A DNA stretch of 64,000 bases from Winogradskyella sp. (GTDB taxonomy: Bacteria > Bacteroidota > Bacteroidia > Flavobacteriales > Flavobacteriaceae): the NCBI RefSeq assembly GCF_013042245.1, contig NZ_JABDQL010000148.1, forward strand, positions 1 to 64,000, written 5' to 3'. Both the position numbers and the translations under genes were made by a program. Below the pieces are notes generated by a model. The model worked only from the letters and a program-made list of their open reading frames with translations. It had not been told where the DNA came from and ran no database searches. Shown here in pieces: positions 1-64,000 of this stretch. How positions within the stretch are numbered: position 1 is the stretch's first letter; every line of letters starts with the position of its first letter.

Positions 1-121
1 AACTGTTAAGTACAAAAGAGTATTGCATTAAAGCATGTGTATGAAAATTTTACCTAAAAGGGATTCTTAGCAGTTTAATCTAAAATGTTGAAAACATGAA
101 CTTTAAACATAATTTATTCGT

Positions 122-271
122 ATGAAATTTATATAAGAAAGAGACCAAAAAAGAAGAGGTTATATCTTTCAAAAAGACAACATTACCAAAACCGTTGCAG
201 GATTTGTAGCTTTTGCACTAATTGTATTAATAAGTGCTGTTACAATCTCAGGAATATATTTTAAAATCTAG
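122..271 (+). pseudogene. Broken small membrane-protein ORF
   Basis: An ATG at 122 is followed after four codons by an in-frame TAA (134-136); the same frame then stays open to a TAG at 269-271. The conceptual product is about 49 residues: a charged start (ERDQKRRGY), then KDNITKTVAG and one hydrophobic segment (FVAFALIVLISAVTISGIYF). One C-to-T change (CAA to TAA) would explain the early stop. I do not recognise the family. It may instead be a short protein using an unusual start after 136, or no gene at all. The sequence before it (1-121) holds nothing I can identify. Confidence 0.3.
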
Positions 272-291
272 TTTTAAAAAAACACATAAAT

Positions 292-320
292 AAAAAAGCT
301 CAGTAAAACTGAGCTTTTTT
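292..320. terminator. Rho-independent terminator, probably bidirectional
   Basis: The arms AGCTCAG and CTGAGCT flank a short TAAAA loop, with an A run on the left and a T run on the right. This fits termination of rightward transcription from the small ORF and of leftward transcription of the tRNA gene that ends at 323. Confidence 0.8.
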
Positions 321-322
321 TG

Positions 323-397
323 TCGGGGTGGCAGGATTCGAACCTGCGACCTCCGCGTCCCAAACGCGGCGCGATAACCGGGCTACGCTACACCCCG
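323..397 (-). tRNA. tRNA-Pro (anticodon UGG)
   Basis: Read on the minus strand, the acceptor arm CGGGGTG pairs with CACCCCG, followed by a D arm, an anticodon stem CCGCG/CGCGG with loop TTTGGGA (anticodon TGG), and a T arm with GGTTCGAATCC. The discriminator base is A at 323. CCA is not encoded, so it must be added after transcription; a CCA-adding enzyme gene is present at 47758. Confidence 0.97.
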
Positions 398-526
398 AAT
401 TGATTATCTATTTAAGGAGTGCAAATATATACAAAATACAAGGTTTACCAAACAACTTTTCAAATCTATTTAACCTTAACAAATAATTTAGAAGACCTCC
501 TTATTTATATCTGTTAATTTGCACTC

Positions 527-2836
527 ATGTATATAACCAATAACCTAAAAATTATTACATCTAAAAATTTATTATCTATCGTTTTTTGCTGGTTTTTCCT
601 GTCTGCTTATTCGCAGATTAAGGGAAAGGTAATAGATATAAATTCTGGGGTTGGATTATACGGCGTCAAAATCACTTCTGATTCTGAGGATACAACTTTT
701 TCCGACCAATTAGGGCATTTTGAAGTTAAAGATTTAGGAATCTATACATTTAGTCGCATAGGCTACCAAGAAACCTTACAAATTTTAAATACTAATGAGT
801 TTACCATAATTCAATTACAACCAAAGCTTTCAGAACTTAACGAAGTAATTATTGATGCCAATCACATACCTAAGTCGTTAAAAAAGTCTGTGGTTACTTC
901 TACACTAATCTCAGAGAAGGATATTCAGCTTGGTAACGACATTAATATCTCTCAAGTTTTAAACAGAGCACCTGGACTCTTTATGCAAAGCGGTGCTTTA
1001 AACACCAATAGACTAACTATTAGAGGTATAGGTTCAAGAAATTTATTCGGCACATCAAAAATAAGAGCTTATTTTAAAGACATTCCTTTAACTGATGGTA
1101 GTGGCGCCACAAATATTGAAGATTTTGAACTCAATGCGATAGCTCAAATAAAAGTAACTAAAGGTGCTACTTCGAGCGTTTATGGCGCTGGTTTAGGAGG
1201 CACAATTCAACTTAACCCAACTAATTCTTATCTTCATAAAACATCTATAAATACAGAATTGACCGTCGGTTCTTTTGACCTTTATAAATCAACCATCAAT
1301 TTTAACCACGGAACATCAAAACATAGTTTTAGAGGCATATATAGTAACACGTCTTCGGATGGTTTTCGAGATAACAACAATTATAATAGACAAACCTTCA
1401 CCATAACTTCTAATCATTTTATAGACGATAAAGATGAACTTACATTTTTAGGGAGTTATGTCGACTTAAAAGCATTTATCCCAAGCTCTATCAATCAAGA
1501 AGTATTTTCTAATAACCCAAGTGCAGCCGCTTTTACCTGGCGGCAAGCTCAGGGTTTTGAAGATTCACAACGTGGTATTTTTGGAGCAACTTGGGACCAT
1601 ATTTACAACCCAAAACTAAAGCAAATCACGAGTATTTTTACTTCTTTTAGAAATGGTTATGAGCCACGTCCTTTTAATATTTTGGACGAAAGTACTTTTG
1701 CTTACGGTTTTAGGAGTCGTTTATTAGGAAATACCGACCTTTTTAAAAAACCACTCACCTACACCATTGGTGGAGAATATTTTAAAGACAATTACCAATC
1801 ACAAACTTTTGAGAACTTATATCAAGATTTTTCTGCAGGAACGGGAAGTGTTCAGGGAAACGAACTTTCAAATTTTAAAGAGGACCGAAATTATTTTAAC
1901 CTTTTTTTTGAGTTAAATTTTGAATTATCAGATAAAACATCACTAGTAGCAGGGCTTAATTATAATGAAACAAGCTATGAGTTAGACGATAATCTCCCTG
2001 TCTCAGATAATAATATTGACCAATCGGGAAGTTTTAAATTTGATGGTATATTTTCACCAAAACTTGGTATATCACATCTTTTAACAGAGAAGATTAGTTT
2101 ATATTCTAATATCAGCCAGGGCTTCTCTCCTATTTCCTTAGAAGAAACATTACTGCCAAGTGGACAAATTAATAACAATTTAAAACCCGAAACCGGTTGG
2201 AATTATGAAGTAGGAACTCGTGGAATTGTTTTCAATAATAAATTACAATTTAATTTGGCCATTTACAGATTAGATGTCCGAAATCTTTTGGTTGCCAGAC
2301 GCACTGCTGAAGACCAATTTATTGGCATTAATGCTGGACAAACACTTCATGATGGATTAGAGTTATCATTAAACTCAAGTATAATTGATAAGGAAAATTT
2401 TAAGTTAAGTAGTTTCTTCAATTACAGTCTTAACAATTATAAATTTGAAGATTTCATAGATGGTGAAAACGATTTTTCAGATAATAATTTAACTGGAATT
2501 CCTTCAAGCATTATAAATGCAGGTATAGACTTTTCAACCAAATTAGGTTTTTATGGAAATATCAATTTTCAATATGTGGGCGAACAACCCATAACAGATA
2601 GTAACAGCTTATTTAGTAAAAGCTACAGTTTAACTAATATAAAAATTGGTTACAAAAAGGTATTTAAAAAGATTAAACTCCATCTCTTTTATGGACTAGA
2701 CAATATTTTTGATGAGGCCTATGCATCTCAAATATTAATTAACGCTACAGGGTTTGGTGGTAGTGTACCTCGATATTTTTATCCAGGAAATCCTATCAAT
2801 TATTATGCAGGACTAAATATTAATTACGTTTTTTAG
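527..2836 (+). CDS. TonB-dependent outer-membrane receptor
   Basis: This 769-residue protein is an energised outer-membrane importer. Residues 1-30 form a signal peptide ending AYSQ. Residues about 31-97 look like the carboxypeptidase-regulatory-like domain common on Bacteroidota receptors (IKGKVIDINSGVGLYGVKI). The plug follows, with LTIRGIGSR and a KVTKGATSSVYGAG stretch. The rest is a beta-barrel ending in an aromatic residue (NYVF). The C-terminal half has features of siderophore/FecA-type receptors. The substrate cannot be read from sequence. It lies 38 nt before a PQQ-type sugar dehydrogenase gene and a cytochrome c gene, which makes PQQ or a sugar-related ligand worth considering. A near-consensus promoter (TTAATTTG, 514-521) lies just upstream. 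Confidence 0.93.
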   Translation: MYITNNLKIITSKNLLSIVFCWFFLSAYSQIKGKVIDINSGVGLYGVKITSDSEDTTFSDQLGHFEVKDLGIYTFSRIGYQETLQILNTNEFTIIQLQPKLSELNEVIIDANHIPKSLKKSVVTSTLISEKDIQLGNDINISQVLNRAPGLFMQSGALNTNRLTIRGIGSRNLFGTSKIRAYFKDIPLTDGSGATNIEDFELNAIAQIKVTKGATSSVYGAGLGGTIQLNPTNSYLHKTSINTELTVGSFDLYKSTINFNHGTSKHSFRGIYSNTSSDGFRDNNNYNRQTFTITSNHFIDDKDELTFLGSYVDLKAFIPSSINQEVFSNNPSAAAFTWRQAQGFEDSQRGIFGATWDHIYNPKLKQITSIFTSFRNGYEPRPFNILDESTFAYGFRSRLLGNTDLFKKPLTYTIGGEYFKDNYQSQTFENLYQDFSAGTGSVQGNELSNFKEDRNYFNLFFELNFELSDKTSLVAGLNYNETSYELDDNLPVSDNNIDQSGSFKFDGIFSPKLGISHLLTEKISLYSNISQGFSPISLEETLLPSGQINNNLKPETGWNYEVGTRGIVFNNKLQFNLAIYRLDVRNLLVARRTAEDQFIGINAGQTLHDGLELSLNSSIIDKENFKLSSFFNYSLNNYKFEDFIDGENDFSDNNLTGIPSSIINAGIDFSTKLGFYGNINFQYVGEQPITDSNSLFSKSYSLTNIKIGYKKVFKKIKLHLFYGLDNIFDEAYASQILINATGFGGSVPRYFYPGNPINYYAGLNINYVF

Positions 2837-2874
2837 TTAAAATATAAGTAACTTTAAGCATAAAATTTTTCATC

Positions 2875-4059
2875 ATGAAACAGTTAAAACTTATAGTTCT
2901 TGCTTGTGGTATTATTTTTTCAGCATGCGGTCAAAAAAAAGAAAATAATAATGATAACGTCTCAAGTAATACGACTGAAAAACAAATAGAAGTTGGTACA
3001 GAATCTTCAGTAAAAGCTGAAGCTGCTACTAATATCAATTATTCTACTGAGACAGTTGTACCTGACTTAAACATCCCTTGGGGAATGGCTTTTTTACCTG
3101 ATGGCGCCATGTTAATTACTGAAAAAAGCGGAGAATTAATTCATTTTAAAAATGGAAAAAAGACTGTGATTAATGGACTTCCAGAAATATATCTCCGAGG
3201 ACAAGGCGGATTATTAGATATAGAATTACATCCCAAATATGCAGAGAATGGATGGTTATACATTATACACGCTTCTCCAGATGGAGAAGGTGACGGTGGT
3301 AATACGGCATTATTGAGAGCAAAAATAGAAGGTGATAAACTTGTTAACATAGAACGTCTTTACAAAGCAGAACCAAACTCAAAACGCGGGCAGCATTTTG
3401 GCTCTCGTATAGAATTTGATAATGAAGGCTACTTATACTTTTCTATCGGTGACCGTGGCAACCGTGATGAAAATCCACAGGACATTACTCGTGATTGTGG
3501 AAAAATTTATAGACTCAACGATGATGGTTCTATACCTAAATATAATCCTTTTGTAAACGAAGTCAATGCAAAAAAAGCCATATTCAGTTATGGACATAGA
3601 AACCCTCAAGGAATGGTAAAACATCCAGAAACTGGGAAAATTTGGATTCACGAACATGGACCAAAAGGTGGTGACGAAATTAATGTAGTGCAAAAAGGTA
3701 AAAACTTTGGATGGCCTGTGATTAGTTACGGTATTAACTATAGCGGTACAAAATTTACAGATGAAACAGCTAAAGCAGGAATGCAACAACCGCTATTTTA
3801 TTGGGTGCCTTCGATTGCGCCTAGCGGGATGGATTTTGTAACATCCGATAAATATCCTAATTGGAAAGGAAATCTATTGGTGGGTGCTTTAAAGTTTGAA
3901 TATCTAGAACGTCTTGTTATTGAAAACAATAAAGTAACTAAACGCGAAAAATTGCTAGAAGGCATGGGACGCGTAAGAAACGTGCGCCAAGGACCAGATG
4001 GTTATATCTACGTAGCTATAGAAAATATCGGTATTGTAAAGATTGTACCAAATTCATAA
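2875..4059 (+). CDS. PQQ-dependent sugar dehydrogenase (aldose dehydrogenase type), lipoprotein
   Basis: This 394-residue protein belongs to the soluble glucose/aldose dehydrogenase (GSDH/Asd) six-bladed propeller family, which oxidises aldoses with PQQ in the periplasm. A lipobox FSAC puts the lipidated Cys at residue 18. Family signatures include IPWGMAFLPDG, GQGGLLDIELHP, GQHFGSRIEFD, the Ca/PQQ-binding region SYGHRNPQG, and EHGPKGGDEIN. The length is normal for the family. It is followed after 6 nt by a cytochrome c gene, the natural electron acceptor. Some members of this fold use other substrates, so the sugar specificity is inferred. No PQQ biosynthesis genes are seen in the window. 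Confidence 0.88.
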   Translation: MKQLKLIVLACGIIFSACGQKKENNNDNVSSNTTEKQIEVGTESSVKAEAATNINYSTETVVPDLNIPWGMAFLPDGAMLITEKSGELIHFKNGKKTVINGLPEIYLRGQGGLLDIELHPKYAENGWLYIIHASPDGEGDGGNTALLRAKIEGDKLVNIERLYKAEPNSKRGQHFGSRIEFDNEGYLYFSIGDRGNRDENPQDITRDCGKIYRLNDDGSIPKYNPFVNEVNAKKAIFSYGHRNPQGMVKHPETGKIWIHEHGPKGGDEINVVQKGKNFGWPVISYGINYSGTKFTDETAKAGMQQPLFYWVPSIAPSGMDFVTSDKYPNWKGNLLVGALKFEYLERLVIENNKVTKREKLLEGMGRVRNVRQGPDGYIYVAIENIGIVKIVPNS

Positions 4060-4065
4060 AAATTT

Positions 4066-4521
4066 ATGAGATTAAAATTGATTATAGCCTTTCTTATTTT
4101 AAGCACGACGCTCTTAAGTTGTAATGATAAAAAGACAGAAGTCTACTATGGTAAAACAAATAAAGTTACATCTTTAGAACAATCGCCTTTAGAAAAAAGC
4201 ATCAAAATTGGAAAAACTATTTACACTGATATGTGTGTGGTTTGTCATCAAGCCAACGGAAAAGGCGTACCAAAAGCGTTTCCACCATTAGCAAATTCCG
4301 ATTACTTACAAGACAATCAAAAAGCCAGTATCATTGGCCTTAAGAAAGGTATGAAAGGTGAAATTATTGTCAATGGAAAAACCTACAACAGTTATATGGC
4401 TCCACTTGGACTTGGTAATGATGAAATAGCACACGTTATGAATTATATTAACCACACCTGGGGAAACAATTTTGCAGACATGCTTACTGAAGAAGAAGTG
4501 ACAAAAGTCATCAAAAAATAA
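4066..4521 (+). CDS. Class I cytochrome c lipoprotein
   Basis: The protein is 151 residues. A lipobox (LLSC, Cys19) anchors it to the envelope. A single haem-binding motif CVVCH is at residues 57-61, followed by the usual GKGVPKAFPPLANSDYL, and a likely distal Met ligand in NSYMAPLG. It starts 6 nt after the sugar dehydrogenase gene and probably accepts its electrons, passing them towards a terminal oxidase. This role is inferred from position. The gene ends just before a separate promoter that drives udk. Confidence 0.92.
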   Translation: MRLKLIIAFLILSTTLLSCNDKKTEVYYGKTNKVTSLEQSPLEKSIKIGKTIYTDMCVVCHQANGKGVPKAFPPLANSDYLQDNQKASIIGLKKGMKGEIIVNGKTYNSYMAPLGLGNDEIAHVMNYINHTWGNNFADMLTEEEVTKVIKK

Positions 4522-4532
4522 GCTTATTTGGC

Positions 4533-4540
4533 TAACTTTG
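4533..4540 (+). promoter_or_regulatory. Bacteroidota-type -7 promoter element for udk
   Basis: TAACTTTG matches the TAnnTTTG consensus exactly and lies 28 nt before the udk ATG, right after the stop of the cytochrome gene. No clear TTTG -33 box is seen at the usual distance. Confidence 0.6.
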
Positions 4541-4568
4541 CACTTCTAACAAAATCAAATCTATAGAA

Positions 4569-5174
4569 ATGCTTATCATAGGAATTGCTGGAGGTACAGG
4601 ATGCGGTAAAACTACGGTAGTTAATACACTTACAGACCAACTACCAGAAGGCGAAGTTGTCGTAATTTCACAAGATTCTTACTATAAGGACACCTCACAC
4701 TTGAGCTATGACGAACGTGTAAAAATTAATTTTGATCATCCACATTCTATAGATTTTGAGTTACTGGTTCAACATCTTAATCAGCTAAAGAAGAATAAAC
4801 CTATCGAACAACCAGTTTATTCTTTTGTAAAGCATAACAGAACTGGAGACACCATACTTACAAAACCAAGAAAAGTAGTCATTGTAGAAGGTATTTTAAT
4901 TTTGACTAATCCAGAAATTAGAGATTTATTTGATATTAAGATATTTGTTCACGCAGATAGTGATGAGCGCTTAATACGACGACTAAAAAGAGACATTAAA
5001 GAGCGCGGAAGAGATATCGATGAGGTTTTAACAAGATATCAAACCACGTTAAAACCAATGCATCAACAGTTTATTGAACCTATGAAGGAATATGCAGATA
5101 TCATTATACCTAACAATAAATACAATACGGTAGCAGTTGATATTGTAAAAACTATTATTAACGAGCGCTTGTAG
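4569..5174 (+). CDS. udk: Uridine kinase
   Basis: This 201-residue cytosolic enzyme phosphorylates uridine and cytidine to UMP and CMP in pyrimidine salvage. The P-loop GIAGGTGCGKTT is at residues 5-16. DSYYKD and FDHPHSIDF follow, and then the VVIVEGILIL strand and the lid segment RLIRRLKRDIKERGRD, all typical of Udk. The length is normal. The next gene starts directly after the stop codon, so both are almost certainly co-transcribed from the TAACTTTG promoter. Confidence 0.95.
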   Translation: MLIIGIAGGTGCGKTTVVNTLTDQLPEGEVVVISQDSYYKDTSHLSYDERVKINFDHPHSIDFELLVQHLNQLKKNKPIEQPVYSFVKHNRTGDTILTKPRKVVIVEGILILTNPEIRDLFDIKIFVHADSDERLIRRLKRDIKERGRDIDEVLTRYQTTLKPMHQQFIEPMKEYADIIIPNNKYNTVAVDIVKTIINERL

Positions 5175-5501
5175 ATGGCAAAATTTAACAAAAAATATCT
5201 CAAACCATTTAAGAATTTCTATGTACTTGGTCTCATAGCTTTCGTAATTTGGATGCTGTTTTTTGATACACACTCTTGGCTGTTGCACCGAGATTTAAAC
5301 AAAGACATTGAAGCACTTGAAAATGAAAAACAGTATTATAAAAATGAAATGCAGAAAGACGAGAGAGCCATTAAAGAATTGAGTACTGAAGAAGGTATTG
5401 AAAAGGTGGCGCGAGAAACCTACTACATGAAAAAGCCTAACGAAGAAATTTATATCATAGAATACGAAGATAGTATTCCGAAAACTAAAGATGATGAGTA
5501 A
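5175..5501 (+). CDS. FtsB/DivIC-like septum formation initiator
   Basis: This 108-residue bitopic membrane protein has a single transmembrane segment at about 14-34 (NFYVLGLIAFVIWMLFF), then a coiled coil (DLNKDIEALENEKQYYKNEM) and the conserved tail IEKVARETYYMKKPNEEIYII. In the family, this protein joins FtsL and FtsQ in the division complex. The gene abuts udk with no gap and overlaps the next gene by 11 nt, an arrangement I recall from other Flavobacteria. Confidence 0.88.
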   Translation: MAKFNKKYLKPFKNFYVLGLIAFVIWMLFFDTHSWLLHRDLNKDIEALENEKQYYKNEMQKDERAIKELSTEEGIEKVARETYYMKKPNEEIYIIEYEDSIPKTKDDE

Positions 5502-6840
5502 ATCCCTATTTAAAGATTTTAATTCTGTGTCTTCCAAAGAGTGGAAACAAAAGATACAAGTCGACTTAAAAGGTGCCGATTATAACGATACATTAATTTG
5601 GAAAACTGCTGAAGGTATTGATGTAAAACCATTTTATCATGCTGATGAATTTGATGAACTTCCGAGTATTTCCAATACAAAAGCAATAGATTGGAAAATA
5701 AGTCAAAGTATTACGGTAATTGATGTAATTAAGGCTAACACAGAAGCTAAAGACGCATTAGCAAGAGGTGCAGAACATATTATTTTTAATCTAGAAACAG
5801 AAGATGTCAATATAGTAGATTTAGCAAAAGGAATAGATTCACAAATTCATCTCAATGTCAAAAAATTGACAAACACCTTAATTCAACAGGCTACTAAAAA
5901 CAATAACATATCTATTAATAATGACACTATAGGTTACCTTGGCAAAACAGGTAATTGGTTTCACAATCTAAAAAAAGACCACTTGGTTTTAGAAGAAAGT
6001 ATAAAAAACACTAACAAACTTTATATAGATTTAAGCCATTATCAAAATGCCGGTGCAACTAACGTTCAAGAACTAGCCTATGCTTTAGCCCATATTAATG
6101 AATATCTTAATCATTTTGAAAACAAAAATTGGTCTCTAAGTGAAGTCGAAGTAACCTTCAATATTGCTATAGCAGGTAATTACTTTTTCGAAATTGCCAA
6201 ACTTCGTGCACTACGAAACTTATGGCATACACTTTCTAAAACCTTTAACGCCAATTCGGATTGTAAAATAATTGCTACTCCAAGCAAGCGTAACAAAACT
6301 ATATACGACTATAACGTCAATATGCTTAGAACAACTACAGAATGCATGAGTGCAATCTTGGGAGGTGCTAATATAATTTGTAATCAACCGTATAATTATT
6401 TATTTCAAAATTCTACAGAATTTGGCGAACGTATTTCTCGTAATCAGTTGTTAATTTTAAAAAGTGAAAGTTATTTTGATGCTGTAAATAATCCTTCAGA
6501 CGGTTCTTATTATATTGAAAGTTTGACGAACCAACTTGCTGAAAAAGCTTTAGAATTATTTAAAGATATTGAAAAGAACGGTGGCTTTTTAAGTCAATTA
6601 AAAGAAGGTACTGTTCAACGAAAAATAAAAGAAAGTGCTTCAAAAGAACAAAAGGCTTTTGACAAAGGAGAAATTACACTTTTAGGAACAAATAAGCATC
6701 CAAATTCAACCGATCAAATGAAATCTACGCTCGAAAAAGAGCCTTTTCTTAAAGTTGAGAAACGCAAAACACTAATTGAACCCATTATTGAAAAAAGATT
6801 GTCTGAAAAATTGGAAATCAAAAGATTAAAAGAAGAATAA
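5491..6840 (+). CDS. mutA: Methylmalonyl-CoA mutase small (beta) subunit
   Basis: The 449-residue protein is the non-catalytic partner of the large subunit encoded at 7484. It retains the mutase barrel features (GNWFHNLKKDH, LSHYQNAGATNVQELAYALAH, the NLWHTLSK helix, DGSYYIESLTNQLAEKALELF) but has no C-terminal B12-binding domain, as usual for Flavobacteriia small subunits. The complex interconverts succinyl-CoA and methylmalonyl-CoA. Two ATGs lie in tandem (5491, 5494), inside the end of the ftsB-like gene. A small lipoprotein gene separates it from the large subunit, which is unusual because the two subunit genes are more often adjacent. Confidence 0.93.
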   Translation: MMSKSLFKDFNSVSSKEWKQKIQVDLKGADYNDTLIWKTAEGIDVKPFYHADEFDELPSISNTKAIDWKISQSITVIDVIKANTEAKDALARGAEHIIFNLETEDVNIVDLAKGIDSQIHLNVKKLTNTLIQQATKNNNISINNDTIGYLGKTGNWFHNLKKDHLVLEESIKNTNKLYIDLSHYQNAGATNVQELAYALAHINEYLNHFENKNWSLSEVEVTFNIAIAGNYFFEIAKLRALRNLWHTLSKTFNANSDCKIIATPSKRNKTIYDYNVNMLRTTTECMSAILGGANIICNQPYNYLFQNSTEFGERISRNQLLILKSESYFDAVNNPSDGSYYIESLTNQLAEKALELFKDIEKNGGFLSQLKEGTVQRKIKESASKEQKAFDKGEITLLGTNKHPNSTDQMKSTLEKEPFLKVEKRKTLIEPIIEKRLSEKLEIKRLKEE

Positions 6841-6842
6841 AT

Positions 6843-7484
6843 ATGATATCAAAAAAATCAATAGTTATTTCATTATTAAGCTTAGTCTTTATTCTACAAT
6901 CTTGCAAAGAAAATAGTAAGCTTCAAAATATTCTCGATAACGAAGAACCGACAACGACCCTTATTGGCAACAAACATATTCTAGAGGAGGACGGTATCCA
7001 ACTGCAATTACCCGAAGATTTTAAGCGTTTATCAGTTGCAGAATATTCGAAGATTTTAAATCAGAAAAAGAACAGAACAAAATTTAATATTGAGCGTGAA
7101 GAATTAAAAAATGTTAGAAGTCTTAACGGCAATAGTTATATCTTTTTCAACGAAAAAAATAATTCGAGCTACTACATAAATACTATTCCTTATTCTGAAA
7201 TAAAAAAAGATGATGCCCAAAAACTTTTGGGTATTATAAGACAAAACCAAAATGATGTCTCAAAGAAAAGTAAAGTTAAATTCGATAGATTAACAGCTAA
7301 ATTTAAGTCCACAACTGGAGCTCAAATTTTTAAGGCGATTTTTAAAGCTGAGTTTGAGAAAACAAAAAATACGCAGTATCAACATTCGTACTTTATAAAT
7401 TCTAACGAAAAGTCAGTACTGCTAACACTGATTACATCTAAGGAAATAAACTTTGACAAGTACATCGAGAAAATGATATTTTAA
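6843..7484 (+). CDS. Hypothetical lipoprotein between the mutase subunits
   Basis: This 213-residue protein has a lipoprotein signal (VFILQSCKE, lipidated Cys near residue 21). The mature part is Lys/Asn-rich, mixed alpha/beta, with no motif that I recognise. It starts 2 nt after the small-subunit stop. Its stop codon overlaps the large-subunit start (TAATG), so the three genes are translationally coupled. An envelope lipoprotein has no obvious role in a cytosolic B12 enzyme, so function is unknown. Confidence 0.75.
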
Positions 7485-9610
7485 TGAAACGAAAAGATAT
7501 TCAACATATAACACTTGAAGAATCGCAGCCTAAGGATATCAATTCTAAAAAGCAAGATACCTTTCAAACTGCTGAAGGAATTACTCTAAAACCAACATAT
7601 TCTAAAGACGATCTAAAGAAATTAGAGCACCTTAACTTCGGTGCAGGTATAGCACCAAACCTTCGTGGTCCATACTCAACAATGTATGTTCGCAGACCTT
7701 GGACTATTCGGCAATATGCTGGATTTTCAACTGCAGAAGAAAGTAATGCCTTTTACAGACGTAACTTGGCTGCTGGGCAAAAAGGATTGTCCGTTGCCTT
7801 TGATTTAGCAACTCACAGAGGTTACGACTCTGACCACGAACGTGTGGTTGGTGATGTTGGTAAAGCAGGAGTAGCCATCGATTCTGTTGAGGATATGAAA
7901 GTGCTCTTCAACCAAATACCTCTAGATAAAATGTCAGTTTCAATGACCATGAATGGTGCCGTTTTGCCTATCATGGCATTTTATATTGTCGCTGCTGAAG
8001 AGCAAGGTATAAAACCTGAACAGTTAGCCGGAACTATTCAAAATGATATTTTAAAGGAATTCATGGTCCGTAATACCTACATTTACCCACCGACACCTTC
8101 CATGAAAATAATCTCGGATATTTTTGAATACACGAGTAAGAATATGCCACGCTTTAATAGCATCAGTATCTCAGGATACCACATGCAAGAAGCAGGTGCT
8201 ACTTGTGATATTGAGTTAGCTTACACCTTAGCAGATGGTCTAGAGTACATAAAAAAGGGGCTGGAAGCTGGTATGGATATCGATACGTTTGCACCTCGCT
8301 TATCTTTCTTTTGGGCGATTGGCATGAATCATTTTATGGAAATTGCCAAAATGCGTGCTGCTAGAATGCTTTGGGCAAAATTGGTAAAACAATTCAATCC
8401 CAAAAATCCTAAATCTTTAGCCCTACGTACGCATTGCCAAACTTCGGGCTGGAGTTTAACGGAACAAGACCCATTTAATAATGTTGCACGAACCTGTATC
8501 GAAGCTTCTGCAGCCGCTTTTGGTGGTACACAGAGTTTACACACCAATGCTTTAGATGAGGCTATTGCACTCCCAACAGACTTCTCTGCCCGCATTGCAA
8601 GAAACACACAAATTTATCTTCAAGAAGAAACGCATATAACCAAAACGGTTGATCCTTGGGCTGGCAGTTATTATGTTGAAAAACTGACAAATGATATCGC
8701 TCAAAAAGCGTGGCAACACATCAAAGAAGTTGAAGATTTAGGCGGAATGACAAAAGCCATTGAAGCTGGAATCCCAAAATTACGAATAGAAGAAGCCGCT
8801 GCCAGAAAGCAAGCGCGAATAGATTCTAGTCAAGATATTATTGTAGGCGTTAACAAATACCGCTTGAATGAGGAAGACCCACTTCATATTTTAGAGGTAG
8901 ATAACCAGACTGTTCGTTTACAACAGATTGAACGTTTAAATCAAATTAAAGCAGACAGAAATTCGTCTGAAGTTAATGCAGCATTAGCAAAATTGACACA
9001 GGCAGCAAAGTCGGATGAAGAAAATTTATTAGCTTTAGCAGTAGATGCAGCTCGTAAACGCGCTACTCTAGGTGAAATTAGCGATGCTCTTGAAGCAGAG
9101 TTCGGACGTTACAAGGCTCAAATAAAATCATTCTCAGGTGTGTATAGTAAAGAAATAAAAGACGACAATAGCTTTAAGAAAGCACGAGAATTGGCAGACC
9201 AATTTGCAGAACAGGATGGTCGACGTCCTCGTATAATGATTGCAAAAATGGGACAAGACGGTCACGACCGCGGAGCTAAAGTTGTAGCAACAGGTTATGC
9301 AGATGTTGGTTTTGATGTCGATATTGGTCCATTATTTCAAACACCAAAAGAAGCTGCTAAACAAGCGGTAGAAAATGATGTACATGTTTTAGGAGTTTCT
9401 TCTCTAGCAGCAGGTCACAAGACCTTAGTACCACAAGTCATTGAAGAACTAAAGGCTTATGGTCGTGATGACATCATGGTCATTGTAGGTGGCGTTATCC
9501 CAAAACAAGACTACCAATATTTATTTGATGCTGGTGCAGTAGCTGTTTTTGGCCCTGGAACAAAGATTAGTGATGCTGCAATTCAGATTTTAGAGATATT
9601 AATCGATTAA
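7484..9610 (+). CDS. scpA: Methylmalonyl-CoA mutase large (alpha) subunit
   Basis: This 708-residue adenosylcobalamin enzyme carries the catalytic barrel ([51 protein letters not shown]) and a C-terminal B12-binding domain with the DGHDRG motif at about 591-596, whose His coordinates cobalt. It rearranges succinyl-CoA to methylmalonyl-CoA in propionate metabolism. The length is standard. It is the third gene of a coupled set with the small subunit and a lipoprotein, and the last functional gene before a pseudogene. No B12 riboswitch is visible upstream, consistent with an enzyme rather than a B12-synthesis gene. Confidence 0.97.
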
Positions 9611-9662
9611 ACATAATACTAACTCAAAGAATATAAGATATAGCACTCAAATAAAATTTTTA

Positions 9663-10290
9663 ATGAAAAAAGTAATTATCACCCTAAACATTTGTTTTTT
9701 CACTTTTTTTGGATATACCTAAGAGGATTACATGACTACAATTACTTAAAAATCTTGTGAATGCCTAAACAAGAAAGACATCCAAAATGCTAGTAGTAAT
9801 AATGAAAAAAGCATTGTTGCTAGGAAATTGTATGATTGAGGCATCAAAGCCTTATTCTGAACAACTTATCCATGATCATAATATTGATTTTGCAAGAATC
9901 GATAAGCAAGGCGAAAGACTAGGACAACTAATTGGCGCCAAAATGGCGTCTGTATGTCCCACAGAACTTATGGATTTCGCTAAAAACATGTCTAAGTCTT
10001 CAATTGAAGAAAAAGAAAATAAAACTGATACTGAAAATAAAATTAAAGGTGTAATTACAAGTATAGAAACTAAAGACTTTGTAACTATTACAATAAAAGA
10101 GCCTAATGGTAATTTTTCAACATATTTATGGCTATATAAGCCCAAAAGTTACTTGGATTTAATCTCAAACTACAAGAACCTAAATAATAAAAGTATCTTA
10201 TTATCTTTTGAAGAACAAGAATTATTTGACTGGAGAGCTAGTGCTTATCGTATATTCAAGGTAATTAAAAGCATAAATTATTCGAATTAA
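9663..10290 (+). pseudogene. Inactivated gene for a small secreted Cys-containing protein
   Basis: An ATG at 9663 opens a signal-peptide-like stretch (MKKVIITLNICFFTFFGYT), followed by an in-frame TAA (9720-9722), EDYMTTIT, a second TAA (9747-9749), then KSCECLNKKDIQNASSNNEK. In a poly-A run near 9804-9810 the frame shifts by one, and reading continues as LLLGNCMIEASKPYSEQLIHD onward to the stop at 10288-10290. Both stops are one C-to-T change away from CAA. The intact protein would be about 208 residues, secreted, with two Cys in KSCECL. The open part (9787-10290) could still be expressed from internal ATGs but would lack the signal. I do not know the family's function. Confidence 0.75.
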
Positions 10291-10509
10291 CAATATCTTT
10301 AAATATAAAAAAATAAGAAATACCACACTATATATCTTTAGTTGATATAGGTGACAAGTTTAAAATACTTAACATTCACATCTAACCAGTTAATCAAATA
10401 AGAGGACATCAGATTTGTAGTTTTTTTTGATTGCTCTTATGTTAACAACTTACATTTTCAAAACCCATAAATAATCGTATTTTTAAGCCCTTAATAAACC
10501 TAATCATTA

Positions 10510-11274
10510 ATGGGCAAAATCATAGCCATAGCAAACCAAAAAGGTGGTGTTGGTAAAACAACAACCTCAGTAAACTTAGCAGCTTCCTTAGGCGTTCTGG
10601 AAAAGAAGGTTCTTCTAATCGATGTCGATCCACAAGCTAATGCTAGCTCAGGATTGGGTATTGATGTAGATGCTGTTGAAGTGGGTTCATATCAAGTTTT
10701 AGAACATACTAAAACCGCTAAAGAGGCTATTTTAACATCTAACGCACCTAATGTAGATGTGATTCCTGCGCATATAGATTTGGTAGCCATCGAGATTGAA
10801 CTTGTAGACAAGGACGAGCGTGAGTATATGCTAAAAAAAGCGCTTACCAAAGTCAAAGAAGACTATGATTACATCATTATGGATTGTGCACCATCATTAG
10901 GATTGCTAACATTAAATGCATTAACTGCCGCAGACTCTGTTGTTATACCAATTCAATGTGAATATTTTGCGCTAGAAGGTTTAGGAAAATTACTAAATAC
11001 GATAAAAAGTGTCCAAAAAATTCATAATGAAGCTTTAGATATTGAAGGTATGCTACTCACTATGTTCGATTCGAGATTACGACTATCTAACCAAGTTGTA
11101 GAAGAAGTCCAAAAGCATTTTAGCGATATGGTTTTTGACACTATTATCCAAAGAAATGTACGTTTAGGTGAAGCTCCTAGCTACGGCGAAAGTATTATCA
11201 ATTATGACATAAGCAGTAAAGGTGCTGTAAATTATCTTAACTTAGCGAAGGAAATTATCAAAAAGAATTTATAA
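10510..11274 (+). CDS. parA: Chromosome-partitioning ATPase ParA/Soj
   Basis: This 254-residue Walker-type ATPase has the deviant P-loop KGGVGKTT at residues 10-17, DVDPQANASSGLG and DCAPSLGLLTLNAL. It drives segregation of origin regions together with ParB. The next gene, parB, starts at the last base of its stop codon region. Flanking chromosomal housekeeping genes and the operon with dapB and lepB argue for the chromosomal, not a plasmid, system. The ~220 nt upstream contain no clear promoter match and I saw no parS palindrome. Confidence 0.96.
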   Translation: MGKIIAIANQKGGVGKTTTSVNLAASLGVLEKKVLLIDVDPQANASSGLGIDVDAVEVGSYQVLEHTKTAKEAILTSNAPNVDVIPAHIDLVAIEIELVDKDEREYMLKKALTKVKEDYDYIIMDCAPSLGLLTLNALTAADSVVIPIQCEYFALEGLGKLLNTIKSVQKIHNEALDIEGMLLTMFDSRLRLSNQVVEEVQKHFSDMVFDTIIQRNVRLGEAPSYGESIINYDISSKGAVNYLNLAKEIIKKNL

Positions 11275-12176
11275 TGGCGAAGGCAACAAAAAAACAGGCG
11301 TTAGGTCGTGGACTTTCAGCATTACTAAAAGACCCAGACAATGATATAAATTCTGCACAAGATAAAAATGCAGATAAGGTTGTTGGTAATATTGTTGAAT
11401 TAGATATTGAAGATATTGAGTTAAATCCCTTTCAACCAAGAACAAATTTTAATGAAGAAACACTTCGAGAATTAGCATCTTCAATTCGCGAATTAGGTGT
11501 TATCCAACCTATAACTGTTCGTAAATTAGCCTTTAACAAGTACCAACTAATTTCTGGTGAACGAAGATTTAGAGCCTCAAAACTAATTGGTAATACAACA
11601 ATTCCTTCTTATATCCGTATTGCTAATGACCAAGAGTCTCTAGAAATGGCTTTGGTTGAAAACATTCAGCGCCACGATTTAGACCCTATTGAAATCGCAT
11701 TATCTTATCAACGTTTGATTGACGAAATTCAGCTAACACAAGAGCAAATGAGTGAACGTGTTGGTAAAAAACGCTCTACCATAGCTAATTATTTACGTCT
11801 TTTAAAATTAGACCCAATCATCCAAACAGGAATGCGAGATGGTTTTATCACTATGGGACATGGTCGTGCAATGATAAATATTGAAAGTCAAGTAGACCAA
11901 TTAGAGGTTTATGAAAAGATAATCACTAATAAATTATCCGTTAGAGCTACTGAGGCTCTAGTTAAAAATCTCAATAACCCCAAAGAGTCTAGTCAGAAAT
12001 TAGAGCAAACTGAGTTGCCAAAACCTATAAAAAAAGGAATCAAAGAGTTTTCGGAATACTTTGGTCATAAAATTGACGTTAAATTAGCGAAGAATGGAAG
12101 TGGTAAAATTTCAATTCCTTTCCATTCCGAAGAAGATTTCAGTCGTATTATTAAACTCGTAAAAAGTGCTAAATAA
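11274..12176 (+). CDS. parB: Chromosome-partitioning protein ParB
   Basis: The 300-residue DNA-binding CTPase has the N-terminal ParB box with ELNPFQPRTNF, then SSIRELGVIQPITVR and the CTP-binding motif ISGERRFRAS. ENIQRHDLDPIEIALSYQ and a helix-turn-helix (EQMSERVGKKRSTIANYLRL) come next, with a C-terminal dimerisation region. It binds parS and loads ParA. Its 3' end overlaps the start of the next gene by 11 nt. Confidence 0.95.
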   Translation: MAKATKKQALGRGLSALLKDPDNDINSAQDKNADKVVGNIVELDIEDIELNPFQPRTNFNEETLRELASSIRELGVIQPITVRKLAFNKYQLISGERRFRASKLIGNTTIPSYIRIANDQESLEMALVENIQRHDLDPIEIALSYQRLIDEIQLTQEQMSERVGKKRSTIANYLRLLKLDPIIQTGMRDGFITMGHGRAMINIESQVDQLEVYEKIITNKLSVRATEALVKNLNNPKESSQKLEQTELPKPIKKGIKEFSEYFGHKIDVKLAKNGSGKISIPFHSEEDFSRIIKLVKSAK

Positions 12177-12768
12177 GCCATTTATCCTATTATTTGTCTG
12201 TCTTAGTTTTTCAGTATTTTCTTTTGCTCAAATAAAGAGAGATAGTACTATAAGCACATCTGTCGAGGACTTAAAATTGGACCAAACGCTTCTTAGCAAA
12301 AGAGAAATTGATCCTTTGCGCCCATCAAAAGCAGCGTTTTATTCTGCTATTTTACCTGGATTAGGGCAAGCTTACAATAAGAAGTATTGGAAGGTACCAA
12401 TTGTACTAGGCGCCATAACTACAGGTGTTTTGGTTTATGATTTTAATAACAACCAATACAACCGCTACAGAGATGCTTTTAAGCGTCGTTTAGCTGGATT
12501 TACCGATGACGAATTCTTCGGTTCAGGAACAACACCTCTTATTTCTAATGACGGACTAATAAGAGCCCAACGTCAATTTAGACGAAATAGAGATATCGCA
12601 ACGTTGGTGACTGTTGGTATTTATGTACTTAATATTATTGATGCTAATGTAGACGCCCACTTATTACAATTTAACGTGGATGAGAATCTGGCAATGCGAC
12701 CTCATTTTCAGTACAACCCAATGGAAGACTCTTCTGATATAGGAGTCACGGTTAATTTCAAATTTTAG
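12166..12768 (+). CDS. DUF5683 membrane protein
   Basis: This 200-residue protein begins at a GTG that overlaps parB by 11 nt; a later start would lose the signal sequence (FILLFVCLSFSVFSFAQ). The conserved core is RPSKAAFYSAILPGLGQAYNKKYWKVPIVLGAI, which I recognise as DUF5683, followed by DFNNNQYNRYRDAFKRR and a hydrophobic segment near 145-160. The function is unknown. The gene sits in the conserved run between parB and dapB. Confidence 0.85.
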   Translation: MLNKPFILLFVCLSFSVFSFAQIKRDSTISTSVEDLKLDQTLLSKREIDPLRPSKAAFYSAILPGLGQAYNKKYWKVPIVLGAITTGVLVYDFNNNQYNRYRDAFKRRLAGFTDDEFFGSGTTPLISNDGLIRAQRQFRRNRDIATLVTVGIYVLNIIDANVDAHLLQFNVDENLAMRPHFQYNPMEDSSDIGVTVNFKF

Positions 12769-12779
12769 ACTTACAGCAA

Positions 12780-13481
12780 ATGAAGATAGCTTTACTTGGT
12801 TATGGTAGGATGGGGAAAATTATTGAGCATGTTGCCACAGAACGTGGGCATTCGATTTCTATAAAAGCCGATAGTAAGACCAAAACTCTAGATTTTTCTA
12901 ATACCGATGTGGCTATAGACTTTAGCCTTCCATCGACTGCTGTTTCTAACATCAAAGCTGCTTTAGACAATAGCATCCCCGTAATTTCGGGAACAACAGG
13001 CTGGTTAGATAATTACGATGCCATTGTATCATATTGCACATCTAAAAATGGTGCTTTTTTATACGCTTCAAACTTTAGTTTAGGCGTTAATATCTTTTTT
13101 GAAGTCAATCACGTTCTAGCAAAACTTATCGGAAATTATCCGAATTACAAGTTGAATATTGGAGAAATCCATCATACTCAAAAACTAGATGCCCCAAGTG
13201 GAACAGCTATTACATTAGCTGAAGACATTATAAAAAATTCAGACTATCAAAACTGGACTATGGAAAGCCCTGGTGATAATGAAATTGAGATCGAAGCCAA
13301 ACGAATTGTTGATGTTCCTGGAACACATGTAATTAATTACAATTCTGATGTAGATTCTATACAAATAAAACACACGGCACACAATCGCGAAGGTTTTGCA
13401 TTAGGTGCTGTTATTGCCGCCGAATGGATTGCAAATAAAAAAGGAATCTTTAGCATGAAAAACGTCTTAAATATTGGTTAA
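12780..13481 (+). CDS. dapB: 4-hydroxy-tetrahydrodipicolinate reductase
   Basis: This 233-residue enzyme makes tetrahydrodipicolinate in lysine and meso-diaminopimelate synthesis. The nucleotide-binding start is MKIALLGYGRMGKII, and the catalytic motif is IHHTQKLDAPSGTA with the conserved His and Lys. It is a little shorter than E. coli DapB, as is usual in Bacteroidota. dapD, acting next in the succinylase branch, is at 42454 in this window. Confidence 0.96.
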   Translation: MKIALLGYGRMGKIIEHVATERGHSISIKADSKTKTLDFSNTDVAIDFSLPSTAVSNIKAALDNSIPVISGTTGWLDNYDAIVSYCTSKNGAFLYASNFSLGVNIFFEVNHVLAKLIGNYPNYKLNIGEIHHTQKLDAPSGTAITLAEDIIKNSDYQNWTMESPGDNEIEIEAKRIVDVPGTHVINYNSDVDSIQIKHTAHNREGFALGAVIAAEWIANKKGIFSMKNVLNIG

Positions 13482-13544
13482 TTTGCATAATAATTGAAAC
13501 AATTAATACTATTTTTCTACCAACTGTAGAACAAAACAACATAT

Positions 13545-15167
13545 ATGAACTGGACAGAGTGGTTAATCTTTTTTTTAATAATACAAGTTATTCATGGACT
13601 TGGCACTTGGAAGCTTTACCTAAAAGCAGGAAGACAGACTTGGGAAGCTTTTATTCCTGTATACAACGCTGTAATTCTTATGAAAATAATAACGCGTCCT
13701 TGCTGGTGGGTTATTCTTATTTTTCTACCAATTGTTAACCTAATAATGATTCCTGCCACTTGGGTAGAAACCGCAAGAGCTTTTGGAAAAGACTCTAAAT
13801 TAGATGCGTTATTATGTGTTGTAACTCTAGGATTTTACCTCTACTATCTTAACTACATTGATAATGTTAATTTTGTAGAAAACAGACGTCTTAAACCAAA
13901 AACGTCTACAGGCGAGTGGATAGCCTCTATCCTATTTGCTATTGTTGCTGCTACTATTGTACACACCTACTTTTTCCAACCTTTTGTTATTCCGTCGTCT
14001 TCATTAGAAAAATCACTTTTAGTTGGGGATTTCTTAATTGTTAGTAAAATTCATTACGGCCCGCGTTTACCAATGACAACAGTTGGTGCTCCAATGGTAC
14101 ATGACACTATTCCTGTTTTAGGTGCAAAGTCGTATTTGTTTGACGACCAATATGAAAAGAGAAACACCTCTTGGAAAAATTTGTTACAACTACCCTACTT
14201 TAGATTTCCTGGATTTCAAAGTATAAAAAATAACGATTACGTGGTCTTTGGACAGCCGGCAGATACGCTAAGGGATATGAATGATTTTATTCCCGACCGT
14301 AACTACTATAAGCCTATTGATAAAAAAACCAATTTAGTAAAGCGTTGTGTAGCCATACCTGGAGACACACTTGAAATAAAAGATGGTTATGTTTATATCA
14401 ATGGCAAAAAGAATGAAATCCCTGGAAGAGGAGAACTTCAATTTTCTTACGATATTGAATTTAAAAACCCATTACGCACTCAGGGAGATATTAATAGAAT
14501 TTTAGCTTTACTAGACCGTGCAGATATTGATGATGGTCTTATACAAACCCCAGAAGGAACATACAGATTAAATGCAGCATCGGATAGAGCCATTGCTCAA
14601 ATAAAAAATCATCCTGAAGTTTTATCTATTAAAAAGAATCTTCAAGATAAAGGGACGTATCGTGGCACATTCCCTAGAGATCCTAATTACTCATGGAATG
14701 TTGATTATTTTGGTCCATTATACATCCCAAAGGCAGGAACATCTACAAAATTAACCGTTCAAAATCTACCTATTTATGATAGGCTGATTCAAGAATATGA
14801 AGGTCATAAGGTTTTTGCTCGCGGCAACGAAGTTGTCTTAGACGGAAAAGTCGTGGACTCCTACACATTTAAAAAAGACTACTATTGGATGATGGGAGAC
14901 AACCGCCATAATTCTATTGATGCTCGTGCTTGGGGTTTTGTCCCTTTTGACCATGTCATAGGTAAACCTGTATTTATTTGGATGAGTATTGATGGTATTA
15001 ATGACGGTCTTAAAAATTGGCGTATACGCTGGGATAGAGTGTTCACGACTGTTAATGGTGACGGTGAACGCACCTCCTATTTAATTCCGTTTTTAGCTAT
15101 TGTATTTGGTTTGACATTCTTTAACCGATGGCGTAAGAAGAAAAAGGCCAAAACTGAGCAGAACTAA
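13545..15167 (+). CDS. lepB: Signal peptidase I with N-terminal DUF5684-like membrane region
   Basis: The 540-residue membrane protease removes signal peptides from exported proteins. Residues 1-105 are several membrane helices that resemble DUF5684 (LYLKAGRQTWEAFIPVYNAV). After another helix at about 125-143 comes the nucleophile region IPSSSLEKSLLVGD (Ser about 153), with Leu in place of the usual Met after the Ser. The general-base Lys is in LVKRCVAIPGD (about 266), unusually far away because of a ~100-residue insert. A second large insert follows before the C-terminal motif GDNRHNSIDARAWG (about 451). Long, split catalytic domains of this kind are typical of Flavobacteriia LepB. Confidence 0.95.
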   Translation: MNWTEWLIFFLIIQVIHGLGTWKLYLKAGRQTWEAFIPVYNAVILMKIITRPCWWVILIFLPIVNLIMIPATWVETARAFGKDSKLDALLCVVTLGFYLYYLNYIDNVNFVENRRLKPKTSTGEWIASILFAIVAATIVHTYFFQPFVIPSSSLEKSLLVGDFLIVSKIHYGPRLPMTTVGAPMVHDTIPVLGAKSYLFDDQYEKRNTSWKNLLQLPYFRFPGFQSIKNNDYVVFGQPADTLRDMNDFIPDRNYYKPIDKKTNLVKRCVAIPGDTLEIKDGYVYINGKKNEIPGRGELQFSYDIEFKNPLRTQGDINRILALLDRADIDDGLIQTPEGTYRLNAASDRAIAQIKNHPEVLSIKKNLQDKGTYRGTFPRDPNYSWNVDYFGPLYIPKAGTSTKLTVQNLPIYDRLIQEYEGHKVFARGNEVVLDGKVVDSYTFKKDYYWMMGDNRHNSIDARAWGFVPFDHVIGKPVFIWMSIDGINDGLKNWRIRWDRVFTTVNGDGERTSYLIPFLAIVFGLTFFNRWRKKKKAKTEQN

Positions 15168-15173
15168 AAACCA

Positions 15174-15788
15174 ATGCTACTGCATCCCACATACTTCCCG
15201 AACATTGCTCATTTTGCAACAATGGCATCAAGTGATACATTTGTTTTGGAGGTAAGCGACAATTACCAAAAGCAAACCTTTAGAAATCGTTGTGACATTT
15301 ATGGTGCCAATGGTAAGCTTGCTTTGACTATACCTGTATCTTATACTCAGAAAAACCGTCAACAATATAAAGATGTTAAGATTTCAAAAACTGAGAACTG
15401 GCAATTACAACACCTAAAATCACTAGATTCGGCATACAGAATGTCTCCGTTTTATGAATTTTACATTGATGATTTAATGCCTATTTTTGAAACTAAATTC
15501 AAATATCTTCTTGATGTAAACTTGAAATGCTTAGAATTACTTTCAGACACCCTTGAAATAGATTTAAATTATCGTCTAACTGAAGAATTTATTAATCCTG
15601 AAGGGAATTCTAACGACTATAGGCATCTATCAATTATCAAGAAATCTACTGAATTCAATTTCGATGTTTACACGCAAGTATTCACAGAAAAACATGGTTA
15701 TTTAAACAACCTTAGTATTTTAGACCTTCTCTTTAATGAAGGACCAAACACTATTGTTTATTTAGAGAAGCAAACATTAAACTTCTAA
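15174..15788 (+). CDS. WbqC-like family protein
   Basis: This 204-residue protein starts MLLHPTYFPNIAHFATM and has FRNRCDIYGANGKLALTIPV, WQLQHLKSLDSAYRMSPFYEFY and YRLTEEFI, features of the WbqC family first noted in O-antigen loci. The biochemical role is unsettled; it may be a transferase acting on glycans or nucleotide sugars. It follows lepB after 6 nt and overlaps the next gene start (TAATG), so it belongs to the par-dapB-lepB transcription run. Confidence 0.85.
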   Translation: MLLHPTYFPNIAHFATMASSDTFVLEVSDNYQKQTFRNRCDIYGANGKLALTIPVSYTQKNRQQYKDVKISKTENWQLQHLKSLDSAYRMSPFYEFYIDDLMPIFETKFKYLLDVNLKCLELLSDTLEIDLNYRLTEEFINPEGNSNDYRHLSIIKKSTEFNFDVYTQVFTEKHGYLNNLSILDLLFNEGPNTIVYLEKQTLNF

Positions 15789-16102
15789 TGCTTCAGACTT
15801 TTACACATTACGGTATACACTTTCTTGGTCCATTGATTGTGGCTCTTATAGTCTTCAAAAAACAGTGGAAAAGAGCTTATATCATAATGCTTTTAGGGAT
15901 ATTAATAGATTTGGACCATTTACTAGCTAATCCTATGTTTGACCCTAACAGATGTAGTATTAATTTTCATATTCTACATAGTTACTATGCCATTGCATTT
16001 TATGTATTCTTAACTTCATTAAAATCAACACGTCTATTAGGCTTGGGTTTAGTCATACATATAATAGCAGATACTGTAGACTGTAGTTTTATGCTACTTT
16101 AA
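15788..16102 (+). CDS. DUF6122 small membrane protein
   Basis: The 104-residue protein has three or four hydrophobic segments and the motifs THYGIHFLGPL, LIDLDHLLANPMFDPNRC, FHILHSYYAIA and HIIADTVDC. The Asp/His pairs resemble small metal-dependent membrane hydrolases (YdjM-like), which is only a suggestion. Its start overlaps the WbqC stop by one base, and its 3' end overlaps the convergent gene on the minus strand by 9 nt. Confidence 0.8.
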   Translation: MLQTFTHYGIHFLGPLIVALIVFKKQWKRAYIIMLLGILIDLDHLLANPMFDPNRCSINFHILHSYYAIAFYVFLTSLKSTRLLGLGLVIHIIADTVDCSFMLL

Positions 16103-17107
16103 AATGGTTTTTATAGGATAATGGTCAGAGAGTTCAACATCGTAATTTTTAAAACCATTAACTGTAAAATCTTTATCGACCAAAATAAAATCAATACGCA
16201 AAGGGAGCTTATTAAAGTCGTAAGTTTTACCAAAACCATTACCCGCAACTTTGAATGCATCTTGTAAATCGCCTTTAATCTTATCGTACACGTAAGAGTA
16301 AGCCGTATTATTAAAATCGCCACTGATGATGACTTTGTAAGGGCATTTAGACATATGTGCTAAAACCTGTTCTGCTTGCGATTGCTGGATTTTAAAAACA
16401 TCGCCAATTCGTTTAGTTAATTGTTCAGAGCCTTCCTTTTGCAAATCGCTAACCTTAGGACTGACTTTTATGGATTGCAAATGTACGTTGTAAACTCTTA
16501 TTGTATCCTTTTGCTTCACAATATCGATAAAAATAGCATTATTAGAGGTATTTGGAAATGAAATTGAACCCTTATTAACTATTGGGAATTTTGAAAAAAT
16601 AGCTTGACCGCTTTTAACTTTTCCGTCTGATACGTTTTCAAATTTTTGATAACCTTTTAAAGCAAAAGCTTCATTTTTATGATATTCTTGAAAACAGATG
16701 ATAGAGGGGTTTTCTGATTTGACAAACTTTAAAATTTCAGAATCAATAGTCGAACTTGACAACCAATCAAAAAGATTAAAAAGTCTAATGTTATAATTCA
16801 TCACCGAGAAATTATCGGTATCCTCTGCTATTTTAGAGCCTGTAAATTTATAAATAGATGTGATGTAATTGAAGCCTAGAAGAAGAACAATTAAGGACAA
16901 TAATAACTGCTTTTTTATATTAAGTAGCCAATACAAAAAGAATAATATATTCAGAAAAATTAAAACGGGCACGGCTAAACTTAATACAGCAAGAAGCGAA
17001 AAACTTTTTGGCGGTATGTAAGGAAGAATATAAGCAAACAATAAAAGGAAGGCCGCCAAAGAATTGACAAAAAAAATGAGTCTATCAAAAAATTTGAGTC
17101 CTTTCAT
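16094..17107 (-). CDS. Membrane-anchored endonuclease/exonuclease/phosphatase-fold protein
   Basis: This 337-residue protein starts with three hydrophobic helices (to about residue 90), then an EEP-fold domain with MNYNIRLFN, IICFQEYHK, VYNVHLQSIKVS, ISGDFNNTAYSYVY and the C-terminal LRIDFILVD and LSDHYPI. Glu, Asp, Asn and His needed for Mg-dependent phosphodiester hydrolysis are present. The catalytic domain is probably periplasmic. Substrates in the family include DNA, sphingolipids and inositol phosphates; none can be chosen here. It is the last gene of the minus-strand mutL-rhomboid run. The tandem duplication at 17102-17280 directly precedes and includes its start codon. Confidence 0.88.
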   Translation of the reverse strand: MKGLKFFDRLIFFVNSLAAFLLLFAYILPYIPPKSFSLLAVLSLAVPVLIFLNILFFLYWLLNIKKQLLLSLIVLLLGFNYITSIYKFTGSKIAEDTDNFSVMNYNIRLFNLFDWLSSSTIDSEILKFVKSENPSIICFQEYHKNEAFALKGYQKFENVSDGKVKSGQAIFSKFPIVNKGSISFPNTSNNAIFIDIVKQKDTIRVYNVHLQSIKVSPKVSDLQKEGSEQLTKRIGDVFKIQQSQAEQVLAHMSKCPYKVIISGDFNNTAYSYVYDKIKGDLQDAFKVAGNGFGKTYDFNKLPLRIDFILVDKDFTVNGFKNYDVELSDHYPIKTILK

Positions 17108-17280
17108 GTGTTTATATTTATTGTTTTTTAGGACACATGCTGTTCGCTATTAATCATTCCTTTGGGTGATAATATGTTTAGCATGCTCGTTTCATGTGTT
17201 TATATTTATTGTTTTTTTTAGGACACATGCTGTTCGCTATTAATCATTCCTTTGGATGATAATATGTTTAGCCGTGCTCG
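17102..17280 (-). repeat. Tandem duplication, 88 + 91 bp
   Basis: Two head-to-tail copies (17102-17189 and 17190-17280) differ by a 2-T extension of a T run, a one-base insertion near the end (GCATGCTCG against GCCGTGCTCG) and a substitution (GGGTGAT against GGATGAT). Each copy contains an inverted pair CATGTGT/ACACATG around an AT-rich loop. Each copy starts TTTCATGTGT, which in the first copy covers the start codon of the EEP gene. It lies between two minus-strand genes of one run, so it is transcribed as a spacer. Confidence 0.9.
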
Positions 17281-17286
17281 TTTCAT
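17218..17286 (-). other. Possible 22-residue leader ORF in the duplicated spacer
   Basis: On the minus strand an ATG at 17286 opens 22 codons starting MKRARLNILSSKG and ending NSEQHVS, closed by TAA at 17218-17220. In the other copy, one missing base breaks the corresponding start (MKRAC then stop), but an ATG at 17184 restores the same frame: MLNILSPKG through NSEQHVS to a TAA at 17128. The peptide frame is thus kept in both copies. Two copies are too few to prove selection, so this is weak evidence for a leader peptide. Confidence 0.25.
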
Positions 17287-17298
17287 ATTATTCTGCAA

Positions 17299-18168
17299 CT
17301 ACTTCCCTGCCTTAAACAGAAACTCTTTCTCTTTTGCTGTAAGACTTTCGTAACCGCTTTTACTTATTTTATCAAGGATAGCATCAATTTGCTTCTGCTT
17401 ATCTATCGTATTAGAAGTACTTTTGGTCTTTCGTGAACTCGTCGAGGTTGATTTTTTTCTGTGAACAGTTTTCAACTTTGATTTTGGTTTAAATAAACCA
17501 ACGAGGTTATCTACCATTCGTTCAAAACCTTTTCCAATATCTGAACCTTCCATTAATTTTTTGGCATAGTAAAAACCTAATAAATAACCACCGATATGTG
17601 CCACATAGCCTCCCGAATTTAAACCTAATAACATCCTAAAAATATCTAAACCAACAAATATAGCTGCCAAATATTTCCATTTGATATTGAAAAGATTAAA
17701 AAGTCTTATCTCTGTATCTGACATGTATGTCGCAACAAATAAGAGTAAAGCTGCGACACCAGCAGAAGCGCCATTAAGCACACCTCCTGCTCCAAAAAAA
17801 TTTGTAGGCCATAAGTTTGCAATGGTCATAAAAAGTACACCACCGACAATAATTCCTAAAAAATAAACATTAAGTATGAGTTTGGGTCTAAACAAATTAA
17901 CAGCTGTCCTAGATAAATAGTATAAAAACAACATGTTAAATACCAAATGCCAAAAATCAAAATGTAAGAAACCATACGTAACTATTGACCACGGTTGCCA
18001 TAGAAAATCCACAAAATCTGCAGGTAAAACAAAAAAGCTGAAAACACCTGAAATTTTAAACACCCTAAAAAGTATGACCAAGATAAAGATGATAGCATTT
18101 ACCACTATAATCTTCCCAAAACTATTGAGATTATTGTATTTGTATTTTAAATGTTGAAATGTGCTCAT
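17299..18168 (-). CDS. Rhomboid-family intramembrane serine protease (second of two)
   Basis: The protein is 289 residues from the ATG at 18168. An upstream in-frame TTG at 18180 would overlap the preceding gene and is less likely. Six or so membrane helices carry LHFDFWHLVFNML, the nucleophile motif GASAG, and the catalytic His in AHIGGYLLGFYYAKK, so it looks catalytically complete. A basic, Ser/Thr-rich C-terminal tail (about 220-289, RKKSTSTSSRKTKSTSN) faces the cytosol. It begins 2 nt after the stop of the first rhomboid gene. Substrates are unknown. Confidence 0.9.
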   Translation of the reverse strand: MSTFQHLKYKYNNLNSFGKIIVVNAIIFILVILFRVFKISGVFSFFVLPADFVDFLWQPWSIVTYGFLHFDFWHLVFNMLFLYYLSRTAVNLFRPKLILNVYFLGIIVGGVLFMTIANLWPTNFFGAGGVLNGASAGVAALLLFVATYMSDTEIRLFNLFNIKWKYLAAIFVGLDIFRMLLGLNSGGYVAHIGGYLLGFYYAKKLMEGSDIGKGFERMVDNLVGLFKPKSKLKTVHRKKSTSTSSRKTKSTSNTIDKQKQIDAILDKISKSGYESLTAKEKEFLFKAGK

Positions 18169-18170
18169 AA

Positions 18171-18992
18171 TTAATTCCAACGGTATTTATCCATACTATT
18201 TTTCTTCCAGTACCACATAATCAAAAAACCAATAACAGCACCACCGACATGCGCCATGTAAGCGGTATTACTTGGACTAAAAAAAGACTGACCTGTAATT
18301 GCTGATATAATATCTAAAATAATAATACCAGGTATAAAGTACTTTGCTTTGATAGGTATAGGCAAGAAAATCAACATTAATTCGGCATTAGGATTCATCA
18401 TACCAAATGCTGCCAATATTCCCATGATACAACCCGAAGCACCAACCATAGCACTCTTGGTTATAACATTCATCTCAAACAAAGCCGTAAAGTTTTCCTG
18501 AGTAACTGAGCCAGAATAACCATATTCATTTAATAAGGGCATCATACCACGTTCTAATAATTCGCCTTTAAGGAAATTACCTTCGCGTATGTCTAAATTC
18601 AATATTTTATTTAAAAGATCACAATTAAGATTCATATTACTAATGGCTTGTAAAGATTGATAATAATCGACGTAATAATATCCAAGCTGAAATAAAAGAG
18701 CTCCCAAACCCGCAGAGAAATATATAAATAGAAAGCGTTTTGCACCAATCTGACGCTCAACTTGTGTTCCAAACATCCATAACGCAAACATATTGAATAA
18801 CAAATGAGCTCCACCACCGTGCATAAACATATGTGTGACTATTTGCCACGGCATAAAAGCATCATTCTTTGGAAAATAGAGCGTAAACCACTCATTAAAA
18901 GATTGTCCATTACCAACAGTCAATGTCCCTATGAACATCACCACATTAATAATAAGTAAATGCTTAACTGCGTCTGTTATTGTTAATCTCAT
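18171..18992 (-). CDS. Rhomboid-family intramembrane serine protease (first of two)
   Basis: This 273-residue membrane protein has the family motifs HMFMHGGGAHLLFNMFALWMFG, the nucleophile in GASGC and catalytic His in AHVGGAVIGF. A hydrophilic insert of about 60 residues between two helices (around 110-170, QSLQAISNMNLNCDLLNKI) makes a large loop that the second rhomboid lacks. This could give a different substrate choice. It lies 6 nt downstream of mutL. Two consecutive, clearly divergent rhomboids are usual in this family of bacteria. Confidence 0.91.
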   Translation of the reverse strand: MRLTITDAVKHLLIINVVMFIGTLTVGNGQSFNEWFTLYFPKNDAFMPWQIVTHMFMHGGGAHLLFNMFALWMFGTQVERQIGAKRFLFIYFSAGLGALLFQLGYYYVDYYQSLQAISNMNLNCDLLNKILNLDIREGNFLKGELLERGMMPLLNEYGYSGSVTQENFTALFEMNVITKSAMVGASGCIMGILAAFGMMNPNAELMLIFLPIPIKAKYFIPGIIILDIISAITGQSFFSPSNTAYMAHVGGAVIGFLIMWYWKKNSMDKYRWN

Positions 18993-18998
18993 AATTGA

Positions 18999-20861
18999 TT
19001 ACATAAATTTCTTTTCGATATCGTCAATACCTAACGTTATAAAAGTTGTTTTATTTGTTGGAGACACGGATGGTTCTTTACAAGCAAATAGCCTATTGAC
19101 AATATGCTCTTGCTCTTCTTCATTTAACGATTGCCCTGTCTTTATAGCTAAACTCTTTGCTAAAGATTTTGCTAATAAATCAGAAGGACTAAAATTTTGG
19201 TCTGGGACATCATTTTCTACATCACTAATAAGCTGCTCTAAAACTATAGACACTTCACTTTCTGGCACACCGACAGGAATACCTATGATAGATATTTTCT
19301 CGTTACTATCTTTTGAAAATTGAAATCCAGCAAATTCTAAATCGCTCTGTAACTGTTTAATAATTTGTAAATCCGAATTAGAAAAATTTAGCACCAATGG
19401 AAATAGCAATTGTTGTGTTGTAGCTTCTTTAGAGGTTAATTGCTTTAGTAAACTCTCATATAAAATGCGTTGATGTGCTCTATTTTGGTCTATAATTAGC
19501 ATACCCGATTTTATAATACTTACTACGTATTTTTGGCGTAGTTGATAAATTGTTTTTATCTGAGCTTCCGTTTCGGGCTTAAAGATAGACGATGTTTTTG
19601 CTTCAGTTTCAAAATTAACTTCCTTAAAATCAATTAAATTAGAATTTGACTTTGATTCCAATCCCACATATAGACTTTCCCAATTAGCCTCTGGCGTTTT
19701 AGAAAAATTTTGCCCGTAACTACCTTTTTCAGTAGATTTATGAGCTTGGTTATTGCCAAAAGGATTAAAACTTCTATCAACTTCAATCGTTGGTGTCCTT
19801 CCTTCTTTATTTTTGTAATTATATGGTGTATCTAGATTAGTATCACTTTGAAAATCCAACACTGGTGCAATATTAAATTGTCCAAGACTGTGCTTTACTG
19901 ATGAACGCAAAATGGCGTATAGTGTATGTTCGTCATCAAATTTAATTTCCGTTTTAGTCGGATGAATATTGATATCTATTGTTTTTGGGTCAACCGTTAA
20001 GTTCAAAAAATAACTAGGATGATAGCTGTCTTTTAGTAAGCCTTCAAAAGCAGAATTGATAGCGTGGTTTAAATATGGACTTTTTACAAATCGATGATTA
20101 ACAAAAAAGAATTGTTCTGATTTTGTTTTCTTAGAAAACTCAGGTTTGCCGACAAATCCTGAGACTGTGAGTACCTCAGTTGCCTCTTCAACTGGCACTA
20201 ATTTTTCATTAGTCTTACTCCCAAAAATATTAACTACACGTTGACGATAATTACTGGTTGGTAGGCTGAAAAGTTCACTTCCATTATGAAACATAGAAAA
20301 TGCAATGTTAGGATGTGCCAATGCAACGCGATGAAATTCATCAGAGACATGACGCAACTCTACCGTATTTGATTTTAAAAAATTTCGCCTTGCAGGAATA
20401 TTAAAAAATAAGTTCTTTACAGCAACAGAAGTTCCTTTTGGTGTTACCGTAACCTCTTGCGATTTTACGTCGCTGCCTTCGATGACTAACTGTGTGCCTA
20501 GCTCGTCATTTTCTTGTTTTGTTTTTAATTCTACATGAGCAATCGCAGCAATACTTGCTAATGCTTCTCCTCTAAACCCCTTGGTATTTAATTGAAATAA
20601 ATCTTCAGCAGACCTTATTTTGGAAGTAGCATGACGCTCAAAAGATAATCGTGCATCCGTAACACTCATTCCTTTACCATTATCAATAACCTGAACTAAG
20701 GTTTTGCCAGCTTCTTTAAGTATTAGTTTTATTTCAGACGCATTGGCATCAATAGCATTTTCTAGTAGTTCTTTAACTACAGAAGCAGGGCGTTGGACAA
20801 CCTCTCCCGCTGCAATTTGATTAGCAACATGGTCTGGTAATAGTTGAATGATATCTGACAT
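18999..20861 (-). CDS. mutL: DNA mismatch repair protein MutL
   Basis: The 620-residue protein has all four GHKL ATPase motifs (LLENAIDANASEI, DNGKGM, RHATSKI, GFRGEALASIAAI) at the N-terminus, and a C-terminal dimerisation domain. It couples MutS to downstream repair. In the C-terminal domain, where endonuclease-competent MutL proteins carry DQHA(x)2E(x)4E, this one reads DQNRAHQRILYE near residue 456, so the canonical metal-binding His is missing at that position. Whether it nicks DNA cannot be decided from sequence. Its start overlaps the stop of the preceding small gene by one base. Confidence 0.96.
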   Translation of the reverse strand: MSDIIQLLPDHVANQIAAGEVVQRPASVVKELLENAIDANASEIKLILKEAGKTLVQVIDNGKGMSVTDARLSFERHATSKIRSAEDLFQLNTKGFRGEALASIAAIAHVELKTKQENDELGTQLVIEGSDVKSQEVTVTPKGTSVAVKNLFFNIPARRNFLKSNTVELRHVSDEFHRVALAHPNIAFSMFHNGSELFSLPTSNYRQRVVNIFGSKTNEKLVPVEEATEVLTVSGFVGKPEFSKKTKSEQFFFVNHRFVKSPYLNHAINSAFEGLLKDSYHPSYFLNLTVDPKTIDINIHPTKTEIKFDDEHTLYAILRSSVKHSLGQFNIAPVLDFQSDTNLDTPYNYKNKEGRTPTIEVDRSFNPFGNNQAHKSTEKGSYGQNFSKTPEANWESLYVGLESKSNSNLIDFKEVNFETEAKTSSIFKPETEAQIKTIYQLRQKYVVSIIKSGMLIIDQNRAHQRILYESLLKQLTSKEATTQQLLFPLVLNFSNSDLQIIKQLQSDLEFAGFQFSKDSNEKISIIGIPVGVPESEVSIVLEQLISDVENDVPDQNFSPSDLLAKSLAKSLAIKTGQSLNEEEQEHIVNRLFACKEPSVSPTNKTTFITLGIDDIEKKFM

Positions 20862-21166
20862 TAGTTTTTAACCGAAAATATAGATAAGTCAAAGTCTAAA
20901 ATGTAAAGTGAAATAAAGACCAAGACTAAAATTATGATGTATATTGTTGTGTTAAAACCAGAATTACTTCTATTTCTACTACTCAATCTGCTTTCGTGCC
21001 AATGCCCAGAAAAATCGTTTTTATTTAGCTCTTCAGAATAAGCATCAAACTTTGTAGGATAAGCGGATTCGTTAATATCCTCTTTCCCTTTATAATATCT
21101 TGGTGTGTAATTAAATCTTCTATTCTTGGGTAATCCCTTAAATAACTTAAACTTTATTGGTCCCAT
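20861..21166 (-). CDS. Small basic single-pass membrane protein
   Basis: The 101-residue protein starts MGPIKFKLFKGLPKNRRFNYTPRYYKG, is charged throughout, and ends with one membrane helix (TTIYIIILVLVFISLYIL). Relatives are sometimes labelled riboflavin synthase subunit beta in annotation, which has no support in the sequence. It shares RRFN near the start and a RNRSN/RNKSN motif just before the helix with the gene immediately upstream, so the two look like divergent paralogues. It is translationally coupled to mutL. Function unknown. Confidence 0.78.
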   Translation of the reverse strand: MGPIKFKLFKGLPKNRRFNYTPRYYKGKEDINESAYPTKFDAYSEELNKNDFSGHWHESRLSSRNRSNSGFNTTIYIIILVLVFISLYILDFDLSIFSVKN

Positions 21167-21173
21167 AATACAA

Positions 21174-21389
21174 CTAATTAATATATCCGTTAAGGATATA
21201 AATTAAAACAAATACACAGACTAAAAAAACTAGAAGCATCGGCAAAGAAGTTAAGAAATTACTCTTATTCCTACTATTACCTCTCATCTCCTCCCATTTT
21301 GCCTTCAGTTCTTCTCTAGATTCCGTTTTCTTAGAATCTGGTAATCTAGATTTAATATTAAAACGTCTTGGTTGTCTCTGATTAAACAT
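21174..21389 (-). CDS. Small single-pass membrane protein, paralogue of its neighbour
   Basis: This 71-residue protein has a basic N-terminus (QPRRFNIKSRLPDSKK), a predicted helix (REELKAKWEEMRG), SRNKSN and a C-terminal membrane helix (LPMLLVFLVCVFVLIYIL). The layout matches the 101-residue protein at 20861. It is first in the mutL run, 27 nt after a consensus promoter element. I do not recognise a function. Confidence 0.7.
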   Translation of the reverse strand: MFNQRQPRRFNIKSRLPDSKKTESREELKAKWEEMRGNSRNKSNFLTSLPMLLVFLVCVFVLIYILNGYIN

Positions 21390-21416
21390 AGTCTAATATA
21401 TTACTATCGTTTCTTT

Positions 21417-21424
21417 CAAAAATA
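21417..21424 (-). promoter_or_regulatory. Promoter -7 element for the mutL run
   Basis: On the minus strand the sequence reads TATTTTTG, an exact TAnnTTTG match, 27 nt before the first gene (ATG at 21389). The position suits transcription of the small genes, mutL, rhomboids and EEP gene as one unit. Confidence 0.5.
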
Positions 21425-21531
21425 CTTAAAATTCAAGTAAACCAAGTACAGCAAGTCCTAAAAATTGTTAACAAAAAGCCTGCCAAAACAAGAATTTATG
21501 ACATAATAGTAATTGAAGAAAATGAAATGGA

Positions 21532-22044
21532 TTAATAGCCCAAACGACCTCCTATTCCATTAGCATCCTTGCGCAGTTGTACCATTTTAATAGCTGCTAT
21601 AGCAGCTTCAGTACCTTTGTTACCGTGTTTTCCGCCAGAGCGGTCAATGGATTGTTGCATATTATTATCGGTAAGTACACAAAAAATAACGGGAATATCA
21701 CTAAGCACGTTTAAGTCCTTAATACCTTGGGTAACTCCGTCACATACAAAATCGAAATGCTTAGTCTCCCCTTGAATTACAGAACCAATAGCTATAACCA
21801 CATCTACATTTTGATTTTGCATTTTTTTACAACCATAGATAAGCTCATAGCTTCCAGGAACATTCCAACGCTTTATATTTTTGTCAACAGCTCCGCAATC
21901 CTTTAGTGCTTCGATAGCACCGTTATAAAGACCCTCTGTTATATTATCATTCCATTCTGAAACAACAATCCCAAACCGAAAATCTTTCGCGTTTGGGATT
22001 GTTGTTTTATCGTAGTTCGATAAATTTTTATTTTCGGTAGCCAT
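21532..22044 (-). CDS. ribH: 6,7-dimethyl-8-ribityllumazine synthase
   Basis: The 170-residue enzyme condenses 5-amino-6-ribitylamino-uracil with a 3,4-dihydroxybutanone phosphate in riboflavin synthesis and forms large cytosolic shells. Motifs: VVSEWNDNITEGLYNGAIEAL, the substrate loop VPGSYELIYG, IGSVIQGETKHFDFVCDGVTQGI, and PVIFCVLTDNNMQQSIDRSGGKHGNKG, which holds the catalytic His region. It follows the TPR gene after 3 nt. No FMN riboswitch is visible. Confidence 0.96.
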   Translation of the reverse strand: MATENKNLSNYDKTTIPNAKDFRFGIVVSEWNDNITEGLYNGAIEALKDCGAVDKNIKRWNVPGSYELIYGCKKMQNQNVDVVIAIGSVIQGETKHFDFVCDGVTQGIKDLNVLSDIPVIFCVLTDNNMQQSIDRSGGKHGNKGTEAAIAAIKMVQLRKDANGIGGRLGY

Positions 22045-22047
22045 AAT

Positions 22048-22815
22048 CTATAAGCTTGCTTGTGCTTTTCCGATGAGTTTGTCAATATCCTTAGCTTCAT
22101 CAGAAGTAGAGAATTCTGATTTGATTCGGTTTAAATAATCTAATGCTTTTTGATTTTGATCTAAATTCATGGCTACAATTGCAGCTTTTTTTAAGTACAA
22201 AGGTGTTGTATAATCGTTAGTATTATCTGCAATTGCTTTTTGGTAATAATCTAAACCGTCTTCTAATTGATTAAGTTGTACAAATGCATCACCAATACCA
22301 CCTTTAGCAATAGGTGATAGCATTAAATCTTTGCTTGAAAAATCACTCAAGTGCCTAATAGCCTCTTGGTATTTATTCATATTAAGATAAGCCATACCTG
22401 CATAGTAGCTCGCCAAATTTCCGGCCGGTGTACCACTATACTCACTAATTATATCTAACATTCCAAACTTTCCTTCACCACCTTGAAGTGATAAATTAAA
22501 GAGAGAATCTTTTGCAGTTGTAGCGTCAAGCGCCTCGTCAAAATAGCTTTGTGCCTGTGTCATTTCGTTCATAGCATCTTCTGCCTTTGGCTCGGCAATG
22601 AACTTATTATAACCCATATATGCTAAAAGCAATAGTGCAACGACACCAACAATACCATAGATATAGTTTTGATTTTTTATAACCCACTGCTCTGCTCTCG
22701 AAGCCGACTCATCTAAGGTATTAAAAACCTCAGCTGTTGTTGATTCTTCTTCAATTGCCTCAACCTTTTCCTTACTGGTTTTAGGTTTATATCCTCTTTT
22801 CTTATACGTTGCCAT
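22048..22815 (-). CDS. TPR-domain membrane-anchored protein (YfgM-like layout)
   Basis: This 255-residue protein has a charged cytosolic start (KKRGYKPKTSKEKVEAIEEE), one transmembrane helix at about 51-68 (YIYGIVGVVALLLLAYMGY), and tetratricopeptide-like repeats on the other side (ASYYAGMAYLNMNKYQEAIRHL, AKGGIGDAFVQLNQLEDGLDYYQKAI). The layout is like E. coli YfgM, a Sec-associated protein linked to chaperones. A similar role is only an analogy. It forms an operon with ribH and has its own promoter element. Confidence 0.82.
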   Translation of the reverse strand: MATYKKRGYKPKTSKEKVEAIEEESTTAEVFNTLDESASRAEQWVIKNQNYIYGIVGVVALLLLAYMGYNKFIAEPKAEDAMNEMTQAQSYFDEALDATTAKDSLFNLSLQGGEGKFGMLDIISEYSGTPAGNLASYYAGMAYLNMNKYQEAIRHLSDFSSKDLMLSPIAKGGIGDAFVQLNQLEDGLDYYQKAIADNTNDYTTPLYLKKAAIVAMNLDQNQKALDYLNRIKSEFSTSDEAKDIDKLIGKAQASL

Positions 22816-22836
22816 AATTTCTTATTTGTGCGAGGG

Positions 22837-22844
22837 CAAAAATA
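22837..22844 (-). promoter_or_regulatory. Promoter -7 element for the TPR-ribH operon
   Basis: The minus strand reads TATTTTTG, an exact consensus, 21 nt before the ATG at 22815. Confidence 0.55.
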
Positions 22845-22953
22845 AAATTTTTATTGGTAATTAAAAGCCTATTTATTTGTTATTTTTCAATAATTTGCAA
22901 CCCTAGTAAATCTAAAGAAAAAGCTTTTAAACACTACGATTACAACACATTCT

Positions 22954-24033
22954 ATGATTCTTAATAGACTCTCATTGGTAAATTATAAGAATTTTGAAAG
23001 TTCAACTTTCGAGTTTGACACTAAAATCAATTGTTTTGTCGGCGCAAATGGCATTGGCAAAACAAATGCACTTGATGCCATTTATCACCTTGCATTTGGG
23101 AAGAGTTACTTTAATCCTGTTGCCACACAGAATATAAAACATGGTGAAGAATTCTTTGTTGTAGATGGTCAATTTGAAAAGAATGAGCGTGATGAAAAAT
23201 TAATTGTTTCACTAAAAAAGGGACAGAAAAAAGTTATAAAACGAAATGGAAAAGCTTACGAGAAATTCAGTGAGCACATTGGTTTTATTCCTCTTGTTAT
23301 TATCTCTCCTGCAGATCGTGACTTGATTAGCGAAGGCAGTGATGTAAGACGTAAATTTATTGATAGTGTTATCTCTCAAAGTGATAAAGCTTATTTAAAA
23401 GATGTTATTAGCTACAACAAAGTTCTATCGCAACGCAACGCCTTATTAAAATACTTTGTAGCTAACAATACATTTAATGCAGACACTTTAGAGGTCTATA
23501 ACGAGCAACTCAAAACTTTTGGACAGCCTGTTTTTGAAAAAAGACAAGCATTCCTAAAAACGTTTATACCTATTTTCAAAGAACGTTATGCTAGCATCAG
23601 CAACAGTAATGAAACCGTTAACTTAACCTACAAAAGTGATTTGTTTGATGGAGATTTAATAGATTTGCTACAAACATATCTCGCCAAAGACCGCGCTATC
23701 CAATACACTAGCGTTGGTGTACACAAAGACGATTTACAGTTTAAAATTGAAGACTACCCAATTAAAAAATTTGGTAGCCAAGGACAACAGAAATCTTTTC
23801 TTATTGCTTTAAAGTTGGCACAATTCGATTTTATAAAACAGCAAAGTGGCGTACCTCCTATTTTACTTTTAGACGATATTTTTGATAAATTAGATGAAAA
23901 TCGTGTGTCACAAATCATTAGCATGGTTGACAATGACCATTTTGGACAAATTTTTATCAGCGACACACATGCAGAACGTACAGAGCATGTGGTAAAACAA
24001 ATTCACCAATCCTATAAAATCATTAAGCTTTAA
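22954..24033 (+). CDS. recF: DNA replication and repair protein RecF
   Basis: The 359-residue SMC-like ATPase has the P-loop GANGIGKTN at residues 30-38, [19 protein letters not shown] (signature) and [15 protein letters not shown] (Walker B). It helps load RecA at single-strand gaps. It is divergent from the TPR-ribH operon and followed closely by a lipoprotein gene and a DUF721 gene. recF next to DUF721 is a common bacterial order. Confidence 0.95.
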
Positions 24034-24036
24034 TAC

Positions 24037-24459
24037 ATGAAACGCATAGTCCTTATTTTTGTTTTAACACTTTTAATATCCTGTTCTAAAAATCCAGAAG
24101 AATTTATTAAGCATGTCAATGGGTATTGGGAAATCAAACAAGTTATCTTCCCTAACGGGGATAAAAAAGATTATAAATACAATGAAAATATTGACTACAT
24201 AAGCATTGATGATAGCCTAAAAGGGTTTAGAAAAAAATTGAAACCTGGATTTAATTCCAAATATGTTACTTCAAAAGATGCAGAAGGCATTACAGTAAAA
24301 ATTGAAAACGATAGCCTTAACCTCTATTACAAAACACCATATACCAGTTGGAAAGAAACTGTTTTAAGTGCTAGCGAAAGCACCTTAAAAGTAGTTAATG
24401 GCAGAGAAACAGTTTATATTTACAAAAGGTATAAACCTATGAAAATAGATTTAGAATAA
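24037..24459 (+). CDS. Small lipoprotein, lipocalin-like
   Basis: This 140-residue protein has a lipobox (LLISCSKN, Cys16). The mature part is predicted mostly beta, with GYWEIKQVIFPNGDKKDY at the start, a pattern seen in lipocalin-like (DUF4923/DUF4488-type) Bacteroidota lipoproteins. Family placement is uncertain and the ligand unknown. It begins 3 nt after recF and ends 3 nt before the DUF721 gene, so it is part of that operon. Confidence 0.72.
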   Translation: MKRIVLIFVLTLLISCSKNPEEFIKHVNGYWEIKQVIFPNGDKKDYKYNENIDYISIDDSLKGFRKKLKPGFNSKYVTSKDAEGITVKIENDSLNLYYKTPYTSWKETVLSASESTLKVVNGRETVYIYKRYKPMKIDLE

Positions 24460-24462
24460 AAG

Positions 24463-24759
24463 ATGGCAAGACGTAATAACGACAATCAATCTATCGAAGA
24501 TATTCTTAAAGAATTTGTCTCAAGCAACAAGCTTCAAAGTGGTTTAGACAAAGTAAATGTGCGAGAAGCTTGGACTAAACTTATGGGAAATGGTGTCAAT
24601 AATTACACCATCGCCATCGAATTAAAGCACAAAACACTTTACGTACAGTTAAGCTCTAGCGTACTGCGTGAGGAATTGAGCTATGGCAAAGAAAAAATTA
24701 TTGCAATGCTAAATGAGGCCATTGGCAAAGAGGTAATCAAGACTTTAGTTTTACGCTAA
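24463..24759 (+). CDS. DUF721 (DciA-like) protein
   Basis: The 98-residue protein has SIEDILKEFVSSNKLQSGLDKV, VREAWTKLMGNGVNNYT, LYVQLSSSVLREELSYGKEKIIAMLNEAIG, the DUF721 pattern. In many bacteria lacking DnaC/DnaI, the DUF721 protein DciA works with the replicative helicase. That role is plausible but not tested for this short version. Operon with recF supports a replication/repair role. Confidence 0.88.
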   Translation: MARRNNDNQSIEDILKEFVSSNKLQSGLDKVNVREAWTKLMGNGVNNYTIAIELKHKTLYVQLSSSVLREELSYGKEKIIAMLNEAIGKEVIKTLVLR

Positions 24760-24810
24760 TATAAGTACTAAAATTTCCTTAAACCATTAATTACTAACCG
24801 AAATGCTTAA

Positions 24811-24818
24811 TATCTTTG
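24811..24818 (+). promoter_or_regulatory. Promoter -7 element for the CIA30-domain gene
   Basis: TATCTTTG, an exact TAnnTTTG match, 22 nt before the ATG at 24841. Confidence 0.6.
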
Positions 24819-24840
24819 TAAAAACCTTAGGTATTAACTC

Positions 24841-25371
24841 ATGAAATATCTCATATTTCAACTTTTAATTTCAATAATCCTTCCACAAATGACCTTATTC
24901 GATTTTAATTCAGAAAGTAATACTCGTAGTTGGCGCATTGTGGACGATGTTGTTATGGGTGGACGCTCTGATGGTAGTTTTAAATTAGATGAAGACGGCC
25001 ATGGTCAGTTTTTTGGCGAAGTTTCCTTGGAAAACAACGGTGGTTTTTCATCCGTTAGATATAATTTTGACACCATTAATTCTTCCGCACACCAATCGTT
25101 TCAACTCAGAATTAAAGGCGATGGCAAGTCCTATCAATTTAGAGTTAAAGCTTCAAACCGTCAACGTTATTCTTATATATATACCTTTAAAACATCAGGA
25201 GAGTGGGAAACAATTTTGATTCCATTTGGAAAAATGAAACCGTCTTTCCGAGGCTATGAGCTTAACCAACCAAATTACAACGGTGTACAAATGGAAGAAA
25301 TTGCTTTTCTTATTGGAAACAAAAAAGAGGAATGTTTTAAACTCTTAATTGATTCTATTATCTTAAAGTAA
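24841..25371 (+). CDS. CIA30-domain protein
   Basis: The 176-residue protein has a short hydrophobic N-terminus (YLIFQLLISIILPQM), perhaps a signal, and then the CIA30/complex I intermediate-associated fold: WRIVDDVVMGGRSDGSF, FGEVSLENNGGFSSVR, FQLRIKGDGKSYQFRVK. In eukaryotes, the domain acts in complex I assembly. In bacteria the role is unknown and the fold is carbohydrate-binding-like. It has its own promoter and ends before the relA/spoT gene. Confidence 0.87.
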   Translation: MKYLIFQLLISIILPQMTLFDFNSESNTRSWRIVDDVVMGGRSDGSFKLDEDGHGQFFGEVSLENNGGFSSVRYNFDTINSSAHQSFQLRIKGDGKSYQFRVKASNRQRYSYIYTFKTSGEWETILIPFGKMKPSFRGYELNQPNYNGVQMEEIAFLIGNKKEECFKLLIDSIILK

Positions 25372-25425
25372 AATTCTCAGCACAAAACAATTGCTTATTA
25401 CGATTGGTCTTATTACTTTAGTTCT

Positions 25426-27636
25426 ATGACTGAGGAAGCTATCGAACAAGAAAATGCAGCTATTGCAAAAGCCTATAAAGAGCTTTTAAAAGTAAGCTAT
25501 CAAGCCTTAAGCCGTGACGACAAAAAACTGATTCGCCATGCTTTTGAGGTGGCTGTTGATGCGCACAAAGACCAACGTCGTAAATCTGGCGAAGCCTATA
25601 TTTTTCATCCGATTGCAGTAGCCAAAATCGTCGCTCAAGAAATTGGTATGGATGCAACCAGTATCGCTGCGGCTTTACTTCATGATGTAGTTGAAGATAA
25701 TCCTAACTACACTATAGCAGATATGGAACGTCTTTTTGGTGAAACCGTAGCCCGCATTGTAGATGGACTCACAAAAATTTCGTCCTTAAAGAAGGATATG
25801 GATGTCTCTTTACAAGCGGAGAATTTCAGAAAAATGCTATTAACACTTAATGAAGATGTCCGTGTTATTATCATTAAAATTGCTGACCGTTTGCATAATA
25901 TGCAAACCATGGACTCAATGCGAAGCGATAAACAAGTAAAGATTGCTTCAGAAACGTTATACATTTATGCACCACTTGCTCACAGAATCGGTTTATATAA
26001 TATTAAAACTGAGCTTGAAGATTTAGGTTTAAAATACACACAGCCCGAAGTTTTTAATTCTATATCTAACAAAATTGAAGATAGTAAAGAAGAGCAAGAT
26101 GCTTATATCGAAGATTTCTCGAAGGTCATTAAAGATTCGTTAGACAAAGAAGGACTTGAGTACGAAATTAAAGGGCGACCAAAATCTATTTTCAGTATCC
26201 GCCGAAAAATGCAAAAGCAAGACGTTTCCTTTGATGAAGTGTATGATAAATTTGCTGTAAGAATAGTCTATAAGTCAGACATCCCGAACGAAAAGTTCTT
26301 GGCGTGGAAAATATACTCTATTGTAACAGACCACTTTACGCCAAACCCTATTCGTCTTCGTGATTGGATTTCTTCACCAAAATCTACAGGTTACGAAGCC
26401 TTACACATTACTGTTGTTGGGCCAAAAAGCCGCTGGGTCGAAGTGCAAATCCGTAGTGAGCGAATGAATGAAATTGCAGAAAAAGGTTATGCTGCACATT
26501 ACAAATATAAAAATGCAAATGAAAAGGATGATAGTCTAGATATCTGGATAAATAGACTTCAAGAAACACTTCAAAATAATGACGCAGATGCTGTAGATTT
26601 TGTAGAGCAATTTAAACTCAACTTATACTCTAAAGAAATATTTGTCTTCTCGCCGAAAGGAGATTTAAAATCCCTTCCAAAAGGAGCAACACCATTAGAT
26701 TTTGCTTTCAGCATTCATACAGAAGTGGGTATGAAAACACGCGGCGCTAAAGTCAATGGAAAATTGGTACCATTAAGTCATGAGCTTAAAAGTGGTGATC
26801 GTATCGAGATATTAACTTCAGAAAATGCTAAACCAAATAGCAACTGGTTAGACTATTCTACAACTGCAAGAGCACGTAGTAAAATTAAATCCTTTCTCAA
26901 TGCCGATAAAAAAGAAGTGGCTGAAGAAGGAAAAGAAATTTTACGCAGAAAACTTAAACAACTTAAAATAGCTCTCAATGAAAAATCTGTTAATGAGCTT
27001 GTTAATTATTTTAAGCTAAGCACTTCCTTAGACTTATTTTACCGAGTCGGTCTAGGTACAATAGATAATACAATGCTTAAAGCCTACGCGGCATCCAGAA
27101 GTAATGCTTTTGTTAATTACATCAAAAACAAAATATCACGTAAGCCAGAAACGCCTAAGAATATCAATAAAGAAGAAATTACTTCTAAGTACGATATGCT
27201 TGTTTTTGGTAAAGAGGAAGAAAAATTAGATTACACATTAGCTCAATGTTGTAATCCCATTCCTGGAGATAAGGTATTCGGATTTTTAACCATTAATGAT
27301 GGCATAAAAGTTCATAAAAAAAACTGTCCAAATGCCTTGAGCCTACAGTCGAATTATGCCTACAGGATAATGCAAGCCAAATGGATTGACTCCTCACAGC
27401 AAGAATATACTTCACAGATTTTATTATCTGGTTTGGATGATTTGGGTTTGGTAAACGATGTCACTAAAGTGATTTCTGCAAACATGCATGTAAATATGAA
27501 AAGCCTTAATTTCTCTAGTGATGATGGAATTTTTACAGGAAAAATAACAGTTGTTGTAAAAAATAAAGCCATGCTAAAAAAACTGATGGATAATCTAAAG
27601 AAAATTAATGGTATTGATAAGGTTACTAGAGCCTAA
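25426..27636 (+). CDS. Bifunctional (p)ppGpp synthetase/hydrolase (RelA/SpoT homologue)
   Basis: The 736-residue stringent-response enzyme has an HD hydrolase domain (HPIAVAKIVAQEIGMD, ALLHDVVEDN, IKIADRLHNM), a synthetase domain (GRPKSIFSIRRKM, VYDKFAVRIVY, STGYEALHITVVGP, VEVQIRSERMNEIAEKG), a TGS domain (FVFSPKGDLKSLPKGATPLDFAF) and a C-terminal ACT domain (about 665-736). Both catalytic halves keep their key residues, so it should make and degrade (p)ppGpp. A near-consensus TACTTTAG lies just upstream. Confidence 0.96.
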   Translation: MTEEAIEQENAAIAKAYKELLKVSYQALSRDDKKLIRHAFEVAVDAHKDQRRKSGEAYIFHPIAVAKIVAQEIGMDATSIAAALLHDVVEDNPNYTIADMERLFGETVARIVDGLTKISSLKKDMDVSLQAENFRKMLLTLNEDVRVIIIKIADRLHNMQTMDSMRSDKQVKIASETLYIYAPLAHRIGLYNIKTELEDLGLKYTQPEVFNSISNKIEDSKEEQDAYIEDFSKVIKDSLDKEGLEYEIKGRPKSIFSIRRKMQKQDVSFDEVYDKFAVRIVYKSDIPNEKFLAWKIYSIVTDHFTPNPIRLRDWISSPKSTGYEALHITVVGPKSRWVEVQIRSERMNEIAEKGYAAHYKYKNANEKDDSLDIWINRLQETLQNNDADAVDFVEQFKLNLYSKEIFVFSPKGDLKSLPKGATPLDFAFSIHTEVGMKTRGAKVNGKLVPLSHELKSGDRIEILTSENAKPNSNWLDYSTTARARSKIKSFLNADKKEVAEEGKEILRRKLKQLKIALNEKSVNELVNYFKLSTSLDLFYRVGLGTIDNTMLKAYAASRSNAFVNYIKNKISRKPETPKNINKEEITSKYDMLVFGKEEEKLDYTLAQCCNPIPGDKVFGFLTINDGIKVHKKNCPNALSLQSNYAYRIMQAKWIDSSQQEYTSQILLSGLDDLGLVNDVTKVISANMHVNMKSLNFSSDDGIFTGKITVVVKNKAMLKKLMDNLKKINGIDKVTRA

Positions 27637-27749
27637 ACTGAAAAAACCAAGCATTTTTGCTGTCCTTGAAAACTTGTTGATTTCTTTTATTTTTTAGTTT
27701 AACTTTAGTATCTGAATGGTACAATTTTGTTTAAATTTACAACTTGATT

Positions 27750-28205
27750 ATGAAGGCAAAAACTGAAGAAAGTAACCAAGAGATTGTAAAACGTGTTTTT
27801 ACACAATTTCTAGAAGACAAAGGTCATAGAAAAACACCTGAGCGTTATGCTATTCTTCAGGAAATCTACGACAGTGAAGAACATTTTGATATTGAATCTT
27901 TATACATCAAAATGAAAAACAAAAACTATCGTGTAAGCCGTGCTACACTTTACAATACCATTGAATTATTACTAGACTGCGCGCTTGTCCGAAAGCATCA
28001 ATTTGGACAAAACCAAGCACACTATGAAAAATCATATTTCGATAAGCAACACGACCATGTTATTTTAACCGATACTGGTGAGGTTATAGAATTCTGTGAC
28101 CCACGTATTCAATCAATCAAAAAAACCATAGAAGAAGTTTTTGATATCGAAATCAATAACCATTCACTTTACTTTTATGGCAACCGAAAAAACAACACTA
28201 ACTAA
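27750..28205 (+). CDS. Fur-family transcriptional regulator
   Basis: The protein has 151 residues from the ATG at 27750; an in-frame TTG six bases earlier is less likely. The winged-helix part has [31 protein letters not shown] and [20 protein letters not shown]. The metal-site region is [20 protein letters not shown]. It lacks the C-terminal CxxC pairs that bind structural zinc in many Fur proteins. It could sense iron, zinc or peroxide; sequence alone does not decide. Only 9 nt separate it from purA, so they are probably co-transcribed, a known arrangement in Bacteroidota. Confidence 0.9.
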
Positions 28206-28214
28206 CTTTTTACA

Positions 28215-29489
28215 ATGGCAGTAGATTTACTACTAGGACTACAATGGGGTGATGAAGGCAAAGGAAAAATTGTCGATGTACTCACCTCCAAATACGATAT
28301 TATTGCACGTTTTCAAGGTGGCCCAAATGCAGGTCACACTTTAGTTTTTAATGGCAGAAAGCATGTTTTACACACCATTCCTTCAGGAATTTTTCATGAC
28401 GATACTGTGAATTTAGTAGGCAACGGTGTGGTGATTGATCCAGTAATTTTTAAAAAAGAACTAGATAAATTAGACGAGCAAAATGTAGACTATAAAAAAT
28501 CCCTGCTCATATCTAGAAAAGCCCATATCATTTTACCAACACATCGATTACTAGATGCCGCAAGTGAAACTGCAAAAGGAAAAGCAAAAATTGGTTCTAC
28601 CTTAAAAGGAATTGGTCCAACCTATATGGATAAAACCGGTAGAAATGGTATCCGCGTCGGTGATGTAGAATTGACAGGTTGGAAAGACAAATACAGAGCT
28701 TTAGCCAATAAGCATGAAGCCATGATTGATTTCTACAACGTAGACATCCAATATAATTTAAAAGAATTAGAAGCTGAATTTTTCAGTGCTGTAGATACTT
28801 TAAAATCATTAAAGTTTATTGATTCTGAAGAATATGTACATCAAGCACAAGCATCTAAAAAGACCATATTAGCAGAAGGTGCGCAAGGCTCATTACTAGA
28901 TATTGATTTTGGAACATACCCTTTTGTAACCTCTTCTAATACTACAGCTGCTGGCGCTTGCACAGGTTTGGGTGTAGCACCAAATAGTATTGGAAAAGTT
29001 TACGGTATTTTTAAAGCTTACACAACGCGTGTAGGTTCAGGACCTTTCCCAACAGAATTATTTAATGAAGACGGTGCTACCATGGCACGTGTTGGTCACG
29101 AATTTGGCGCAACTACGGGACGCCCAAGACGTTGTGGTTGGTTAGATTTGGTAGCCTTACGCTATGCTTGCCAAGTTAATGGCGTTACAGAACTCATCAT
29201 GATGAAAGGCGATGTACTTTCTGGTTTTAAAAGTTTGAAGGTGTGTACGGCATACAACTATAAAGGCGACGAAATCACACATTTACCATACAACATTGAA
29301 GAAGAAAATGTTACACCTATTTATACTGAATTAAAAGGCTGGGAAGCAGATTTAACAGGAATGACTGAAGCTTCACAATTACCAGATGCACTAAATGGTT
29401 ATGTAGAATTTTTGGAAAAAGAATTAAACATACCTATTACAGTTGTGTCTGTTGGTCCTGATAGAAAGCAGACGATTATTAGAAAGTAA
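28215..29489 (+). CDS. purA: Adenylosuccinate synthetase
   Basis: The 424-residue enzyme joins IMP and aspartate with GTP in AMP synthesis. Motifs: LGLQWGDEGKGKIVD (GTP-binding), FQGGPNAGHTLV, GSTLKGIGPTYMDKTGRNGIRVGD, AEGAQGSLLDIDFGTYPFVTSSNT, TTGRPRRCGWLDLVALRYA. Length and motifs are standard. It follows the Fur-family gene in the same direction. The stretch after it is gene debris. Confidence 0.97.
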   Translation: MAVDLLLGLQWGDEGKGKIVDVLTSKYDIIARFQGGPNAGHTLVFNGRKHVLHTIPSGIFHDDTVNLVGNGVVIDPVIFKKELDKLDEQNVDYKKSLLISRKAHIILPTHRLLDAASETAKGKAKIGSTLKGIGPTYMDKTGRNGIRVGDVELTGWKDKYRALANKHEAMIDFYNVDIQYNLKELEAEFFSAVDTLKSLKFIDSEEYVHQAQASKKTILAEGAQGSLLDIDFGTYPFVTSSNTTAAGACTGLGVAPNSIGKVYGIFKAYTTRVGSGPFPTELFNEDGATMARVGHEFGATTGRPRRCGWLDLVALRYACQVNGVTELIMMKGDVLSGFKSLKVCTAYNYKGDEITHLPYNIEEENVTPIYTELKGWEADLTGMTEASQLPDALNGYVEFLEKELNIPITVVSVGPDRKQTIIRK

Positions 29490-29562
29490 ACAAATGCTTT
29501 TTTAGTAATTATTTGAAAATTTTACGCAATTGGTATTATATTTCTTCCTCTAAAACTATTTG

Positions 29563-29723
29563 ATGGAAGTCCTAAATCTTAACATTTTCAACATCCTAAT
29601 AATTTCCGGTGTTCTACATGGAATCATTTTTAGTATTGTTGCCTCTACACAAAAAAATTTATCACTAACAATACAATCTATCTTGCTTTAGTTGTATTTT
29701 TTTATCTCTAAGTAATTTACAAG
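29563..29723 (+). pseudogene. Remnant of an AraC-type membrane regulator N-terminus
   Basis: From the ATG at 29563 the frame reads MEVLNLNIFNILIISGVLHG and continues hydrophobic to a TAG at 29689-29691. After a one-base shift in an A run (near 29650-29657) the better frame reads FITNNTIYLALVV, and after a second shift in a T run it reads FLSLSNLQ. This looks like the start of the multi-pass membrane region found before AraC-type helix-turn-helix domains in Flavobacteriia. No HTH part follows, so the gene is truncated and frameshifted. Assignment is from a short stretch, so it is tentative. Confidence 0.45.
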
Positions 29724-30223
29724 CTAGATTCAAGTCTTAATTATAGTCAGTCTAATAATTTTGACACATGGACTGAAAATGAAAAATCACAATATAAAAA
29801 TTTAAAAAAACTTGCTTATTATGTTAATGGAAAAGAAAATCAGAGATATCAAAAGATACTTTATTCGATAGATATATCTTTTTCAATTATGTATTAAATG
29901 ACAAAAACGTAGAAAGAAGAGAAAGACGTTTAGTCCAATTTGATTCGCTATTTTATTCATTTAGAAATAAAATAAATACAATTGGTATTAACAATCTTGA
30001 AGCAAAACCTATACGTTATTACAAAAATCATAAAATTTATGAGCCTTTTGATGAAAGTAAATCAAACAAGAAAACTATAAGTGGAGAAAAAATGTATACA
30101 AGAAGTGATAATGTATTTGTTTATTATAAAAAAGATAACCCAGAAAACCCTCTTGGCACATTAGTATTTGAGCCAGAAACAAGTAAATTGGTATCATGGG
30201 TTCTACTTTGCCAAGGTAATTAA
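29724..30223 (+). pseudogene. Frameshifted remnant of an unknown gene
   Basis: One frame reads NYSQSNNFDTWTENEK and KLAYYVNGKENQ. After a shift near 29845 the text goes on as ISKDTLFDRYIFFNYVLND, RRERRLVQFDSLFYSFRNK, LEAKPIRYYKNHKIYEPFDE, and ends LVSWVLLCQGN at a TAA (30221-30223). No usable start remains near the beginning. The product would be about 165 residues, polar, with no family I recognise. It joins abruptly to the AraC-like remnant, suggesting a deletion between two neighbouring genes. Confidence 0.5.
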
Positions 30224-30266
30224 TGTTACTTTTTGACCTTTAATCTACTCTAGATAAAAAATTAAA

Positions 30267-30300
30267 ATAATGCTTCGAAATATCGAAGTATTATTTTTTT
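30267..30300 (+). terminator. Rho-independent terminator
   Basis: The hairpin arms AATAATGCTTCGA and TCGAAGTATTATT (one mismatch) flank a short loop, followed by a T run. It closes off the debris region before the OstA-like gene promoter. Confidence 0.8.
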
Positions 30301-30323
30301 CAATCTAATTCATTTTATGTCGT

Positions 30324-30331
30324 TACATTTG
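30324..30331 (+). promoter_or_regulatory. Promoter -7 element for the OstA-like gene
   Basis: TACATTTG is an exact TAnnTTTG match, 16 nt before the TTG start codon. It supports the TTG start, because the nearby ATG at 30343 is followed directly by a stop (ATG TAT TGA). Confidence 0.6.
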
Positions 30332-30347
30332 TAGCAAATTCTATGTA

Positions 30348-32114
30348 TTGAAGTTTCATCTAAAATTAATATTTGTAGTTTTTCTCTGTAACTCCGCTTT
30401 TGTAAGCTTGTCCCAAAGCAAAGAGAAACTAAAAATAATTTATACGGGTCGTGCAAAGACGTTAGTAAATGAAGTTGATGGTTCAGTAACCACATTTCTT
30501 AGAGACAACCAACAGCAGGTACATTTTGTACATAACGGTATCAATTTGTATTGTGACAAAGCCATTTTATACAAAGAACAAGATTTTATCGAAGCTTTTA
30601 GCAACGTACGCATGGTACAAGGCGATACTATAACTATGACTGCTAATTACACAGAGTATAGTGGAAAAACAGAACTCGCTTTTGCTAGAGGTAATGTTAT
30701 TCTCAAAGAACCTGAATCTACGCTTACTACAAACAAACTTCATTTTGACAGAAAAAAGCAACAGGCCTATTACGATACCAAAGGAAAAGTAGTCAGAGAT
30801 TCTTCAGGAACCATAACCAGTAACATTGGTCGTTATTACATGCAAACCAAAAAATATCAGTTTATAGATAGTGTAGTTTTAGTCAATCCTGAATACACCT
30901 TAAAAACTAAGCGTTTAGACTTCTTTAATGATTCTGGACATGCTTATATTTTTGGTCCTTCCACCATTACAGGAGAGGATAATGATATTTATTGTGAGCG
31001 TGGTTTTTATGACACACAAGAAGATTTCGGTCATTTTCAACGTAACGCAAAAATCAATTACGACAATCGTGAAGTCAAAGGCGATAGTATGTACTTTGAC
31101 CGCACGTTGAATTTTGCTTCGGCTACAAATAACATAAAAGTTACCGATACCATAAATAATAGTATCGTAAAAGGTGATTATGCCGAAGTATGGAAAGCAA
31201 AAGACTCTCTTTTTATTACCGGTCGCGCATTAGCGATTTCTGTTCAAGAACAAGATTCAATCTATATGCATAGTGATACATTAATGGTGACTGGTCCAGA
31301 AGAACATCGTATAACAAGAGCTTTTTACAATGCCAAAATCTACAAAAGCGATTTGGCTGGTAAGGCCGATTCAATTCATGTAGACCACAAATCTGGTTTA
31401 ACACAGATGATAAACTTAGCGCGCTACGATTCTAAAGACCCATTCGCAATTAAACGTAAACCTGTACTTTGGAATTTGGACAACCAGATGTCTGGAGATA
31501 CTATTCATCTTATCTCCGATGTTAAGACAGAAAAACTAGACTCTCTAAAGGTTTTTTATAACGCTTTTTTAGTTAGCAAAGACACCATTAGTGAAGATGG
31601 CTACAACCAAACAAAGGGAAAAGAACTTATTGGTTTGTTTAGAGATAATGAGTTGTATAATGTAGATATTATAAAAAATGCAGAAGTCATTTACTATTCA
31701 AGAAATGATTTGGGCGAACTTATAGGTATTAACAAATCTAAATCGGGAAGTATTACTATTAAGATTGCTAATAATGATATTGAAGAAATTAGACTCATCA
31801 ATAAGATTGACGGAGATTTGAGTCCAGAATCATTATTCCCCAATAATGCCAATAAATTACGTGGTTTTGACTGGCGAGGCGAAGAACGTCCAAATAGTGT
31901 GGAAGATTTATTCAAAGACGATAAGTCAAGAAAACTTCCAGCCATCAAAGGTTTAGACGATTACATTCCGCCAGAAGATTTTTTTGATGAAGCTGTTTTA
32001 GAGCGCGTTGAAACTGCTAAACCAAAGAATGCGAAATCAGAAAATAGAGCTGCTCGAAATATTCCAAATAATGAAAAAGCAGAGCCTAAAAAGGAGAAAA
32101 AATCAGGCAAATAA
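30348..32114 (+). CDS. OstA/LptA-like LPS-transport protein
   Basis: The 588-residue protein begins at a TTG, supported by the promoter position and by the immediate signal peptide (LKLIFVVFLCNSAFVSLSQ). The body is repeating beta-jellyroll sequence of the OstA family: INLYCDKAILYKEQDFIEAF, GDTITMTANYTEYSGKTELA, LTTNKLHFDRKKQQAYYDT, CERGFYDTQEDFGHFQRNAK. Such proteins help carry lipopolysaccharide across the periplasm. It is much longer than E. coli LptA, with a charged C-terminal tail (KPKNAKSENRA, KAEPKKEKKSGK). Its last base overlaps the next gene's ATG. Confidence 0.88.
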   Translation: MKFHLKLIFVVFLCNSAFVSLSQSKEKLKIIYTGRAKTLVNEVDGSVTTFLRDNQQQVHFVHNGINLYCDKAILYKEQDFIEAFSNVRMVQGDTITMTANYTEYSGKTELAFARGNVILKEPESTLTTNKLHFDRKKQQAYYDTKGKVVRDSSGTITSNIGRYYMQTKKYQFIDSVVLVNPEYTLKTKRLDFFNDSGHAYIFGPSTITGEDNDIYCERGFYDTQEDFGHFQRNAKINYDNREVKGDSMYFDRTLNFASATNNIKVTDTINNSIVKGDYAEVWKAKDSLFITGRALAISVQEQDSIYMHSDTLMVTGPEEHRITRAFYNAKIYKSDLAGKADSIHVDHKSGLTQMINLARYDSKDPFAIKRKPVLWNLDNQMSGDTIHLISDVKTEKLDSLKVFYNAFLVSKDTISEDGYNQTKGKELIGLFRDNELYNVDIIKNAEVIYYSRNDLGELIGINKSKSGSITIKIANNDIEEIRLINKIDGDLSPESLFPNNANKLRGFDWRGEERPNSVEDLFKDDKSRKLPAIKGLDDYIPPEDFFDEAVLERVETAKPKNAKSENRAARNIPNNEKAEPKKEKKSGK

Positions 32115-33289
32115 TGCAAGACGATTTTTTTAAATACCAAGCACAAACAACACCTCATCCACTAGCCATGGAAGTTAGCCATGCAGAAGGAAGTTACATT
32201 TACGACAAAGAAGATAACGCGCATTTAGATTTTGTCGCTGGCGTTTCGGCAACACCCTTAGGACACCGTCATCCTAAAGTTGTTTCGGCTATAAAAACCC
32301 AACTTAATAAGTACCTACATGTTATGGTATATGGAGAATATATCCAGGAACCTGCAGTAGCCTTAGCTAAACTTATAGCAGACCAATTACCAATATCTTT
32401 AAATACTACATATCTTGTTAATTCAGGTACTGAAGCCATTGAAGGCAGTCTTAAATTAGCACGACATTATACTGGCAGAACTGAAATTATTGCTGCCAAA
32501 AATGCATATCACGGTAATACGATGGGCGCATTAAGTTTAATGGATTATCAAGAACGCAAACGCCCCTTTTTACCATTATTACCCAATATTAGACATATTA
32601 CCTTTAATTGTGATTTTTGCTTAAACCAAATCACAGAAAAAACGGCGGCTGTTATTTTAGAGACAATTCAAGGTGGTGCGGGCTTCATTGAACCTGTAAA
32701 CGGCTATCTAAAAAAGGTAAGGGAACGCTGTAATGCTGTTGGTACCTTATTGATTTTGGATGAAATTCAACCTGGATTTGGTCGTACTGGCAAACTGTTT
32801 GGTTTTGAAAATTATGATTGTATACCAGATATTTTAGTCACTGGAAAAGGTCTTGGCGGTGGCATGCCTATTGGTGCATTTACAGCATCTAATGCGATGA
32901 TGACCACCTTGAGCGATAATCCAAAACTAGGACATATCACAACATTTGGCGGACATCCCGTGATAGCAGCAGCTGCACACGCAACTTTAAAAGAAATTAC
33001 AGAATCTCAACTTATTGCTGAAACTTTAGAAAAAGAAAAATTAATACGTAAAACTCTTCAACATCCAAAAATCAAAGAAATCAGAGGGCGAGGGTTGATG
33101 CTGGCTGTTATTACAGAGTCTGCAGAGGTTACTAATCAAGTTATCCTAAAAGCAAAAGACCAAGGCTTAATATTATTTTGGTTGTTGTTTGAACCAAAAG
33201 CTATTCGAATTACACCGCCTTTAACAATTTCAAATGAGGAGATACTTAAAGGATCTAATATAATCTTAGACATCCTCAATTCACTTTAA
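32114..33289 (+). CDS. Class III (PLP-dependent) aminotransferase
   Basis: The 391-residue enzyme belongs to the acetylornithine/ornithine-type class. Motifs: VAGVSATPLGHRHPKV, VNSGTEAIEGSLKLARHYTGR, LILDEIQPGFGRTG with the cofactor Asp, and the PLP Lys in LVTGKGLGGGMPIG (about 248). Members are usually labelled aspartate aminotransferase family; the substrate is not decided here. No arginine-pathway genes flank it. The start overlaps the end of the OstA-like gene (TAATG). Confidence 0.9.
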   Translation: MQDDFFKYQAQTTPHPLAMEVSHAEGSYIYDKEDNAHLDFVAGVSATPLGHRHPKVVSAIKTQLNKYLHVMVYGEYIQEPAVALAKLIADQLPISLNTTYLVNSGTEAIEGSLKLARHYTGRTEIIAAKNAYHGNTMGALSLMDYQERKRPFLPLLPNIRHITFNCDFCLNQITEKTAAVILETIQGGAGFIEPVNGYLKKVRERCNAVGTLLILDEIQPGFGRTGKLFGFENYDCIPDILVTGKGLGGGMPIGAFTASNAMMTTLSDNPKLGHITTFGGHPVIAAAAHATLKEITESQLIAETLEKEKLIRKTLQHPKIKEIRGRGLMLAVITESAEVTNQVILKAKDQGLILFWLLFEPKAIRITPPLTISNEEILKGSNIILDILNSL

Positions 33290-33436
33290 TCCCTTAAATC
33301 TGCAGTATTTATTATTAGTGGTATAACTATTGCGAAGAATTTAACTGTTAACTACTTTGTTAAAAACATTACATTTTTAAAACTCAAACTTTAAACTATA
33401 ACACTAAATTTATTTTATTGAATATTACATCTGCCT

Positions 33437-34843
33437 ATGGAGTATAGTCAAAATGAAAATTATAATAACATGTCCCTCACAAAGTTTGAGTCCATGCTAA
33501 AAACAAATGATGTTTTGTTTTTTGATTCAAACGAATTCGAAAACATTATTCATCATTATCTCGAAAATGGTAAAATTTCTCTCGCTAAAAAAGCCATAAA
33601 ATTAGGACTTCAACAGCACCCAACATCCATAAATCTTCGTTTATTTAAAATTGAAATTCTTGTTATAGAAAATAAGTTTGATGAGGCCAATACCATTTTA
33701 GAAGAGCTTCACTTTCTAGAACCTAATAACGAAGAAATTTTTATTCAAAAAGCTAACGTATTATCAAAGCAAGACTTCCATCAAGAAGCCATTAACGCAC
33801 TTTTGATGGCGCTTGATTTGTCGAATACACCTGAAGATGAAAGTGACCTTTATGGCCTTCTAGGTATGGAATATCTCTTTTTAGAACAGTTTGAAAATGC
33901 ATTATTATACTTTCAGAAGTGTTTAGAAATAGACCTCACAGATTATTCAGCGTTACATAATGTTATTTATTGTTTTGACTTTTTAGATAAAAATGAAGAA
34001 GCTATAGATTTTTTAAATGCCTATTTAGACACCAATCCTTATTGTGAAGTGGCTTGGCACCAATTAGGAAGACAGTATTTTTCTATAAAAGATTACATAC
34101 GTGCAAATAGTGCTTTTGATTTTGCTATAATTTCTGACGACACATTTGTTGGAGCCTATCTTGAAAAAGGTAAGGTTTTAGAAAAACAGCAAAAGTACAC
34201 TGAAGCAATTGAAAACTACAAAATCACACTAGCACTTGAAGACCCGACCTCCTTTGCTTTATTAAGAATCGGGTATTGTTACGAAAAACTTGGAGAAGAC
34301 GATTTAGCAGTACAATTTTTTAACCGCACCGTTGAAGAAGATCCACTTTTAGATAAAGGATGGATTGCTATCACAAAATTTTTCAATAAAAAAAGAAACT
34401 ACCAAAAAGCATTATATTATATAAAGAGAGCCGTAAATATTGACGGTGATAATGTTTTGTATTGGAAAATGTTTGCAAAAATAAACCTGCGCTTAAACTT
34501 TTTAGAAGAAGCTGCTGAAGGTTTTAAACGAACACTAGAACTAGGCAACTATGAACTAGACACTTGGATTTACAGAGCAGATATCCTAATAAAACTTGGC
34601 GAATACGATGCTGCAGTTTATAATTTACTTCAGGCAACTGAGTTTTATCCAGAATCTGAAGAAATAGAGTACAGACTTGGTGGTTTATATTTTAAACTCA
34701 TGCAAACAGATAAAGGCCGTTATCATCTTAAAAATGCACTTCGCATTAATAATGAGCATGATTTTATTATAGATGAATTGTTTCCAAATTTGAAAAATAG
34801 ACCTGTTGTAAAGGAGATTATTTTGTCTTCTAAAAAATCTTAA
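33437..34843 (+). CDS. Tetratricopeptide-repeat protein
   Basis: The 468-residue soluble protein is made of about a dozen TPR helical hairpins, for example NKFDEANTILEELHFLEPNN, EQFENALLYFQKCLEIDL, QKYTEAIENYKITLALEDP and GEYDAAVYNLLQATEFYPES. No signal peptide is seen. It is probably a scaffold for other proteins; partner unknown. It has an isolated start after a 147-nt gap that holds nothing I recognise, and precedes the DUF368 pair, as I recall in other Flavobacteriia. Confidence 0.86.
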   Translation: MEYSQNENYNNMSLTKFESMLKTNDVLFFDSNEFENIIHHYLENGKISLAKKAIKLGLQQHPTSINLRLFKIEILVIENKFDEANTILEELHFLEPNNEEIFIQKANVLSKQDFHQEAINALLMALDLSNTPEDESDLYGLLGMEYLFLEQFENALLYFQKCLEIDLTDYSALHNVIYCFDFLDKNEEAIDFLNAYLDTNPYCEVAWHQLGRQYFSIKDYIRANSAFDFAIISDDTFVGAYLEKGKVLEKQQKYTEAIENYKITLALEDPTSFALLRIGYCYEKLGEDDLAVQFFNRTVEEDPLLDKGWIAITKFFNKKRNYQKALYYIKRAVNIDGDNVLYWKMFAKINLRLNFLEEAAEGFKRTLELGNYELDTWIYRADILIKLGEYDAAVYNLLQATEFYPESEEIEYRLGGLYFKLMQTDKGRYHLKNALRINNEHDFIIDELFPNLKNRPVVKEIILSSKKS

Positions 34844-34885
34844 GGTTAAAAATCCATACCTTAGCGTTTCACATTAATTACAATT

Positions 34886-35860
34886 ATGCAACGCAGCTTT
34901 TTCAGCTATTTAATTATTACTTTAAAGGGTATAGCCATGGGTGCAGCCGATGTTGTCCCTGGTGTTTCAGGTGGCACAATTGCCTTTATTTCTGGTATTT
35001 ACGAAGAACTTATAGAGAGTATAGATAATGTAAATCTTGGATTTTTTAAAGTCTGGAAAACTTCAGATTTTAAAAGCGCATGGAAATCTATCAACGGTAC
35101 ATTTTTACTGGCTTTATTCTCAGGTATTGCCATAAGTATATTGTCATTAGCCAAATTAATAAAATGGTTGTTACATAATGAGCCAGTTTTGTTGTGGTCA
35201 TTCTTTTTCGGTTTAGTTTTAGCTAGTATTTTGTATATCGCAAAACAAATAAAATCATGGTCACCTTTAGTTATTATAGCAATTTTACTAACCTCTATCC
35301 TATCCTATTACATTACTTTGGCAGAACCTTTTGCATCACCAGATAGCCCTTACTATTTAGTTTTTTGTGGATTCATTGCAATCATCGCTATGATTTTACC
35401 AGGCGTTTCAGGGGCTTTTATTCTACTTATATTAGGCGCATATCAGACAGCTATTGATACCGTAAACAATCTTCGTGATGGTATATTTACAGGCAATATA
35501 GAATTATTTAAGGACGCCTTAATCAATTTTGTGTTATTAGCTATTGGTGCTGTTATTGGTATAAAAGTCTTCAGTAAAATCCTAAATTGGATGTTTAAAC
35601 ATAAAAAAAACATCACTTTAGCCATACTTACAGGGTTTATGATTGGCTCTCTAAATAAGATTTGGCCATGGAAAAAAATACTCACTAGAAGATTAAATTC
35701 TGAAGGGCTTGAAGTTCCTCTTCTAGAAAAAAGTATACTCCCAAATAATTACAACGGAGAAAACCAATTATTCTTGGCAATAGTATTTATGACTATCGGT
35801 TTTCTTGTCATCCTGATCTTAGAACGATTAGGTAAAGGAAAAGAAAATTTAGATGCGTAA
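34886..35860 (+). CDS. DUF368 polytopic membrane protein (first copy)
   Basis: This 324-residue protein has about eight or nine membrane helices. Family signatures are GIAMGAADVVPGVSGGTIAFISGIYEELI and the second repeat IIAMILPGVSGAFILLILGAYQ; both carry PGVSG turns, as in an internally duplicated transporter fold. DUF368 members (PopT-type) and the DedA superfamily have been proposed to recycle the C55-phosphate lipid carrier, which would fit envelope glycan synthesis. The family assignment is firm; the function is from published work on relatives. It overlaps the second copy by 8 nt. Confidence 0.92.
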   Translation: MQRSFFSYLIITLKGIAMGAADVVPGVSGGTIAFISGIYEELIESIDNVNLGFFKVWKTSDFKSAWKSINGTFLLALFSGIAISILSLAKLIKWLLHNEPVLLWSFFFGLVLASILYIAKQIKSWSPLVIIAILLTSILSYYITLAEPFASPDSPYYLVFCGFIAIIAMILPGVSGAFILLILGAYQTAIDTVNNLRDGIFTGNIELFKDALINFVLLAIGAVIGIKVFSKILNWMFKHKKNITLAILTGFMIGSLNKIWPWKKILTRRLNSEGLEVPLLEKSILPNNYNGENQLFLAIVFMTIGFLVILILERLGKGKENLDA

Positions 35861-36878
35861 TATGGAAAGTATCCGCTCGTTTAAGGACCGTGTATTTTTA
35901 GTCATAAAAGGATTAGCTATGGGAGCTGCTAACAAAGTACCTGGTGTTTCAGGTGGTGTCGTTGCATTTGTTGCTGGGTTTTACGAAGAGTTTATTTACT
36001 CTTTACAACGTGTTAATAAAACGGCCTTTAAATTACTCTTTAACGGACGGTTTAAAAGTTTTTATAAATACGTTAATGGTAAGTTTCTCTTCCTTCTTTT
36101 TTTAGGAATGATAATCAGTTATTTCAGCGTTTCAAAAATTTTAGATTATCTCATTGTGCACTACCAACTTTATGTATGGAGTACATTTTTTGGTATGATT
36201 TTAGGCTCTATATATTATATCGACAAAGACTTTGGTGATTGGAACGCCAAAACTGTTATTAGTCTATTGATAGGTGCTCTTATTGGAATAAGCATTAGTT
36301 TTCTAGACCCTGCCACAGAGAATGATAATCTCCTTTTTGTGTTTCTATGCGGAATAATTAGCGTCTCTGGGATGACTTTGCCTGGATTTTCGGGTTCTTT
36401 TATTCTTATTCTTCTAGGTAATTATGTTTTACTTTTGGTCGATTCCGTTAATGCTCTATACAATACAATTTCAGATATTATAACTTGTAATTTTGAATTT
36501 GTAAAAGATCAAGCGCGAATACGCATGCTAAAAGTACTCTCGGTATTCACATTGGGTTCCGTTACAGGGTTAGTAACGTTTTCTCATGTTTTAAATTACA
36601 TTTTAAAACATTACAAAAGTATAACCTTAGCAACAATCATTGGTTTTATTATTGGCTCTTTAGGTGTAGTTTGGCCTTGGAAAAAAACGATTTACAAATT
36701 AGATACTAATGGCGACTCAGTTTTAGACTCAACAGGCGCTCCAATAATAGAAAATTATCAACGTTTTTTACCCGAACTTAATACGGAAACCTACACAGCT
36801 ATAGCGTATATTGTATTCGGAATTTTAATCGTTTTAGCCCTTGAATGGTATGGACAACGGACAAAAAAAATCAAATAA
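35853..36878 (+). CDS. DUF368 polytopic membrane protein (second copy)
   Basis: This 341-residue paralogue of the preceding gene has GLAMGAANKVPGVSGGVVAFVAGFYEEF and GMTLPGFSGSFILILLGNYVLLL, in which PGVSG becomes PGFSG in the second half. The start used here (35853) overlaps the previous gene; an ATG at 35862, two bases after its stop, is equally likely and would remove three residues. Tandem copies suggest either a heterodimer or division of labour. Its 3' end overlaps aroE by 29 nt. Confidence 0.9.
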   Translation: MRNMESIRSFKDRVFLVIKGLAMGAANKVPGVSGGVVAFVAGFYEEFIYSLQRVNKTAFKLLFNGRFKSFYKYVNGKFLFLLFLGMIISYFSVSKILDYLIVHYQLYVWSTFFGMILGSIYYIDKDFGDWNAKTVISLLIGALIGISISFLDPATENDNLLFVFLCGIISVSGMTLPGFSGSFILILLGNYVLLLVDSVNALYNTISDIITCNFEFVKDQARIRMLKVLSVFTLGSVTGLVTFSHVLNYILKHYKSITLATIIGFIIGSLGVVWPWKKTIYKLDTNGDSVLDSTGAPIIENYQRFLPELNTETYTAIAYIVFGILIVLALEWYGQRTKKIK

Positions 36879-37605
36879 ATACGGCTTAATTGGTAAGGAA
36901 ATCGATTACTCTTTTTCGAGAGGATATTTTGCTGAAAAATTTAAGACTAAAAACTTACCACACACATATGTAAATTTTGAACTTCAGGATATTTCAGAGT
37001 TTGAAAATATTTTTCAAGATTCTGAAAATATTAAAGGACTTAATGTTACTATTCCATACAAAGAAGACGTTATTCCTTTTTTAGATAAACTAGATAAGCG
37101 TGCTAAAAAAATAGGCGCTGTTAACACTATAAAGATTTCAAAAAAAGGAAAGCGTATTGGATATAATACCGATTATTTTGGTTTTAAAGAATCGCTAAAG
37201 CCACATCTAAAAAAACACCATAAAAAGGCTTTAATCTTAGGAACTGGTGGTGCTTCAAAGGCCATAGCTTATGCACTCAAACAACTAAAAATAAACTTTC
37301 ACTTTGTGTCTCGCACAAAAAAAGATACAGTAAAATTTATTTATTCAGAATTAACAGAAACCATAATAAATGAACATCAAATATTGATTAATTGCTCACC
37401 TGTTGGGACGTTTCCAAATGTCTATAAATACCCAAATATCCCGTATGATGGAGTTACAGAACATCATATCCTCTATGACCTTATTTATAATCCTGAAGAA
37501 ACAAAATTCTTACAATTAGGAAAATCTCAAAATGCAACTACAATTAATGGCTTAAAAATGTTAGAATTACAAGCAGAAAAATCTTGGGAAATATGGAATA
37601 GTTGA
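36850..37605 (+). CDS. aroE: Shikimate dehydrogenase
   Basis: The 251-residue enzyme reduces 3-dehydroshikimate with NADPH. Motifs: YGLIGKEIDYSFSRGYF (substrate site), GLNVTIPYKEDVIPFLD with the catalytic Lys, GAVNTIKI, NTDYFGF, LILGTGGASKAIAYAL (NADP site) and the C-terminal NGLKMLELQAEKSWEIW. I chose the ATG at 36850 rather than the in-frame TTG at 36841; either start lies inside the end of the DUF368 gene. Slightly short, as usual in Bacteroidota. Confidence 0.94.
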   Translation: MDNGQKKSNKYGLIGKEIDYSFSRGYFAEKFKTKNLPHTYVNFELQDISEFENIFQDSENIKGLNVTIPYKEDVIPFLDKLDKRAKKIGAVNTIKISKKGKRIGYNTDYFGFKESLKPHLKKHHKKALILGTGGASKAIAYALKQLKINFHFVSRTKKDTVKFIYSELTETIINEHQILINCSPVGTFPNVYKYPNIPYDGVTEHHILYDLIYNPEETKFLQLGKSQNATTINGLKMLELQAEKSWEIWNS

Positions 37606-37695
37606 ACCCATCATTTAAGCTTTGTTTACTCCCAAAAGCTTTTTAATTCTTAGGCTTTTATTATATTTACCTCCTATATTTAAAATTAACGACAT

Positions 37696-39717
37696 ATGTC
37701 TGAGAAAGATAACCTGCAAAATGCAGACGGAAAAAAAGAAGTTGAAGAAATCAAAGTTGAAGCGACTCCAAAAGAAATTGAAACCGAAGTAAAAGTTAAG
37801 GAAACTCCTACTGTAACTGAAGAAGAAAAGGTAGCAGAAACTAAAGTTACTAAAGCTAAAGGCCAACAGCATACTCCTGATGTACCTGAAGAAAACGTAG
37901 AGGAAGTTAAAACTCAAGAGGATGCACACGTCGAAGAGATAGAAAACTCTAATGCAGAAGATGCAGAAGACGAATCTAACGCCGAGCGTCACAAACTCGA
38001 GGATAAAGACTATCATGCAATGTCTATGGATTATTTGGTTTTAGAGTTTGAGAAACTTCTAAAAAATCAAAAAATACAAACTATCTCATCTCATGTCAAT
38101 GAGATTAAAGCAGAATTCAAAGCTAAATACGCTGCACTTTTAGAGGAAAAAAAGGCTGAATTTGAAGCCGATGGCGGTAATCCTATTGACTTTTACTACT
38201 CTAACGACACCAAAAAACGCTTTAATACGGCTTCTAAAGAATACAAAAAAGCCATTAATGTCTATTACAAGGAAAGAGAGCAATCACTTAAACAAAACCT
38301 AGAGAATCGCCTAGCTATTATTGAAGAGATAAAAAATCTTGTTGGTGTTGAAGAAAACATGGGTGAAACCTATAAACACTTCAAAGAATTACAAGAAAAA
38401 TGGCGAAATGCTGGCCCTATCCCTCGAGACAAGTATAATAATGCTTGGAATACATACCACCATCATGTAGAGCGCTTTTATGACTTCTTGCATCTTAATC
38501 GCGATTTGCGCGATATGGACTTTAAGCATAATTATGACCAAAAACTCAAGATTATTCAGCGTGCAGAGGAATTAGCTAAAGAAGACAACGTCAACTATTC
38601 GTTTAGAGAGTTACAAGTATTACACAAACTGTGGAAAGAAGAGTTAGGCCCAGTAGGTAAAAAACATCGCGAAGAAATTTGGGAGCGTTTTAGCAACGCT
38701 ACAAAAATTATACATGATAAACGTCAAGAATATTATGCCGATTTAGACAAAGCTTACGAGAAAAATTTGGTCCGCAAGGAAGAAATAATAGAAAACATAA
38801 AAGCATTGAATACCGAAGAAAACGTTTCTCATGGTGTTTTACAAAAACGCATTAAAGAATTAGAAGCCTTGAGAGAGGCCTTTTTTAATGCAGGAAAAGT
38901 GCCTTTAAAACAAAATGAAGCCACTTGGAAAAAGTTTAAAGATGCTGTAAGAGAGTTTAACCGTAATAAAAACAAATTTTACAAAAATCTAAAAAAAGAC
39001 CAATATGCCAATCTTCAGCAAAAACTAGAACTCATCAAAATTGCCGAAGACAACAAAGACAGTGACGATTTTAAAACCGTAACGCCTTTGATGAAAAACA
39101 TACAAAATCAATGGAAAGCCATTGGTCATGTACCACGTAAAGATTCTGATAAAATCTGGAAACAGTTCAAAAATGCATGTAATCACTACTTTGACAGTAT
39201 GCATGCAGAGCGTAAAGCCGAAAACCAAGAACTTTATGATGCTTTTGATAAAAAGCAAGCTTTATTAGATACTGTAAAGTCTTTTGAGTTTTCTGATGAT
39301 GCTAAAGCCGATATCAAAAAACTACAAGACAAAATGAAGACTTTTAAAACTATTGGTTTTGTCCCTCAAAACAAACGGTACATTGATGGTAAATTTTACA
39401 AAGCTATTGATGCCGCTTTTGATAAACTAAAAATGGATAAATCCAAGCTAGAAATGCTTCGTTTTGAAGGACGCTTAGAGAATCTAAGCGGCAGTGATGA
39501 TACAAGACAGTTAGATAACGAGCAAAACTTTATACGTAAGAAAATTGATGAAGTAAAATCTGAAATTAACCAACTAGAAAACAATTTACAGTTTTTTTCT
39601 AACGTTAATGCAGACAACCCACTCGTAAAAGATGTCCATAAAAACATTGCCAAGCACAAAACATCTCTAGATACTTGGAAAAGCAAGTTGAAACGCGTCC
39701 GTGAAATGTATTCCTAA
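37696..39717 (+). CDS. DUF349 repeat protein
   Basis: The 673-residue protein has an acidic, low-complexity N-terminus (about 1-105, rich in Glu, Lys, Val and Thr) followed by five DUF349 helical repeats, recognisable by EKWRNAGPIPRDKYNNAW, KLWKEELGPVGKKHREEIWERF, EAFFNAGKVPLKQNEATWKKF, NQWKAIGHVPRKDSDKIWKQF and KTIGFVPQNKRYIDGKFYKAI, and a C-terminal coiled coil. It is predicted to be cytosolic. The molecular role is not known. A strong hairpin terminator follows. Confidence 0.9.
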   Translation: MSEKDNLQNADGKKEVEEIKVEATPKEIETEVKVKETPTVTEEEKVAETKVTKAKGQQHTPDVPEENVEEVKTQEDAHVEEIENSNAEDAEDESNAERHKLEDKDYHAMSMDYLVLEFEKLLKNQKIQTISSHVNEIKAEFKAKYAALLEEKKAEFEADGGNPIDFYYSNDTKKRFNTASKEYKKAINVYYKEREQSLKQNLENRLAIIEEIKNLVGVEENMGETYKHFKELQEKWRNAGPIPRDKYNNAWNTYHHHVERFYDFLHLNRDLRDMDFKHNYDQKLKIIQRAEELAKEDNVNYSFRELQVLHKLWKEELGPVGKKHREEIWERFSNATKIIHDKRQEYYADLDKAYEKNLVRKEEIIENIKALNTEENVSHGVLQKRIKELEALREAFFNAGKVPLKQNEATWKKFKDAVREFNRNKNKFYKNLKKDQYANLQQKLELIKIAEDNKDSDDFKTVTPLMKNIQNQWKAIGHVPRKDSDKIWKQFKNACNHYFDSMHAERKAENQELYDAFDKKQALLDTVKSFEFSDDAKADIKKLQDKMKTFKTIGFVPQNKRYIDGKFYKAIDAAFDKLKMDKSKLEMLRFEGRLENLSGSDDTRQLDNEQNFIRKKIDEVKSEINQLENNLQFFSNVNADNPLVKDVHKNIAKHKTSLDTWKSKLKRVREMYS

Positions 39718-39791
39718 TAAATCACTTAAGTCATCGCTTGCCTTTCTGCAAAAGTTCTTGCTATTTTTCAATATATAATTACATAAATCTC

Positions 39792-39821
39792 AAAACCCAC
39801 TTGTTTTCACAAGTGGGTTTT
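39792..39821. terminator. Strong hairpin terminator
   Basis: A perfect 12-bp stem, AAAACCCACTTG paired with CAAGTGGGTTTT around a 6-nt loop, lies 75 nt after the DUF349 gene. The flanking A and T tracts are short but present on both strands. It lies between convergent genes (DUF349 on plus, mazG on minus) and could serve both. Confidence 0.8.
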
Positions 39822-39966
39822 GCCCTAACTAAACTAAATTAACCTTAATTACAACCGCTAAATAATAATTAAGATTCTACAAATAGAAAACCACCTTAGA
39901 GTAGCTTTCAATATAGTTACGTGTTAAATTTTATTTTAGATTTTTGATTGTAAAACTTTAACAGTT

Positions 39967-40740
39967 TTAAAGTTTTTTAGCTTCTTCCCAGAAAACATCC
40001 ATCTCAGATAATGTCATGTCTTTGAGTGGTTTTTGTAGTTCTTTGGATTTCCCTTCTAAATACTGAAAACGTTTAATAAACTTTTTGTTTGTTCGCTCTA
40101 GAGCGTTTTCGGGATTAACCTTTAAAAACCTCGCATAATTAACCATGGAGAATAAGACATCACCAAATTCGCTATCAATTCTGTCTGTATTTCCCGCGGT
40201 AATTTCGGCTTTGAGTTCAGCAATCTCCTCTTCTACTTTTTCAAAAACTTGTTCTGGTTTTTCCCAATCAAAACCAACACCTGCTACTTTATCTTGTATA
40301 CGGTTTGCCTTTACCATAGCTGGTAAACTTTTGGGTACACCTTCTAAAACACTCTCTTTACCTTCTTTGAGTTTTAGTTGTTCCCAATTGCGTTTTACAT
40401 CTTCTTCATCTTTAACCTCAACATCTCCATAAATATGTGGATGACGGTCTACGAGTTTATCGCAAATACTGTTGCAAACCTCTGCAATATCAAAGTCTTT
40501 AGTTTCGCTACCTATTTTAGAATAGAATACGATGTGCAACAATACATCTCCTAATTCTTTTTTAACTTCATCTAAGTTATTATCTAGAATAGCATCCCCG
40601 AGTTCGTAAACTTCCTCTATTGTTAAATGACGAAGGGACTCCATGGTTTGCTTTTTATCCCAAGGACATTGATCCCTAAGCTCATCCATTATGGTTAGCA
40701 AACGGTCAAAGGCTTCTAATTGGGCTTTTCTATCAGACAT
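39967..40740 (-). CDS. mazG: Nucleoside triphosphate pyrophosphohydrolase MazG
   Basis: The 257-residue protein has two MazG domains. The N-terminal one has LRDQCPWDKKQTMESLRHLTIEE and the metal motif EEVYELGDAILDNNLDEVKKELGDVL. The second has EKVEEEIAELKAEI and DSEFGDVLFSMVNYARFL. It hydrolyses NTPs to NMP and pyrophosphate and helps clear abnormal nucleotides. It is last in the minus-strand run ruvX, def, DUF5606, mazG. Confidence 0.95.
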   Translation of the reverse strand: MSDRKAQLEAFDRLLTIMDELRDQCPWDKKQTMESLRHLTIEEVYELGDAILDNNLDEVKKELGDVLLHIVFYSKIGSETKDFDIAEVCNSICDKLVDRHPHIYGDVEVKDEEDVKRNWEQLKLKEGKESVLEGVPKSLPAMVKANRIQDKVAGVGFDWEKPEQVFEKVEEEIAELKAEITAGNTDRIDSEFGDVLFSMVNYARFLKVNPENALERTNKKFIKRFQYLEGKSKELQKPLKDMTLSEMDVFWEEAKKL

Positions 40741-40810
40741 AAACTGAACGTGTTTTATGGTCTAAATTACCACAATGCATTATTAAAATTAAAGAAATGT
40801 CTTTCTAAGT

Positions 40811-41236
40811 TTATTCCTCTTCAGAAACGTCAGCAGTTTCATCTTCTTCAAGAGTACCCAGCAAATCATTTCTTTGAAGAATATTGTACCACTGAATCAC
40901 CTTCTTTATATCAGAAGTGTAAACGCGGTCTTCATCATACTCTGGCAAAATATCGAAGAAAAATTCTTCTAATTCGTCTTTACTTGCTTTATGGCTAACA
41001 TCAGTTTGCTTACCATCATGCTTGGCTTTAATTGTTTTTAAAACCTCGCGTAAGGGCACTTCTTCTGTTAACGTGTAGATGGCAATCTCACTAAGAATAC
41101 TGATATTGCTATGCGCTCCTACGGTGATTCGTTTTTTGTCGATTAAAGATTCAACTACGGCACCTGTTCTGGTTTGTGTCACAATTTGATGCAGTCCTGG
41201 TTTTCCAGAAATTGATAAAATTTTATCTAAACTCAT
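40811..41236 (-). CDS. DUF5606 protein
   Basis: This 141-residue protein starts MSLDKILSISGKPGLHQIV and has TRTGAVVESLIDKKRITVGAHSNISILSEIAIYT, matching DUF5606, a Bacteroidota-restricted family that is nearly always next to def. It has an acidic C-terminus. The fold looks like a small beta domain followed by helices; function unknown. It starts 10 nt after def. Confidence 0.88.
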   Translation of the reverse strand: MSLDKILSISGKPGLHQIVTQTRTGAVVESLIDKKRITVGAHSNISILSEIAIYTLTEEVPLREVLKTIKAKHDGKQTDVSHKASKDELEEFFFDILPEYDEDRVYTSDIKKVIQWYNILQRNDLLGTLEEDETADVSEEE

Positions 41237-41246
41237 ATTATAATTT

Positions 41247-41837
41247 TTAGCGTTTTCTACTCATTGCAGGAAAACGCATTCTGTAATCTACTCTAATTTT
41301 ACCCTTAGAAATGTTTAGTAACTTTCCTTTAAGTATTCGTTTTTTGAAGGATGATAATTTATCTGTAAACAAAACACCTTCAATATGATCATACTCATGC
41401 TGAATAACACGTGCAATTAAGCCATCGTATTCTTCAACATGCGTATTAAAATCTTCGTCTTGGTATTGTATTTTTATTTTTGGTTGTCTAAATACATCTT
41501 CTCTAACATCTGGTATACTTAAACAACCCTCATTAAAAGCCCACTCATCTCCTTCTTCTTCAAGAATTACTGGATTTATGAATGTCTTCTTGAAATTTTT
41601 TAGTTGTGCTGCTTCTTCTTCAGAAAAATCATCATCTTCAGCGAATGGAGAGGTATCTACCAAAAACATACGTATAGCCAGACCTATTTGTGGCGCTGCT
41701 AAACCAACACCATAAGCACCATACATGGTTTCGTACATATTTGTAATAAGTTCATCTAACTTTGGATAATCCTTATCGATTTCCACAGCTTTTTTCTTTA
41801 AAACCGGGTCGCCATATGCTACTATTGGTAAAATCAT
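41247..41837 (-). CDS. def: Peptide deformylase
   Basis: The 196-residue metalloenzyme removes N-formyl groups from new proteins. All three motifs are present: GVGLAAPQ, EGCLS and QHEYDHIEG. An acidic insert (PFAEDDDFSEEEAAQLK) near the middle is common in Bacteroidota deformylases. The stop is followed closely by the DUF5606 gene. Confidence 0.97.
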   Translation of the reverse strand: MILPIVAYGDPVLKKKAVEIDKDYPKLDELITNMYETMYGAYGVGLAAPQIGLAIRMFLVDTSPFAEDDDFSEEEAAQLKNFKKTFINPVILEEEGDEWAFNEGCLSIPDVREDVFRQPKIKIQYQDEDFNTHVEEYDGLIARVIQHEYDHIEGVLFTDKLSSFKKRILKGKLLNISKGKIRVDYRMRFPAMSRKR

Positions 41838-41857
41838 CTTATTATTTTTTACGGATG

Positions 41858-41865
41858 CAAAAATA
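41858..41865 (-). promoter_or_regulatory. Promoter -7 element for def
   Basis: The minus strand reads TATTTTTG, an exact match to TAnnTTTG, 20 nt before the def ATG at 41837. Confidence 0.55.
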
Positions 41866-41913
41866 CAATTCTTAGCATATTTTTATAGTTGTTTTAAGAT
41901 AATTGTAACTGCT

Positions 41914-42324
41914 CTACTGTGAGGACATGAAACTCTGTAATATGAGCGTTGCACTAATCTCATCTACTAAAGCTTTGTTTCTGCGTTGCTTTTTACTTAA
42001 ACCACCATCTATCATTGCTTGAAATGCTATTTTGGATGTAAAACGCTCGTCCACACGATCTACTGCAATATGCGGTATTGTTTTTTCTAACTTAACTAAA
42101 AACTTTTGAATAAAAACTTCACTTTCAGAATCTGTATTATCCATTTGTTTTGGAAGACCAATAATAATTTTGTCTACCTCTTCTTTTGAAGTATAATCTT
42201 TCAAAAACAAAATAAGCTCAGAAGTATTTACCGTGGTTAAACCGGAGGCAATTATCTGCAACTTGTCAGTTACTGCAATTCCTGTTCGTTTTGTACCGTA
42301 ATCTATAGCTAAAAGTCTTCCCAT
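41914..42324 (-). CDS. ruvX: RuvX/YqgF-family putative Holliday-junction resolvase
   Basis: The 136-residue RNase H-fold protein has MGRLLAIDYGTKRTGIAVTD with the first catalytic Asp, IIIGLPKQMDN, VDRVDERFTS and a C-terminal ALVDEISATLILQSFM. The family is linked to pre-16S rRNA processing and recombination; which one applies here is not known. A consensus -7 element sits only 8 nt before the ATG, so the mRNA may have almost no leader. Confidence 0.92.
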   Translation of the reverse strand: MGRLLAIDYGTKRTGIAVTDKLQIIASGLTTVNTSELILFLKDYTSKEEVDKIIIGLPKQMDNTDSESEVFIQKFLVKLEKTIPHIAVDRVDERFTSKIAFQAMIDGGLSKKQRRNKALVDEISATLILQSFMSSQ

Positions 42325-42332
42325 ATTTGCTG

Positions 42333-42340
42333 CAAAGATA
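42333..42340 (-). promoter_or_regulatory. Promoter -7 element for ruvX, very close to the start codon
   Basis: The minus strand reads TATCTTTG, an exact match, with only 8 nt between its last base and the ruvX ATG. With normal spacing to the transcription start, the leader would be a few nucleotides long. Confidence 0.5.
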
Positions 42341-42424
42341 ACTATAAAACCTGTTTATTATTTCACACTTTATTGAATAGTCACAATTTTTTCAAAATAG
42401 TTTCATAGAGTTTTACTAGCCTCT

Positions 42425-42432
42425 TATCTTTG
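42425..42432 (+). promoter_or_regulatory. Promoter -7 element for dapD
   Basis: TATCTTTG, an exact match, 21 nt before the dapD ATG; a TTTC at 42401-42404, spaced 20 nt upstream, resembles the -33 box. Confidence 0.6.
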
Positions 42433-42453
42433 GCACTCTAAAATTCCTAAACT

Positions 42454-43269
42454 ATGAAACAACTACAGACCGTAATAGAAAATGCTTGGAATGACCGTTC
42501 TTTGCTCAACAATGAAGTAACACAAGATGCCATAAGAAGTGTTATTACACTCATTGACAAAGGAACTTTGCGTGTTGCAGAACCTACAAGTGATGGTTGG
42601 CAAGTAAACGAGTGGGCAAAAAAAGCGGTAGTACTTTATTTTCCAATACAAAAAATGGAAACTCTTGAAGCTGGTATATTCGAATACCATGATAAAATGC
42701 CATTAAAGAGAGATTATGCTGCTAAGGGAATACGAGTGGTGCCAAATGCTGTGGCGCGACATGGTGCTTATATTTCTAAAGGTGTTATAATGATGCCAAG
42801 TTATGTTAATATCGGCGCTTATGTAGATGAAGGTACTATGGTAGATACGTGGGCAACCGTTGGTAGTTGTGCTCAGATAGGTAAAAATGTTCATTTATCT
42901 GGTGGTGTTGGTATTGGTGGTGTTTTAGAACCTTTGCAAGCCGCTCCTGTTATTATTGAAGACGGTGCCTTCATTGGCAGTAGATGTATAGTTGTTGAAG
43001 GTGTAAGAGTAGAAAAAGAAGCGGTTCTTGGTGCTAATGTTGTACTTACCATGAGTACAAAAATAATCGATGTTACAGGTGACCAACCTGTTGAGATGAA
43101 AGGACGAGTACCTGCTCGTTCGGTAGTTATTCCTGGTAGTTATACTAAGAAATTTGCTGCTGGAGAATTTCAAGTACCATGTGCTTTAATTATTGGTAAA
43201 CGTAAAGAAAGTACAGATAAAAAGACATCACTTAATGATGCTCTGAGAGAATATGACGTTGCGGTTTAA
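42454..43269 (+). CDS. dapD: 2,3,4,5-tetrahydropyridine-2,6-dicarboxylate N-succinyltransferase
   Basis: This 271-residue trimeric left-handed beta-helix enzyme adds succinyl to tetrahydrodipicolinate in the diaminopimelate pathway. Motifs: GIRVVPNAVARHGAYISKGVIMMPSYVNIGAYVDEGTMVD, SGGVGIGGVLEP, IGSRCIVVEGVRVEKEAVLGANVVLT. It follows dapB's step. The surface-glycan genes start 18 nt downstream, perhaps on the same transcript. Confidence 0.96.
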   Translation: MKQLQTVIENAWNDRSLLNNEVTQDAIRSVITLIDKGTLRVAEPTSDGWQVNEWAKKAVVLYFPIQKMETLEAGIFEYHDKMPLKRDYAAKGIRVVPNAVARHGAYISKGVIMMPSYVNIGAYVDEGTMVDTWATVGSCAQIGKNVHLSGGVGIGGVLEPLQAAPVIIEDGAFIGSRCIVVEGVRVEKEAVLGANVVLTMSTKIIDVTGDQPVEMKGRVPARSVVIPGSYTKKFAAGEFQVPCALIIGKRKESTDKKTSLNDALREYDVAV

Positions 43270-43287
43270 ATTATTAAATTGCAGCAT

Positions 43288-44256
43288 ATGAATAATTCAA
43301 TCGATGCGGTTATAACCTGGGTAAATGGGAATGATACTATTTGGCAAGAGAAACTTAATAACTATGCCGAAACAAAGATTAACTTTGATAATAAAAAGTC
43401 TAGTAAAAGATATAATTCCATAGGCGAAATTGATGTAGCTATAAAATCAATTATAAAATATGCCCCATTTGTTAAAAATATTTATTTAGTGACAGATGAC
43501 CAAAAGCCTGAAAAATTTGATGATTTAAAAAACAGAGCAAAACGAAATAATATTGAATTGGTTCTTGTTGACCACAGAACCATTTTTAGAGGCTATGAGG
43601 AATGTTTACCTACTTTCAATTCTTGCTCTATAGGTTGTATGCTTTTTAGAATACCCAATTTAACAGAACATTTTATTGTTTTTAATGATGATACATTTTT
43701 AATGAGAGAAACTAAGCCTTCTGATTTTTTTATTGACGGTAAACCAATAATAAGAGGTAAGTGGAGTCGTTTTGATGAGGACAGACATTTAAGAAATCTA
43801 TATCATAGTTTCAAATTTTTTTTTAGAAAAAACATTAAATCAAATAAAAAGGGTTTTAAGAACTTTCAGCAAACTAGCGCAAAGCTGGCTGGAACCAAAA
43901 ATTACCTTAGACGCTTCCACACTCCGGTTTGTATAAGGAAGTCTACTTTAGAGTCATTTTTTGTAACTAACAAGTTACTTAAGGAGAATGTAAAATACCG
44001 ATTTAGAAATAAGAGTCAGTTTATTATTTCATCACTATCAGAGCATTTAGAAATACGAAACAAAACTTTTCATTTTAGTAGTCAAACAAATTTGACTTAC
44101 TTTAGGTCCTACAAGAAATTACTGCTTACCAAATTAAAATTATACTTATTTAAGATTAATAAGAAAAAACTATTTATGACCTTTCAAAGTCTTGAGTTGG
44201 CCAACCAAAAAACACAAGATTATATCCTAGCGTGGATTAATAAAAGGTTAGATTAA
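43288..44256 (+). CDS. Stealth-family sugar-phosphate transferase
   Basis: The protein has 322 residues from the ATG at 43288; an in-frame TTG at 43279 is possible. Conserved regions are CR1 (IDAVITWVNGNDTIW), CR2 (RYNSIGEIDVAIKSIIKYAPFVKNIYLVTDDQKP, SIGCMLFRIPNLTEHFIVFNDDTFL) and a shorter CR3 (HTPVCIRKSTL). Stealth proteins move hexose-1-phosphate onto a growing polysaccharide, forming phosphodiester-linked capsule or exopolysaccharide. It opens a five-gene group that looks devoted to a surface polymer with phosphodiester links. Confidence 0.88.
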   Translation: MNNSIDAVITWVNGNDTIWQEKLNNYAETKINFDNKKSSKRYNSIGEIDVAIKSIIKYAPFVKNIYLVTDDQKPEKFDDLKNRAKRNNIELVLVDHRTIFRGYEECLPTFNSCSIGCMLFRIPNLTEHFIVFNDDTFLMRETKPSDFFIDGKPIIRGKWSRFDEDRHLRNLYHSFKFFFRKNIKSNKKGFKNFQQTSAKLAGTKNYLRRFHTPVCIRKSTLESFFVTNKLLKENVKYRFRNKSQFIISSLSEHLEIRNKTFHFSSQTNLTYFRSYKKLLLTKLKLYLFKINKKKLFMTFQSLELANQKTQDYILAWINKRLD

Positions 44257-44265
44257 AACCATACT

Positions 44266-44946
44266 ATGAAGATTATAATACTAGCTGCAGGAATTGGCTC
44301 AAGACTTGGAAACCCATTTCCAAAACCACTAACACCACTTAAAAATGGTAAGAGCATAATGAAAATGCAAACCGATAATATCTCATCAAGATTCGATGTG
44401 GATGACATTAATGTGGTTGTAGGTTTTAAGAAAGACCTTATTATGGAGCGATTTCCTGAGCTAACTTATGTTTACAATCCATTTTTCGACAGAACCAATA
44501 CGTCTAAAAGTCTTCTAAAAGCACTTAAAAAGAATAAAGATAAATCTGTACTTTGGTTTAATGGTGACGTTGTTTTTGACGAAAAAATACTCGACATCTT
44601 GATACCATATATAAAAGATAACCAATCATTTGTAGCCGTAAACACCAGTAAAGTAGCAGAAGAAGAAGTGAAATACACATTAAAAAATGATTACATAAAC
44701 GAATTATCAAAAACTGTAGTTAATGGACTAGGAGAAGCAGTTGGTATTAATTTTATTTCTTCAAATGATATTGAGAAATTTATAAATCGTCTTGAAGAAT
44801 GCGATGATAACGACTATTTTGAAAGAGGTTTAGAGCTTGGGATAGAAAAAGACGATTTAAAAATAAAAGCGGTTGACATATCAAAATACAACTGTATGGA
44901 AATTGACTTTGTAGAAGACCTTGAAAGTGTAAACAATATGCTTTAA
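44266..44946 (+). CDS. Nucleotidyltransferase of the sugar/alcohol-phosphate cytidylyltransferase type
   Basis: The 226-residue protein has the signature ILAAGIGSRLGNPFPKPLTPL, a catalytic WFNGDVVFD with Asp, and the metal Asp in NCMEIDFVEDLE. The arrangement (short protein, MKMQTDNI, NTSKSLLKAL) fits the LicC/inositol-1-phosphate or phosphocholine cytidylyltransferase branch. It would activate an alcohol phosphate or sugar phosphate for the next gene's transferase. The exact substrate is open. Genes upstream and downstream are 9 nt and 0 nt away. Confidence 0.82.
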   Translation: MKIIILAAGIGSRLGNPFPKPLTPLKNGKSIMKMQTDNISSRFDVDDINVVVGFKKDLIMERFPELTYVYNPFFDRTNTSKSLLKALKKNKDKSVLWFNGDVVFDEKILDILIPYIKDNQSFVAVNTSKVAEEEVKYTLKNDYINELSKTVVNGLGEAVGINFISSNDIEKFINRLEECDDNDYFERGLELGIEKDDLKIKAVDISKYNCMEIDFVEDLESVNNML

Positions 44947-45990
44947 ATGAAAACAATTCTATTTTGTCAAAATAATTATGCATTTGGAATTTTAGAACCA
45001 ATAAGAGATGTTTTAAAAGAGCATAACTACGACTACTTGTGGTTTGTAACCAAAAAGATATCTATTAATTTTCCTTATGATGCAGATAACTCAACAAGTG
45101 AGATTTCAGATTTAGTTGCTTTTAAAGCAGATGCGATTTTTGCCCCTGGTAATGAAGTCCCTTATTATTTAAGAGGACTAAAAGTGCAAATATTTCACGG
45201 TTTGGCAGGTGAGAAAAAAGGACACTTTAGAATTAGACATTATTTTGACTTGTACCTCACTCAAGGACCATACTTTACTAGAGGTTTTAAAAAGCTAAAT
45301 CAGAAATATAAAAATTTTGATGTTATCGAAACTGGCTGGTCAAAATTAGATATTTACGGAAAAAATAATCAAAAATATAATGCTAGTAAGTCCACCTTAC
45401 TACAAAAACATAAAGCCAAGAAAATCTTACTTTACGCACCTACATTTTCTCCAAAACTTACATCAGCACCTTTTTTATTAGATGAATTTAAACATCTAGC
45501 TGAAAATACGGATTATCTCATACTCATTAAGTTTCATCCGCTAATGGCTGAGGATTGGATTATTAAATACAAAGCACTCTCCAATGAAGTTTCTAATATC
45601 ATTTTTCAAGAAGAAAAAAATATCATCAAATTCTTATTGATATCCGATATTTTAATAAGTGACACTTCTTCTGTTATTTACGAATTTTTACTCCTTAACA
45701 AGCCCGTTGTTACATTTAAAAATATCTCAAAAAACATAAATTGGGAAGACTCTGAAGATTATAGCCAACTGAAATCTTTAGTAGAAAAAAATCTTAATCA
45801 AGACCCATACGCCAAAAAAAGAGATCTGGTAAAAAAGGAATACCATCCATATGATGATGGTCTTTCCGCCGAACGTATGGTCAACGTTACTAAAGACTAT
45901 ATTAAAAAAAATGGAGTGCCCTCGAAAAGAAAACTTCCTTTTTTAAGACGTCTAAAAATTCATTCAATATTTGGAAAATTACCTTCTTAA
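44947..45990 (+). CDS. CDP-glycerol glycerophosphotransferase-like protein
   Basis: This 347-residue protein is a TagF/TagB-type transferase in layout: QIFHGLAGEKKGHFRIRHYFD, LYLTQGPYFTRGF, LLYAPTFSPKLTSAP, LIKFHPLM, and the donor-site DILISDTSSVIYEFLLLNKPVVTF. Relatives polymerise glycerol or ribitol phosphate from the CDP-activated form. It directly follows the nucleotidyltransferase gene, which would supply the CDP-linked donor. The polymer is not known. Confidence 0.86.
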   Translation: MKTILFCQNNYAFGILEPIRDVLKEHNYDYLWFVTKKISINFPYDADNSTSEISDLVAFKADAIFAPGNEVPYYLRGLKVQIFHGLAGEKKGHFRIRHYFDLYLTQGPYFTRGFKKLNQKYKNFDVIETGWSKLDIYGKNNQKYNASKSTLLQKHKAKKILLYAPTFSPKLTSAPFLLDEFKHLAENTDYLILIKFHPLMAEDWIIKYKALSNEVSNIIFQEEKNIIKFLLISDILISDTSSVIYEFLLLNKPVVTFKNISKNINWEDSEDYSQLKSLVEKNLNQDPYAKKRDLVKKEYHPYDDGLSAERMVNVTKDYIKKNGVPSKRKLPFLRRLKIHSIFGKLPS

Positions 45991-45997
45991 TATGGTC

Positions 45998-46029
45998 GCT
46001 GTACAGATTATTCGATATAAATGTACAGC
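45998..46029. promoter_or_regulatory. Inverted repeat between glycan genes
   Basis: GCTGTACA and TGTACAGC form a perfect 8-bp inverted repeat separated by 16 nt, 8 nt after the stop of the CDP-glycerol transferase-like gene and 49 nt before the next start. With no T run it is a poor terminator. It could be an operator or an RNA hairpin. Confidence 0.3.
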
Positions 46030-46077
46030 TTGTCATATGATTTAAAAGTTCTACTTTTACAACATAGATTTTAAAGA

Positions 46078-46842
46078 ATGATAAAATTATCTGGGGTCAT
46101 TATTACGTACAACGAGGAGCGCTATATAGAAAGCTGCTTACAATCTCTGGTTGATGTTGTAGATGAAATAATTGTGGTTGATTCCAAATCCACTGATAAT
46201 ACAAAGCACATTTGCGAAAAATATGACGCTATTATAATTGAGCAAGAATTCTTGGGCTATGTGAAACAAAAGAACTTTGCTTTAGAACAAGCTTCTTTTG
46301 ACCATATTGTCTCTTTAGATGGCGACGAATCACTTTCTTCTGAATTGCAAAAATCCATAATAGAACTAAAATCTAATTGGAAATACGACGGCTATTACTG
46401 CAATAGATTTAACAATTTTTGCGGTCAATGGATTAAATATTCTGACTGGTACCCTACACCTAAATTGAGAGTTTTTGACAGAAGGAAAGCCTTTTGGGAT
46501 GGACTTATAGTGCATGAATCCGTTTCCTTTTACGACGTAGAACAATCTGAAACAGGACGTCTGAAAGGAGACATTCTACACCATACCTATCAAAGTTATT
46601 CAGAAATGAATCTAAAGATGGAGCAATTTTCTACACTTTCTGCGGAAGCCTATTATAAACAAGGGAAAAAATCTTCTATTTGGAAAATACTATGGAATCC
46701 GTCTTGGGCTTTCTTTAAAGCTTATTTTTTTAGACTTGGATTTTTAGACGGGCTAAATGGTTTTATTATTTGCTACCAAACAGGACATCGTAATTTTTTG
46801 AAATACACAAAACTTTACGAACTTCAAAATAAAGATAAATAA
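46078..46842 (+). CDS. Family 2 glycosyltransferase, WaaE/KdtX-like
   Basis: The 254-residue enzyme has the GT2 start LSGVIITYNEERYIESCLQSL, a DXD region (VVDSKSTDN, IVSLDGDESL) and DGLIVHESVSFY, typical of the LPS-core beta-glucosyltransferase WaaE type. It is cytosolic, acting at the inner membrane. With the Kdo-kinase-like gene immediately convergent (9 nt apart), it suggests modification of the LPS core. The acceptor is inferred. Confidence 0.9.
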   Translation: MIKLSGVIITYNEERYIESCLQSLVDVVDEIIVVDSKSTDNTKHICEKYDAIIIEQEFLGYVKQKNFALEQASFDHIVSLDGDESLSSELQKSIIELKSNWKYDGYYCNRFNNFCGQWIKYSDWYPTPKLRVFDRRKAFWDGLIVHESVSFYDVEQSETGRLKGDILHHTYQSYSEMNLKMEQFSTLSAEAYYKQGKKSSIWKILWNPSWAFFKAYFFRLGFLDGLNGFIICYQTGHRNFLKYTKLYELQNKDK

Positions 46843-46851
46843 CAAACCTTC

Positions 46852-47610
46852 TTACTTTTTCCAGAATTTAAGTTTCTTTTTAATTCTCTTTTTTCGATGA
46901 AACTTATATTGAAAATTTTGAGTTTCTTTCCACATTAACTCAAATACTTTTTCAAAAGAACTATCTACACATTTAGCATATTCATCACTCATTATTTCAA
47001 CCATTGACCTATGAGGCGTGAGTCTTGCGAAATTTTTTATTCGGGTTTCAAAATCTAGAGTGCCAAAGTTCATTCGATTAAGGTCAACTAAATAAAAGTC
47101 ATAGTCATTCTCCCGCTTTATAATTAGAGTATTTCCTGGTGAATGGTCTAAAAATTGAATTCCTTTTTCATGCAATTGATACGTAAATTGGGTAAAAGAA
47201 CGTATTATATTTTCATAATCTGGGTAATTAAAATCGTGTATAAGTTCCCGATACGTTAAATCGTAATTAAGTTGTTCGCTAATGTAGAAACTCCGTCCAA
47301 AAAGTAGTCCTTTGTCTTGTTTAAAATACGCAATAGGTTGAGGCGTACCTATACCCAAATCTATAAGTTTTTTTGCATACTCAAAAGAACGCTGTGCCTT
47401 TCCCTTTCTGAAATATTGATAAACTATTCGGTTAACTAAATTCGGAATTTTAAAAGACTTGATGTTTACAGTAATATCATCAAGTTCGAATAATTTTAAA
47501 GTGTTGCGATTTTCTTTAAGAATGTGTTCCTCAGAAGTATCAAAACACTTAATAAGTTTTACAAGACTATTTTTCTTAGCTAAGTATTTACTATGAATTA
47601 CTGATTTCAT
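46852..47610 (-). CDS. Kdo/LPS kinase-like protein (WaaP/InaA family)
   Basis: The 252-residue protein has a kinase-like fold: a basic N-terminus (RKGKAQRSFEYAKKLIDLGI), the catalytic loop FLDHSPGNTLI with Asp and Asn, and DFYLVDLNRMNFG as the metal motif (DLN in place of DFG). Relatives phosphorylate Kdo or heptose in the LPS inner core. It has a charged, Lys-rich C-terminal end (FHRKKRIKKKLKFWKK). It is on the opposite strand to the glycan genes and convergent with the GT2 gene. A near-consensus promoter (TAATATTG) lies just 4 nt before its ATG. Confidence 0.85.
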   Translation of the reverse strand: MKSVIHSKYLAKKNSLVKLIKCFDTSEEHILKENRNTLKLFELDDITVNIKSFKIPNLVNRIVYQYFRKGKAQRSFEYAKKLIDLGIGTPQPIAYFKQDKGLLFGRSFYISEQLNYDLTYRELIHDFNYPDYENIIRSFTQFTYQLHEKGIQFLDHSPGNTLIIKRENDYDFYLVDLNRMNFGTLDFETRIKNFARLTPHRSMVEIMSDEYAKCVDSSFEKVFELMWKETQNFQYKFHRKKRIKKKLKFWKK

Positions 47611-47715
47611 ACCGCAATATTACAATTATTATAAATATAAATTATAGAACATTAAATTTTTGAAATTGTTAAATGTAATTGAAGCTATAAATTAGGGACT
47701 TCTTCTGCTATGTTG

Positions 47716-47723
47716 TAAATTTG
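47716..47723 (+). promoter_or_regulatory. Promoter -7 element for cca
   Basis: TAAATTTG, an exact match to TAnnTTTG, 34 nt before the ATG at 47758. Confidence 0.55.
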
Positions 47724-47757
47724 CATCTTGAAATAAGAGCCAATTTCGTTTAGTAAA

Positions 47758-49170
47758 ATGACCCATAAAAGCGCACTACAACATCCAGTTTTTAAAACCA
47801 TTTCGGAATCAGCAGACAATCTTGGCGTCGATGCGTATGTCATTGGTGGCTATGTACGTGATTATTTTTTAGAACGAGGTAATGCCAAAGACATAGATGT
47901 AGTAGCCATTGGTAGCGGTATAGAATTGGCACAAAATGTAGCTAACAATTTGCCTAATAATCCTAAAGTACAAGTTTTTAAAACTTACGGTACGGCAATG
48001 TTGAAGCATGATGATATTGAAATTGAATTTGTTGGCGCACGCAAGGAAAGCTATATTGAATATAGTCGAAATCCTATTGTAGAAAATGGCAGTTTAGAAG
48101 ACGACCAAAATCGACGTGATTTTACTATAAATGCTCTAGCTTTAGGCCTTAATGCTTCGAATTTCGGAGAACTTCTTGACCCTTTTAATGGTCTTAAGGA
48201 TTTAGAGAGTGGACTTATAAAAACTCCACTTAATCCCGATATTACTTATTCTGATGACCCGCTGCGGATGATGCGTGCCATACGTTTTGCAACGCAACTC
48301 AACTTCAAAATTGAAGATACCTCACTAGAGGCTATTTCTAAAAATTCTGAACGCATAAAAATCATTACAAAAGAGCGTATTGTTACAGAACTACATAAAA
48401 TCTTAGAGAGTAAAAAACCATCTATCGGATTTATTCATCTTGAAAAAACAGGACTGCTAGATATTATTTTACCAGAACTAACAGCGCTTAAAGGTATTGA
48501 CGAAAAAGAAGGACAACGCCATAAAGATAATTTTTACCACACGCTCGAAGTTGTTGATAATATCTGTAAAACCACAGATAATCTTTGGCTACGTTGGGCA
48601 GCATTACTTCATGATATTGGTAAAGCTCCAACGAAACGCTTTCATAAAAAAATTGGCTGGACTTTTCACGGACATGAATTTGTTGGCTCAAAAATGGTGT
48701 ACAAGCTTTTTAAAAGATTAAAAATGCCGTTGAATGATAAGATGAAGTTTGTCCAAAAGATGGTGTTCATGAGTTCTAGGCCCATTGTTTTAGCCTCAGA
48801 TGTTACAGATTCTGCGGTAAGGCGTTTGGTTTTTGATGCAGGAGATTACGTGGAAGATTTAATGACACTTTGCGAAGCTGATATCACGACAAAAAATCCA
48901 AAAAAATTCAAAAAATATCACAATAATTTTAAAATCGTTAGAGACAAAATTGTTGAAGTCGAAGAGCGCGACCATGTTCGTAATTTTCAGCCTCCAGTTA
49001 CTGGAGAAGAGATTATGGAAACCTTTAATCTAAAGCCTTCAAGAGAAATTGGTATTATTAAAGAGGCTATAAAGGAAGCTATACTAGAAGGTGAAATACC
49101 CAATGAACATGATGCTGCTTTTGAGTTTATGTTAGAAAAAGCGAAAGCTTTGGGATTGCAAGTAAGTTAG
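47758..49170 (+). CDS. CCA-adding/poly(A)-polymerase-like tRNA nucleotidyltransferase with HD domain
   Basis: The 470-residue class II enzyme has the head domain [39 protein letters not shown] and [15 protein letters not shown], followed by an HD phosphohydrolase domain ([18 protein letters not shown]). It completes tRNA 3' ends, needed here because the tRNA-Pro gene at 323 lacks an encoded CCA. The next gene starts 2 nt after its stop. Confidence 0.94.
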
Positions 49171-49172
49171 CT

Positions 49173-49625
49173 ATGATAAAACTCGTTAGGACTACATCAG
49201 AAAACAAAGGTTTTATAGTATTAGTAAAACAACTTGATGCCTATTTAAAAATTACAGATGGTGATGAACATGAGTTTTACAGTCAGTTTAATGGTATGGA
49301 AGCATTAAAAAACGTAGTCGTTGCCTATGATAGAGAAACAGCAATAGGTTGTGGAGCATTTAAACCATTTGATGAAAATTCTGTAGAAATAAAACGCATG
49401 TTTGTTTTACCCGAAAAAAGAGTCGCAGGTGTTGGAAACCTTGTCTTAAACGATTTAGAAGATTGGGCAAAACTGATTGGTTATTCTTCTTGTGTTTTAG
49501 AAACAGGTAAGCGCCAGATAGAAGCAGTAAAATTTTATAAAAAATGCGGCTATTTTAAAATACCAAAATACGAACAATACAAAGGCATGGAAAATAGCAT
49601 TTGCTATAAAAAAGAATTGATTTAG
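49173..49625 (+). CDS. GNAT-family N-acetyltransferase
   Basis: The 150-residue protein has VVVAYDRETAIGCGAFK, VEIKRMFVLPEKRVAGVGNLVLNDLEDWAK (acetyl-CoA pyrophosphate loop, with the usual R/QxxGxG/A in the form RVAGVG) and EAVKFYKKCGYFKI. The acceptor is unknown. It sits between cca and the heme A synthase gene, with gaps of 2 and 3 nt, so probably co-transcribed. Confidence 0.88.
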   Translation: MIKLVRTTSENKGFIVLVKQLDAYLKITDGDEHEFYSQFNGMEALKNVVVAYDRETAIGCGAFKPFDENSVEIKRMFVLPEKRVAGVGNLVLNDLEDWAKLIGYSSCVLETGKRQIEAVKFYKKCGYFKIPKYEQYKGMENSICYKKELI

Positions 49626-49628
49626 AAA

Positions 49629-50669
49629 ATGAAAAGACGGTTTAGAAAAACAGCAAAAGTTACTTTAGTATTAATTTACTTTGTTATTGTAGCCGGTGCA
49701 GTGGTACGTATGACTGGTTCGGGAATGGGTTGTCCCGACTGGCCTAAATGTTTTGGGTATTACATTCCACCGACAGATATTTCAGAGCTTCAATTTAAGC
49801 CTAATCATGATTATAAAAAAGGAATTGTTATTATTGTTGCTGAGGAATTGCAAGTTGCGACCAAAGAATTTACATCTGGGGAAACCTTGAATTTAAACAA
49901 TTGGGAACCTTACACAGCTCACGATTATGCTATATTCAATCCTATACATACCTGGGTTGAATATATAAATCGACTTATCGGTGCAATTTCAGGGTTACCT
50001 ATTCTTATTTTCACCATTATGGCAATTTGGTTATGGAAAGATAAAAAGCACTTTTTATTACTTTCAGTTTTTACGGTTTTAGCGATGGCTTTTCAAGCAT
50101 GGTTAGGCAAAACAGTAGTAGACTCTAATTTGGCACCTTTTAAAATTACCATTCATATGGTTATGGCTCTGGTTATTGTGGCTGTTATTCTTTACCTCAT
50201 TTACGCATCAAAAACGAGTTACAAAGACCAAAAATTCGATTCAAAGTTCAGAAATATTTTAATTATAGCTACAGCATTAACACTTATTCAAATTGTTTTA
50301 GGGACACAAGTTAGACAGTTTGTGGACATTCAGAATAAATTATTTGGATACTTTAATTGGGATATTACTGCAGTAGCTCCTATTAATTTCTATATACATC
50401 GTACACTTTCTATCCTTGTTTTAGCAATAAATCTTTGGTTGTTTTTGCGAAACCATAAGCTTAATTTAGGCTATGCTAAATTCAAACTAGTTATAGTTTG
50501 TATTGCTTTAGAAATTGCAACAGGTATTGCTATGTATTACTTTAATTTTCCGTTTTCTTCACAACCGCTACATTTAGTAATCGCTGCAGTTCTTATAGGA
50601 ATTCAGTTTTATATTATTTTAGAAAGCCACAATACATATAGACTTAAAAATAAGATAGCAAGCGCATAA
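49629..50669 (+). CDS. Heme A synthase (COX15/CtaA)
   Basis: This 346-residue membrane protein has eight hydrophobic segments. The opening is GAVVRMTGSGMGCPDWPKCFGYYIPP, with the paired Cys of the family and the conserved NRLIGA and HRTLSILVLAINL histidines. It converts heme O to heme A for aa3-type oxidase. The 5' half also has a Glu-rich loop after the first helix, commonly longer in Bacteroidota. Confidence 0.93.
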   Translation: MKRRFRKTAKVTLVLIYFVIVAGAVVRMTGSGMGCPDWPKCFGYYIPPTDISELQFKPNHDYKKGIVIIVAEELQVATKEFTSGETLNLNNWEPYTAHDYAIFNPIHTWVEYINRLIGAISGLPILIFTIMAIWLWKDKKHFLLLSVFTVLAMAFQAWLGKTVVDSNLAPFKITIHMVMALVIVAVILYLIYASKTSYKDQKFDSKFRNILIIATALTLIQIVLGTQVRQFVDIQNKLFGYFNWDITAVAPINFYIHRTLSILVLAINLWLFLRNHKLNLGYAKFKLVIVCIALEIATGIAMYYFNFPFSSQPLHLVIAAVLIGIQFYIILESHNTYRLKNKIASA

Positions 50670-50673
50670 ATTG

Positions 50674-50681
50674 TATCTTTG
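50674..50681 (+). promoter_or_regulatory. Promoter -7 element for the pRiA4b ORF-3-like gene
   Basis: TATCTTTG, an exact match, 18 nt before the ATG at 50700. Confidence 0.55.
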
Positions 50682-50699
50682 GAAAATTAAATTAATACC

Positions 50700-51215
50700 A
50701 TGATTTACAGATTTAGAGTTATACTCGATAATGATACAGAAGAGGACATTTTTAGAGATTTAGAAATCCGTGAAAATGACACTATGGAAGATTTGCATAA
50801 TATCATCACACAATCATTTGGTTTTGATGGTATGGAAATGGCATCATTTTATGTGAGTGATGAAGAATGGAATCAAGGTGAAGAAATTGCCATGTTCGAT
50901 GTCAGTGAAGGAAATAACAAAGTTAAGGTTATGAGCTCTACTAAAATTAATGACTTAGTACACGAAGCCTCTACTCGACTGATATATGTTTATGATTTTT
51001 TGAATATGTGGACTTTCTTTGTAGAGCTTGCTGAAATTGTCGAAGAGGCACAAAGCACAGACTACCCAAACTTAATGTTTGTTCAAGGCCAAGTACCAGA
51101 TGAAGCACCTATAAAACAATTTGAAGCAGAAAAAGAGGATAATTTTAGTGAATTTGCAGATGACATAGATGTTGATGATTACAGTGATTTAGATTTTGAC
51201 GAAAACTGGAATTAA
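50700..51215 (+). CDS. Plasmid pRiA4b ORF-3-like protein
   Basis: The 171-residue cytosolic protein has IYRFRVILDNDTEEDIFRDLEI and DTMEDLHNIITQSFGFDGMEMASFYVS, the start of the pRiA4b ORF-3 (IS1096 TnpR-like) fold, with a very acidic C-terminus (about 145-171, DDIDVDDYSDLDFDENWN). Despite the family name, it is widespread in chromosomes and nothing around it suggests a mobile element. The role is unknown. Confidence 0.85.
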   Translation: MIYRFRVILDNDTEEDIFRDLEIRENDTMEDLHNIITQSFGFDGMEMASFYVSDEEWNQGEEIAMFDVSEGNNKVKVMSSTKINDLVHEASTRLIYVYDFLNMWTFFVELAEIVEEAQSTDYPNLMFVQGQVPDEAPIKQFEAEKEDNFSEFADDIDVDDYSDLDFDENWN

Positions 51216-51242
51216 ATAGTAACCTCTTTTCTTAGATTAATT

Positions 51243-51437
51243 ATGAAGTATAAAATTGGTTTTAGACTTGATTGGCTAGAAATGATAATAGTGTTATCGT
51301 GTATATTTTTTTCAGGAGTAGCTTTAGGTAGTGATATAAATGACAAGTACATTTATATTGGTCTTGCATTGACTAGTGCTGGTGGTTTATTAATCAAAAA
51401 ACGTGTTAAAATGCCTTTGAGTGACAAAAAACAGTAA
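51243..51437 (+). CDS. Small two-helix membrane protein
   Basis: The 64-residue protein has two hydrophobic segments (LEMIIVLSCIFFSGVALG, YIYIGLALTSAGGLLI) and a basic tail (KKRVKMPLSDKKQ). It follows the previous gene after 27 nt and is closed by a terminator. No family recognised. Short length leaves some doubt, but its position between a gene and a terminator supports expression. Confidence 0.6.
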   Translation: MKYKIGFRLDWLEMIIVLSCIFFSGVALGSDINDKYIYIGLALTSAGGLLIKKRVKMPLSDKKQ

Positions 51438-51458
51438 TACATATTTAAACCAAAAAAC

Positions 51459-51489
51459 AAAAAGCATTTCTGTATGAAATGCTTTTTTT
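51459..51489 (+). terminator. Rho-independent terminator
   Basis: The arms AAAAAGCATTTC and GAAATGCTTTTT enclose a 5-nt loop and are followed by a T run. It ends transcription 22 nt after the small membrane protein gene. Confidence 0.88.
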
Positions 51490-51558
51490 GTTTTTATGCT
51501 GTAACAAAAAAAAGATTGATTCGTCTTACTCTTATAAACCAATCAAAAACCAATCACC

Positions 51559-52458
51559 TTGGAGAATATCCTTACTATAAATAACCTTACAAAAAAATTT
51601 GGTTACCTCACCGCAGTAAAAGACTTAAGCTTTACCATACAAAAAGGTAATGTGTATGGTATTTTAGGACCAAACGGAAGTGGAAAATCAACAACACTTG
51701 GTATTGTACTAAACGTAGTCAACAAAACTAATGGCGACTTTTATTGGTTCGACGGAAATACTAACACTCACGATGCACTTAAAAAAGTAGGGGCAATAAT
51801 TGAGCGCCCTAACTTTTACCCCTACATGACGGCAGAGCAAAACCTAAAATTAGTTTGTAAGATAAAAGGAGTTGACACTAATAAAATTAAAGAAAAGCTA
51901 GAAGTTGTAGGCTTACTAGACAGAAAAGGAAGCAAATTTCGCACCTATTCTTTGGGTATGAAACAACGTTTGGCCATTGCATCGGCGTTACTAAACGACC
52001 CAGAAATTCTTATTCTAGATGAACCTACAAATGGTCTTGACCCACAAGGAATTCATCAAATACGAAAAATCATAAAAGATATAGCAGCAAACGGAACTAC
52101 CATACTATTAGCTTCACATTTACTAGATGAAGTTGAAAAAGTATGTTCTCACGTTGTTGTGCTTAGAAAAGGAGAAAAACTATACTCAGGTCGTGTAGAT
52201 GAAATGATCAGTAGTCATGGCTTCTTTGAACTAAAAACCGAAAAGCATGATGAATTAAAAACTATCCTTGAAGAAGACCCTAAATTTGGAAAAATAAAAG
52301 TGGAAGACCATTTAATTACCGCTTTCTTAAACGAGCCAATGTCTTCATCAGACTTTAATAAACTTATGTTTGAAAAAGGTATTATTCTATCGCATCTCGT
52401 AAAACGAAAAGAAAGTTTAGAAGAGCAATTCCTTCAACTTACAGATAATTTAAACTAA
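51559..52458 (+). CDS. ABC-exporter ATP-binding subunit
   Basis: The 299-residue protein begins at a TTG; the P-loop would be only 39 residues from it, so the start suits the family. Motifs: Walker A GPNGSGKS, signature YSLGMKQRLAIASALL, Walker B ILILDEPTNGLDP and the switch His in LLASHLLDEVEK. It is followed by a permease after 75 nt. Type 2 ABC exporters of the bacitracin/gliding (Gld-like) type have this layout. Substrate unknown. Confidence 0.92.
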   Translation: MENILTINNLTKKFGYLTAVKDLSFTIQKGNVYGILGPNGSGKSTTLGIVLNVVNKTNGDFYWFDGNTNTHDALKKVGAIIERPNFYPYMTAEQNLKLVCKIKGVDTNKIKEKLEVVGLLDRKGSKFRTYSLGMKQRLAIASALLNDPEILILDEPTNGLDPQGIHQIRKIIKDIAANGTTILLASHLLDEVEKVCSHVVVLRKGEKLYSGRVDEMISSHGFFELKTEKHDELKTILEEDPKFGKIKVEDHLITAFLNEPMSSSDFNKLMFEKGIILSHLVKRKESLEEQFLQLTDNLN

Positions 52459-52469
52459 TCATCAACCTG

Positions 52470-52488
52470 CCCTGAGCTTGTCGAAGGG
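52470..52488. repeat. Imperfect palindrome of the CTTCGACAAGCTCAG type
   Basis: CCCTGAGCTTGTCGAAGGG lies between the two ABC subunit genes. I recall this sequence as a dispersed intergenic repeat in many bacterial genomes, Flavobacteriia included. I saw no second copy in this window. The ends CCCT/AGGG pair; the core is only weakly self-complementary. Confidence 0.55.
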
Positions 52489-52533
52489 TCAACCATATAA
52501 TTCTCTAATAGAATTAGAATAACCAATCACACC

Positions 52534-53361
52534 ATGATACGACTCATACAACTCGAACTTCAAAAGCTTTGGCTAAATAGAACAAGTAAAATTCTCATAT
52601 TTGTGAGCTTTATATTGCCCTTTACAGTCTTAGTTTTATCATCCATAAAAATTAATTTCTTTGGATTTTTCACACTAGAATTAGGAGAATTAGGAATTTT
52701 CAATTTCCCTATTATATGGCATATTACAACGTTTTGCGCTTCCTATTTTAAGTTCTTCTTCGCCATTGTAGTCGTGAGCATGATTGGCAATGAATATAGT
52801 AGTAAAACCTTGAAGCAAAACCTCATCGATGGTCTCAGTAAAGAAGAATTTATACTTTCAAAATTTTATACTATTGTCTTCTTTTCATTAGCTGCTACAG
52901 TTCTTATGGGTGTTGCTACTTTTTGTATAGGTATGTATTATTCTAGTTATACTGAAGCTAGCATCGTTTTTAGAGAAGTAGAATTTTTATTGGCCTATTT
53001 TGTAAAGTTAGTTGGGTTCTTTAGTCTCTGTCTTTTCTTTGGAATGCTATTAAAACGTTCGGCATTTGCCTTAGCCTTTTTATTTATTCTTTATATCGTA
53101 GAGTGGTTAGTTTTTTGGGGAGCATATGAAATATTTGATAGTGTAGATAAAGCGTTTCAGATAAAAAACTTTATGCCTTTAGAATCTATGTACAAATTAA
53201 TAGACCAACCTTTTCAGCGTGTTGTGATGACAAAATTCCCTGACAAAGCAGAATTGGGTTATGACTACGCCGTTCACTTTAGCGAAATAGCCATAGTATT
53301 GGGTTGGATAGCTCTTTTTATCTTTTTGTCTTACCGATTATTAAAAAAGAGGGATTTGTAA
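52534..53361 (+). CDS. ABC-exporter permease subunit
   Basis: The 275-residue protein has six hydrophobic segments (ILIFVSFILPFTVLVLSSI, FFFAIVVVSMIGNEYSSKT, FFSLAATVLMGVATFCIGMYY, FFSLCLFFGMLLKRSAFALAF, IAIVLGWIALFIFLSY) and the motif NEYSSKTLKQNLIDGLSKEEF of the ABC-2 type. It pairs with the ATPase just upstream. Two such subunits make an exporter; what it moves cannot be told. Confidence 0.88.
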   Translation: MIRLIQLELQKLWLNRTSKILIFVSFILPFTVLVLSSIKINFFGFFTLELGELGIFNFPIIWHITTFCASYFKFFFAIVVVSMIGNEYSSKTLKQNLIDGLSKEEFILSKFYTIVFFSLAATVLMGVATFCIGMYYSSYTEASIVFREVEFLLAYFVKLVGFFSLCLFFGMLLKRSAFALAFLFILYIVEWLVFWGAYEIFDSVDKAFQIKNFMPLESMYKLIDQPFQRVVMTKFPDKAELGYDYAVHFSEIAIVLGWIALFIFLSYRLLKKRDL

Positions 53362-53369
53362 TATATTTG
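53362..53369 (+). promoter_or_regulatory. Promoter -7 element for the first T9SS-cargo gene
   Basis: TATATTTG, exact match, 20 nt before the ATG at 53390, immediately after the permease stop. Confidence 0.6.
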
Positions 53370-53389
53370 ATAACTAGCGCTTATCGAAT

Positions 53390-56300
53390 ATGAAAAAGAG
53401 TCTTTTTTTAATAACAATTACATTTTCAATTTTTTTTGCAAATGCTCAACAGGAAGCTTCTAATTGGCATTTTGGTAGCGGAGCTGGTTTAACATTCGAT
53501 TTGTTTAATGATACTGTTACACCTATTAATTCTGCTGTAAGTACTAATGAAGGCTGCTCAAGTATTTCTGCTGCCAACGACGGAACCGTATTATTTTATA
53601 CGGATGGTCGTAGTGTATGGGATGCTAATAATAATATCATGCCAAATGCAAATTATAATTCAGGAAACGGATTACTTGGTGACCCATCAAGTACCTCATC
53701 CGGTTTAATTATACCAAAGCCTAACGACCCAAATTTATATTATATTTTTACTGTAGATGAACCGCACCATAATAATGCTTGGGCATACCCAACTCAAGGA
53801 CCACAAGATATTAACGGTAATCCAATCAACTTTTATCAAGAAAGTTTTGGTAATGTACCTGCAAGTTCAAATGTTGATGATGGTTTTAATAATGGTTTAA
53901 CATATTCACTTATAGATTTATCATTAAATGGTGGTAATGGAGATGTTGTAGTATCAGAAAAAAATGTACCATTAATAACTTACGATGTCGCAGACTTCAT
54001 TGAGACAAGTTATAAATGTTCTGAAAAAATTACTGCTGTTGCTGCCAATGATTGCGAGTCTATTTGGGTAATAACTCATTTTAGAGACAAATTTTACTCC
54101 TTTAAGATTGATAATAGTGGTGTAAATCCTACACCACAAGTTTCTGAAATTCCGGGAGATATTGATATTGTTACTAATGGATACCGTAGAAATGCTATAG
54201 GCTACATAAAAGCTTCACCAGATGGAAGTAAAATTGCTATTTGTCATAACCAAAACGCCAATGTACCTGGTAATCAAGTAGAGCCATTCACATCAGGAAG
54301 TTTTTGGGTTTACGATTTTGATAACGCCACAGGCATTGTATCTAATGGTGTTGAGCTCTTAACAAACATAAGTACTTATGGCACAGAGTTTTCTTCAGAT
54401 TCTAAAAAAGTTTATGTAAGTGGTAGTAACGCAATTAATCAGTTTGATTTAGACAATAATAATCAACAAACTACTGTATTTACAACTATAGGTGGTTTTC
54501 TTGGCGCCATGCAGTTAGCACCAAATGGTAAAATATACGTTATAAATACATTTAATAATAATTTCTTAGATGTTATTGAAAACCCTAATGAAGTTGGTTT
54601 TGCATGTAACTATAACCAAAACGGACAAGCACTTGCAACTGGAACTAGTGCCAATTTAGGATTACCGCCTTTTATATCGTCATTCTTTGTAGAAAGCATA
54701 GATATTATTCGGGACGATGATTCAGAATCTACCCTATTATCATTATGTAATGGAGATACTTATACATTATTAGCGGACATTCTTCCTAATGCTACTTATA
54801 CATGGACACTAGACGGAAATACGATTGATGATGGAAATGCTAATCCTTTTGATTTTGAAATAGCACCAAATCAAGGTGGTTTATATGAAGTACTCATACA
54901 ACAAAACAATGGAGACTGTAATACCTTTGAAGGACAAGCCTTAGTTACCTTCTACGATATACCTGTAGCTAACAATATAATAGATGTAAATGAATGTGAA
55001 GGCACTACTGACGGTGTTGCTTCTTTTAACTTTACTAATAAAAATCCTGAGGCACTTGGAGCTCAAGATCCCTCAGAATTTTCGGTAGCATATTTTGCTA
55101 ATATTGAAGATGCTAACAATAATGAAAATGAATTAACATTCCCATTTCAAAATACAACTAATCCACAAGAAATTTTTGTGCGTGTCGAAAACAGTAACAA
55201 CTCTAATTGTTATAATATCAATTCTTTCAACATAATAGTCTTTGATACACCGACCGTTTCAAGATTAGATAATATACTTCTCTGCGATACTGAAGATGAT
55301 ACAACTGATGGCATAGTTACTACTGTGTTATCTAATCTTAATTCTGATATTCTTGGTGCAAATCAGCTCGCAGCAGATTTTACAATTACATATTATAGCA
55401 GCCAAGATGATGCAGATAATGTGGCAAATGAATTGCCAGACAATTACCAGAATGTCCCATTTAGCGACGAAGTTTTTGTTCGTATGGTAAATAATAACAA
55501 TACGGATTGCGTCACTATAGATAGTTTTACCCTGACCATCAATTTAACACCAGAAGTTAATGATATTTCACTCTTTCAATGTGACGAAGATGGTATTCCT
55601 GACCGAAGAACAGTTTTCAATATTTTAGAAAAAGAAGACGATATAACAGGAGGAAATCCAGATTTTAATGTTTCCTATTATTTAGATATGAGCGATGCCA
55701 TGACAGAGACAAACCCTATTGATGCTTCAAACTATACTAATATATCTAATCCACAAATAATCATAGCACGCACAACAGACACCATCTCAACTTGCTTTAG
55801 TTTCAGTGAAGTTAATTTAGCTGTTAGTGCTACTACAGCCAATGATGCTTACATTGGCATCTGTGATACAGACGATGCTGAAGATGGTTTTATGGATTTT
55901 GATTTGTCTTTGGCAGATGCACAAGTATTAGATGAGCTTCCAAACGGACTAAATTTAGCATATTACGAAACTCTAGAGGATGCTTTGTTAGAAATTAATC
56001 CGTTAGCTAATAATTATAGAAACACGACAGCTTTTACTCAAATATTATATGTCCGTGTTGAAAATCAAAATAACTGCTACGGTATTAACGAAGTTGAATT
56101 AGAAGTGTTGACCCTGCCTAATGTAGAGACATTTTTTGAAACTTTATACTGTTTAAATGACTTTCCAGAGCCTATAGTGATTAATGGTGGTGTTATTAAC
56201 GACATCCCTAACAATTATTATTATGATTGGTCTACAGGCGAAACAACCATAGAAATCGAGGTCAACGAACCAAACACCTATACCGTCACTGTTTCAAATG

Positions 56301-56830
56301 TCGCTGGCTGCTCTAAGGAGAGAACAGTTGTTGTAAATGCTTCAAACATTGCCACTATACAAGGTATTGAAGTCACGGATGCCTCAGAAAATAATACCAT
56401 TACTGTTTTGTTAGCACCTGGAGAAGGCGATTATGAATTTGCTCTTAATGACCCTAATAGTGTTTATCAAGACAGCAATATATTTGAAAATGTTCGCCCA
56501 GGCATATACACAGTTTTTGTAAGAGACAAAAATGGTTGTGGTATTATAGAAAAAATGGTTTCCGTTGTAGGTTTCCCAAAATTCTTTACACCAAATGGAG
56601 ATGGACAAAACGATTTTTGGCAAGTTAAGGGTATATCTTCTCAATTTCAACAAGACACTATTATTTATATTTTTGATAAATATGGAAAATTAATAAATGA
56701 AATAAGTCCTACTGGTTCTGGTTGGGATGGAACATATAATGGCAATCCAATGCCAAGTAGTGACTATTGGTTTTCTGTAACTCTAGAAGATGGAAGACGT
56801 TTTTCAAGCCATTTTGCTTTGAAGCGCTAA
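53390..56830 (+). CDS. T9SS-secreted surface protein with gliding-type C-terminal domain
   Basis: The 1146-residue protein has a signal peptide (LITITFSIFFANAQ), then a ~400-residue propeller-like N-terminal region (ASNWHFGSGAGLTFD, VLFYTDGRSVWDANN, GYIKASPDGSKIAI, APNGKIYVINTF) that recurs in gliding-associated proteins. Next comes an Ig-like stretch and several ~90-residue repeats beginning NECEGTTDG, LLCDTEDDTTDG, FQCDEDGIPDR and GICDTDDAEDG. The C-terminus (FTPNGDGQNDFWQVKG, IYIFDKYGKLI, GWDGTYNGNPMPSSDYWF) is a type B T9SS sorting domain, which leads to surface attachment or release. The function, probably adhesion, is inferred. Confidence 0.93.
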   Translation: MKKSLFLITITFSIFFANAQQEASNWHFGSGAGLTFDLFNDTVTPINSAVSTNEGCSSISAANDGTVLFYTDGRSVWDANNNIMPNANYNSGNGLLGDPSSTSSGLIIPKPNDPNLYYIFTVDEPHHNNAWAYPTQGPQDINGNPINFYQESFGNVPASSNVDDGFNNGLTYSLIDLSLNGGNGDVVVSEKNVPLITYDVADFIETSYKCSEKITAVAANDCESIWVITHFRDKFYSFKIDNSGVNPTPQVSEIPGDIDIVTNGYRRNAIGYIKASPDGSKIAICHNQNANVPGNQVEPFTSGSFWVYDFDNATGIVSNGVELLTNISTYGTEFSSDSKKVYVSGSNAINQFDLDNNNQQTTVFTTIGGFLGAMQLAPNGKIYVINTFNNNFLDVIENPNEVGFACNYNQNGQALATGTSANLGLPPFISSFFVESIDIIRDDDSESTLLSLCNGDTYTLLADILPNATYTWTLDGNTIDDGNANPFDFEIAPNQGGLYEVLIQQNNGDCNTFEGQALVTFYDIPVANNIIDVNECEGTTDGVASFNFTNKNPEALGAQDPSEFSVAYFANIEDANNNENELTFPFQNTTNPQEIFVRVENSNNSNCYNINSFNIIVFDTPTVSRLDNILLCDTEDDTTDGIVTTVLSNLNSDILGANQLAADFTITYYSSQDDADNVANELPDNYQNVPFSDEVFVRMVNNNNTDCVTIDSFTLTINLTPEVNDISLFQCDEDGIPDRRTVFNILEKEDDITGGNPDFNVSYYLDMSDAMTETNPIDASNYTNISNPQIIIARTTDTISTCFSFSEVNLAVSATTANDAYIGICDTDDAEDGFMDFDLSLADAQVLDELPNGLNLAYYETLEDALLEINPLANNYRNTTAFTQILYVRVENQNNCYGINEVELEVLTLPNVETFFETLYCLNDFPEPIVINGGVINDIPNNYYYDWSTGETTIEIEVNEPNTYTVTVSNVAGCSKERTVVVNASNIATIQGIEVTDASENNTITVLLAPGEGDYEFALNDPNSVYQDSNIFENVRPGIYTVFVRDKNGCGIIEKMVSVVGFPKFFTPNGDGQNDFWQVKGISSQFQQDTIIYIFDKYGKLINEISPTGSGWDGTYNGNPMPSSDYWFSVTLEDGRRFSSHFALKR

Positions 56831-56865
56831 ATAAAATGTAATTTTAGTTTTATAATACTTGTAGG

Positions 56866-58644
56866 TTGAAACTAAGATATATTTATACCATCCTTTTACT
56901 ACTCATTAATTTATTTAGTGGAGCACAGGACATTAGTTTGTTTCAACAATTTAATGGAAGATACGACTATACAGCTATTGGAAACACCTTAAACACTTCT
57001 GAAAACGGTAACTCTTCACCATGTGAAATTCTAACCAGATCTTCTGCCGAACTTCAGCTAGAATCTAATCAAAACATTATTGCCGCTTATTTATATTGGG
57101 CAGGCTCTGGAAATGGCGATTTTGATATTCAACTTAACGGTGAAGATATATCTGCAGAACGTATATTTACAGATGCCCTAGACGACACAAGAGTCTTTTT
57201 TGCTGCATTTTCCGATGTTACAGAAATCATTACAAACCTAGGAAGCACAATCTATACGATTTCAGATTTTGATATAAGTTCAATAATCTCACCTTACTGT
57301 CCTACAGGTACTAACTTTGGCGGCTGGGCGTTAACCGTTGTTTATGAAGATAGTAACCTGCCACTTAATCAACTCAATATTTATGACGGGCTGCAAAGTG
57401 TACCTGAATCGTTATCCATAACACTCGACAACCTGAATGTCTTGGATAATGATAATGCAAAAATTGGCTTTATCGCTTGGGAAGGTGACCGTGCTCTGGC
57501 TGTAAATGAGCAACTCACTATTAATGGAAACCTCATCGGAAATCCACCTTTAAATCCCGTAAGTAATGCTTTTAATGGAACAAATAGCTTCACAGGTGCT
57601 ATCGATTTATTTAACATGGATATTGATGTATATAACATACAAGATAATATAGCCATTGGAGATACTACGGCATCAATAAGTCTAACATCAGGTCAGGATT
57701 TTGTAATGATTAATAATGTTATTACTGTCTTAAATAGTCAATTACCTGACGCCACAATCGCTGTAGAAGAAATTACTCTTACCTGTGATAGCCGAGAAAT
57801 CACACTAAACTACACCACCAATAACGCCAATAGTACAGGTGTTTTACCCCAAAATACACCGATAGCATTTTATGCTGATAATCTTCTCGTCGGCCAATCT
57901 GCTACAAGTACAGATATACCTATTGGAGGTTTTGAAAATGGCACTATTAGTCTTTTTATTCCAGAGAATATTTCAGATGATTTTACGATTTCAGTAATTG
58001 TTGATGATGACGGTAATGGCAACGGAATTATTACAGAAACAAATGAAAACAATAATTTTACCTTCGCAGGTGTTTCACTTTTAATAGTTCCAGAAGTAGT
58101 AACACTTCCTAATTTATTGTCATGTAATTTAGGCTTTGAAACAGGTGAATTTAATCTTTTAGATGCAGTAACTAATTTACAAGAATTTGAAAATCAAAAC
58201 TTTCAGTTTTTTGAGAATCTAGAAGATTTAGGGACAAATACAAATAGTATTAATGACATAGATTCATACAATAATTTAACTCAGCTTCAAACTATATATA
58301 TTCGTCTAGAACAAGAGTTTTGCTATGAAATTTTTAAGTTTAACCTTGAAATTGAAAACTGTCCACCAATAATCCCTGAGGGATTTTCACCTAATAACGA
58401 TAGTAAAAATGATTGGTTTAACATACAAGGACTTTACAGTATTTTTACACTACACGAACTTAAAATTTTTAATCGTTACGGTACACTAATTTTTGAAGGT
58501 GACGACAACAAACCGTGGTTAGGTCTATCAAATAGAGGAATAAACCATGGAGAACGTGTTCCTGTTGGCACGTATTATTATGTCTTAAACCTCAATGATT
58601 ATGATTACCAACCTATTGTTGGTTGGGTATATGTAAATTATTAA
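56866..58644 (+). CDS. T9SS-secreted surface protein with type B sorting domain
   Basis: The 592-residue protein starts at a TTG 35 nt after the previous stop; the signal peptide (YIYTILLLLINLFSGAQD) begins directly, with no nearby ATG alternative. Residues about 20-290 form a domain with IAAYLYWAGSGNGDFDIQLNG, GWALTVVYEDSNLPL and FIAWEGDRALAVNEQLTING, found in other gliding-associated proteins. A CARDB-like region (CDSREITLNYTTN) follows, then one Cys-Asn variant of the repeat module (LLSCNLGFETGEFNLLDA). The end is a type B T9SS sorting domain (PEGFSPNNDSKNDWFNIQG, LKIFNRYGTLIFEG). It precedes the decayed IS element by 3 nt. Confidence 0.9.
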   Translation: MKLRYIYTILLLLINLFSGAQDISLFQQFNGRYDYTAIGNTLNTSENGNSSPCEILTRSSAELQLESNQNIIAAYLYWAGSGNGDFDIQLNGEDISAERIFTDALDDTRVFFAAFSDVTEIITNLGSTIYTISDFDISSIISPYCPTGTNFGGWALTVVYEDSNLPLNQLNIYDGLQSVPESLSITLDNLNVLDNDNAKIGFIAWEGDRALAVNEQLTINGNLIGNPPLNPVSNAFNGTNSFTGAIDLFNMDIDVYNIQDNIAIGDTTASISLTSGQDFVMINNVITVLNSQLPDATIAVEEITLTCDSREITLNYTTNNANSTGVLPQNTPIAFYADNLLVGQSATSTDIPIGGFENGTISLFIPENISDDFTISVIVDDDGNGNGIITETNENNNFTFAGVSLLIVPEVVTLPNLLSCNLGFETGEFNLLDAVTNLQEFENQNFQFFENLEDLGTNTNSINDIDSYNNLTQLQTIYIRLEQEFCYEIFKFNLEIENCPPIIPEGFSPNNDSKNDWFNIQGLYSIFTLHELKIFNRYGTLIFEGDDNKPWLGLSNRGINHGERVPVGTYYYVLNLNDYDYQPIVGWVYVNY

Positions 58645-58646
58645 TT

Positions 58647-58668
58647 AAATATCCGTAATTACATCTAA
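58647..58668 (+). repeat. Left terminal inverted repeat of the IS
   Basis: Begins AAATATCCGT; its reverse complement matches the right end at 19 of 22 positions. The outer ten bases and the inner CTAA are identical. Confidence 0.8.
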
Positions 58669-58706
58669 TTTTGTGTATTTCATTGATTATCATAACACTA
58701 ATAGCT

Positions 58707-59524
58707 ATGAGTGTTTTTAGTTTTACTGCGGAATTTGGAAACGAAGAAGAATGTCGTCTTCATTTTAAGCGAGAAAGAGATACACAAGGCGTATTTTTAA
58801 TTGAGAAATGGTATAACTCCATTTATTCTTTAACCAATAATAGTATCGTCAATGTTTTAAATGAGCGTAACTAAGAAAGGATTTTCCGCCAAAGATATAC
58901 AGCGCCAATTAGGTTTGAAGCGTTATGACCTGTATGGTCTATGGTGCATAAACTACGTAAAGGTATGGGTAAAAGCGGTGAGCGTTACACTCTAGAAGGC
59001 ATGATAGAGATGGATGAAGGTTATTTTACAGTAGCATCAACCGATATAGAAAAATCTCAAGCTCAGCGTGGTCGAGGAGCAGCAGGTGAAAAGAATGTAG
59101 CAGTAATGGCTGAAAGTGTTATTTTAGAAGATATAGAAACTGGTAAGAAATCTAGCCAAGTACCTTACTTTAAGGCTAAGGTATTAAATACACATTCTTC
59201 AGAAGAGATTGATGATACCATTGAAAGCTCATTAGATAAGAGAACTATTGTTTTTTCTGACAAAAGTACTTCCTATGTGGATATATCAGATTATGTAGAA
59301 CTACATGTTACTGAAAAATCTAGTGAGCAAACCACAAAAGAAACTCTCAAATGGGTTCATATTTTTATAAGTAACGCTAAAATAACACTCTTGTGCAATT
59401 ATCATAAAATCAAGGGAAAGTATTTACAGCTCTAGCTAAATGAGTTTGTGTAAAGGTAAACAGACAATATTTTGAAGAAAAACTGTTCGATAGAGTGGTT
59501 ATTGCATCTATAACTGGCATTTGA
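58707..59524 (+). pseudogene. IS1595-family transposase, multiply disrupted
   Basis: From ATG 58707, MSVFSFTAEFGNEEECRLHFK matches the N-terminus of ISXO2-like transposases, but the zinc-ribbon part that should follow is degenerate and the frame ends at 58874. A second segment, KKGFSAKDIQRQLGLKRYD, runs out of frame near 58929 (one base lost) and picks up as MVHKLRKGMGK and LEGMIEMDEGYF, the start of the DDE domain. This runs to VHIFISNAKITLLCNYHKIKGKYLQ and a TAG at 59433-59435. After another lost base near 59454 the text ends QYFEEKLFDRVVIASITGI at 59522-59524. At least three lesions make it inactive. Confidence 0.9.
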
Positions 59525-59525
59525 T

Positions 59526-59547
59526 TTAGGTGTAAAAACGGATATTT
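59526..59547 (-). repeat. Right terminal inverted repeat of the IS
   Basis: Read on the minus strand it begins AAATATCCGT and is the partner of the left repeat. It lies directly after the transposase remnant stop. Confidence 0.8.
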
Positions 59548-59577
59548 TAATTTTAATTGTGTATTTCATCAATAATA

Positions 59578-59608
59578 TTTGCATTTCAACTAAATTTTAA
59601 TACTTTTG
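59578..59608 (+). promoter_or_regulatory. Promoter for the giant surface-protein gene
   Basis: TTTG at 59578-59581 and TACTTTTG at 59601-59608 are both exact matches to the Bacteroidota -33 and -7 boxes, with the preferred 19-nt spacing. The best promoter in the window. It lies outside the IS and leaves a leader of about 60 nt before the ATG at 59677. Confidence 0.75.
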
Positions 59609-59676
59609 TAGATATAAATGTCTAGGACTTGTTTTTATACCAGTATAGATTATTTATTAGAACAGACCCCAAATCT

Positions 59677-62600
59677 ATGTTCAAATCAGAAAATTTTATT
59701 TTATTTATACTCACAGTTTTATTTGTGCAATTTACTTATGCTCAAAAAATTAACGTTGACAATTCTTTATCTGCACAAGCATTAGTAGAGAATTCCTTGC
59801 AAGCTGGTTGTATTGTAATAGACAATATTAGTTCTCAAGTTAATGGAAATTCTATTGGTATTGGAAGTTTTGGTTTTTTTGAAAGAGGAATATCTAATTT
59901 TCCTTTTGAAAATGGAATGGTTTTAACCACAGGAAATGCAACATCGGCAGGAAACGGAGAAAATAATGAAGAATTAAATGAAGGTGAAACATCATGGTCA
60001 ACAGATACAGACTTAGAAACTGCTCTTGGCATTACAGGAACTCTCAATGCGACCTCTATTGAATTCGACTTTACTTCAATTTCTGATGTACTCCAATTCA
60101 AATATATATTAGCATCGGAAGAATATCTTAATAATTTTCCTTGCCAATATTCAGATGGCTTTGCATTTTTAATTCGTGAAGCTAATACTTCTAATCCCTT
60201 TCAAAATATTGCATTAGTACCAGGCACATCTACACCAGTAAATACTACAACCATTAGACCAAATATTGAAGGTTTTTGCGGACCCGTAAACAGTCAATTT
60301 TTTGAAGGTTATAATATTGGAGACACTAATTATAATGGCCGTACAACAGTCTTAACAGCAACGGCAAATATAATTCCAAATGTGGTTTATCACATTAAGC
60401 TTGTTATCGCCGATCAAACGGATAGAAATTACGATTCTGCTGTTTTTATAGAAGCTAACAGCTTTTCACCTGTAGTAGAATTGGGTGATGATTTTTCTAC
60501 CTGTGCTAATAGTGTATCACTTAATGGTGATATTAATAATCCAAATGCAGAGTACGATTGGTATTTAAACGGAGGAGTTATAAATGGGGCTAACCAACCG
60601 ACGTACGAAGCTACTGAAAGCGGTACATATAGCGTAGAAATAAGCATTCCTTTAGGAAATGGCTTTTGTACTGTAGGTGATGAAATTACAATAGATTTAA
60701 GTACTACACAAAGTACTACACCTATGACTAATTATCAACTTTGTGATGACCCAAGTAACGATGGACTAGAAATTTTTAATCTAGACACAAAAAACAACGA
60801 AGTTGTTAATTCTGTTGTACCTGGAAATTACACAGTGACCTACCATACATCGCTTCAAAATGCCGAAAATGGGACCAACCCAATAAGTGGGAGTTTTGAA
60901 AATCAAGTAAGCCCACAAGTTATATATGCACGTATTATTGATAATAACTCTGGTTGCTTAACCATAAATCAATTTCAACTTATAGTAAACCCTAGACCCG
61001 AAGCGATAGAGCCTCCATTAATGGAAGTATGTGATGACGAAGTTATTGATGGTTTTACGACGATTAACTTAAATGAAAATGATGATGCCATAACCAATGG
61101 ACAAGCTAATTTGGTTGTTAGCTACCACATTACAGAATTTGAGGCAAGTAATAATACTAACCCAATTCCGATGCCCTACGTTAACGATAGTCAAACGGAT
61201 ATAGTTTATGCTAGTGTTACAGACCCTAGTACTGGATGTAACTCTACGACAGTGGTAAATATTTCGGTATTAGCACCACCTCCAATTAACAATGCCCAAA
61301 ATTACTATATAGATGCTTGTGACCAAGAATATGATGGTTTTGCAGAATTTGATTTAACGACAGTAGAAGCTGAAATTTTAAACGGACTTACCAACGTAAC
61401 AGTAACTTATCATCTATCTCAAGAAGATGCACTTTCTGGAGAAAACCCGATTCCTAATCCAACAAATTTTTCAAATACTACACAAACTGAGCAAATTATA
61501 TATACAAGAGTTATTGATAATAATACGGGCTGTGCTTCAAATTCTCCTATAGAAATACACCCAAATCTATTATTATCGGCGCCAGATTTTTCGGATTTTC
61601 AACTTTGTGATATAGGAAATGACAATAGTGAAGCCTTCAATCTAGAAAGTATAACTAGTTTTATTTTACAAGATATACCAGATGTAACAATTACCTATTA
61701 TGAAACAGAAGACGATAGAACTAATTCTATAAATCCTATTGACACTAGCGTAAATTACTTTCCCCTTAATTCTCCACAAACTCTATACCTAACCTTAACA
61801 AGCCCCACTTGTACTGAACATGAGGAAATTATTTTATATTTAGAACCTATTGTAGAGTTTCCAGATTTACCACAACAAACCGTATGTGACACAGATCAAG
61901 ATGGAATAAGAAGCTTTAATTTATCAGAATTTGACGAACAGGTTTCTCTAGGTCAACCAGGATATACCGTAACCTATTTTGAAACTCTACAAGATGCCGA
62001 AGATGATATAAATCCATTGTCTGTAATTTATCAAAACACAGTAAATCCTTTTACACTCTATACTAGAATAACATCTGAAATAGCCTCATGTACTGATTTG
62101 TCAAGTTTCGAAATTTTTGTTAATCCAGCACCAGTAACTACAAATGCAAACCCAATTATTATTTGTGATGATGACCAAGACGGATTTTTTACAATAAATC
62201 TCGAAGATAAAATTTCCGAAATCACCAGTACTTTAACAAATATTTCTGTAAGCTTTTTTGAATCTGAAGAAGATGCAATTAGTAATACAAACATGATTAT
62301 TACTAATACCTCTAACTATAATGCAGAAACAGGTACAATTATTGCCAGAGTAGAAAACACATTGACTAGTTGTTTTACGCTTGAAAATATTTCAATAATT
62401 GTAAACACATTGCCTGTATTTCCTGAAATCTCAGAATTTAGATTTTGTGAAAACAATACAGATAACATTGGTGAATTTTTGTTAAGCTCTAAGGATGCAG
62501 AGATTTTAAACGGTCAATCAGGAAAAGAAGTTTTATATTTTCTGACGGCAGAAGATGCTGAGTCTGGTGACAATCCTATAGACAAAGACAATAATTTTGA

Positions 62601-64000
62601 AAATACAGAGAACCCGCAAATCATACATGTCCGGGTTCAAAATATTACGGACACAGATTGTTATGGTATAGATTTCTTTACATTAAATGTGGGTACAAAT
62701 CCAAATTTCAATGAGCCTACAGACATGTTTGTTTGTGACGATGGCTCTAATGATGCTCTTGTGGAAATAAACCTTAATGAAAAAACTGCTGAAATAAGTG
62801 AAGGCATAGCGGAAGATTTAACTGTAACTTACTATAGAAGTTTTGAAGATTTTCAAAATCAAAGTAATCCTATAACTGAAAACACATTTACTAATATTGC
62901 TAATCCTCAGGAAATTTTTGTAACCATAGAAAATGGGACAATTTGTTATTCTAGCGCATCGTTTATTATAAATGTTACACCTGTACCAACAGTATCTACA
63001 ATAGCGCCGTTTGAAGATTGTGATATAGATTACAACGAAAGTATTTTATGGGATTTAACGCAAGCTGAAATTAATATTTTAGACGTTAGACAAGATAATA
63101 TGGTAGTAACATTTTTTACCTCCGAAGAAGATGCCGGTAGCGATACAAATCCTATTTCTGAACCAGAGAATTTTGAAAACACTACAAATCCTCAAACCGT
63201 TTTTATGAAAGTGGTAAATACAGATTTTAACTGTCCTATAGTTTTACCAATAGAACTCAACGTAATTTCACCACCGGTATTTAACGACTTTAGCAGTGTA
63301 AACATTTGTGATAATGACACTAACACTTACGAGATTAGTCAGATTAATAATATCATTGTAAATAACCCAGATAATTTAAATATTACCTATTATACAAATG
63401 AAAATGACGCCATAGCGATTGAAAATGAAATTACTGGCGAGTACAATTACCAAACTAATAACGACATTATATATGCGCGGCTTGAGGATGCAGTAACGGA
63501 GTGCTTCTATATATATCCGTTTATGCTTATAGTTATTGAGTCACCTGTTGCAAACATGCCTGATAATTTAGAAAGCTGTGATGACGACTATGACGAACGA
63601 CTTATTATCGATTTAACCATCCAAACTCCAATAATTATTGGAGCGCAAGATGATACTTTTTTAGAAGTTACCTATCACAACTCTGAGGTAAGTGCTATAA
63701 GTAATACAAACCCGCTTGAGAACCTGTACAATACTACAAACGGTGAAATTATTTTTGCTAGAGTTACCAATACAACTACCCAATGTTTCGAAGTCACACA
63801 GTTTAGTGTTATTATTTACCCATTACCAATAGTTGATATAGGACCCCAAACGATTTGTCCTGAAAATTTTCCACTAAAGGTTGATGCAGATACTGGTTTT
63901 GATGGTGACGAATACTTATGGTCAACTGGTGAACTAACATCAGACATTGAAATTACTGAAATAGGAACATATAGTGTTACCGTTACAACTCCCAATGGAT
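59677..64000 (+). CDS. Giant repetitive surface protein, choice-of-anchor L type (3' end outside window)
   Basis: The frame is open from ATG 59677 to the window edge (more than 1,440 residues), so the C-terminus is not seen. A signal peptide (FILFILTVLFVQFTYAQ) is followed, at about 40-255, by a choice-of-anchor L domain (GIGSFGFFERGISNFPFENGMVL, FKYILASEEYLNNFPCQYSDGFAF). After an Ig-like stretch come eleven consecutive ~95-residue repeats, each starting with a variant of CDDDxDG followed by (I/F)(N/D)L, then VTYYET, DA, NPI, and ending with a Cys (for example GCLTINQF). A different Ig-like unit (LWSTGELTSDIEI) begins at the edge. A T9SS sorting domain is expected further on. Likely an extended surface adhesin stalk. 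Confidence 0.93.
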   Translation, partial: MFKSENFILFILTVLFVQFTYAQKINVDNSLSAQALVENSLQAGCIVIDNISSQVNGNSIGIGSFGFFERGISNFPFENGMVLTTGNATSAGNGENNEELNEGETSWSTDTDLETALGITGTLNATSIEFDFTSISDVLQFKYILASEEYLNNFPCQYSDGFAFLIREANTSNPFQNIALVPGTSTPVNTTTIRPNIEGFCGPVNSQFFEGYNIGDTNYNGRTTVLTATANIIPNVVYHIKLVIADQTDRNYDSAVFIEANSFSPVVELGDDFSTCANSVSLNGDINNPNAEYDWYLNGGVINGANQPTYEATESGTYSVEISIPLGNGFCTVGDEITIDLSTTQSTTPMTNYQLCDDPSNDGLEIFNLDTKNNEVVNSVVPGNYTVTYHTSLQNAENGTNPISGSFENQVSPQVIYARIIDNNSGCLTINQFQLIVNPRPEAIEPPLMEVCDDEVIDGFTTINLNENDDAITNGQANLVVSYHITEFEASNNTNPIPMPYVNDSQTDIVYASVTDPSTGCNSTTVVNISVLAPPPINNAQNYYIDACDQEYDGFAEFDLTTVEAEILNGLTNVTVTYHLSQEDALSGENPIPNPTNFSNTTQTEQIIYTRVIDNNTGCASNSPIEIHPNLLLSAPDFSDFQLCDIGNDNSEAFNLESITSFILQDIPDVTITYYETEDDRTNSINPIDTSVNYFPLNSPQTLYLTLTSPTCTEHEEIILYLEPIVEFPDLPQQTVCDTDQDGIRSFNLSEFDEQVSLGQPGYTVTYFETLQDAEDDINPLSVIYQNTVNPFTLYTRITSEIASCTDLSSFEIFVNPAPVTTNANPIIICDDDQDGFFTINLEDKISEITSTLTNISVSFFESEEDAISNTNMIITNTSNYNAETGTIIARVENTLTSCFTLENISIIVNTLPVFPEISEFRFCENNTDNIGEFLLSSKDAEILNGQSGKEVLYFLTAEDAESGDNPIDKDNNFENTENPQIIHVRVQNITDTDCYGIDFFTLNVGTNPNFNEPTDMFVCDDGSNDALVEINLNEKTAEISEGIAEDLTVTYYRSFEDFQNQSNPITENTFTNIANPQEIFVTIENGTICYSSASFIINVTPVPTVSTIAPFEDCDIDYNESILWDLTQAEINILDVRQDNMVVTFFTSEEDAGSDTNPISEPENFENTTNPQTVFMKVVNTDFNCPIVLPIELNVISPPVFNDFSSVNICDNDTNTYEISQINNIIVNNPDNLNITYYTNENDAIAIENEITGEYNYQTNNDIIYARLEDAVTECFYIYPFMLIVIESPVANMPDNLESCDDDYDERLIIDLTIQTPIIIGAQDDTFLEVTYHNSEVSAISNTNPLENLYNTTNGEIIFARVTNTTTQCFEVTQFSVIIYPLPIVDIGPQTICPENFPLKVDADTGFDGDEYLWSTGELTSDIEITEIGTYSVTVTTPNG

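Follow-up and report, generated by a model that had tools for sequence, protein, structure and literature searches.

Bacterial adhesins are generally assumed to have repeat stalks of variable length. The solved fold nearest to the repeat described here belongs to GhpA of Aureispira sp. CCB-QB1 (PDB 9fly, 9flx, 9flu, 9flp, 9flv, 9g8b, 9fls and 9flw), a very large surface protein whose Ig-like domains align over 82-85 residues and which, from the titles of the PDB entries, we take to be the Aureispira grappling-hook protein; among the papers listed by a literature search for grappling hooks, none dealt with the structure of GhpA. The proteins of this locus resemble SprB and the other type B adhesins that F. 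johnsoniae exports by T9SS in their type B C-terminal signal, their repeats and the SprF-like shuttle, presumed for P3. The number of SprB motif repeats is reported to vary between gliding bacteria (PMC9950754), and an SprF/PorP-like shuttle gene adjoins nine of the 12 type B substrates of F. johnsoniae (PMC12618676). The protein P3 of the present locus differs from SprB in size (1628 against 6497 aa) and in its near-fixed number of 11 units; moreover, no SprF-like gene was detected on the contig of P3.

The window analysed in this work, a stretch of 64,000 nucleotides from Winogradskyella sp., carries near its end three ORFs on the forward strand, found where a previous reading of the letters alone (the sequence-only reading) had placed them, with P3 taken from 59629. 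P1 (53390-56830) is a protein of 1146 aa, composed of an N-terminal domain or head (about aa 1-440, without a Pfam match), four Cys-Asp units and a T9SS type B sorting domain (TIGR04131, aa 1061-1146), while P2 (56866-58644) has 592 aa, a single unit and a CHU_C/TIGR04131 type B sorting domain. The remnant of an IS1595-type transposase (PF12762; 58941-59435, forward strand) lies between P2 and P3, outside the module. The window holds the P3 gene (59677-64000) up to the window's end, where the ORF (59629-64000) is still open; the stop is found at position 64515 of contig C10, which gives a complete length of 1628 aa, and the ATG at 59677, proposed by the sequence-only reading, is a likelier start than the ORF start at 59629. 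P3 begins with a choice-of-anchor L domain (NF038133; aa 53-279 of the 59629 ORF, E 3.2e-45), followed by 11 units, PKD-like and SprB-like segments assigned by eye, and a CHU_C type B sorting domain beyond the window end (aa 1542-1613, E 4.6e-11). P3 has the same N-terminal domain as the choice-of-anchor L proteins, the NF038133 model covering that domain and not the units; the heads of a further class, P4, resemble that of P3. The sorting domains pass their cut-offs (TIGR04131, 120 bits in P1 and 41.4 in P2, cut-off 35; CHU_C in P3, 43.1 bits, cut-off 27), and the N-termini, read by eye, are hydrophobic putative secretion signals, so that the proposal that the three proteins are secreted agrees with the signals they carry. 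Among the papers listed by literature searches there was no experiment on these proteins, no mention of "choice-of-anchor L" and nothing on the unit domain, the matches being general T9SS or unrelated matter.

The units of P1 were located at 54953-55249 (Cys536-Cys607), 55241-55549 (Cys632-Cys707), 55538-55834 (Cys731-Cys802) and 55820-56116 (Cys825-Cys896), and that of P2, with a Cys-Asn start, at 58081-58362 (Cys420-Cys486), in the residue numbering of each protein. Profile matches placed the units of P3 at 60700-60996, 60988-61278, 61276-61572, 61564-61851, 61843-62130 (unit 5, modelled singly), 62122-62412, 62404-62700, 62692-62985, 62977-63273, 63265-63543 and 63535-63825, all units being on the forward strand; their first cysteines are residues 372, 468, 564, 660, 753, 846, 940, 1036, 1131, 1227 and 1317. 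In all three proteins the closing cysteine follows 65-75 residues after the first. An HMM built from the P3 units alone recovered four units in P1 (independent E 9e-15 to 5e-21) and one in P2 (E 3e-8), the HMM from P1 units alone recovered all 11 units of P3 (E 1e-5 to 1e-18), and shuffled copies of P1 and P2 (100 each, n=200) gave no unit match at E 10. The suggestion of one module shared by the three proteins, about four times, once and eleven times, was thus confirmed with the exact numbers 4, 1 and 11. The same genome holds 37 unit matches, including matches on contigs C53, C99, C27, C148 and C105, and of the 199 genomes sampled from the family, 176 contain the domain.

The units do not correspond to a described Pfam domain; such a correspondence is what the sequence-only reading had named as refuting its view. 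No Pfam or NCBIfam family matched more than one of the 16 window units, and with alignment A5 (142 units: those 16, 66 sampled P3 units and 60 sampled from other proteins) none matched more than three units in Pfam (best 25 of 51 families) or two in NCBIfam (best 25 of 41), the best E being 0.0035 among the matches listed. A PDB sequence search returned no entry that accounts for the unit, and PHROGs gave no useful match. Pfam Ig_7 (PF19081, CHU_C associated) is likewise an Ig-like surface-protein repeat of Bacteroidia with one cysteine near each end, but only two of the 142 units match it even at a threshold of E 1 (lowest value 0.0068), none exceeds its curated cut-off of 27.3 bits, and hhalign profile comparison of the unit with Ig_7 gave a probability of 0.3%. 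The unit family is therefore unnamed in Pfam and NCBIfam. AlphaFold models of three units (mean pLDDT 94.8, with Ig-like matches) and of P3 unit 5 (mean pLDDT 91.2, also with two short helices) were obtained, and the top rows of the single-unit structure comparison were GhpA, Fap1, dystroglycan and Ig cell-adhesion domains, all with Z below 8. On these models the module is a probable Ig-like domain of about 95 residues, presumably closed by one disulfide. It is a domain family worth naming, which the domain libraries searched miss and whose predicted fold connects it with the grappling-hook protein of Aureispira.

Of the 2634 distinct units of all classes in which both columns were aligned, 2633 have both cysteines, although the profile used to collect them is biased toward cysteine and 26 further units had a gap at a cysteine column; among P3 units the pair is present in 1485 of 1485 (135 proteins). 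Since P2 has the pair in its single unit, the simplest interpretation is that the two cysteines of one unit pair with each other. The proposed disulfide-closed domain is favoured by the near-invariant pair, the bond itself being the predicted part. The idea that the acidic starts bind calcium fared unevenly: the strict motif CDxDxDG occurs at P3 positions 3, 5, 6, 9 and 11 in 80, 103, 93, 93 and 80 of 135 proteins, respectively, where putative Ca binding is plausible from the motif, but in 0-26 of 135 at each of the other six positions, and being rare or absent there it is not a feature of every unit.

In a comparison between genera, the number of units per class is nearly constant over dozens of them: 11 in P3, four in P1, one in P2 and two in P4. 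Among 166 distinct P3-class proteins (complete, longer than 1500 aa, head identity of at least 45.5%), 156 have 11 unit slots, eight have 14 and two have 17. All 11 units were detected in 148 of the 156, with lengths of 1599-1657 aa (mean 1618, SD 12), and the remaining eight, with ten detected units, leave room for one unit between units 2 and 4. The set comprised genomes from the family, mostly with full-length matches, and the best 80 of 335 named loci, a composition that together with the length filter biases it toward 11-unit forms; the single row lost to the filter was a protein of 1427 aa, likewise with 11 units. A search with the N-terminus only, chosen to lessen this bias, placed 73 of 82 matches (identity of at least 51%) in ORFs of 1606-1664 aa. 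The nine off-length matches include ORFs of 504, 688, 1226 and 1783 aa, which reflect contig ends or a stop, and others of 1445 (nine units), 1897 (14 units), 2167, and 2181 and 2189 aa (17 units each). Across the sampled relatives the P3 sequences have diverged to about 39-55% identity. With rows not deduplicated, four units were found in 42 of 43 P1 proteins (head identity of at least 40%), one unit in 77 of 86 P2 proteins (none detected in eight) and two in 67 of 70 P3-head matches outside the P3 class (P4), while P1-like proteins less similar to the P1 head (30-39% identity) have 1, 2, 4, 6, 7 or 9 units. A 7-unit paralogue class (5/5) was selected for ORFs of about 1330 aa, and its constancy is therefore not counted as evidence. 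Length is not absolutely fixed, since ten of the 166 P3 proteins have extra units, one genome (G013) has lost units 10-11 and in another (G123) the gene is in pieces. On a FastTree phylogeny of the N-terminal domain, which took 30 of the 67 P4 rows and gave weak support to 70 of 198 inner branches, seven count changes are needed within the P3 class.

The units also keep their positions. In 135 of the 148 eleven-unit P3 proteins, one per locus, the best cross-species hit of a unit was the unit at the same position in 96.9% of cases, against 9% (1 in 11) by chance; every position has its own consensus, and conservation ranges from a mean of 109 bits at units 3 and 7 to 76 at unit 10. In all ten 14- and 17-unit forms, units 1-11 are followed by the block 9-10-11 once or twice, one unit assignment of all in this reading being marked uncertain; the rare changes observed involve whole units and lie where the array ends, on its C-terminal, cell-proximal side. 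Judged from these sequences, the units diverged earlier than the sampled genera split and are not freely exchanged or re-counted. We infer that selection maintains either stalk length or what each position does.

Therefore, we hypothesize, with somewhat better than even confidence and on the basis of sequence and models, that these proteins form fixed-length stalks of T9SS surface adhesins, with Ig-like units whose number is held within each class. The stalk would hold the head at its N-terminus, which is choice-of-anchor L in P3 and P4 and of other kinds in P1 and P2, off the cell, at a length near fixed by class and rarely changed, by whole units, at the cell-proximal end. The same domain in neighbouring proteins, each number being held over dozens of genera, makes the importance of stalk length directly testable in marine flavobacteria. 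A tentative extension, to which we give perhaps one chance in a few, is that P1-P4 are parts of one surface apparatus with calibrated lengths, in which the counts (11, 4, 1 and 2) act as molecular rulers for the distance between head and outer membrane, and the 14- and 17-unit copies are longer settings that arose through extra blocks of three units at the base.

The constancy could also come from separate jobs of the units, not from length. The strongest alternative, a possible but minority reading in our judgement, is that length is irrelevant and each position has its own partner or function, the array being a multi-site scaffold and not a spacer. The consensus of each position, the 96.9% positional identity, the position-dependent conservation and the differing acid-motif patterns all agree with it. 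Nevertheless, the total length of the protein varies as little as the order of its units (SD 12 aa, n=148 eleven-unit proteins) and tandem paralogues tolerate added 9-10-11 blocks; for a scaffold to account for both, the additional blocks would have to be neutral.

We consider it improbable that the units are flavobacterial GhpA repeats and that the proteins form an Aureispira-like grappling or prey-contact apparatus. When the structure of a single unit was compared, GhpA domains took ranks 1-8, with Z 6.1-6.9 and rmsd 2.7-2.9 over 77-80 of 96 residues; Foldseek placed them at ranks 1-3, and GhpA ranks first with the three-unit model (Z 7.8). However, values of Z below 8 can reflect a common arrangement only, the three-unit match is tied with NCAM (7.5), and under the criterion of the tool itself the lower GhpA rows (Z 6.1) do not separate from Fap1 (5.7). 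In two proteins of a Bacteroidia genome (G199), a modest unit match (E 2e-5 and 5e-5) stands immediately ahead of domains similar to GhpA in sequence, the two proteins matching GhpA at E 1e-75 and 3e-150, but the unit and its GhpA-like neighbour domain reach a probability of only 7% in profile comparison, and searches at E 10 with unit alignments A2, A4 and A5 and with P3 gave no GhpA match (A4 returned two unrelated matches, E 0.27 and 2.6). Iterative profiles from the G199 GhpA-like domain drifted into PKD- or SprB-like domains; their hits within units (0, 27 and 268 by round), which began in the second round, were left unused. P3 is also far shorter than GhpA (1628 against 5898 aa), the Cys-Asp start is a feature of its units of about 95 residues, and the hooks are those described for GhpA. 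Finally, stalks that expand and contract by recombination, as the sequence-only reading had supposed, are very improbable for these genes: neighbouring classes do differ (1, 2, 4 and 11 units), there are paralogues with 14 and 17 units and a gene with nine, and distant P1-like proteins have one to nine units, but numbers within a class are near constant over dozens of genera, the whole-unit changes observed were in tandem paralogues (+3, +6) and in one genome (-2), and the units keep a positional identity that frequent recombination would erase.

Returning to the fixed-length stalk, its C-terminal end would presumably be held by an SprF/PorP-like barrel encoded elsewhere in the genome. A PF11751 scan of the genome detected SprF-like genes over the cut-off on contigs C147, C99 and C149 and a fragment on C30, and none on C10. 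As three of the 12 known substrates also have no neighbouring shuttle gene, this arrangement is compatible with T9SS type B membership, and the anchor is modelled on these orphan substrates of F. johnsoniae. According to PMC12618676, the orphans Fjoh_1123, Fjoh_1720 and Fjoh_4934 are without a neighbouring SprF-like gene, and a fusion with one orphan signal was mostly static, moving in 3% of cells. The SprF-like gene on C147 is a candidate shared shuttle, and its product the predicted partner of P3 in this genome, but a match in 173 of 199 genomes makes its presence uninformative. Elsewhere in the same genome, a 7-unit protein adjoins an SprF-like gene whose product has a Cys-x-Cys motif in its tail; in F. 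johnsoniae, the SprF tail, with Cys-x-Cys, is bonded to the gliding-track protein GldK, as reported in PMC12635249. Concerning gene order, P1 and P2 are absent from some loci (e.g., L182, L195, L212 and L222), P2 lies directly before P3 in 60 of 71 named loci, and in all 29 stretches that span both the ABC transporter and uvrB, P3 lies between the two.

The surprising element of this locus is the nearly frozen, position-specific number of a repeat unit of about 95 residues, with a Cys-Asp start and a closing Cys, in adjacent secreted proteins. The co-directional genes are P1 (53390-56830), P2 (56866-58644) and P3, which starts at 59629 or, more likely, at an ATG at 59677 and runs beyond the window end to contig position 64515. 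When units were excised as described in the sequence-only reading and profiles were each made from a single protein, the P3-unit profile recovered all four units of P1 and the single one of P2, the P1-unit profile recovered all 11 units of P3, and 200 shuffled sequences yielded no match, confirming that the three proteins have the module in common, in counts of four, one and 11. Among 166 distinct proteins of the P3 class, defined by identity of the N-terminal domain (head), 11 units were detected in 148, 10 in eight (with space between units 2 and 4 that would fit the undetected one), 14 in eight and 17 in two; the length filter (>1500 aa) dropped one protein, itself with 11 units. The 11-unit proteins measure 1599-1657 aa (mean 1618, SD 12), and a search of the family with the N-terminal domain only placed 73 of 82 matches (at least 51% identity) in ORFs of 1606-1664 aa. 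Between the 135 main P3 copies, 96.9% of the best unit matches fall at the same position. In all ten proteins with 14 or 17 units, the array runs from unit 1 to unit 11 and then repeats the block 9-10-11, either once or twice; nine of them adjoin an 11-unit copy and the tenth lies on a short contig. P3 has units 1-9 only in one genome (G013) and is in pieces in another (G123). For the P3 class, seven count changes suffice on a FastTree phylogeny of the head, many branches of which are weak.

P1 has four units in all but one of its 43 relatives with at least 40% identity (42 of 43), and P1-like proteins at 30-39% identity have one to nine; P2 has one unit in 77 of 86 relatives, none in eight and two in one; and two units occur in 67 of 70 P3-head matches outside the P3 class, the group of P4. 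Since counts are near-constant within classes, the differences in unit number between neighbours are old and rarely change. The proposal that the stalks expand and contract is not supported for these genes: neighbours differ in count, but counts are nearly constant within each class, and the P3 units keep their positions. Another class with a P3-like head (L233, L234, L235, L245 and L246; ORFs of 1313-1333 aa) has seven units in five of five proteins, which were chosen by ORF length, so that this figure does not speak for a constant count.

P4 lies past the window (L009:8649-10945, about 64648-66944 of contig C10), with a P3-like head and two units; it is split into several frames in this genome and complete in 67 relatives (767-797 aa). 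A putative uvrB was identified by eye downstream on the same contig. Among the best 80 of 335 named loci, the nearest relatives of P3 belong to Winogradskyella, with 66-70% identity in the best segment, which makes this genus the probable source of the window. P2 is immediately upstream of P3 in 60 of 71 named loci and P4 was found in 42 of 71, P3 lies between an ABC transporter and uvrB in all 29 stretches spanning both, and P1 and P2 are absent from some loci, as in Gelidibacter. A remnant of an IS1595-type transposase (58941-59435) separates P2 from P3; the same gap held no ORF of at least 120 aa in six inspected loci of relatives with both genes.

As the sequence-only reading had noted, each unit has two Cys, the second 65-75 residues downstream of the first in the window. 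The pair is complete in all 1485 units of 135 P3 proteins and in 2633 of 2634 distinct units of all classes with both columns aligned (26 further units were gapped), figures obtained with a profile that favours Cys and might miss a few Cys-less units. Since P2 has a single unit yet both Cys, a disulfide inside each unit is the simplest reading. The acidic starts proposed to bind Ca are a feature of some positions only: the strict CDxDxDG loop is common at P3 positions 3, 5, 6, 9 and 11 (80-103 of 135) but rare or absent at the remaining six (0-26 of 135), so Ca binding may be confined to certain unit positions.

The C-termini of P1 and P2 are T9SS type B sorting domains (TIGR04131) and that of P3 is CHU_C, while P3 begins with a choice-of-anchor L domain. 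Residues 1-440 of P1 (53390-54709) form an N-terminal domain without a Pfam match; heads of this type are carried on stalks of several lengths, judging by the relatives with 30-39% identical heads. The check on whether the unit is a described Pfam domain came out negative, since searches of Pfam and NCBIfam with 16 and then 142 units gave no family matched by more than three. Tandem arrays of Ig-like domains are already known from T9SS surface proteins; this domain family has no name in the libraries searched, and no paper describing it was among those listed in literature searches. PDB sequences were matched neither by the unit profiles nor by P3, and a three-unit profile gave two unrelated matches only (E 0.27 and 2.6).

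AlphaFold models had a mean pLDDT of 94.8 for P3 units 5-7 (72 aligned sequences) and 91.2 for unit 5 alone (142 sequences). In the predicted order, the strand of the first Cys is followed by a short strand with a helix, then by a further strand, a second helix, another short strand and finally two long strands; the closing Cys is modelled immediately before the last strand. In the single-unit structure comparison, eight entries of GhpA, grappling hook protein A of Aureispira, took ranks 1-8 (Z 6.1-6.9, rmsd 2.7-2.9, 77-80 of 96 residues), above Fap1 (5.7), then dystroglycan and Ig domains, and Foldseek placed GhpA at ranks 1-3; with the three-unit model, NCAM and GhpA tied. A common fold does not prove common descent. 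In one Bacteroidia genome (G199; L251 and L257), two proteins that match the GhpA sequence at E 1e-75 and 3e-150 carry modest unit matches (E 2e-5 and 5e-5) directly upstream of the GhpA-matching domains, within one chain. Since the Z values are moderate and in part tied with lower rows, the unit has no sequence match to GhpA, and its profile aligned only weakly with that of the adjacent GhpA-like domain in that genome, we propose GhpA as the nearest solved fold to the predicted unit and claim no family membership.

Published work on F. johnsoniae describes SprF-like barrels, mostly encoded next door, that take up type B signals (PMC12618676; PMC9143113), and one distant shuttle common to three orphan substrates (PMC12618676). 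In the same work, an orphan-signal fusion was mostly static, with helical-track movement in 3% of cells, and was still interpreted by the authors as targeted to the gliding machinery (PMC12618676). No SprF-like gene was found on the contig of P1-P3; in this assembly (2.58 Mb, 86% complete), full-length ones lie on contigs C147, C149 and C99. The C147 gene (L294:9101-10006) has no type B neighbour by eye within the 17 kb read and is a candidate shared shuttle for P1-P4 as orphan substrates. On C99 (L296:7295-12973), a 1555-aa, seven-unit protein adjoins the barrel gene, whose product carries Cys-x-Cys near the end of its C-terminal tail; the same spacing is described (PMC12635249) for the Cys pair tying SprF to the track protein GldK. 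We infer all steps, from export through adhesion: P1-P4 would be head-bearing surface stalks for which the C147 barrel is the probable anchor; the module would also be used on track-riding adhesins.

Of 199 genomes sampled from the family, 176 have the unit; at the level of the class it occurs in 29 of 295, nine of these 29 belonging to the family itself, including the present genome. In Winogradskyella aurantiaca (L223), four consecutive P3-type copies have 17, 11, 11 and 11 units.
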